Below are positions 1 to 34,326 of a stretch of 34,326 nucleotides of DNA, piece by piece. Numbering within the stretch: position 1 is the stretch's first letter; each line of letters begins with the position of its first letter. The DNA is taken from NCBI GenBank assembly GCA_026416035.1, contig JAOAFY010000001.1:1-34326 (forward strand), written 5' to 3'. Below the pieces are notes generated by a model. The model saw only the letters and a program-made list of their open reading frames with translations, had not been told where the DNA came from and searched no databases. This stretch comes from Coriobacteriia bacterium. GTDB lineage: Bacteria; Actinomycetota; Coriobacteriia; Anaerosomatales; Anaerosomataceae. A program made the translations under genes and the position numbers.

Positions 1-1
1 C

Positions 2-952
2 GGTGCGCCATCGTGCTCCATATTCCACCGGTATCGAGGGCGAGGATGCGGGGCGTTGATGCGCGTGGCCGACGCGCTGAACGCCACGCTGGTCGAGCGA
101 CGGGTGGCTGCGGGCGGAGTGGACGTCTACCACCCGACCTACTACCACACGCTTCTGGCGCGCCGCCCTCGGCCGCCAGCGGTGGTGCTGACGGTCCACG
201 ACATGATCCACGAGCTGTTCGACCAGGTGCCGGACAGGGAGCGCCTGTGCGCGCTCAAGCGCCGTGCAGTCGATCGGGCGGACGTGGTGGTCGTCCCGTC
301 GATGTCTACCAGAGGCGACCTCCAGCGTCTGATCGGCGTGCCCGACGATCGCATCGTCGTCATACCTCACGGCTCGAACTTCACGGGAGACGAGCCAGGA
401 GATGGATCGGTCGAGTTTCCCGACCGGTTCGTGCTCTTCGTGGGGTCACGGTGGAGCTACAAGAACTTCCGGCGCTTCTTCGAAGCGATGGCGCGGATCA
501 TGGCAGACGACCCGGAGCTCCACCTTGTGTGCGCCGGCGGGGGCGGCTTCACGAAGGAGGAGCTGGGGCTGTTCGCGAAGGCCGGTCTGGCGGAGAGGGT
601 GCACGCCAGACCGGGCCACGACCGCGCGCTCGCTGCGGCGTATCGGCGGGCATCCGTGTTCGTGTTCCCGTCGCTGTACGAGGGTTTCGGGATGCCGGTG
701 CTAGAGGCGATGGCCTTCGGGTGTCCAGTGGTCGCGAGCCGGGTCAGCTCGCTTCCGGAGGTCGGAGGCGACGCAGCGCTGTACTTCGACCCGCTCGACC
801 TCGAAGACATCGCAGGGACGGTATCCGCGGTGCTGCGCTCGGACGATCTTCGCGCTCGCCTGAGCGCGGAGGGGCGACGACGCGCGTCGCGCTTCTCTTG
901 GGACGCGGCGGTGCGCGCGCATGCCGACCTGTATCGGACGATCGGCGGCTGA
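2..952 (+). CDS. GT4-family glycosyltransferase, 5' end cut by window
   Basis: Retaining GT-B glycosyltransferase of family 4, expected to add a sugar from a nucleotide-sugar donor to a lipid-linked or surface glycan at the cytoplasmic face. The frame is open to the first base of the window, and the residues before the first possible start (TTG at 56, ATG at 59) already look like the family's N-terminal domain, leading into 'DVYHPTYYH'. The true start is therefore probably outside. The C-terminal donor domain is intact: 'FVLFVGSRWSYKNF', then 'FVFPSLYEGFGMPVLEAMAFG', which carries the ExxxxxxxE nucleotide-sugar motif, then 'PVVASRVSSLPEV'. It lies upstream of a new promoter at 961, so it probably ends an earlier transcription unit of the same glycan locus. 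Family assignment is firm; donor and acceptor are not readable. Confidence 0.9.
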   Translation, partial: GAPSCSIFHRYRGRGCGALMRVADALNATLVERRVAAGGVDVYHPTYYHTLLARRPRPPAVVLTVHDMIHELFDQVPDRERLCALKRRAVDRADVVVVPSMSTRGDLQRLIGVPDDRIVVIPHGSNFTGDEPGDGSVEFPDRFVLFVGSRWSYKNFRRFFEAMARIMADDPELHLVCAGGGGFTKEELGLFAKAGLAERVHARPGHDRALAAAYRRASVFVFPSLYEGFGMPVLEAMAFGCPVVASRVSSLPEVGGDAALYFDPLDLEDIAGTVSAVLRSDDLRARLSAEGRRRASRFSWDAAVRAHADLYRTIGG

Positions 953-960
953 CGCGTTCC

Positions 961-989
961 TTGTCGCTCACCAAGCGCCCACCTACAAT
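961..989 (+). promoter_or_regulatory. Sigma-70-type promoter for the cupin-aminotransferase operon
   Basis: TTGTCG (961-966) and TACAAT (984-989) are separated by exactly 17 bases, close to the housekeeping consensus. Transcription would start near 996, about 40 bases before the GTG at 1036, which has AGGAGG at 1027-1032. The whole signal sits in the 83-base gap after the preceding glycosyltransferase. Confidence 0.7.
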
Positions 990-1035
990 CACATCTGAGC
1001 CGCGGGGCCTCGCGGCGGACGAAAGCAGGAGGACT

Positions 1036-2046
1036 GTGCCCACACGTGATCGGATCGTGCTCGCGTGCTTGAACGAGTTCGACTGCGGTCTGGTGCGGGC
1101 GGAGCTGGCCGAAGCGGGTGCGGCAGACCTGGCCGCTCTCGCGCCGCCAGGCCACGACGTGGGCGAACGGTCCGTGCTCGCACGCGCGTTCAAGCTCGTA
1201 CAACCCGACGTGCTCGTGTACGTCTCTTCTCTTGCACTGGCCAGGCGCACCATCACGCAAACCGAGCGCTTGCGAGACCTGCACGCAGGCATCGGAGCGT
1301 GCTCCGTCGCTCTCGAGCACGGCGTCACGCGCCTGGTGCTGGTGGTGGGATCGCAGGGGGAGGAAGCACCGGGCGCTTCACCCTGCGGTGCGCGGCTGGA
1401 AGAACTCGCCCGCGGTGCGGCCGTCGAGTCGGGTGCTGCGCTGTCGGTTGTTGAAGTAAGCGACGGATCCGACGGTGACGCTGCCGCGTTCGGCGAGGTC
1501 TTGGCGGCTGCCGTCCGCAGCGAGGGGTCCGCGGGAGCCGTGCGTGCTGCACTGCGGCCAGGCACGAGCGGTGGGTCGGCGGATGCGATCCGTGCGCGCG
1601 CGTCGGACATCATGCCCCCAGCGGTCGAAGAAGTCGTCGACCGGGGTGAGGGCCTGCTCGCCCTGATCGTGCGTGGATGGTACGGCGAGCCGGGGATCCG
1701 CTTCTTGTCTGCGCCCGACTCGCCGCAGCAGATTGGCGTCATCAACTACCCCGTAGGCCACGTCATACCCGCGCACGTCCACACGCCCATCGTACGAACG
1801 GTCTCGCGGACTCAAGAGACGCTGTTCGTCCGCTCCGGCGCGGTGCGGCTCGACGTCTACGACGAGGAAAGGCGTCACATGCGCAGCATCGTGCTCGTCG
1901 GCGGTGATGTCGTGCACCTCGTCGCAGGCGGTCACGGCCTCGAGATCCTCGAGCCGGCGACCATGGTAGAAGTGAAGCAGGGCCCTTACCTGGGCGAACA
2001 GGAGAAGGTGCGGTTCGAGGCGGTGAGCGATGATACCGGTCAATGA
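1036..2046 (+). CDS. SDR-like domain fused to a cupin of polysaccharide loci
   Basis: 336 aa from a GTG start preceded by AGGAGG. Residues about 5-140 resemble a worn RmlD-type NAD-dependent epimerase/reductase: a beta strand 'RIVLACL', 'FKLVQPDVLVYVSSLAL' (like the 'PD.V...A' segment of RmlD) and 'ACSVALEHGVTRLVLVVGS'. The glycine-rich TGxxGxxG loop and the YxxxK catalytic pair are not visible, so this half is probably not a working reductase. Residues about 200-330 are a single cupin domain with HxH (H237, H239), E251 and H280 as probable metal ligands, and the phrase 'VEVKQGPYLG' near the end. This cupin type is common beside sugar aminotransferases in O-antigen and capsule loci and has no settled function. 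It overlaps the downstream aminotransferase by 17 bases. The fusion is seen in the sequence; any role in sugar modification is inference. Confidence 0.75.
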   Translation: MPTRDRIVLACLNEFDCGLVRAELAEAGAADLAALAPPGHDVGERSVLARAFKLVQPDVLVYVSSLALARRTITQTERLRDLHAGIGACSVALEHGVTRLVLVVGSQGEEAPGASPCGARLEELARGAAVESGAALSVVEVSDGSDGDAAAFGEVLAAAVRSEGSAGAVRAALRPGTSGGSADAIRARASDIMPPAVEEVVDRGEGLLALIVRGWYGEPGIRFLSAPDSPQQIGVINYPVGHVIPAHVHTPIVRTVSRTQETLFVRSGAVRLDVYDEERRHMRSIVLVGGDVVHLVAGGHGLEILEPATMVEVKQGPYLGEQEKVRFEAVSDDTGQ

Positions 2047-3133
2047 GCCGGTGATCGGGGAGGCCGAACGGCGGTACGTCCTGGAATGCCTGGAAACGGG
2101 CTGGGTCTCCTCTGCTGGCCGCTTCATCGAGGCGTTCGAAGAGGCATGGGCGGGGTACTGCGGTGTCCGGCACGGCGTCGCTGTGAGCAACGGGACCGCG
2201 GCGCTCCAGCTGGCCCTCGCCGCAGCCGGGCTCGACCCTGGCTCCGAGGTCGTGCTGCCGACATTCACCATCGTCTCGTGCGTGCTCGCGGTCCTCTACA
2301 GCGGGCTCGTCCCGGTGCTGGTGGACGCAGACCCAGACACGTGGTGCATGGACGTGGCCTCGCTGGAGGAGCGGATCGGCCCGAGGACGCGCGCCATCAT
2401 GCCGGTGCACATCTACGGCCATCCCGTCGACATGGACCCGGTCCGGAAGATCGCCGACGCCTGCGGCCTCATCGTCATCGAGGATGCGGCTGAGGCGCAT
2501 GGAGCAACCTACAAGGGCAAGCGATGCGGCTCGCTCGGCGACATGAGCTGCTTCAGCTTCTATGCGAACAAGGTCGTGACGACGGGCGAGGGCGGCATGG
2601 TCCTGACCGACGACGACGGTCTCGCGCGGAAGCTGCGAGACATGCGCAACCTGTGTTTCGGGACGCCGGACCGCTTCCGGCACGAGGACCTCGGCTTCAA
2701 CTTCCGGATGACGAACATCCAGGCGGCCTTGGGGCTCGCCCAGGTCGAGCGCATCGACTCCCTGGTCGCACGCAAGCGCGAGATCGCGTCGCGCTACACC
2801 GACGGGCTTCAGGGGCTTCCGCTCCGCCTTCCCGTGGAGCGAGAGTGGGCGACGAGCGTGTACTGGATGTACGGCGTCGTGCTCGAGCCGGCGGCGGGCA
2901 TGGACGCACGCGAGTTCGCCGCCCGGCTGGCGGACAAGGGGGTCGACACCAGGCCGTTCTTCTTCGGCATGCACGAGCAGCCGGCGCTGCTCAAGCGCGG
3001 GCTTTTCGCCGGCGAGCGGTATCCGGTCGCCGAGCATCTCGCGCGGTACGGGCTGTACCTGCCGTCCGGACTGGCCCTGACGGAAGGGCAGCAGGAGCAG
3101 GTCATATCTGCGGTCAGAGAGGTGCTTGCATGA
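2030..3133 (+). CDS. DegT/DnrJ/EryC1 PLP sugar aminotransferase (perosamine synthase-like)
   Basis: 367 aa, the usual length for fold-type I nucleotide-sugar aminotransferases. These convert a 4-keto (or 3-keto) nucleotide sugar to the amino sugar, with glutamate as usual donor. Visible hallmarks: 'GWVSSAG' near residue 24, 'SNGTAALQLAL' (PLP phosphate binding), 'VLPTFTIVSC', 'IVIEDAAEAHGA' with the pyridine-N aspartate, and the Schiff-base lysine K181 in 'SFYANKVVTTGEGG', a form typical of GDP-perosamine synthase-like enzymes. The ATG at 2030 lies 9 bases after GAGG. It overlaps the cupin gene upstream, and its TGA shares bases with the next ATG (ATGA). It differs clearly from the second DegT enzyme at 6880-8100, so the locus makes at least two amino sugars. 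The substrate is inferred only loosely. Confidence 0.9.
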   Translation: MIPVNEPVIGEAERRYVLECLETGWVSSAGRFIEAFEEAWAGYCGVRHGVAVSNGTAALQLALAAAGLDPGSEVVLPTFTIVSCVLAVLYSGLVPVLVDADPDTWCMDVASLEERIGPRTRAIMPVHIYGHPVDMDPVRKIADACGLIVIEDAAEAHGATYKGKRCGSLGDMSCFSFYANKVVTTGEGGMVLTDDDGLARKLRDMRNLCFGTPDRFRHEDLGFNFRMTNIQAALGLAQVERIDSLVARKREIASRYTDGLQGLPLRLPVEREWATSVYWMYGVVLEPAAGMDAREFAARLADKGVDTRPFFFGMHEQPALLKRGLFAGERYPVAEHLARYGLYLPSGLALTEGQQEQVISAVREVLA

Positions 3134-3909
3134 GCGGCGGGTCGACCGACGTGTTCAAGCAGTACGCGAGCTTCTACGACGCGATCTACGCGACGAAGGA
3201 TTACGAGGCCGAAGCGGCCTTCGTGCACTCCGTGCTCCAGGACCGGGGTGTCAAGCCTGGTTCGAGCGTGCTCGACCTCGGCTGCGGTACGGGCGGTCAT
3301 GCGGTGCCGCTCGCGAGGCGCGGTTACCGCGTGACGGGAGTCGACCGGTCCGCGGAGATGATCGAGCGCGCTCGCAAAAAGGTCGCCGAGGCGTCCGTCG
3401 AGGTCGACTTGGAGGTGGGAGACATCCGCGAGGTGAGGCTGCGACGCCGATTCGACGCCGCCATCGCGATGTTCGCGGTGATGTCGTACCAGTGCACGAA
3501 CGCCGATCTGGCGGCGGCGTTGGCGACGGTGCGTGCGCATCTCGACGTCGGCGGGATCTTCCTGTTCGACGCATGGTTCGGACCCGCCGTGCTCGCTCAG
3601 CGGCCTGAGCGAAGGCGGCTGACGGCCACCGCGCCCGACGGTGACCGCATCGAACGGCTCGCCGAGCCCCGCTTGGACGTCGTCAACCAGACGGTGGAGG
3701 TCCGCTACAGCATCACACGCTTCCGTGACGGGAAGCGCCTCGAGACGGCGCACGAGTCACACCTGGTCCGCTTCCTGTTCGCACAGGAGATCGCGTACTT
3801 CCTGGAGCAGTCGGGGTTCAGGATGGCAGCGATCGGTCCATTCATGGACCTGTCCCGCCTGCCCGATGAACGGGATTGGAACGTGTCGATCCTCGCGGCG
3901 GCCGTGTGA
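3130..3909 (+). CDS. SAM-dependent class I methyltransferase, amino-sugar N-methyltransferase type
   Basis: 259 aa, starting at the ATG of an ATGA overlap with the aminotransferase. Motif I, 'VLDLGCGTGGHAVPLARRG' (residues 47-65), is the SAM-binding loop; 'VTGVDRSAEMIERARKK' follows as motif II, then 'FDAAIAMFAVMSYQ' and 'LDVGGIFLFDAWF'. The N-terminus 'YASFYDAIYATKDYEAEA' and the overall order resemble the DesVI/TylM1-type enzymes that N,N-dimethylate amino-deoxysugars. Coupling to a sugar aminotransferase supports that idea. An O-methyltransferase acting on a sugar in the polymer is the main alternative. Fold assignment is firm; the methyl acceptor is inference. Confidence 0.85.
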   Translation: MSGGSTDVFKQYASFYDAIYATKDYEAEAAFVHSVLQDRGVKPGSSVLDLGCGTGGHAVPLARRGYRVTGVDRSAEMIERARKKVAEASVEVDLEVGDIREVRLRRRFDAAIAMFAVMSYQCTNADLAAALATVRAHLDVGGIFLFDAWFGPAVLAQRPERRRLTATAPDGDRIERLAEPRLDVVNQTVEVRYSITRFRDGKRLETAHESHLVRFLFAQEIAYFLEQSGFRMAAIGPFMDLSRLPDERDWNVSILAAAV

Positions 3910-3917
3910 GGACTTCA

Positions 3918-5039
3918 GTGTCGGCTCCTCTTCGTCTCGCATACCTCAGCCTGCAAGCCGTCGTCGAGGGCCAGGACACCTGGGCCGCAGTCAACGAGGT
4001 CATCTCTGGCTTCGAGCGCGCAGGATGCGTAGTCGAGCGATTCTTCCCGCAGTATGGCGGCTATGGCGGCGCGTCATCTCCGTCGCCGATCAGGCGGCTG
4101 ATCGAGATGATCCGCGTGCAGCGGCGCCTTGCCAGGAGGATCCCTTCGCTGGACGCCGTGTACATCCGCGCCCATCCGCTGGCGCTTGCGGCCGCCCGTG
4201 CAGCGCATGAGGCAGGCGTCCCCGTGATCCAGGAATGCAACGGCCCGTACGAGGACCTGTTCGTCGCGTGGCCTGCGACGAGGCCCTTCAGGCCGCTGTT
4301 CGAGTCCATGCAGCGGTGGCAGTACCGAAAGGCCGACGCGATCATCTCGGTCGCCGAGGGGTTGACCGAGTGGCTGAGCAAGGAGAGCGGCAACCCGCAC
4401 ATCGTCACCAACGGGAACGGGGCGAACGACGAGGTGTTCCGTCCGGATGCACCGCCGTGGCCCACGCTGCCGGGCCGCTACGCCGTCTTCTTTGGACAGT
4501 TCCCGGCGTGGCAGGGGATCGGCTCGGTGCTGGAGGCCGTGCGGCATGTCGAGTGGCCTGCGGATGTTGCCATGGTGTTCGTGGGCGACGGTGCGATGCG
4601 ACCTGCGGTCGAGCGTGCCGTGCAGGAGCTTCCAGGTCGCGTGTTCTACCTAGGGCGCCTCCCGTATGGTGACGTCCCGCGCGTCGCGGCGCACGCCGTT
4701 TGCTCGCTCGTCCCCATGGTCATGCCCGAGCGCGACGCGAAGTTCTCGCCTCTGAAGCTGTACGAGTCGATGGCGTGCGGCGTGCCGGTGGTGGCGTCCG
4801 ACACCGTCGGCATCTCCGAGGTCGTGCGAGAGCACCGCTGCGGACTCCTCGTCCCGCCGGGCGACGCGGCTGCAATCGCGCGAGCGGTCGCGACCCTGGC
4901 TGCCGATCCGGCGACAGCGGCCGAGATGGGTCGGCGCGGGCGAGAGGCCGTCGAGCAGCGGTACTCGTGGAAGGTTCGGGCCCAACAAAGGCTCGAGGTC
5001 GTCCTCCAGGCCTTGCGTCGTAGGCGGGAGGGCTGCTAG
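3918..5039 (+). CDS. GT4-family glycosyltransferase
   Basis: 373 aa retaining GT-B glycosyltransferase. The N-terminal acceptor domain has 'VYIRAHPLALAAARAAHEAG' and 'PVIQECNGPYEDL'. The donor domain has 'YAVFFGQFPAWQGI', 'MVFVGDGAMRP', and the nucleotide-sugar motif 'SPLKLYESMACGVPVVASD'. Two GTG starts are possible. The one at 3906 overlaps the methyltransferase stop. The one at 3918 has GAGGA (3908-3912) at 5-base spacing and is preferred. It is the last gene of the plus-strand glycan operon, and its TAG stop lies inside the CTAG shared with the convergent dehydratase gene. It probably adds a later sugar to the glycan; donor unknown. Confidence 0.88.
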   Translation: MSAPLRLAYLSLQAVVEGQDTWAAVNEVISGFERAGCVVERFFPQYGGYGGASSPSPIRRLIEMIRVQRRLARRIPSLDAVYIRAHPLALAAARAAHEAGVPVIQECNGPYEDLFVAWPATRPFRPLFESMQRWQYRKADAIISVAEGLTEWLSKESGNPHIVTNGNGANDEVFRPDAPPWPTLPGRYAVFFGQFPAWQGIGSVLEAVRHVEWPADVAMVFVGDGAMRPAVERAVQELPGRVFYLGRLPYGDVPRVAAHAVCSLVPMVMPERDAKFSPLKLYESMACGVPVVASDTVGISEVVREHRCGLLVPPGDAAAIARAVATLAADPATAAEMGRRGREAVEQRYSWKVRAQQRLEVVLQALRRRREGC

Positions 5040-6883
5040 GAGCCGTTGCCGCACGCGACGTGCGGCAACAGGCCCCGGACGCGCTCGTCATCGCCCGCCT
5101 GTGCTGCTGCTACGAGCTCTGCGAGCGTGGTGGCGAATCCGGCGTCGGGCGCCGTCGATGCCGAGACGCGCAAGATCTTCGGGCGCTCGGTCGGTACGAG
5201 CTCCTCTGCTCCGCAGACGAGCGACTCGTGCAGCTTTTCGCCCGGACGCAGGCCGACGAACTCGATCTCTGCCGGCACGCCAGAAAGGGCGATCATCTTC
5301 CGTGCCAGGTCGGCTATGCGCACGGGCTCGCCCATCTCGAGCACGAACACGTCGCCGCTCCTGCCGATCGCCTGCGCCTGGAGCACGAGGCGGGCCGCCT
5401 CGGGGATCGTCATGAAGTATCGGGTGGCATCGGGGTGCGTCACCGTGAGCGGGCCTCCTCGTTTGAGCTGCTCGGTGAGCAGGGGCACCACCGACCCGCG
5501 GCTGCCCAGCACGTTGCCGAAGCGGACGGTCACGCACGCCACGCGACCCGTTGCGGCGTGCTGCATCGTCACGAGTTCGGCGACGCGTTTGGTCATGCCC
5601 ATCACGTTGGCCGGGAGCACTGCCTTGTCCGTCGAGATCAGCACGAACCGCTCGGTGCCGTGCTTCTCGCACGCCTCAAGGAGGTTGAGGGTGCCTTCGA
5701 CGTTGACGCGGACCGCTTCCGCGGGCTCGTGCTCCATAACGGGGACGTGCTTGTACGCGGCAGCGTGCAAGACCACGTGGGGGCGCTCCTGCTCGAAGAC
5801 GTGAGCGAGGCGCGAAGCGTCGCGCACGTCGCAGATCCGCATCGCCGCCACACCGGGGAACGCACGCTCCATCTCCAGCCACAGCTCGTAGAGGCGCGTC
5901 TCGTCGATGTCGGCGAGCACCACGCGCCCAGCGCCGAGCGAGGCGACCTGTCTGCTGAGCTCGCTCCCGATCGATCCTGCGGCCCCGGTCACGAGCACCG
6001 TTCGCCCGACGACCGTGGAGCGGACCTCCTCGACGTCTATGGGCGTCTGCTCGCGCCCGAGGAGGTCTTCGACCTCGACGGGCCGGAGGTCTCGCAGCGT
6101 GACTGCGCCCTTCTCGATGACCAGCGGCGGCATGACGCGCGTCTCGAGGCCGAGGTCGGCCGCAGCGTTGAGGAGACGTCGGATGACCGCGTCCGGCGCG
6201 GAAGGGAGCGCGACGAGCAGCTCCTCGACGCCGTGGTCCACGACGGCCTGAGCGAGCAGGTCCGTCGAGCCGAGCACCGGCACCCCGTCCAAGGTGCGCC
6301 CGTGGAGCGTCTGGTCGTCGTCCAGGAACCCGACGACCGTGAGCCCGAGGTCGGGGCGGTTGAGGATCTCGCGGAGCAGAAGCGAACCGGCGCTGCCTGC
6401 TCCTGCGATGAGCACGCGCTTGCCGGTGGCGGAGCGGATGGCCCGAAGGTGCAGGAACACGCGCGCGGCCAGGCGTGCGGCCGATGTGCCGACGAACACC
6501 AGGACCGCCTGATTGAGCACGACTCCGACCGGGACCGGGCGCATGCCTTCGACGCGCGGCGCGACGAGGTCCATGGCGAGCAGCACGACCGAGCCGGCTG
6601 CGACGGCTCCCGCCAGACGCAGAAGCGTATCGAGGCTCACGTAGCGCAGGAGCAGCCGATACAGTCCAAGGGCGGCGAAGAGGGCCATGTACGCGATCGA
6701 CGAAGCGATCACCAGCGCTGGCAGCCAGCGTGCGAACGGCTCGGGAGGAGGACCGTCGAAGCGTGCGAGGTAGGCCAGGTAGGCGGCTGCGGCGATGACG
6801 GTCGCGTCGACGACGACGAGCGCACCGTTCCAGAGCCAGCCGCTTGCGCGAAGCCGTATGAGCGCGTCGCGGAAGCGGATCAT
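5036..6883 (-). CDS. Membrane UDP-N-acetylglucosamine 4,6-dehydratase (PglF/WbpM/CapD type)
   Basis: 615 aa. Four hydrophobic segments (about 19-40, 54-76, 89-108, 119-136) precede two nucleotide-binding regions: an N-terminal Rossmann-like domain with 'VLIAGAGSAGSLLLREI' (157-173) and the catalytic SDR domain with 'TVLVTGAAGSIGSELSRQ' (about 295-312). 'HAAAYKHVPVMEHEP', 'LISTDKAVLPANVMG' and 'TKRVAE' mark the extended-SDR dehydratase. The active-site tyrosine position reads M (NVMGxTK), as in the long membrane-bound WbpM/PglF group. These make UDP-2-acetamido-2,6-dideoxy-4-ketohexose from UDP-GlcNAc. The start is the ATG at 6883, overlapping the aminotransferase stop (ATGA); the frame stays open upstream but enters that gene. 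It is the last gene of the minus operon. UDP-GlcNAc as substrate is inferred from family and cassette. Confidence 0.92.
   Translation of the reverse strand: MIRFRDALIRLRASGWLWNGALVVVDATVIAAAAYLAYLARFDGPPPEPFARWLPALVIASSIAYMALFAALGLYRLLLRYVSLDTLLRLAGAVAAGSVVLLAMDLVAPRVEGMRPVPVGVVLNQAVLVFVGTSAARLAARVFLHLRAIRSATGKRVLIAGAGSAGSLLLREILNRPDLGLTVVGFLDDDQTLHGRTLDGVPVLGSTDLLAQAVVDHGVEELLVALPSAPDAVIRRLLNAAADLGLETRVMPPLVIEKGAVTLRDLRPVEVEDLLGREQTPIDVEEVRSTVVGRTVLVTGAAGSIGSELSRQVASLGAGRVVLADIDETRLYELWLEMERAFPGVAAMRICDVRDASRLAHVFEQERPHVVLHAAAYKHVPVMEHEPAEAVRVNVEGTLNLLEACEKHGTERFVLISTDKAVLPANVMGMTKRVAELVTMQHAATGRVACVTVRFGNVLGSRGSVVPLLTEQLKRGGPLTVTHPDATRYFMTIPEAARLVLQAQAIGRSGDVFVLEMGEPVRIADLARKMIALSGVPAEIEFVGLRPGEKLHESLVCGAEELVPTERPKILRVSASTAPDAGFATTLAELVAAAQAGDDERVRGLLPHVACGNGS
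5045..5069. terminator. Candidate bidirectional hairpin between convergent operons
   Basis: A perfect inverted repeat, GTTGCCGCAC (5045-5054) and GTGCGGCAAC (5060-5069), encloses the 5-base loop GCGAC. It begins 6 bases after the plus-strand stop. It lies inside the last codons of the minus-strand dehydratase gene, where it encodes part of the C-terminus. There is no U-tract on either side, so if it ends transcription it is not a textbook intrinsic terminator. Its position exactly where two operons meet is the argument for function. Confidence 0.5.
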
Positions 6884-8100
6884 CGAGCGGCCACCTCCAT
6901 CACCTTGGCCACCGCGGCCGCCGTCGCCTCGAGGTGGCTTGCCTCGAGCATAGGATGCACCGGGAACGCGAGCGAGGTCTCGTGCGCCCGCATCGCCCCC
7001 GGAAGGCGTTCTGTGGGGGCCCAGCCGGCATCGACGAACGCCCGCTCCCGATAGATCTCGGCGCACGCGCCGTACGACACAGGCACGCCTTCGGCCGCGA
7101 TCGCCTGAGCGACGCGTGAACGGTCCCAGCCACGGTGCAGCGCGTCAGGCACGACGAACGCGTAGAAGCGGTAGTACGACGGCTCCGCTCCAGGCAGCTC
7201 CGCTGGCACGATGATGCCAGGGACGTCCGAGAGCGCCTCTCGCAGCACACGCGCGTGCTCGCGCCTACGAGCGACCCACTGCGGAAGCAGCCGCAGCCCG
7301 TGCCGTGCGAGGGCCGCGCTGACCTCCGGCATCCGTCCGTTCGTGCCGAACCGCTCGACAAGCCAGATGAAATCCGTCCCGTGGGCAGTGTCTGCAGGAC
7401 GAGTGCGTGTTGCAGGCGATCGGCCGTGGTCCTTGTAGCTCCACGCTGCACGGTAGGCGTCGTCGTCGTCGAGCGCCACGAAGCCGCCTTCGCCCGCCGG
7501 CACGATCTTGTCGTGGCAGAACGAGAAGACGGCGGCGTCAGTGCCCCGCCCACCGACGAACGCGCCTCGGTAGCGCGCGCCGTGCGCCTGGGCGCAGTCC
7601 TCGATCACGAGAAGGCCGTTCCTGCGCGCCAGGGACACGACGGGGTCGAGGTCGACAGGCCACCCGCCGAGGTGCACGGGGATGATGCCTCGCGTGCGCT
7701 CGTTGATGAGCGGCGCCACGGTGGCCGCGGTGAGGCAGCCGGTCAACGGATCCACGTCCGCGACGCGCGGCGTGGCGCCGACCGCCACGACGGCGCTCGC
7801 GGTGGCGATGAAGGTTCGGGCCGGCACCACGACCTCGTCGCCGGGGCCGATGCCGAACGCCCGCAGCGCGAGCTCGAGGGCGATGGTCCCGTTGGCGACC
7901 GCTATGCCATGGCGGCGCCCAAGCAGGGCAGCGAACTCGTCCTCGAGCATACGGCCGTGCTCTCCAGACCAGTAGGTCAGCCGGCCCGAGCGAATGACGC
8001 GATCGACCTCAGCGATCGCCTCGTCGTCGAAGGCGGGCCAGGTGGGGAAGGGTTCGCGTACGACGGGCTCTCCGCCGTCGATGGCGAGCAGGACGCTCAT
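6880..8100 (-). CDS. DegT/DnrJ/EryC1 aminotransferase, PglE-like
   Basis: 406 aa PLP-dependent nucleotide-sugar aminotransferase. 'GRLTYWSGEHGRMLEDEFA' starts the family pattern. 'ANGTIALELALRAFGIGPGDEVVVPARTFIATA' holds the PLP phosphate site, 'LLVIEDCAQAHGARY' the PLP-binding aspartate, and 'FSFCHDKIVPAGEGG' the Schiff-base lysine K198. In the operon it sits between the dehydratase that makes a 4-keto sugar and the acetyltransferase that would acetylate the new 4-amino group, so UDP-4-amino-4,6-dideoxy-GlcNAc is the expected product. ATGA overlaps join it to both neighbours. It is about 30-40 residues longer than many relatives and has an N-terminal 'LLAIDGGEPVV' stretch. Family certain; position of amination inferred from context. 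Confidence 0.9.
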   Translation of the reverse strand: MSVLLAIDGGEPVVREPFPTWPAFDDEAIAEVDRVIRSGRLTYWSGEHGRMLEDEFAALLGRRHGIAVANGTIALELALRAFGIGPGDEVVVPARTFIATASAVVAVGATPRVADVDPLTGCLTAATVAPLINERTRGIIPVHLGGWPVDLDPVVSLARRNGLLVIEDCAQAHGARYRGAFVGGRGTDAAVFSFCHDKIVPAGEGGFVALDDDDAYRAAWSYKDHGRSPATRTRPADTAHGTDFIWLVERFGTNGRMPEVSAALARHGLRLLPQWVARRREHARVLREALSDVPGIIVPAELPGAEPSYYRFYAFVVPDALHRGWDRSRVAQAIAAEGVPVSYGACAEIYRERAFVDAGWAPTERLPGAMRAHETSLAFPVHPMLEASHLEATAAAVAKVMEVAAR

Positions 8101-8717
8101 CGCGGCTCCTCTGGATGCAGGTCGCGCGCCGGCACGCCAGCGAACGTGGCACCGTCGGGCACGTCTTCAAGCACGGCCGCACCTGCTCCCACGACGGCCC
8201 AGGCGCCGATCGACACGCCCGGGATCACCGCCGAGCCGACGCCGAGGAGCGCACCGGGGCCGACCTTCGCGCCACCGCACAGCCGCACGCCAGGCGCGAC
8301 GTGGACGTGATCGCCGATGGCGCAGTCGTGATCCACGCTGCACGAGGTGTTCAGGATCGCGTTCTGCCCGATGCAGGCCTCTGGGTTCACGACGACGCCG
8401 GCGGCAACGAACGTGCCGGAGCCGATGGTGGCGCTCGGCGCGACGGCGGCGCTCGGGTGGATGACCGTGACGGGCGTCAGCCCGCGGCGGCGGGCGGCGT
8501 CGAACGCCTCGGCACGCGCGCGATTGTCGCCGATGGCCGCGATGAACCCGTCGGCTTCGACCTCCTCGAGCGTCGCGACCACAGGGACGCCGAGAACGGT
8601 GCGAGCACCCGCAGGATCGCCTACGGCCGCGAGGACGTCGATTCCGGCCGCCCGCGCGGCGTCGACCACGACCTTCGCGTGCCCTCCGGCCCCGATCACG
8701 ACCAGCCGCATCAGCAT
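8097..8717 (-). CDS. PglD/NeuD-family sugar O/N-acetyltransferase
   Basis: 206 aa in two parts. An N-terminal Rossmann-like sugar-nucleotide domain begins 'LVVIGAGGHAKVVVDAA', the signature of the NeuD/PglD family. It is followed from about residue 85 by left-handed beta-helix hexapeptide repeats ('GSGTFVAAGVVVNPEACIGQN', 'IGDHVHVAPG', 'VGPGALLGVGSAVIPG'). 'NTSCSVDHDCAIGDH' contains the candidate general-base histidine H130. In PglD this enzyme moves acetyl from acetyl-CoA to the C4 amine of UDP-4-amino-4,6-dideoxy-GlcNAc, giving UDP-diacetylbacillosamine. Two ATGs are possible. The one at 8717 has AAGGGA about 5 bases upstream; the one at 8711 would form TGATG with the upstream gene. It is coupled to both neighbours. 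Confidence 0.88.
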   Translation of the reverse strand: MLMRLVVIGAGGHAKVVVDAARAAGIDVLAAVGDPAGARTVLGVPVVATLEEVEADGFIAAIGDNRARAEAFDAARRRGLTPVTVIHPSAAVAPSATIGSGTFVAAGVVVNPEACIGQNAILNTSCSVDHDCAIGDHVHVAPGVRLCGGAKVGPGALLGVGSAVIPGVSIGAWAVVGAGAAVLEDVPDGATFAGVPARDLHPEEPR

Positions 8718-9361
8718 TCCGTCCCTTCAGGCTCACAAGGTGCTTCGCCTTCGAACGGCGTCATTGTCGCACAGCCGTCTGCGCTCACGCCGCCGCCGCG
8801 AAGCACCGCGGCTGCCGTCATCAGCACGATCTTCGCGTCGAGCGCGAGCGAGCGGTTGTCGACGTACCAGACGTCCATGGCGAACCGCTCGGGCCACGGT
8901 ACGGCGTTGCGCCCGTGGACCTGCGCCCAACCCGTCAGGCCGGGGCGGACCTCGTGCCGGCGGGCCTGCTGAGGCGTGTAGCGGCTCATGTACTCGGGCA
9001 GGAGGGGGCGAGGACCGACGAAGCTCATGTCGCCCTTGAGGATGTTCCATAGTTCCGGCAGCTCGTCGAGCGACGTCTTGCGCAAGAAGCGGCCGAACCT
9101 CGTGAGGCGCTCGGCGTCGCTGGCTACGGCCGCCGTGCCGCGCGCATCCGTGGGCCGCATCGTGCGGAACTTGTACAGCGTGAACGTCTTGCCTCCGAGC
9201 CCGGTCCGCTCTTGGGCGAAGATGACGGGCCAGCCCATGGTGACGAGCACGGCTGCTGCGATTGCGATCAGCACCGGCGCGAGCAGCGCGAGCAGCACCG
9301 CCGCGAACGCCACGTCGATTGCTCGCTTCGCGGCCTCATAGCCGATGTGAGAGCGCCTCAC
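8711..9361 (-). CDS. Monotopic phosphoglycosyltransferase (PglC-like sugar transferase)
   Basis: 216 aa, the size of the short single-domain bacterial sugar transferases. The order is 'KRAIDVAFAAVLLALLAP' (re-entrant membrane helix, about 12-40), 'VIFAQERTGLGGKTFTLYKFRTM', the catalytic Asp-Glu dyad D99-E100 in 'TSLDELPELWN', 'GDMSFVGPRPLLPEY' and 'RPGLTGWAQVHGRN'. It transfers a sugar-1-phosphate from the UDP-sugar to undecaprenyl phosphate at the inner membrane face and so starts glycan assembly. With the acetyltransferase, aminotransferase and dehydratase next to it, UDP-diacetylbacillosamine is the likely donor. The GTG start at 9361 has GAGAGG at 7 bases and overlaps the upstream glycosyltransferase by 26 bases. 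The Cys-containing C-terminal tail after about residue 185 is extra. Confidence 0.92.
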   Translation of the reverse strand: MRRSHIGYEAAKRAIDVAFAAVLLALLAPVLIAIAAAVLVTMGWPVIFAQERTGLGGKTFTLYKFRTMRPTDARGTAAVASDAERLTRFGRFLRKTSLDELPELWNILKGDMSFVGPRPLLPEYMSRYTPQQARRHEVRPGLTGWAQVHGRNAVPWPERFAMDVWYVDNRSLALDAKIVLMTAAAVLRGGGVSADGCATMTPFEGEAPCEPEGTEC

Positions 9362-10469
9362 CGTACAACCTCTCGTACTCGTCGATGATCAGGGGCAGCG
9401 CGTACCTGCTGACGGCACGTTCCCGGCCGAGGGTCCCGCGCCTGCGCACCTCGTCGGGATCCGATGCCGCGGCCCGGATCGAGGCCGCAAGGTCGTGCAC
9501 GCCATCCGACGGCGCGATCCATCCTGCTTCTCCGACGGCATCGGCGATCCCGCGGGTCGGGGTGCCGATCACCGGGACGCCGCTCGCCAGCGCTTCGAGA
9601 ACGGATCGCGAGAGCCCTTCGCGTTTCGAGACCAGCACAAGCGCGTCAGCGGCCGCCAGGAGGCGGGGCACGTCGGTGCGGTACCCAAGGAACCTCACGC
9701 GGCTTGCGATGCCAAGGCGCTTGGCGAGGCGCTCAGTTCGCCGAAGCATCGGACCTTCGCCTGCCAGCAGCGCCACCACCGGAAGGTCGGACACCTCGGC
9801 GAGCGCGCGCATCAGCAACGCGTGCCGCTTGTTCGCGGTGAACTCGGCCACCATCAGCAGCACGAAGTCCGTCTTCGACAGTCCGAGGTGCTCGCGCGCG
9901 GTTGCTCGTTCTGAGGCGCTCACCGGGTGGTACTCCTCGATGTCCACGCCTATGCCAGGCACGAGGCGGACGCGTTCTGAAGATATGGTCTTGAACCTCT
10001 GCGCGGCTGCAAGGTCTTCATCGTTGATGACCACCAGCCAATCGGTCCACCGGGCAGCCATGCGCTCCAGCGTGCGGAACGCAGCGTTTGCGAGCGGATT
10101 CTGGCCCTTCAGGAAGTGGAACCCGTGCGCGGTGTAGATGACTGCCGGACGCTGAGGTGCGGGGCGGCGGAGCGCATAGCGGGTCACCAGCGAGGCGACC
10201 GGGGTGTGGACGTGGACGAGGTCGTACCTGCCGCGCTCCACGATGCGGCGGACGTGGCCGGCTGCAGCAAGATTGCGGACGTCGAACGGGTTGCGGGACC
10301 ACGAGACGTGGTACGCGGCGTCGAAGTCTTTGAGCACCTTGGGATCTGCGGGTGCTCCGTTCGCGAGCGCATCGACGCGCCAGCCGTTCGACCTCAAGCG
10401 GCGGGCGAACGGCCGTAGGAAGACCTCCAACGTGATCGGCACGGTCGTGACGAACAGTGCAGATGGCAT
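9336..10469 (-). CDS. GT4-family glycosyltransferase, PglA-like by context
   Basis: 377 aa GT-B enzyme. The N-terminal domain begins '[23 protein letters not shown]'. It contains '[20 protein letters not shown]' and '[13 protein letters not shown]', the acceptor-side motif usual in enzymes acting on undecaprenyl-PP-amino sugars. The donor domain has '[14 protein letters not shown]', '[10 protein letters not shown]' and '[24 protein letters not shown]'. The start at 10469 is chosen because the open frame upstream loses similarity and runs into the leuB promoter region. As first gene of the minus operon, directly before the PglC-like gene, it is placed like pglA of Campylobacter, whose enzyme adds GalNAc to undecaprenyl-PP-diacetylbacillosamine. 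The donor sugar here is unknown. Confidence 0.88.
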
Positions 10470-10594
10470 GCGCCACCACGCCTCTCGGTTCTGTGGCCTC
10501 AGCAATCGTACCGCAAGCCGCAGCGCGTCGTGACGCCGGCCGAGCAGGCGGTCCCTGGTGTAGACTGTGTGCACCGCGATACGAGGAGGCGTGC
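10470..10594. promoter_or_regulatory. Divergent intergenic region for the pgl-like operon and leuB
   Basis: This 125-base gap separates the minus-strand glycan operon from leuB and must hold both promoters. For leuB, TAGACT at 10561-10566 is a possible -10, with no convincing -35. AGGAGG at 10584-10589 lies 5 bases before the GTG at 10595. For the minus strand, a TACGAT-like -10 can be read with only a poor -35. No palindrome strong enough to call an operator was seen. Confidence 0.35.
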
Positions 10595-11701
10595 GTGACC
10601 ACCTACCGCATCTGCATGCTGCCCGGCGACGGCATCGGCCCGGAGATCGCCGCGGAGGCCGTCAAGGTGCTCGAAGCGATAGGGTCCCGCTTCGGCGTCA
10701 GCTTCGAAGTCACCGAGGCGCTGCTCGGCGGCGCCGCCATCGACGCGACCGGCACGGCGCTTCCAGACGAGACGCTCGTGGCAGCGAAAGCAGCCGACGC
10801 CGTGCTGCTCGCCGCCATCGGCGGCCCCAAGTGGGACACCACCGATCCCGAGAAGCCACGGCCCGAGCAGGGGCTGCTCGGCATCCGCAAGGCGCTCGGC
10901 CTGTATGCGAACCTGCGTCCGGTGCGCGTCTTCGACGCACTGAAAGGCGCGAGCACGCTCAAACCGGAAGCGCTCGAAGGCGTCGACATGCTCATCGTCC
11001 GGGAGCTCACCGGCGGGCTGTACTTCGGTCCGCGCGCGCGCGAGCGCGACGTCGAGGGTGCGGGCGCCCAAGGCGCGCTGGGCATGCGCGCGTACGACAC
11101 CTGTGTGTATGCGGAGTTCGAGATCGAGCGCATCGCGCGGGTCGCGTTCGAGGCGGCCCGCACGCGGCGCGGCCGCGTCCACTCGGTCGACAAGGCGAAC
11201 GTGCTCGAGTCGAGCCGCCTGTGGCGTGAGGTGGTCCACCGCGTGCACGAAGCCGAGTATCCCGACGTGGAGCTTGTCGACCAGCTCGTCGACAACACCG
11301 CGATGCAGCTCATCCGGTACCCGGCGCAGTTCGACGTCGTGCTCACCGAGAACATGTTCGGCGACATCCTCTCGGACGAGGCCTCGATGCTCACCGGCTC
11401 GCTCGGCATGCTGGCGAGCGCCTCTCTAGGCGACGGGGCCGCGCTGTACGAGCCGAGCCACGGCATCGCGCCGGACATCGCCGGCCAAGGGGTGGCGAAT
11501 CCGCTCGCGATGCTGCTCTCGGTCGAGCTCATGCTGCGCCACTCGTTCGGCATGCACGAGGCGGCCGACGCGCTCGCCGCGGCCATCGAAGGCGTGCTCG
11601 CCGACGGCTGGCGCACCCGCGACATCGCGGATGCGACGACGTTACCGCAGCGCACCGTAGGAACGGCGGCCATGGGCGATCTGGTGGCGGAGCGCATCTG
11701 A
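10595..11701 (+). CDS. leuB: 3-isopropylmalate dehydrogenase
   Basis: 368 aa, full length for LeuB. It oxidises and decarboxylates 3-isopropylmalate to 2-oxoisocaproate with NAD in leucine synthesis. In bacteria using citramalate synthase it also handles the corresponding methylmalate step towards 2-oxobutyrate. Motifs: '[18 protein letters not shown]' at the N-terminus, 'GGPKWD', '[11 protein letters not shown]', '[13 protein letters not shown]', '[15 protein letters not shown]' with the catalytic lysine, 'VDNTAMQLI', '[16 protein letters not shown]', and '[21 protein letters not shown]' at the nucleotide site. The GTG start is set by AGGAGG at 5 bases. Its stop shares a base with the next ATG (TGATG), so an unrelated TPR gene is coupled to it. 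cimA and ilvE lie about 3-4 kb downstream. Confidence 0.97.
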
Positions 11702-12399
11702 TGCGCAGCCCGCGTGCGGATCGGCGAAGCGTCGGACGGCTCGGCCTGGTGCTTGCGGTCGTGCTGATCGTCGACCTGGCAATCGCGGCATACCTGGTGT
11801 ACCGGTCGCAGGCCCGTCCCGTGCCCCGCACCGAGGTCGAGCGCCGGCTTCTCGCTGCGCAGGAAGCGCTGAAGTCGGGGCGCGGCGACGACGACGATTG
11901 GGCCGCGTACGCTCTGGCGCTCGCGGACGCTGGTTCGATGCGGGAGGCGCTTCGGGCCGTCGACGAAGGGCTCTCTGCCTATGAGGACTCCCCAGCCCTG
12001 CTGCTTGCCTACGGGCGCATCCTCGCTCGGCAGGGCAGGGATGACGACGCGATCGCCGCGTTCCGCAGGCTCGAAGCGGCGGTGCAGGACAGGAGGGCCG
12101 ACGCGCTCGCCAAGACTGGAGCGGAATCGAAGGCGTACGCCGCTGAGCTGACTGAGGCGAGCATCGAAGCGGCTCGTCTGGAACTCCAGGCGCGTTCCTG
12201 GGAGGAGGCCATCCGCTGGCTCGATATCGCGCTGAAGGAGAGTCCCGGGATGGCTGATGCGCTCGTCAAGCGGGCAGAGGCGTATGCGGCGCTGGGAGAC
12301 GCAGACGCTGCGAGGCGAGATGCGGAAGCGGCTCTCAGGTTCGTGCCCGGATTCGCGCCGGCCCTCGACCTGTTGAGGTCGCTGGAGGCGACACGATGA
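11701..12399 (+). CDS. Membrane-anchored TPR-repeat protein
   Basis: 232 aa. A basic N-terminus is followed by one hydrophobic helix (about 14-36, 'LGLVLAVVLIVDLAIAAYLVY'). The rest is helical with tetratricopeptide-like repeats, such as 'WAAYALALADAGSMREALRAVDEGL', 'LLLAYGRILARQGRDDDAIAAFRRL' and 'ADALVKRAEAYAALGDADAARRDAEAAL'. The repeat part probably lies outside the membrane as a protein-binding scaffold. It overlaps leuB by one base and the next gene by four (ATGA), so all three are translated together. Single-helix TPR proteins near c-type cytochromes often help in cytochrome maturation or complex assembly, but no specific CcmH/NrfG signature is visible. Function unassigned. Confidence 0.8.
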   Translation: MRSPRADRRSVGRLGLVLAVVLIVDLAIAAYLVYRSQARPVPRTEVERRLLAAQEALKSGRGDDDDWAAYALALADAGSMREALRAVDEGLSAYEDSPALLLAYGRILARQGRDDDAIAAFRRLEAAVQDRRADALAKTGAESKAYAAELTEASIEAARLELQARSWEEAIRWLDIALKESPGMADALVKRAEAYAALGDADAARRDAEAALRFVPGFAPALDLLRSLEATR

Positions 12400-13592
12400 G
12401 CGAGCAGGCGCGTACGGAGCAGGAGCTCGCGCGGTATCGCCGCGCGCTTGCCGCACTGACGGTCGTCGCGCTGGCGGTGCTCGTCGCGCTCGTGGTGCTG
12501 CTGATCCGGATGTGGCAGCCAAAGGGCCTGGACGTCCGCGCCACGAGGAGCGGCGGTCTGCGCTGGGTCCGTTCGATCTACGGATATGGCCCGTCGCGTG
12601 CCGAGCAACTGCAGTCGCCGACCGACGTGGCCGTCGGGCCCGACGGGACTGTGTGGGTGACCGATCCGGGGCGCGGCCGCGTGCTGGGCTTCTCGCGCAG
12701 CGGGGCGCTGCGGCGCATCATCGGCTCGGTACCGGCGACGGGGCACGCGCGCGTGCTCGTCAGGCCTGAAGGGGTGGGGGCTGCGGCGGACGGTTCCGTG
12801 TACGTCGCGGACTACGGCCGGGGGATCGTCCTTCGGTTCGACCGTTCGAACCGCGTGACCGGCGAATGGCGGGTTCCTGCACCGATGGACGTCGCCTTTC
12901 ACGAGGGCCGCATCGCCGTGTCCTCGTTGTACGGCGTGGCGATCATAGAGCGGGACGGATCCGTGAAGACGTGGGGCAAGCGAGGACGTGGGGCGTACGA
13001 CTTCGATGTCGCGCATGGCATCGCGTTCGGTCCCGACGGTTCGGTCTTCGTGGCCGACACGCAGAACGGTCGCGTGAAGGCGTACGCGGCGGACGGCACG
13101 CTGCGGTGGATCGCCACGGGTGTGGGCTCGAAGGCGGCCACCGCATCGGCAGTCGCGACTGTGGCCGCGGGCTCGTTCGAGATCGCGAGCGGCATGGCGG
13201 TAGATGCTTCGGGCCGCGTCATGTTCTGCGACCCGTTCGAATCTGTGCTCGTGGTGCTGGACGGGAGGACTGGGCGTGAGCTGGCCAAGCACGGCGAGCT
13301 GGGCGCTAGGGACGGCGAGCTCCAGTACCCGAGCGGCATCGCGTACGACGCGGGACAGGACCGTGTCGTTGTTGCGGACACGCGCAACGGCCGCGTGCAG
13401 GTGTTCGAGGTCCCTGGAAGCGCGCCAGCGCCTCGTGCGTTGGCGCGGCGGTCGATGCGCTTTGCGCCTCTTCTCGCGGTCCTGGCCGCGTTCATGGTGT
13501 TCGTTCTGTGGGCTTGGCGCAGGCGCCACAGGGGTGCGTCGAGCGACATGCAAGGCGCTGCTGAGGATATCCGAAATGAAGATTCGTGTTGA
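12396..13592 (+). CDS. NHL-repeat beta-propeller membrane protein
   Basis: 398 aa with an N-terminal membrane helix (about 17-38), an extracytoplasmic domain of NHL repeats, and a second helix near the C-terminus (about 356-374) followed by a basic tail. Blades read as 'PTDVAVGPDGTVWVTDPGRG', 'PEGVGAAADGSVYVADYGRG', 'AHGIAFGPDGSVFVADTQNG', 'ASGMAVDASGRVMFCDP' and 'PSGIAYDAGQDRVVVADTRN', suggesting a six-bladed propeller. Such propellers bind partners or ligands. Next to a multihaem cytochrome, a role as its partner or assembly factor is plausible but inferred. It is coupled to the TPR gene by ATGA. The promoter of the cytochrome gene begins inside its last codons. Confidence 0.83.
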   Translation: MSEQARTEQELARYRRALAALTVVALAVLVALVVLLIRMWQPKGLDVRATRSGGLRWVRSIYGYGPSRAEQLQSPTDVAVGPDGTVWVTDPGRGRVLGFSRSGALRRIIGSVPATGHARVLVRPEGVGAAADGSVYVADYGRGIVLRFDRSNRVTGEWRVPAPMDVAFHEGRIAVSSLYGVAIIERDGSVKTWGKRGRGAYDFDVAHGIAFGPDGSVFVADTQNGRVKAYAADGTLRWIATGVGSKAATASAVATVAAGSFEIASGMAVDASGRVMFCDPFESVLVVLDGRTGRELAKHGELGARDGELQYPSGIAYDAGQDRVVVADTRNGRVQVFEVPGSAPAPRALARRSMRFAPLLAVLAAFMVFVLWAWRRRHRGASSDMQGAAEDIRNEDSC

Positions 13593-13616
13593 CGCATGAA
13601 TCCGAGCAAATACAAT
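13589..13616 (+). promoter_or_regulatory. Strong sigma-70-type promoter for the cytochrome gene
   Basis: TTGACG (13589-13594) and TACAAT (13611-13616) have a 16-base spacer. Each hexamer differs from consensus at one position. The -35 overlaps the TGA stop of the NHL gene. Transcription should begin near 13623, about 30 bases before the ATG at 13653, so the cytochrome can be expressed independently of leuB. Confidence 0.72.
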
Positions 13617-13652
13617 GCGTGGTGAGGCGTCGCTGTTGTGGGGGTGCATGAG

Positions 13653-14726
13653 ATGGGGCGTTGGAAGGTCGTACGAGTCCTGGCGGCTTTCGTTGTCGGC
13701 GTCGGCTTCGTCTGGGCAGCAACGGCGTACGCATCCCCTGACACCTACATCGAGTGGACCGCCCAAGGCGCGAACGCCGGCACGGCCGACACGCCCCACC
13801 TGGACTACCGCACCACCACGCGCAAGTGCGCCGTGTGCCACGCCGTCCACTTCGCCGGGTGGTACCAGACCGACGACGGCACGCCAGACGGCAGCATGAC
13901 CACCGGCGTGGCGGTGCCCGGCTCGCCCTCGGAGCTGCTGCTGCGCGGCTCGGTCGCCGACTCGTGCACCTACTGCCACATCGAGACGGCGATCGGCGGG
14001 ATCGTCCTGTACGGCGGTGACAAGGACCTGTACCTGAACGAGGACGACCACGGGCACCAGGCCGCAGGCGGCGCCACCTGCACGCGCTGCCACGCCGTGC
14101 ACGGAAGCGGCGTGTTCAAGTTCGCAGGCGGGACCTTCTCGTATTTCGGCTTCCGCGTCGAGAAGAGCCTGAAGGCCTCCGCCATCAGGAGCGACGTCGC
14201 CTCAGACTTCGCCGGCGGGGACGTGCAGCGGCTCATCGAGGCCACCGCCACGCTCACCACCCCGAACGGAGACCGGTGGGAGCAAGGGCCCTACGTCGTG
14301 ATCGCCTTCTGCACCCAGTGCCACCCCATGTGGGCGATGAACTCGGAGGACACCGTGGTGTCGGTGGAGGGCAGCACGACGACCTTCCTCAAGACGCATC
14401 CCATCAGGAGCAGAGAGAACGAGGTCTACGGCTCACCCCCGTACCCCTTCTCTGCGCAGGGAGCATCATCTGGAGTCACACAAGTTGCTGGATATGAGGT
14501 GGGCGACTGCGTGTGGTGGTGCCACACCTTCAACAGCTCCATGGCGGACCTCGGTCCCGGCGTGCACCTCGACAACTTCCCCCACTACAACTCCCGTTCG
14601 AAGAAGTTCGTCTACGCCGACACCTACGACGTTCCCGATCCCTCGGTGGACGGCATGTGCCTGCAGAGCGGATGCCACCGCTGGAGCGATGGCAGCGCTA
14701 CCCGCGGCGTGGGCATCGACTTCTGA
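13653..14726 (+). CDS. Secreted six-haem c-type cytochrome
   Basis: 357 aa from the ATG at 13653; an in-frame GTG at 13638 would add five residues. The signal peptide has a basic start (MGRWKVVR), a hydrophobic core 'VLAAFVVGVGFVW' and an A-Y-A cleavage site. Six haem-binding sites follow: four CxxCH (C59, C105, C143, C220), one CX3CH (C286-C290-H291) and one CX4CH (C336-C341-H342). At least eight further histidines (H49, H66, H133, H135, H150, H249, H305, H311) could serve as distal ligands. In two sites the pattern CxxCHxxH recurs, as in closely stacked haem pairs. There is no C-terminal anchor, so it is soluble or outer-surface. The role is electron transfer; the partner is unknown. No nitrite or sulfite reductase signature is seen. 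Confidence 0.9.
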   Translation: MGRWKVVRVLAAFVVGVGFVWAATAYASPDTYIEWTAQGANAGTADTPHLDYRTTTRKCAVCHAVHFAGWYQTDDGTPDGSMTTGVAVPGSPSELLLRGSVADSCTYCHIETAIGGIVLYGGDKDLYLNEDDHGHQAAGGATCTRCHAVHGSGVFKFAGGTFSYFGFRVEKSLKASAIRSDVASDFAGGDVQRLIEATATLTTPNGDRWEQGPYVVIAFCTQCHPMWAMNSEDTVVSVEGSTTTFLKTHPIRSRENEVYGSPPYPFSAQGASSGVTQVAGYEVGDCVWWCHTFNSSMADLGPGVHLDNFPHYNSRSKKFVYADTYDVPDPSVDGMCLQSGCHRWSDGSATRGVGIDF

Positions 14727-14751
14727 CTCTGCTCGACGGCCTCTCGTCTGA

Positions 14752-14780
14752 CGCGATCGCCTCTCTATCAGAGGTTCGCG
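14752..14780 (+). terminator. Candidate hairpin after the cytochrome gene
   Basis: CGCGA (14752-14756) pairs with TCGCG (14776-14780), and inside it CCTCT (14760-14764) pairs with AGAGG (14770-14774) around the loop CTATC. A small internal bulge lies between the two stems. No T-tract follows, so it could equally be a structure of the ilvE upstream region. Confidence 0.35.
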
Positions 14781-14803
14781 TGTGGCCTGATACGCGCTAC
14801 TAT
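14775..14803 (+). promoter_or_regulatory. Possible ilvE promoter
   Basis: TACTAT (14798-14803) is a good -10. The best-placed -35, TTCGCG (14775-14780), at a 17-base spacing, is poor. The predicted start would be about 40 bases before the ilvE ATG. No leader peptide rich in branched-chain codons and no T-box-like structure was seen. Confidence 0.35.
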
Positions 14804-14848
14804 TACCATTCACACCGCTGTATGCCGGCGAGTCGGAAGGGGAGCGCG

Positions 14849-15766
14849 ATGGCCAGCCTGCCGAGGGTCGACTTCATCTGGATGGACGGCGAGCTCGTCG
14901 AGTGGGAGAAGGCCACGGTACACGTGCTCACGCACGCGCTCCACTACGGCTCAGGGGTCTTCGAAGGCATCCGCTGCTACGCAACCGCCGACGGCCCGGC
15001 AGTCTTCCGTCTCCGCGATCACATGGAGCGGTTCGAGCGCTCCGCGAAGATGCTCATGATGGACCTTGGCATGAGCGTCGACGAGCTGTGCGACGCCGTG
15101 AAGGAGACCGTACGCGCGAACAACCTGCCCGAGTGCTACATCAGACCGCTCGCGTTCCGTGGGTACGGTGTCATGGGGCTCGACCCGATTCCGGCGCCGG
15201 TGCAGATCGCCATAGCTGCGTGGCCGTGGGAGACCTACATGGGCGAAGAAGCGCTCACCCGCGGAGTGGACGTGGGAATCTCCTCGTGGCGCCAACGCGG
15301 AATCAACTCCCTTCCGCCAGCGATCAAGGCCACCGGGAACTACCTCAACTCGTCGCTCGCTCGGGTGGAGGCCAATCGGCACGGGTACAACGAGGCGATC
15401 CTCCTGAACGAGGAGGGCAAGGTGTGCGAGGGCACCGGCGAGAACATCTTCGTGGTCCGTGACGGCGTCATATCCACGCCGCCGGTGTCTGACGGCATCC
15501 TGGAGGGCATCACCCGCGACTCGATCATGGTCATCGCAGACGACCTCGGCTATCCGGTGATCGAGGAGTCCCTCGTCCGGACGGATCTGTATGCGGCCGA
15601 CGAGGTCTTCATGACGGGCACGGCCGCGGAGGTCGTGCCGGTGCGCTCGGTCGACGGGCGCGTCATCGGAGACGCCGGCCCGGTCACGCTCGAGCTGCAA
15701 AGGACGTTCTTCCGCGTGGTGCGAGGCGAGGAGCCCGCGTACGAGGAGTGGCTGGAGCGCGTCTAG
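14849..15766 (+). CDS. ilvE: Branched-chain amino acid aminotransferase
   Basis: 305 aa, the usual IlvE length. It transfers the amino group from glutamate to the 2-oxo acids of leucine, isoleucine and valine, in the cytoplasm, with PLP. Visible: 'LHYGSGVFEGIRCY', 'FRLRDHMERFERSAKML', 'YIRPLAFRGYGVMGL', the PLP lysine K160 in 'SLPPAIKATGNYLNSSLA', 'NEAILLNEEGKVCEGTGENIFVV' and 'VFMTGTAAEVVPVRSVDGR'. The ATG at 14849 has AAGGGG (14837-14842) at 6 bases. An in-frame ATG at 14822 lacks a good site. The TAG stop shares its G with the GTG start of cimA, so the two are translated together, which ties this enzyme to isoleucine synthesis. Fold-type IV PLP enzyme, assignment firm. Confidence 0.96.
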   Translation: MASLPRVDFIWMDGELVEWEKATVHVLTHALHYGSGVFEGIRCYATADGPAVFRLRDHMERFERSAKMLMMDLGMSVDELCDAVKETVRANNLPECYIRPLAFRGYGVMGLDPIPAPVQIAIAAWPWETYMGEEALTRGVDVGISSWRQRGINSLPPAIKATGNYLNSSLARVEANRHGYNEAILLNEEGKVCEGTGENIFVVRDGVISTPPVSDGILEGITRDSIMVIADDLGYPVIEESLVRTDLYAADEVFMTGTAAEVVPVRSVDGRVIGDAGPVTLELQRTFFRVVRGEEPAYEEWLERV

Positions 15767-17349
15767 TGGTCGTGCTGTACGACACCACCCTGCGTGATGG
15801 CACGCAGCGCGAGGGCATGTCTCTCTCTGTCGAGGACAAGCTCCGTATCGCGCAGCGCCTCGACGACCTCGGGATCCGCTACATCGAGGGCGGGTTCCCT
15901 GGGTCGAACCCGAAAGATATGGAGTTCTTCGAGCGGGTCCGAGGGCTGTCGCTTGCCAACGCCACCATCGTCGCTTTCGGAGCGACCTGCCGCAGGGACC
16001 TCGCGCCGGAGCGCGACGCCGGGCTGCAGGCGCTCCTCGACACCGGCTGCGAGGCGCTGTGCATCTTCGGCAAGGCGTGGGACCTGCACGTCACCGAGAC
16101 GCTTCAAGCCACGCTGGAGGAGAACCTGCGCATGGTCCGCGAGAGCGTGGCGTTCCTGAAGTCGCACGGCAAGACGGTGTTCTTCGACGCAGAGCACTTT
16201 TTCGACGGATACCTGCACAACGCGGGCTACGCGATCGAGGTCTGCCGTGCAGCGGCGGAGGCGGGTGCCGACGCCGTGGTGCTCTGCGACACGAACGGCG
16301 GGACGCTGCCGCAATCGGTGCATCGCATCGTGCTCACGATGACTGGCGAGATCGACGCGCCTCTGGGCATCCATGCCCACAACGACGGCGGCTGCGCGGT
16401 GGCCAACTCGCTGCTCGCGGTCGACGCGGGATGCGTCCAGGTGCAAGGGACGATGAACGGGTACGGCGAGCGGGCGGGCAACGCGGACCTCACGGCGATC
16501 ATCCCGGCGCTGAAGCTCAAGATGGGGCTTGACTGCGTGACGGACGACCAGCTGCGGCTGCTTACCGAGGTCTCGCACTTCGTGGCGGAGACGGCCAACA
16601 TCTCTCCGAACCCGCACCAGCCGTACGTGGGTGCGAGCGCGTTCGCACACAAGGGCGGCGTGCACGCGAGCGCCGCCGCGCGTCTTCCTGAGGCGTACGA
16701 GCACGTCGATCCGGCGCTCGTCGGCAACATGGCGCGCGTGGTGGTGAGCGAGCTTGCAGGCCGCGCGTCGCTCGTGCTCAAGGCCCACGAGATGGGCATC
16801 ACCCTGGACGTCGACGATCCTGCCACGAGCAGCATGCTCGACGAGATCAAGCGGCTCGAGCACCGTGGCTACACCTTCGAGGCGGCAGACGCGTCGCTCG
16901 AGATCATGCTGCGCAAGGCGCTCGGCACCTACGAGCCGTTCTTCAGGCTCGAGTCGTTCAGGGTCATCATGGAGAAGCGCGAGGACGGCCGCGTGATGAC
17001 CGAGGCCACCATCAAGGTCCACGTAGGCGGGCATCGCTTCATCGCCACTGCGGAGGGCAACGGGCCTGTCAACGCGCTCGACAAGGCGCTGCGGATCGCC
17101 ATCGGCCGCTTCTACCCGGCGCTGGACGCGATCGAGCTGACCGACTTCAAGGTCCGAGTGCTCGACGAGAAGAAGGGGACGGCCGCGGTCACACGCGTGC
17201 TGATCGAGTCGAGCGACGGCGAGAAGAGCTGGGGCACCGTCGGCGTCTCCGAGAACATCATCGAGGCGTCGTGGGAGGCGCTCGTCGACTCCGTGGAGTA
17301 CGGTCTCATGCACCCAAGGCAGGAAAACGAGCACTCTGAGCGAAACTGA
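15766..17349 (+). CDS. cimA: (R)-citramalate synthase
   Basis: 527 aa. It condenses acetyl-CoA with pyruvate to give (R)-citramalate, the first step of the threonine-independent route to 2-oxobutyrate and isoleucine. The N-terminal TIM barrel carries 'LYDTTLRDGTQREG', 'YIEGGFPGSNPKD', the metal-binding HxH in 'LGIHAHNDGGCAVAN', and 'NGYGERAGNADL'. 'HKGGVHASA' follows, then a C-terminal LeuA-type regulatory dimer domain (about 385-515), the usual site of isoleucine feedback. Length and the 'FGKAWDLHVTETL' stretch fit the CimA group rather than 2-isopropylmalate synthase or homocitrate synthase. The GTG at 15766 gives the typical start 'MVVLYDTTLRDG'. It is coupled to ilvE upstream. Confidence 0.93.
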   Translation: MVVLYDTTLRDGTQREGMSLSVEDKLRIAQRLDDLGIRYIEGGFPGSNPKDMEFFERVRGLSLANATIVAFGATCRRDLAPERDAGLQALLDTGCEALCIFGKAWDLHVTETLQATLEENLRMVRESVAFLKSHGKTVFFDAEHFFDGYLHNAGYAIEVCRAAAEAGADAVVLCDTNGGTLPQSVHRIVLTMTGEIDAPLGIHAHNDGGCAVANSLLAVDAGCVQVQGTMNGYGERAGNADLTAIIPALKLKMGLDCVTDDQLRLLTEVSHFVAETANISPNPHQPYVGASAFAHKGGVHASAAARLPEAYEHVDPALVGNMARVVVSELAGRASLVLKAHEMGITLDVDDPATSSMLDEIKRLEHRGYTFEAADASLEIMLRKALGTYEPFFRLESFRVIMEKREDGRVMTEATIKVHVGGHRFIATAEGNGPVNALDKALRIAIGRFYPALDAIELTDFKVRVLDEKKGTAAVTRVLIESSDGEKSWGTVGVSENIIEASWEALVDSVEYGLMHPRQENEHSERN

Positions 17350-17391
17350 AACGCACGGGGGCCGCACGTTGACCTGCGAACGGGGTGGGCC

Positions 17392-18141
17392 ATGAGGGTC
17401 GTTCGCGTGTTCCACGACGAGGACGTCCGGTACGGGCTGGCAGACGAGGGGAGCATCACGCTCATCTCGGACGAGCCGTTTGCCGCGTGGGAACCCGAAG
17501 GCGTCGTCCCCCTGCCGCAGGCCCAGCTGCTCCCTCCCGTGATCCCCACAAAGGTCGTGTGCGTCGGCGTGAACTACCGCGAGCACGCGCGTGAGATGGG
17601 ACACGCCATCCCGGACGAGCCGGTCATCTTCCTCAAGCCTCCGACCGCCGTCATCGGCCCTCACGGGCAGATCCGCATCCCAGAGGGGCTGGACGCGGTC
17701 GACTACGAGGCTGAGCTGGCCGCCGTCATCGGCCGGCGGACCCACCGCGTCTCGCCGCCCGAAGCGCGCCGCAGCATACTCGGCTTCACCTGCGCGAACG
17801 ACGTCACCGCGCGCCCTCTCCAGCGCAAGGACGGTCAGTGGACGCGTGCGAAGGGTTTCGACACGTTCTGCCCGCTCGGGCCGTGGATCGAGACGGACGT
17901 GGACCCGAGAGACGTGCTCGTCGAGTCGTACGTCAACGGCGAGCTCAGGCAGCGCTCGCGCACGAGCGACATGCTGTTCGACGTGTTCACTCTCGTCAGC
18001 TTCATCAGCCACGTGATGACGCTGCTGCCTGGCGACGTCATCCTCACTGGGACTCCGTCTGGCGTCGGTCCGATGCGATCAGGCGACGTGGTCGAGGTGC
18101 GGATCGAGGGCATCGGAAGCCTCGTGAACCACGTGGTGTGA
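17392..18141 (+). CDS. Fumarylacetoacetate hydrolase (FAH)-family protein
   Basis: 249 aa. An N-terminal cap domain (about 1-50) precedes the FAH catalytic fold, with 'VCVGVNYREHAREMG', 'PVIFLKPPTAVIGP', the metal-binding acidic pair in 'VDYEAELAAVIGRRTH', 'GFTCANDVTARPLQRKDGQWTRAKGFD' and 'GDVILTGTPSGVGPM'. The family cleaves or decarboxylates 1,3-diketo or oxaloacetate-like acids (acylpyruvase, oxaloacetate decarboxylase, HHDD isomerase). The exact substrate cannot be read from sequence. It starts 42 bases after cimA with GGGGTGGG just upstream and is probably in the same transcript, so a housekeeping role on 2-oxo or acylpyruvate by-products is possible. Confidence 0.9.
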   Translation: MRVVRVFHDEDVRYGLADEGSITLISDEPFAAWEPEGVVPLPQAQLLPPVIPTKVVCVGVNYREHAREMGHAIPDEPVIFLKPPTAVIGPHGQIRIPEGLDAVDYEAELAAVIGRRTHRVSPPEARRSILGFTCANDVTARPLQRKDGQWTRAKGFDTFCPLGPWIETDVDPRDVLVESYVNGELRQRSRTSDMLFDVFTLVSFISHVMTLLPGDVILTGTPSGVGPMRSGDVVEVRIEGIGSLVNHVV

Positions 18142-18144
18142 GCG

Positions 18145-18162
18145 GTCGGTCATCAGGCCGAC
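18145..18162 (+). terminator. Candidate hairpin downstream of the FAH gene
   Basis: GTCGGTC (18145-18151) pairs with GGCCGAC (18156-18162), with one G-U pair, around the loop ATCA, starting 4 bases after the stop. A second, looser pairing of CGCACC (18162-18167) with GGTGCG (18185-18190) encloses three tandem CCGT units. Neither is followed by a T-run. Confidence 0.35.
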
Positions 18163-18232
18163 GCACCGCCCGTCCGTCCGTCGGGGTGCGGCGTCCGCTC
18201 GCCACACCCGGGCCCATCATGTGGGTGGGTGG

Positions 18233-18241
18233 TGGTAGCAT
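18233..18241 (+). promoter_or_regulatory. Extended -10 promoter candidate for the yerC-dnaE operon
   Basis: TGGTAGCAT (18233-18241) matches the extended -10 pattern TGnTAnnnT, with no clear -35 (CCCATC at the expected place). It lies 46 bases before the ATG at 18287. The rest of the 145-base gap holds only the GC-rich hairpins after the FAH gene. The ATAGTG elements found before hisZ are absent here. Confidence 0.4.
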
Positions 18242-18286
18242 ACACCCGTCATCTTGTGGCTGAACCCGCTTCCGAGGAGCCGTGCG

Positions 18287-18597
18287 ATGCCTGCAGATCC
18301 GCTGCGAACGCCTGACGTCGAGTCACTGCTCGAAGCCTTCGCGGGGCTAGCCAGCCGAGACGACGTGTACGCATTCTTGCTGGACGTGTGCACGACCCGC
18401 GAGATACACGACATGGCGCAGCGCCTCGCCGTCGCACGCATGCTCGCAGCGGGCGTCCACTATCCGGAGATCCAGCGATCCACGGGGGCGTCCCCGACGA
18501 CGATCAGCCGGGTGAGCCGGTGCGTGAACTATGGGGCAGGCGGTTATCGCACCGTGATCGAGCGTCTTGGGACCATCGACGGGAGAGGGGGCGACCG

Positions 18598-18601
<4 letters not shown>
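18287..18601 (+). CDS. yerC: YerC/YecD-family TrpR-related transcriptional regulator
   Basis: 104 aa, all helical, matching the TrpR superfamily along its length. 'VESLLEAFAGLASRDDVYAF' is followed by 'LDVCTTREIHDMAQRLAVARML' and the helix-turn-helix 'YPEIQRSTGASPTTISRVSRC'. The C-terminal 'VNYGAGGYRTVIERL' is the signature end of the YerC group. TrpR-type proteins bind palindromic operators as dimers, often with an amino acid corepressor. Comparative work on Gram-positive bacteria has linked this group to control of histidine genes (HisR). The ATG has GAGGAG (18274-18279) at 7 bases. It overlaps dnaE by GTGA. A palindromic operator candidate lies before hisZ, 3.8 kb downstream, which makes the histidine operon the natural target. 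That link is inference. Confidence 0.9.
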
Positions 18602-22074
<3,473 letters not shown>

Positions 22075-22078
22075 CCTG

Positions 22079-22106
22079 TTGCTATAGCACTCTATAGTGC
22101 TATAGT
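22079..22106 (+). promoter_or_regulatory. Promoter of the histidine operon
   Basis: TTGCTA (22079-22084) and TATAGT (22101-22106) have a 16-base spacer and match consensus at 4 and 5 of 6 positions. Predicted transcription start is near 22113, about 40 bases before hisZ. A second TATAGT (22093-22098) lacks a partner -35. Both hexamers are covered by palindromes, so a bound repressor would block polymerase. Confidence 0.6.
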
Positions 22107-22114
22107 GACACTAT
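22082..22114. promoter_or_regulatory. Composite palindromic operator before hisZ
   Basis: An AT-rich island in GC-rich DNA. The first palindrome is CTATAGCACT (22082-22091) against AGTGCTATAG (22096-22105) with the 4-base centre CTAT, perfect over 10 bases per arm. The second is ATAGTG-A-CACTAT (22102-22114), perfect over 6 bases per arm. CTATAGTG also occurs twice in tandem (22092-22099, 22100-22107). Thus three exact ATAGTG half-sites and one near-match (CACTCT, 22089-22094) are spaced at about 8 bases, as expected for side-by-side dimers of a small helix-turn-helix repressor. The YerC-family protein encoded at 18287 is the obvious candidate. An RNA attenuator is less likely because the stem is AT-rich and has no T-run. 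Confidence 0.65.
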
Positions 22115-22153
22115 CCCGCCACCGAGCCGGGCACCCACGAGGAAGGGGCGGTC

Positions 22154-23413
22154 GTGCGACCTGCTACACCACGCGGTTTCAGAGACGTGCTGTTGGACGA
22201 GGCGGCTGAGCGAGAGGACATCGTGCGCTCGCTCATCCGGGTATTCGACGCCTGGGGCTACGCGCCGGTCGAGACGCCGGTCGTCGAGACGTACGAGACG
22301 ATTGCGGCAGCGGGGACGCATGGCGGCGAGGCTGAGCCGTTCAGGCTGCTCGACGCAGACGGCGAGCTGCTGGCGCTCAGGCCCGACATGACGCTTCCGA
22401 TCGCGCGTGTTGCCGCGACGAGGCTGGCCGATGAGCCCGGTCCGGTGCGGGTGCGTTACGTCGCGCCCGTCTTCCGCGAGCATGCGTCGTTCCGCGGACA
22501 GGCACGCCAATTCACGCAGGTCGGCGTCGAGCTCGTCGGCGCATCCGGGCCGGCCGCTGACGCCGAGATCGTCGCGGTGGCCGCCGAGGCGCTGCGTGCC
22601 GCTGGGCTCCAGACGTTCACCATCGCCATGGGGAGCGTCGAGGTTCTAGGCGAGCTTGTCGCCGCCGCGAAGATGCCTGAGCGGTGGCAGACGGCTGTGC
22701 TGCGTGCGGCCCACGTGCGCAACCTGCCGGAGGTCCAGCGCTTGGCGCAGGAGCCAGGCGTCCCGGAAAGTGTCTCCTGTGCGCTCATGACCGTGCTTCG
22801 CACCCGTGGCGGCGCCGAGGCGATAGATGCGTGCAGAACGGCGCTGTCGGAGTGCGGCCGCCCGCGTGCGCTCGACGCGCTGCGCGAGACGTTCGGCATC
22901 TTGGAAGACCTCGGGTACGCGCGGGAGGTCGTCGTCGACTTCGCCACGGTCCGTGCGTTCGGCTACTACACGGGTATCGTGATGCAGATGTATGCGCCCG
23001 GCCTCGGCCTGCCGGTCGGGGGCGGCGGCCGCTACGACCGGCTGCTCGCGGCCTTCGACCGTCCAGCCCCGGCCGCCGGGTTCGCCATCGGCCTCGAGCG
23101 TCTCGCCATCGCGCTGGCCGAGGCGGGTGGGACGCCGAGACCCCGGCGTCTGGATGCTCTCGTCGGCGGTACCGATCCCGCCGGGTGCTTCCGTGCCGCA
23201 GCCGAGCTGCGCGCGGCGGGGTGGCGGGCACGCCTTGCATGCGGCCTTACCGGGCTCGATCTGGTGCGGGAGGCCGAGCGGGCCAAGGCCTTCGAGGCCA
23301 TCGAAGAGGCCGGCGGGGTCCTGTACCGGCTCGATCGCGCGGGCGGGCGCGCCGACCGCATCTTGTCTTCAGCACCCCCGCCGGGCTCGGGTGAGAGAGA
23401 GGGGCAGCCGTGA
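22154..23413 (+). CDS. hisZ: ATP phosphoribosyltransferase regulatory subunit
   Basis: 419 aa, a histidyl-tRNA synthetase paralogue that lacks aminoacylation and instead activates short-form HisG and gives histidine feedback. Class II synthetase-like core: 'TPRGFRDVLLDEAAERE', 'LLALRPDMTLPIARVAATRL' (motif 2 region), 'VRYVAPVFREHASFRGQARQFTQVGVELVG', 'AFGYYTGIVMQMYAPG' and 'PVGGGGRYDRLLAAF'. A C-terminal domain continues to about 400, longer than in some HisZ proteins that lack the anticodon-binding part. The GTG at 22154 follows GGAAGGGG at 5 bases. It is the first gene of the his operon, directly downstream of the palindromic operator. Its stop overlaps hisG (TGATG), in line with the two proteins forming one complex. 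Confidence 0.93.
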   Translation: MRPATPRGFRDVLLDEAAEREDIVRSLIRVFDAWGYAPVETPVVETYETIAAAGTHGGEAEPFRLLDADGELLALRPDMTLPIARVAATRLADEPGPVRVRYVAPVFREHASFRGQARQFTQVGVELVGASGPAADAEIVAVAAEALRAAGLQTFTIAMGSVEVLGELVAAAKMPERWQTAVLRAAHVRNLPEVQRLAQEPGVPESVSCALMTVLRTRGGAEAIDACRTALSECGRPRALDALRETFGILEDLGYAREVVVDFATVRAFGYYTGIVMQMYAPGLGLPVGGGGRYDRLLAAFDRPAPAAGFAIGLERLAIALAEAGGTPRPRRLDALVGGTDPAGCFRAAAELRAAGWRARLACGLTGLDLVREAERAKAFEAIEEAGGVLYRLDRAGGRADRILSSAPPPGSGEREGQP

Positions 23414-24087
23414 TGGTGCGCTCGCCGGGACCAGGTGCCGCGCTGCGTGTCGCCGTGCCGAAAGGGGCGCTCTACGACGACAGCGTGGCGGCGCTTGCAC
23501 GCGCCGGCATCGACGCGGCCGCCCTCCGCGAGCCGGGCAGGTCGCTTGTGGTCAGGTGCGGCGACGTCGAGTTCGTGATCGCGAAACCTACCGACGTGCC
23601 GATTTACGTCGCGTATGGAGCCGTCGATGCGGCGATTGCAGGACGAGACGTCCTCGAAGAGGCCGGCCTCGAGGTCGTGGAGCTCGTCGATCTCGGCTTC
23701 GGTGCGTGCCGGTTCGTCGTCGCCGAGCCCGTCGGCGCGCTGCGGAGCGCCGAGGAGATGTACAGGCACCTTGGGCAGATCCGCGTCGCGACGAAGTATC
23801 CGCGGATCACGGAGCGGCACTTCGCGGAGCGGGGGCTGCAGGTGGAGATCATCAAACTCGCAGGCAACATCGAGATCGCCCCGCTCATCGGCATCGCTGA
23901 CTGGATCGTGGACATCACGGCGACCGGCACGACGCTTCGCGAGAACGACTTGCGCGTGGTAGAAGAGGTGATGGAATCGACGGCGCGGTTCGTCGCCAAC
24001 CCTGCGAGCCTGGCGACGAAGACGGCGCGCATCACCGAGATGGCCGAGCGGCTGGCAGCCGCGACACGTGGCGAGAAAGGGGCGTGA
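23413..24087 (+). CDS. hisG: ATP phosphoribosyltransferase, short form
   Basis: 224 aa, the short HisG that lacks the C-terminal regulatory domain and needs HisZ. It joins ATP and PRPP to phosphoribosyl-ATP, the first step of histidine synthesis. Visible: 'RVAVPKGALYDDSVAAL', 'DVEFVIAKPTDVPIYVAYGAVDAAIAGRDVL', 'IRVATKYPRITERHF' and the PRPP-binding loop 'DWIVDITATGTTLRENDL'. The ATG at 23413 forms TGATG with hisZ and has GAGGGG about 8 bases upstream; a GTG at 23410 is an alternative. The residues before 'ALRVAVPKG' are not conserved. Confidence 0.96.
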   Translation: MVRSPGPGAALRVAVPKGALYDDSVAALARAGIDAAALREPGRSLVVRCGDVEFVIAKPTDVPIYVAYGAVDAAIAGRDVLEEAGLEVVELVDLGFGACRFVVAEPVGALRSAEEMYRHLGQIRVATKYPRITERHFAERGLQVEIIKLAGNIEIAPLIGIADWIVDITATGTTLRENDLRVVEEVMESTARFVANPASLATKTARITEMAERLAAATRGEKGA

Positions 24088-24090
24088 GCC

Positions 24091-25425
24091 GTGCTTCGTC
24101 GAGTGGTCATCGAGCGTGGCAGAAGGCTTCCGGCAGAAGACCTGCGTCCGGCAGGGACCGGCATCGATGGCGAGGTCATCGGTGTCGCGCAGCGGATCAT
24201 CGACGAGGTCCGCACCCGGGGCGACGAGGCCGTCCGCGAGTTCACCGAGCAGCTCGATCACGTGGTTCTGGGCGACTTCCGCGTGAGCGAAGCCGAGATC
24301 GAGCAGGCGCTGGCCTCAGTGGACGAGCGATTCCGGCGTGCGATCTCCGAGGCCGCCTGGGCGATCGAGGACTTCCACCGCCGCCAGGTGCAGCAGTCGT
24401 GGTTCACGACCGGCGAGAACGGGGTGCTGCTCGGGCAGCTCGTCACGCCGATACGGCGCGTGGGCATCTACGTCCCGGGCGGTCGGGCGCGCTACCCATC
24501 GAGCGTGCTCATGAACGCGATTCCCGCGGTCGTCGCCGGCGTCGAGGAGATCGCGATGGTCGTCCCGCCGGCTCCGGACGGCACCGTCGACCCGCATACC
24601 CTGGCCGCGGCCGCCGAAGCCGGTGTCACGGAGATCTACAAGGTTGGCGGCGCTCAGGCGATCGCCGCACTCGCGTACGGCACAGAGAGCATCCCTCGGG
24701 TGGACAAGATCACGGGCCCCGGCAATGCGTACGTCACTGCCGCCAAGAAGCTCGTGATGGGCGAGGTCGGCATCGACATGCTTGCCGGACCGAGCGAGGT
24801 GCTCATCGTCGCCGACGAGACCGCCGAACCCCTGCTCGTCGCGATCGACCTCATGGCCCAAGCAGAGCATGATCCGCGGGCCGCTACCTTCCTCGTCACG
24901 ACGGATCCGGAGATGCCGGACGCTGTGGAGCAGGCGATCCGCGAGCTGCTCGAAGACTCGCCGCGGGCCGACGTGATCGTGCGAGCGCTCGAGGACAACG
25001 GCGTCGCGGTCCTGTGCCCGGACATCGACGTGGCGCTCGACGTCGCGAACGAGATCGCTCCAGAGCACCTCGAGCTTCAGGTCGAAGCTCCATTCGAGCT
25101 GCTTGGACGCGTCTGCAACGCCGGCGCCGTGTTCCTCGGCCCGTGGACGCCGGAGAGCGTCGGCGACTACGTGGCCGGACCCAACCACGTGCTCCCCACC
25201 GGCGGCACGGCCCGCTTCTCGAGCCCCTTGTCCGTCGACGACTTCGTGAAGAAGACGTCTGTCATCTCCTACACGCTGGAGGGGCTGTACGCAGACGGGG
25301 GAGCCGTCATGGAGATCGCGTCGGCGGAAGGATTGGCCGCGCATGCGGGCGCCGTCGGGCTGAGGCTGGCGCTGGCCGAGCACTACTTCGAGGAAGAGGC
25401 GGACGTCGACGAGGAGGATGCGTGA
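24091..25425 (+). CDS. hisD: Histidinol dehydrogenase
   Basis: 444 aa. It performs the last two steps, histidinol to histidinal to histidine, with NAD and zinc. The four zinc ligands can be placed: Q and H in '[10 protein letters not shown]', D in '[16 protein letters not shown]', and H in '[11 protein letters not shown]'. The catalytic Glu-His pair is in '[11 protein letters not shown]'. '[20 protein letters not shown]' and '[16 protein letters not shown]' plus '[17 protein letters not shown]' are family signatures. The GTG start is 3 bases after hisG. It overlaps hisC by one base (TGATG). An acidic C-terminal tail follows the last motif. Confidence 0.97.
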
Positions 25426-26552
25426 TGGATCACGTCCGTCCTCCGAGGGAAGCGCTGGCAGCGCTCCGGCCGTACGATGCGAAACACCTCGAGGCCGAAG
25501 TGATGCTCGCGAGCAACGAGAACCCGCTCAATCTTCCAGGCGAGATGCTGGATCGCCTTTCTGCGCTTGCGGCCGAGATCCCGTACAACCGCTATCCGGA
25601 TCCGATGGCCACCCGTCTGCGCGAGGATATCGCGCAGGCCAACGGCCTCGACGTCGGCAACGTGCTGATCGGCAACGGCGGCGACGAGCTGATCTTCGAC
25701 CTGGTGCTGGCGTGGGGCGGACCCGGCAGGGTGGTGCTCGACTTCCCTCCGACGTTCGTCATGTACTCGATCGACGCTCAAGCCACCGGGAGCACGCTCG
25801 AGAGCATGCCGCGGCGTGCCGACTTCTCGATCGACGGCGATGCGCTGCTTGAGCGGCTCGAGCGAGGCGGCGTCGACCTCGTGTTCATCGCGAATCCCAA
25901 CAACCCGACAGGCACCCTCGTCCCCGAGACGTTGCTCATCGACGTGCTGAACGCGACTGACGCGCTCGTCGTGGTCGACGAGGCGTACTTCGAGTTCTCG
26001 CGCCACACCATGCGCCCGCACATGTCCCGGCATCGCAACCTCGCGATCCTGCGCACCTTCTCGAAGGCGTTCTCGCTGGCGGCGCTGCGCGCGGGGTACC
26101 TGCTGGCACACGAGGAGGTCATCTCGGAGCTGACGAAGGTGCGCCAGCCGTACTCGGTCAACCGGTTCACGCAGGCCGCCGCCCGTCTGGTGTTCCGAGA
26201 GCGGCCGGTGTTCGAGGCGGCTATCAGCCAACTGCTGCGAAACCGCGACGTGCTCATCCACGGGCTGAGCGAGATCCCGGGCGTGGAGGTCTTCCCATCC
26301 GAAGCCAACTTCGTGCTGTTCCGTGTCGAGCACGCATCTGCGGTGTGGCGCGACCTTCTGAAGGAGCACTCGGTGCTCGTGCGCGACTTCTCCCGCACAC
26401 CAGGGCTGGAGGACTGCCTGCGCGTGAGCGTCGGCACCGAGCACGAGATGGGGCGGTTCCTCCAGGCGATGGACGAGATCATGTCGCGTCGCCGAGCGTC
26501 GGCTCACTTCGGTGTGGCCGCGCCGGCTGCGCGGCACGGCAAAGGGGAGTGA
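25425..26552 (+). CDS. hisC: Histidinol-phosphate aminotransferase
   Basis: 375 aa fold-type I PLP enzyme that converts imidazole acetol phosphate and glutamate to histidinol phosphate. Visible: 'MLASNENPLNLPG', 'YNRYPDPMATRLREDIAQ', 'IGNGGDELIFDL', 'VFIANPNNPTGTLVP', 'VVVDEAYFEFS' and the Schiff-base lysine K214 in 'LRTFSKAFSLAALRAGY', with 'VRDFSRTPGLEDCLRVSVGT' at the C-terminus. The ATG lies in TGATG with hisD. The last about 25 residues, after 'AMDEIMSRR', look like an extra tail. Broad-substrate aromatic aminotransferases share the fold; position in the operon settles the role. Confidence 0.96.
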   Translation: MDHVRPPREALAALRPYDAKHLEAEVMLASNENPLNLPGEMLDRLSALAAEIPYNRYPDPMATRLREDIAQANGLDVGNVLIGNGGDELIFDLVLAWGGPGRVVLDFPPTFVMYSIDAQATGSTLESMPRRADFSIDGDALLERLERGGVDLVFIANPNNPTGTLVPETLLIDVLNATDALVVVDEAYFEFSRHTMRPHMSRHRNLAILRTFSKAFSLAALRAGYLLAHEEVISELTKVRQPYSVNRFTQAAARLVFRERPVFEAAISQLLRNRDVLIHGLSEIPGVEVFPSEANFVLFRVEHASAVWRDLLKEHSVLVRDFSRTPGLEDCLRVSVGTEHEMGRFLQAMDEIMSRRRASAHFGVAAPAARHGKGE

Positions 26553-26554
26553 GC

Positions 26555-27157
26555 ATGGGCCGCGAAGCGATCGTCGAGCGCTCGACGAAGGAGACCTCTG
26601 TCCGCGTCAGGCTTGACCTTGACGGCACGGGCATCACCGACGTGGCCACAGGCGTGCCGTTCTTCGACCACATGCTGGAGGCGCTCGGCCGCCACGGTCT
26701 GCTCGACCTCGAGGTCGCAGCGGCGGGTGACCTAGCGGTCGATGCTCACCACACGGTCGAGGACGTCGGCATCGTCATGGGGCAGGCGCTCGACCGTGCG
26801 CTCGGCGACCGGGCCGGCATCAGGAGGTTCGGGTCTGCCGCGGTGCCCATGGACGAAGCCCTCGTGCTCGCCGCGGTCGACATCTCGGGGCGTGGCCAGG
26901 TGCACTACGCTGTCGATCTCCCCATCGAGGTCATCGGCACCTTCGATACGACGCTCGCGAAGGAGTTCCTCGTGGCGCTCGCAACCAACGCAGGGTTGAC
27001 CCTGCACGTGAGGTCTCTTGCCGGAGACAACGCTCACCACATCGTGGAGGCCGCGTTCAAGGCGGTCGCGCGGGCGCTGCGAGAGGCGGTGGAACGGGAC
27101 CCTCGTGTCGAGGGCATCCCCAGCACCAAAGGCTCGCTCGGGCCCCAAGGAGCGTGA
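26555..27157 (+). CDS. hisB: Imidazoleglycerol-phosphate dehydratase
   Basis: 200 aa, the monofunctional manganese-dependent dehydratase without the phosphatase domain found in enterobacterial HisB. The two metal-binding motifs are 'DAHHTVEDVGIVMG' and 'DNAHHIVEAAFKA'. Other family segments are 'VATGVPFFDHMLEALGRHG', 'VPMDEALVLAAVDISGR' and 'STKGSLG' at the end. The ATG at 26555 has AAGGGGAG at 6 bases. Because the phosphatase domain is absent and no hisN/hisK gene is in the window, histidinol-phosphate phosphatase must be encoded elsewhere. Confidence 0.97.
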   Translation: MGREAIVERSTKETSVRVRLDLDGTGITDVATGVPFFDHMLEALGRHGLLDLEVAAAGDLAVDAHHTVEDVGIVMGQALDRALGDRAGIRRFGSAAVPMDEALVLAAVDISGRGQVHYAVDLPIEVIGTFDTTLAKEFLVALATNAGLTLHVRSLAGDNAHHIVEAAFKAVARALREAVERDPRVEGIPSTKGSLGPQGA

Positions 27158-27162
27158 CAGGC

Positions 27163-27774
27163 GTGATCGCCATTGTCGACTACGGCATGGGCAATCTGCG
27201 GAGCGTGCAGAAGGGGTTCGAGCACGCGGGTGTCGCAGACGCGGTCGTGACCTCCGACCCGGATCTGGTACGTCGTGCGGACGCAGTGGTGCTGCCCGGC
27301 GTGGGCGCGTTCCGTGACGCGGCCGCGAACCTGCGCGCCTCGGGCATGTGGGACCTCGTCCTCGAGCGCACGGCAGCGGGCGTGCCGTTGCTCGGCATCT
27401 GCCTCGGCATGCAGCTGCTCATGGACACGAGCTACGAGGATGGCGAATGGGAGGGGCTCGGGCTGGTCGCAGGCACCTGCGAGCGGCTGCCGGCGGGCGT
27501 GAAGGTCCCTCACATCGGGTGGAACACGGTCGAACAGCCCCGTCCGAGCCGTCTGTTCGCAGGGATTCCCGACGGCGCCGCGTTCTACTTCGTGCACTCC
27601 TATCGCGTGGTGCCTCAGGATGAGTCGTGTATCATCGGGCGTGCCGAGCACGGCGTGGCGTTTGCGGCTGCGCTGGAGTCGGGGACGGTCTTCGGCGTCC
27701 AGTTCCATCCCGAGAAGTCTTCCGAGATGGGGCTCAGAGTGCTGGCGAACTTCGGGGCGATCGCAAGGGGCTGA
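27163..27774 (+). CDS. hisH: Imidazole glycerol phosphate synthase, glutaminase subunit
   Basis: 203 aa class I glutamine amidotransferase that supplies ammonia to HisF. The catalytic triad is C80 in 'LLGICLGMQLLM' with H182 and E184 in 'QFHPEKSS'. The start 'MIAIVDYGMGNLRSVQKG' is standard. Two GTGs are possible. The one at 27163 gives the usual N-terminus and lies 10 bases after AAGGAG. The one at 27154 overlaps hisB (GTGA) but is only 1 base from that site. hisA follows after 5 bases, so the usual H-A-F order is kept. Confidence 0.95.
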   Translation: MIAIVDYGMGNLRSVQKGFEHAGVADAVVTSDPDLVRRADAVVLPGVGAFRDAAANLRASGMWDLVLERTAAGVPLLGICLGMQLLMDTSYEDGEWEGLGLVAGTCERLPAGVKVPHIGWNTVEQPRPSRLFAGIPDGAAFYFVHSYRVVPQDESCIIGRAEHGVAFAAALESGTVFGVQFHPEKSSEMGLRVLANFGAIARG

Positions 27775-27779
27775 CACAC

Positions 27780-28505
27780 GTGATCATCTTCCCGGCAATC
27801 GACATCCTTGATGGCAAGGTCGTGCGGCTCAGACAAGGCCGGCTCGATGCCGTCACCGTGTACAACGACGACCCGGTCGACCAGGCGAAGCGCTGGATCG
27901 ACGAGGGGGTCGAGTGGCTGCACGTCGTCGACTTGGATGGCGCGGTGCTTGGAGAACCGGCCAACCTGGGCATCGTCGAGCGCATCGCCGCTCTCGGAGT
28001 GCCCGTGCAGCTCGGCGGAGGGCTCCGCTCGATGGAGGTCCTGGAGCGTGTGGCTGAGGCCGGCGTCAGGCGCATGGTGCTGGGCACGACGCTCGTCACG
28101 AGGCCCGCATTCGTCGCCGAGGCGTGCGAGAGGTTCGGCTCCGCGATCGTGGCGGGCATCGATGCTCGTGACGGAAGGGTAGCCATCCAGGGATGGCGAG
28201 AGGGCACCGAATACGGCGTGCTGGAGCTCATCAAAGATCTCGAGCTCCTCGGGGTGACGCGGCTTGCCTACACCGATATCTCGAAGGACGGCATGCAGAC
28301 GGGCGTGAACTACGGCGCGTACCGCGCGCTCGTCGGCCAGACGCTCCTGCCGATCACCGCGTCAGGCGGGGTCTCATCCATCGACGACATCAAAGACCTC
28401 TACGCGCTCGGTCCGCAGTTGGAAGGCGTCATCATCGGACGGGCGCTCTACGAGGGGTCTTTGTCGTTGGCGGATGCCGTGCGCGCCGGGTACGGGAGGG
28501 AGTGA
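27780..28505 (+). CDS. hisA: ProFAR isomerase (phosphoribosylformimino-AICAR isomerase)
   Basis: 241 aa (beta-alpha)8 barrel. It isomerises ProFAR to PRFAR. The N-terminal aspartate lies in '[16 protein letters not shown]' and the C-terminal-half aspartate in '[14 protein letters not shown]'; phosphate loops are '[12 protein letters not shown]' and '[12 protein letters not shown]'. Streptomycetes and mycobacteria use PriA, which also replaces TrpF. The segment '[14 protein letters not shown]' here looks like ordinary HisA rather than PriA, but this is judged by eye. The GTG start has AAGGGG at 9 bases and gives the expected N-terminus. Confidence 0.95.
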
Positions 28506-28509
28506 AGCG

Positions 28510-29277
28510 GTGCTGATGCGCCGCGTCATCCCGTGCCTCGACGTGCACGCTGGGCGTGTCGTCAAAGGCGTTCGGTTCGTCGATCTCCGAGATGCCGGAG
28601 ACCCCGTCGAGCTCGCCGCAGCGTACGACCGCGAGGGTGCAGACGAGGTGGTCTTCCTCGACATCACTGCGACCCACGAGGAGCGTCCGGTGATGCTCGA
28701 CGTCGCCAGACGTGCTGCCGAGGAGGTGTTCATCCCGTACACGGTCGGGGGCGGCATGCGCAGCGCCGACGACATCCGAGCGATGCTCGCGGCGGGCAGC
28801 GACAAGATCTCCGTCAACAGCGCCGCGGTGGCCGACCCCGCCCTCATCACGCACGCTGCGCGCATCTTCGGATCGCAGTGCATCGTCGTGGCCATCGACG
28901 CGCGGAGGGTCCCAGGCTCAACGCCTGCACGGTGGGAGGTGTTCGTGGCTGGAGGTCGCAAGAACACCGGCCTTGACGCCGTGGCGTGGGCGGCAGAGGC
29001 GGTTCGGCGCGGGGCAGGCGAGATCCTGCTTACCAGCATGGACCGTGACGGCACCAAGGATGGCTACGACATCGATCTGACGCGTGCGGTGACTCGCACC
29101 GTCGACGTCCCAGTCATCGCGTCGGGTGGTGCTGGCGAGCTCGACCACTTCGCTGAGGTGGTCGTCGAGGCGGACGCCGATGCGGTGCTCGCGGCCAGCG
29201 TCTTCCACTTCGGTGAGTTCACGGTCCGGCAGGTGAAAGAGGCGATGGCGGCCCACGGCATCCCGGTGCGGCTGTAG
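28510..29277 (+). CDS. hisF: Imidazole glycerol phosphate synthase, cyclase subunit
   Basis: 255 aa barrel enzyme. It uses ammonia from HisH to convert PRFAR to imidazole glycerol phosphate and AICAR. The catalytic aspartates are in '[17 protein letters not shown]' and '[10 protein letters not shown]'. '[13 protein letters not shown]', '[16 protein letters not shown]' and '[15 protein letters not shown]' are family motifs. The GTG at 28510 is chosen because it gives '[12 protein letters not shown]', the usual HisF spacing, with GGAGG at 10 bases; the ATG at 28516 is the alternative. Instead of hisI, a PNPOx-like gene follows. Confidence 0.96.
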
Positions 29278-29286
29278 GTGGCGCGC

Positions 29287-29769
29287 ATGAGGCCGATGCG
29301 CAGACAGGACCACAGGATGCCGCCCGACGAGGCCGAGGCGCTTCTGCGCCGCGCGAGAGTGGTGCGGCTTGGCCTTGCAGATGACGAGGGTCCGTACGTC
29401 GTGCCGCTCAACTTCGGGTTCGCGGACGGGAGGATCTACGTCCACGGCCCGCGCGAGGGCAGGCGGTTGGAGGCGATCGCGCGCGATCCTCGCGTGTGCT
29501 TCGAGGTTGATGAGTGCGAGATCGTGCCGGCCGACGAGCCGTGCGGGTACACGGCGCGGTTTGCGAGCGTGATCGGATACGGGCGTGCCCGGCTCCTGGC
29601 GACGGACGAGGAGAAGCGCGCGGGTCTCGCGGTGCTGATGCGGCACTACGGCGGGCCCGAGGATGGCTTCGAGCAGGCAGTGCTCGAAAAGACGGCCGTG
29701 GTCGAGATCGAGATCGAGTCGATGAGCGGCAAGCGGCACGACGTGCCTGTCAGGGAGGGAGGCCGGTGA
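29287..29769 (+). CDS. Pyridoxamine 5'-phosphate oxidase-like (NimA-type) flavoprotein
   Basis: 160 aa split-barrel FMN-binding protein. '[22 protein letters not shown]' and '[17 protein letters not shown]' followed by 'RVCFEVDE' are the NimA/PNPOx-like pattern, and '[11 protein letters not shown]' continues the barrel. Family members include flavin-dependent reductases and the Nim nitroimidazole-resistance proteins; most have unknown substrates. The ATG at 29287 has AGGTGG at 5 bases; a GTG at 29278 directly after the hisF stop would add three residues. It sits inside the his operon between hisF and hisI, one base before hisI. Whether it serves histidine synthesis or is only co-expressed is unknown. 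Confidence 0.88.
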
Positions 29770-29770
29770 G

Positions 29771-30142
29771 ATGGACCTCGATGCGCTGAGATTCGACGAG
29801 AAGGGTCTCATCCCGGCAGTCGTCCAGCAGCACGACACCGGCGAGGTGCTTATGGTCGCGTGGATGGACGCAGAAGCGCTGCGTCGGACGATCGCCACCG
29901 GGACGACGTGGTTCTGGAGCCGCTCCCGGCAACAGCACTGGAACAAGGGGGAGACTTCCGGCAACGTGCAGCGGGTCAAGGAGATCAGGTACGACTGCGA
30001 CGCGGACACGCTGCTCGTGCTCGTCGATCAGGTGGGCGTCGCATGCCATACGGGCGAGCGCTCGTGCTTCTTCCGGACGCTGGCGACGCTTCCGGGAGCC
30101 GAGCCTGGCGAGCCGGACGATGCGGGGTTGCCCCTGTCGTGA
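29771..30142 (+). CDS. hisI: Phosphoribosyl-AMP cyclohydrolase
   Basis: 123 aa single-domain enzyme, separate from HisE. It opens the adenine ring of phosphoribosyl-AMP with zinc and magnesium. Motifs: '[19 protein letters not shown]', '[20 protein letters not shown]', the magnesium aspartates in '[12 protein letters not shown]', and the zinc cysteines in 'YDCDAD' and '[11 protein letters not shown]'. It begins 1 base after the PNPOx-like stop. The tail after 'FRTLATLPG' is non-conserved. Confidence 0.96.
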
Positions 30143-30158
30143 CGAAGGGACGGGTGCG

Positions 30159-30485
30159 ATGACGTGCGAACCTGACCGGGACGCTGTCAGCGGCGCTCCG
30201 GGCATCGGCGAGGTGCTCGAGGAGCTGTTCGCCTTGCTGGAGCATCGCCGCCGGGAGATGCCGGAGGGGAGCTACACCGCGAAGCTGCTCGCCGGGCCGC
30301 AGGACAAGCTTCTAAAGAAGGTGGGCGAGGAGGCGAGCGAGGTGATCATCGCGGGGCGCGACCGCGACTGCGACCAGCTCCGGTACGAGATCGGAGACCT
30401 CGTCTATCACCTCCTCGTGCTCATGGTGCGCGAGGGGCTGACGCTCGACGACTTGGCCGTCGAGCTCCGTTCGCGACGTCGGTAG
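30159..30485 (+). CDS. hisE: Phosphoribosyl-ATP pyrophosphohydrolase
   Basis: 108 aa MazG-like all-alpha enzyme that cleaves pyrophosphate from phosphoribosyl-ATP. 'EGSYTAKLLAGPQDKLLKKVGEEASEVIIAG' holds the ExxE metal-binding pair, and 'RYEIGDLVYHLLVLM' the second acidic motif. The ATG at 30159 has AAGGGA at 8 bases; about 15 residues before the conserved core are variable. It is the last histidine gene. The next gene starts 9 bases after its stop, so transcription probably runs on. Confidence 0.95.
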   Translation: MTCEPDRDAVSGAPGIGEVLEELFALLEHRRREMPEGSYTAKLLAGPQDKLLKKVGEEASEVIIAGRDRDCDQLRYEIGDLVYHLLVLMVREGLTLDDLAVELRSRRR

Positions 30486-30494
30486 GGGAGCTCC

Positions 30495-32180
30495 ATGACC
30501 GGCTCGCGGTCGGGCATGACGGAAGTGGCGCTGCCTCCCGGCGTACGCGGGGAGCACATCGAGACGCTCCAGGCGCGAGTCGCCGGAAACCGATGGCGAT
30601 TCGCAGCATTCACGACTGCGTACGTCGTCGCGGTCGCGAGCTCGATCTCTGCCACGATCCTCTTGCTGTTCATCCTCATCCCGCTCATCGCGCGCAGCCC
30701 CTCTTTCGTTCTCGTGGTGCTAGGTGCGTTTCCAGCCGTGGCGAAAGCCACGGTCGCGGCATCCGTTCTGGCTGTCGGCGCGTGGGCTGCCGTCGCCCTC
30801 GCGCGCTCGGAGCGCTCCATCTTGGCCCGGCTGGAAGCGCGTGTTCCGAGGCCAGGAGAACTCAAGGAGACGCGGAGCGCTTTGAAAGACATGAGTCTGG
30901 CAGCGGGATTCGAGCACGCGCCGCCGCTGTACGTCATCGAGACGGACCGTGTGAACGCGTTCGTGATCGGCAGGTCGCCTGCACGGACGGTCGTCGGTGT
31001 GACCAGAGGGTTCTCAGAGAAGCTGTCCGTCGCGGACCAGCGGGCGGTGTTCGCGAACCTGATGGCGCGCGTCTTGTCGGGCGACGCGCTGTGGGCCACC
31101 GCCGTATCGGCGCTCGCAGGGCCGGTGTGGGCGCTCCGCGACTCCGGTCTTCCCCGCGAGAACCGGACGGAGGCGTCCTGGACCCAAGCCTGCCAGTCGA
31201 TGAGGTCGGATGTGGCCCACCAGATGGGACCGCCGCTGCTGGGATGGTGGGTGTTCCTGACGTTCGTGGTCGTGCTCACCGAAGTGCTCGCGTACTGGCA
31301 CCGGGAAGTCGCGTGGCGCGCTGCGGAGAAGGCGGACGCAGAAGGCATGCTGCTCCTGCGGGATCCCGGTGAGATGCTCGCTGCGCTGGAGCGCGTGCTG
31401 GACCGGAACAACCACGTCCCCACGGCGGGGGACGCCTACTCGCTGCTGTTCTACTGCTGGTCCGGCTTCGGGTTCGCGCCGGAGTACGACCCGCAAGCGC
31501 GACGCGTTGCGCGTCTGCGCGAGGTGCTCGGAGTCGAAGGGCTGGCCCCTCGGCCGAGTCCCAACCTCCCAGGATGGCCCCAGGCCCCACGGGTCGCGGA
31601 TGTCCCAGTCGGCGCGTCGTTCACGCTCGCCGAACCGGTCTCGATGCCGGTCGGGAGCGGACCGGACGGACGTCGCGTCCTGGCAGTCGCGACCCTCGCG
31701 AGTGCGCTGCCGCTCGACATCGGGTTGGTGGCATGGCGGTCCGGTGACGCGGATGCGTTGCGCATCGCATGGCTCGTCGCTGCAGCGGTTGCCGCGTGGG
31801 GTGTTGCCTGGGGCGTCCGGCAGGTGGCGGCTCAGGGTTCGGGTGGCCGAGAGGCGCGGGCGATGTCGTCGCTGGCGTTCGCCGGCTTGCTCGTCCTGAC
31901 GCTCGGGTCGGGCATCGTGCTGCTCCCCGTCTGGATCGTCGCGAGCCTGGCCGGGGCGTCCTGGGGCGAGGCGTTGTCACGAGAGGCGTGGCGTCGTCGG
32001 TTCCTGCGCCGGTACAGCGATCAGGTCGCAGAGGCGGACGCCTCACCGACCAGGATGTCTTCACAGGAACAGGCGCAGCCGGCCGCTGTCAGGATATCGG
32101 TGCGGTGCACGCACTGCGGAGCCAGGAACGCCCCGGTGAACCGGCGCTGCACGGTCTGCGGAAAGAAGCTGAAGCCGTGA
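30495..32180 (+). CDS. HtpX/M48-like membrane pseudo-peptidase with C-terminal zinc ribbon
   Basis: 561 aa. Hydrophobic segments lie at about 36-65, 71-103, 247-268, 395-414, 423-445 and 457-487. The middle follows the HtpX/M48 layout: 'NAFVIGRSPARTVVGVTRGF' matches the 'NAFATG....VAVT.GL' strand before the active site. 'AVFANLMARVLSGDALW' aligns with the zinc helix, 'HREVAWRAAEKADAEGMLLL' with the third-ligand helix (E271), and 'YDPQARRVARLREVLG' with the C-terminal 'HPP..RI..L' segment. The HExxH zinc site has become N188-L189-M190-A191-R192, so peptidase activity is not expected. Four cysteines at the end (C538, C541, C552, C555) form a zinc ribbon. The ATG has AGGGGAG at 4 bases. It probably belongs to the his transcript and is coupled to the propeller gene (GTGA). 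Role unknown. Confidence 0.75.
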   Translation: MTGSRSGMTEVALPPGVRGEHIETLQARVAGNRWRFAAFTTAYVVAVASSISATILLLFILIPLIARSPSFVLVVLGAFPAVAKATVAASVLAVGAWAAVALARSERSILARLEARVPRPGELKETRSALKDMSLAAGFEHAPPLYVIETDRVNAFVIGRSPARTVVGVTRGFSEKLSVADQRAVFANLMARVLSGDALWATAVSALAGPVWALRDSGLPRENRTEASWTQACQSMRSDVAHQMGPPLLGWWVFLTFVVVLTEVLAYWHREVAWRAAEKADAEGMLLLRDPGEMLAALERVLDRNNHVPTAGDAYSLLFYCWSGFGFAPEYDPQARRVARLREVLGVEGLAPRPSPNLPGWPQAPRVADVPVGASFTLAEPVSMPVGSGPDGRRVLAVATLASALPLDIGLVAWRSGDADALRIAWLVAAAVAAWGVAWGVRQVAAQGSGGREARAMSSLAFAGLLVLTLGSGIVLLPVWIVASLAGASWGEALSREAWRRRFLRRYSDQVAEADASPTRMSSQEQAQPAAVRISVRCTHCGARNAPVNRRCTVCGKKLKP

Positions 32181-33829
32181 GGCGGAGGCGCCCGATCGTC
32201 GGCCTCGCCGCCGGCCTCGCGCTGTTCGCGATCGCGGGCGGGGCCGTGCTTGGGTCATGGCAGGCCCGGCGGCTCGATCCGCCACCGCTCGCTCGACCGC
32301 GCACGCCTGTGCCGGCCGTGCTCCCTACGCTCACGGTCGACTTGCCGGCGCCGTCGCAGGCCGACCCTGACGCCGACGGCATCAAGATAGCCACGTTCCT
32401 CGGCAACGCGAGCAGGACGTTTTACGGGGTCGGTCCGGTGCCGGAACGCCTCGAGGTCGTCTGGAAGGCTCGGATCGGCGGCGGTACCACTGGAGGCACC
32501 GGCAAGCGGTCGGCTGAGGCCAGCGCCACGGGCGGGATGGTCACCTGGCACGGCACCGGGTGGACGGGACAGCCGGCGCTCGTACGCGAGGGAGGCAGGC
32601 TGTACCTGCTCGTGGGGGGCTTCGATCACGGGCTGCGCAAGATTGATGCCGAGACCGGACGGACGGTGTGGCGTTATGAGTTCGACGATGTGATCAAGGG
32701 GTCGCCTGCCGTCATCGCCGACCCGTCGGATCCTCAAGATCCGATGCGGTACCTGGTGATGGTGGGCTCCCGGCGTGGCTTCCCGCGCAGCATCGCTGCA
32801 CCGGACATCGCGCCGTTCCGTGCGGTCCGCTATGCCGACGGCACGGAGGCGTGGCGGCTTCCCGTGCCTCGAACACGGAGCTACAGCCGCGATGCCGACG
32901 GCAGCGCGCTGATTCTCGGTAGGCACGCCGTCGTCGGGGTCGAGTCCGGGTACCTGTACCGCATCGACCCGTTCAGCACCGAGCCGTGGCGCGGATTCAA
33001 GAAACCGCGGATCCTGAGACAGGCGCTGCTTCTCGGTGACAAGCGCTCGGCCAGCCACGGGGGGAATCTGGTGCTGGAAAGCTCGCCGGTGCTCCTCAAT
33101 GACCGGGTGTACGCGGCGTCCGGCTCCGGGCACGTGTACGGGCTCGATGCGGAGACGCTTGATGTCGAGTGGGACTTCTACATCGGCTCGGACTTGGACG
33201 GCACGGTGGTGGCGACCGAGGATGGGAAGCTGCTCGTGCCGGTCGAGAAGCAGTACATCCGCGGTCGCGGCGGCGTGTTCTTGCTCGACCCGTCCAAGCC
33301 GCCCGAGCAGTCCGTCGTGTGGTACTTCCCGACAGGCGATCGTGCCTTTGCTGACTGGCAGGGTGGTGTCATCGGTTCGTGCGCGGTGAACGACGCGTAC
33401 GACCCGGATCAAAGCCGTCCAAGGCTTGCCGCGTTCTCTGCCATCGACGGGAATCTCTACGTGGTCGCGTACGACGCGCTCGCTTCAGGCACGGTGACGG
33501 GTCCTGACGGCTCGCGAGCCTTGCCGACCCCAGTGCTCGTCTACAAGGACCACATCGGCGGCGCGATCTCGACGCCGATCATCGTCGATGACCACGTCGT
33601 CGCTGCCGGATATGGCAACACGGTGAACGTGTATCGGATCATCTATGACGCGTCCGCTTCCAGCGGCGTGAGGGTGCGGACGCGGTCGGGCAAGGACGTC
33701 GTGGTCCGGGTCGAGCGCGTCGCCGTGTTCCGGGGCGGCGGGAGCTACGAGTCCACGCCGATCGTCTGGCGGGGGCGCATATACATCGGGTCCCGCGACG
33801 GGTACTTCTACTGCCTGGGGGAACAGTGA
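32177..33829 (+). CDS. PQQ-type beta-propeller protein with N-terminal membrane anchor
   Basis: 550 aa from the GTG of a GTGA overlap. 'MRRRRPIVGLAAGLALFAIAGG' is a signal or anchor helix, followed by a proline-rich linker (about 35-60). The rest is a PQQ-like/BamB-like propeller with blades such as 'GLRKIDAETGRTVWRYEF', 'SGYLYRIDPFSTEPW', 'SGHVYGLDAETLDVEWDFY', 'GGVFLLDPSKPPEQSVVWYF' and a closing 'GRIYIGSRDGYFYCLGEQ'. The propeller should be outside the cytoplasm. It lacks the tryptophan-docking and PQQ-cofactor residues expected of a quinoprotein dehydrogenase as far as can be judged by eye, so a binding or scaffold role is more likely. Coupled to the HtpX-like protein, it may be its outward-facing partner. 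Function unassigned. Confidence 0.82.
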   Translation: MRRRRPIVGLAAGLALFAIAGGAVLGSWQARRLDPPPLARPRTPVPAVLPTLTVDLPAPSQADPDADGIKIATFLGNASRTFYGVGPVPERLEVVWKARIGGGTTGGTGKRSAEASATGGMVTWHGTGWTGQPALVREGGRLYLLVGGFDHGLRKIDAETGRTVWRYEFDDVIKGSPAVIADPSDPQDPMRYLVMVGSRRGFPRSIAAPDIAPFRAVRYADGTEAWRLPVPRTRSYSRDADGSALILGRHAVVGVESGYLYRIDPFSTEPWRGFKKPRILRQALLLGDKRSASHGGNLVLESSPVLLNDRVYAASGSGHVYGLDAETLDVEWDFYIGSDLDGTVVATEDGKLLVPVEKQYIRGRGGVFLLDPSKPPEQSVVWYFPTGDRAFADWQGGVIGSCAVNDAYDPDQSRPRLAAFSAIDGNLYVVAYDALASGTVTGPDGSRALPTPVLVYKDHIGGAISTPIIVDDHVVAAGYGNTVNVYRIIYDASASSGVRVRTRSGKDVVVRVERVAVFRGGGSYESTPIVWRGRIYIGSRDGYFYCLGEQ

Positions 33830-33887
33830 GGCGCTCCGGGCGTTCTCTGAACGGTCCGGCACCCGGTCCCTGACGTTTGTGCGACGA

Positions 33888-33917
33888 TTGTCCTGCGCTT
33901 GCCGAGCACGGTAGACT
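33888..33917 (+). promoter_or_regulatory. Promoter for the M42 peptidase gene
   Basis: TTGTCC (33888-33893) and TAGACT (33912-33917) have an 18-base spacer. The start site would be near 33924. AGGAGG (33940-33945) lies 7 bases before the ATG at 33953. The same TAGACT occurs before leuB. No clear terminator was found between 33830 and 33887. Confidence 0.6.
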
Positions 33918-33952
33918 GAACGCTCCTGTGCATCAATCGAGGAGGTTTTCGA

Positions 33953-34326
33953 ATGCGCTCCGAGTCGCTCAAGTTCTTCAAGGCCCTGGTCGAGGCCCCG
34001 TCGCCTTCGGGCTACGAGCAGCCGGCAGCGGCGGTGTTCCGTGAGCACGTGCGTGCGTACGCAGACGAGGTGGCGACGGATGTCATGGGATCTGTGCACG
34101 CTGTCCTGCGCGGCACGGGGGACGGCCCGTCGGTCATGCTCGCTGGCCACATCGACGAGATCGGCTTCATGGTCACCTACATCACCGACGAGGGGTTCTG
34201 CGCCTTCTCTCCGATCGGCGGGCACGACCCTCAGATCCTGCCAGGAGCGCGTGTGCACGTGCACACTGCATCGGGCCCGCTGCTTGGAGTCGTGGGCCGG
34301 CTCCCGATCCACCTGCTCGAAGAGGA
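33953..34326 (+). CDS. M42-family metallo-aminopeptidase, 3' end cut by window
   Basis: The first 124 residues of a protein running off the window. 'LKFFKALVEAPSPSGYEQPAAAVF' and 'VMLAGHIDEIGFMVTYITDEGF', which carries the first metal-binding His-x-Asp pair (H68, D70), followed by 'PIGGHDPQILPGARV', are the M42 (glutamyl aminopeptidase/CelM/FrvX) pattern. These cytoplasmic tetrahedral peptidases trim peptides using two zinc or cobalt ions. About two thirds of the protein, including the remaining ligands and the catalytic glutamate, is beyond the window. A consensus AGGAGG and a promoter start it, so it is a new transcription unit. Confidence 0.88.
   Translation, partial: MRSESLKFFKALVEAPSPSGYEQPAAAVFREHVRAYADEVATDVMGSVHAVLRGTGDGPSVMLAGHIDEIGFMVTYITDEGFCAFSPIGGHDPQILPGARVHVHTASGPLLGVVGRLPIHLLEE

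Follow-up and report, generated by a model that had tools for sequence, protein, structure and literature searches.

A putative tandem HisR operator at the predicted promoter of the histidine operon in Coriobacteriia

The hisR-dnaE-hisZ locus and its repeats

The stretch of DNA analysed here (34,326 nucleotides with a GC content of 68%, referred to as the window) contains a histidine operon headed by hisZ, the dnaE gene in front of it and, 3.8 kb upstream of hisZ, the gene hisR, also called yerC (Table 1). hisR is present as a single copy and is the only gene of the TrpR family that was detected in the genome. Its product matches the profiles PF01371 (6.4e-22) and TIGR02531 (YerC/YecD; 1.5e-26, above the NCBIfam cut-off), and its best match in the PDB is 3g1c (1.3e-20), which is treated as the HisR of Eubacterium eligens (PMC9413887). 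HisR is a TrpR-family repressor of histidine genes with the 20-bp palindrome cacTTTAnnnnnnTAAAgtg as its operator consensus, and the HisR of R. gnavus binds its operator in the presence of histidine and loses this binding without it (PMC9413887). hisR and dnaE overlap at GTGA, with the hisR stop codon TGA at 18599-18601 and the probable dnaE start GTG at 18598. Within the his operon, a pyridoxamine 5'-phosphate oxidase-like gene (29278-29769) is placed between hisF and hisI.

The gene order hisR-dnaE-hisZ is conserved across the bacterial order. A TrpR-family gene was found in 61 of the 69 genomes of the order, and among the 57 genomes in which both genes were located, hisR precedes hisZ on the same contig and strand in 52, at a distance of 3.7-4.2 kb (usually about 3.8 kb) with one exception of 5.8 kb; in the other five, hisR and hisZ lie on different contigs. 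This is unlike the situation in the Coriobacteriales and Eggerthellales studied earlier, where hisR was never clustered with the his genes (PMC9413887), whereas here it is found near the his operon, across dnaE. Autoregulation of hisR was considered and rejected, as no HisR site with up to two mismatches was found in the 600 bp preceding each of 30 hisR genes of the order.

Table 1. Features of the hisR-dnaE-hisZ region (positions in the window)
Feature	Position	Strand	Remarks
hisR (yerC)	18287..18601	+	ATG start at 18287 inferred; frame open from 18254
dnaE	18598..22074	+	GTG start probable, overlaps the hisR stop codon; frame 18388-22074
Predicted sigma-70 promoter	22079..22106	+	TTGCTA-N16-TATAGT, extended -10 (TG before the -10); embedded in the operator
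Putative tandem HisR operator	22080..22107	+	28 bp; a pair of overlapping 20-bp sites with an 8-bp offset
D1, second HisR site	22080..22099	+	TGCTATAGCACTCTATAGTG; 2 mismatches to CACTnTAn6TAnAGTG
D2, primary HisR site	22088..22107	+	CACTCTATAGTGCTATAGTG; 0/12 mismatches to CACTnTAn6TAnAGTG
ATAGTG-A-CACTAT palindrome	22102..22114	.	D2 right half plus a CACTAT private to this genome
hisZ	22154..23413	+	TIGR00443, 2.3e-90
Remaining his operon	23410..30485	+	hisG, hisD, hisC-type aminotransferase, hisB, hisH, hisA, hisF, PNPOx-like, hisI, hisE

A first-pass annotation had described two perfect palindromes and a tandem repeat of CTATAGTG in GC-rich surroundings, and all of these are indeed present. 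The longer palindrome is formed by CTATAGCACT (22082-22091) and AGTGCTATAG (22096-22105), i.e. by arms of 10 bp and a loop of 4 bp, and the copies of CTATAGTG start at 22092 and 22100, 8 bp apart. On the forward strand of the window CTATAG occurs three times (22082, 22092 and 22100) and ATAGTG twice (22094 and 22102), with no further copies of these words or of TATAGTG.

These repeats can be described in terms of the pattern CACTnTAn6TAnAGTG, which is the published HisR consensus with two letters relaxed to n. D2 matches this pattern completely and differs from the common consensus itself in two letters; D1 starts exactly 8 bp upstream of D2. The centres of D1 and D2 are at 22089/22090 and 22097/22098, respectively, and the centre of the long palindrome, which is also the overall dyad centre of the operator, lies midway between them at 22093/22094. 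The long palindrome is the dyad of the D1/D2 pair and the tandem CTATAGTG is made up of the right half-site of each; both features are by-products of two HisR sites placed 8 bp apart. With up to two mismatches, ATAGTGNCACTAT has a single match in the window when both strands are searched (0.09 expected), and with the same tolerance no HisR-type 20-mer is found in the 1.58-Mb genome outside this element, which bears out the earlier proposal that the element is specific to the his genes.

The shorter palindrome fared differently. It had been proposed that ATAGTG-N-CACTAT is the recognised unit, whereas the unit that emerges is the 20-bp HisR palindrome CACTnTA-n6-TAnAGTG. The arms of the shorter palindrome are ATAGTG at 22102-22107 and CACTAT at 22109-22114; three congeners (G008, G009 and G010) retain both D1 and D2 and have no CACTAT at the matching position. 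Because of this absence, and because CACTAT fits neither of the two half-site registers, ATAGTG-A-CACTAT was rejected as the core operator and is probably incidental.

Conservation of the site and of its 8-bp register

The class was sampled with the genomes of the order and 40 others, which gave 98 upstream regions of hisZ from 73 genera. A HisR site with up to two mismatches precedes hisZ in 88 of the 98 genomes, as compared to 0.6% of shuffled upstream regions, and in 65 of the 73 genera. Footprinting before hisZ in relatives, which had been suggested as a check, speaks for the HisR site and against ATAGTG-A-CACTAT, which is missing from the three congeners.

When all positions upstream of the best HisR site were scored for the left half-site, an extra copy (at least 4 of 6 bases) was found exactly at -8 in 56 of 65 genera, with a minor peak at -16 (12 of 65) and values of 0-5 at most other offsets. 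The -8 half-site is present in 17 of 19 families, the exceptions being f18 and f22, which keep the 20-mer and lack the additional half-site. Genera are non-independent samples, yet the pattern covers 17 families; in the per-family table some sites were re-anchored to the downstream member of an overlapping pair, and counts such as 56/65 precede this re-anchoring. The idea that the 8-bp phasing reflects tandem dimers, expressed in the first-pass annotation, gains comparative support. In many f1 genomes the half-site at -16 coincides with a predicted -10 box of the TATACT type, so that it was dismissed as a general third unit and is credited mainly in f14 and in some Clostridia. In f18 and f19 genomes, the frame with the hisZ match mostly has at least 540 codons, compared with some 420-450 codons in the majority of genomes from the order of the window, possibly as a result of a fusion.

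The same register is seen in Clostridia, where 31 of 70 hisZ upstream regions contain a HisR site with up to two mismatches. The left half-site peaks at -8 (20 of 30) and at -16 (13 of 30), and the right half-site peaks at +21, i.e. 8 bp further downstream (10 of 31). Some of the weak Clostridial sites will be chance matches in AT-rich DNA; a preference for a single register, however, would not be expected from chance. This sample was reached via one locus (L119, labelled in its record as a Clostridiales MAG), and the numbers thus describe the class as drawn, not all Firmicutes.

Could a single HisR dimer at D2 account for these data, with the conserved upstream half-site serving as an accessory contact or being a remnant? 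The published motif is one 20-mer, a 30-bp fragment with a single 20-mer was sufficient for binding (PMC9413887), and f18 and f22 manage with the 20-mer but without the half-site at -8. In addition, D1 alone is weak, with two mismatches here and often three elsewhere, so that it may be just a flanking contact of one dimer. Against this stand the exact position of the half-site at -8 in most genera, the spacer of D2, which keeps TGTG as the would-be right half of D1, the additional half-site at -16 in some lineages, the Clostridial sites in the same register and the tandem binding of the related TrpR (PMC8745587). On balance we regard binding by one dimer as unlikely.

A site with up to two mismatches was found in 86 of 93 hisR-positive genomes, and in four hisR-bearing genomes the closest site has at least four mismatches. 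Five genomes have no detected hisR; two of them (G190 and G228) carry the site, and in three (G057, G065 and G256) it is missing, its absence in G057 resting on 45 bp of upstream sequence. The two site-bearing genomes would fit an operator that belongs to some transcription factor other than HisR. This alternative is hard to reconcile with the match to the published HisR consensus (PMC9413887), with the adjacent location of hisR in the order and with the joint absence of site and hisR in G065 and G256 (Fisher p = 0.007 for the co-occurrence, with few hisR-negative genomes), and we consider it very improbable.

The family gave no support for a larger HisR regulon, since additional matches to the pattern were no commoner than those of a reversed-pattern control, with one exception in genus g7, a HisR site that precedes a second hisG. 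In G013 a second HisR site (L302:2001-2020) lies upstream of a separate, long-form hisG (HisG and HisG_C domains), its right half being followed by an additional TAGAGTG 8 bp downstream, and G012 (L303) has a corresponding match with one mismatch.

The predicted promoter

All promoters considered here, in the window as well as in the relatives, are matches to the consensus, i.e. predictions. As such, the earlier claim that the repeats lie over the -35 and -10 boxes holds, as the TTGCTA-N16-TATAGT site is the only promoter-like one between 21900 and 22300 (0.0 expected). The best predicted promoter of the three congeners has the same position, and many f19 genomes again have one, TTGCTT-N16-TAAAGT, embedded in the operator. 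Among the remaining genera of the family, most have a best prediction of the TTGAC type with a spacer of 16-18 bp and a -10 box of the form nATACT that ends just upstream of D1; the start site would then be covered by the operator. Conservation of the promoter does not account for the D1 half-site, which is retained with either arrangement of the best predicted promoter, be it upstream of the operator, with the -10 at -18 or -13, or within the operator, with the -10 at +13.

An inverted repeat located between dnaE and hisZ could in principle also be part of an RNA element, be it a T-box, a his leader attenuator or a terminator following dnaE. No Rfam model, T-box and his leader RNAs included, matched the window at the gathering thresholds, and no terminator-like site was found, which leaves an RNA regulator or a terminator unsupported. 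Moreover, the letters of the HisR motif are conserved across the class, and most of the repeat would stay untranscribed given its overlap with the predicted promoter. We therefore find an RNA element hardly credible, even less so than another transcription factor.

Tandem binding by HisR as a model

We conclude with a probability of about 0.88 that the element is an operator for the repression of the hisZGD... operon by HisR and that its two sites would seat tandem dimers, in agreement with the earlier suggestion that the his promoter is covered by a YerC-type operator, which the comparative data support. HisR, encoded upstream of dnaE, would bind here and repress the operon when histidine, as the presumed co-repressor, is plentiful, and the two overlapping sites with their offset of 8 bp would allow two dimers to be seated in tandem, as is the case for TrpR on some operators. 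In this layout, the two dimers could probably lie side by side on the promoter, 8 bases apart; from the phasing, we infer that they may occupy it simultaneously and cooperatively. In this genus the operator would be fused with the promoter, the left half of D1 providing the -35 and the right half of D2 the -10 box, and if this promoter is the one used, HisR on its operator would directly obstruct RNA polymerase.

The regulator, its 20-mer and the Coriobacteriia as hosts are already published (PMC9413887), and the operator described here resembles those of Firmicutes and Coriobacteriia in that study in that a 20-bp palindrome precedes the his operon and a TrpR-family HisR is encoded. It differs from them by the second site, which overlaps the first one 8 bp upstream, and by the predicted promoter inside the pair. 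No mention of tandem or overlapping HisR sites was found in the main text of PMC9413887, which uses the word tandem twice, for histidine codons and for T-boxes; as far as this main text goes, the new element would be the class-wide tandem layout.

For TrpR, tandem binding of dimers to synthetic operators has been described (PMC8745587), and multiple-site binding is announced in the title of Kumamoto 1987. The trp and aroH operators of E. coli are comparable to the one described here with respect to the homologous regulator and have several dimers per operator, whereas the half-site is GNACT for TrpR and CACTnTA in our case, where the presumed co-repressor, histidine, is also a difference. The step of TrpR operators is 8 bp, and the feature expected of a TrpR-type tandem, another operator unit conserved at a spacing of 8 bp, is found here as well. 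By this analogy, a TrpR-like tandem assembly is the most plausible reading of the 8-bp step conserved among HisR operators.

It seems reasonably likely that HisR operators in most Coriobacteriia and in many Clostridia are arrays of half-sites with a step of 8 bp, comprising two and sometimes three units that would seat tandem dimers, and that promoter and array have become fused in some lineages. If true, tandem assembly would be common to the TrpR/HisR family instead of being a property of TrpR alone. The operator also provides a concrete target for HisR, a regulator with a barely studied mechanism, and leads to the prediction that the number of HisR dimers aligned on the promoter tunes the repression by histidine, for which f18 and f22, with their single site, would offer a natural comparison regarding the contribution of the second dimer.
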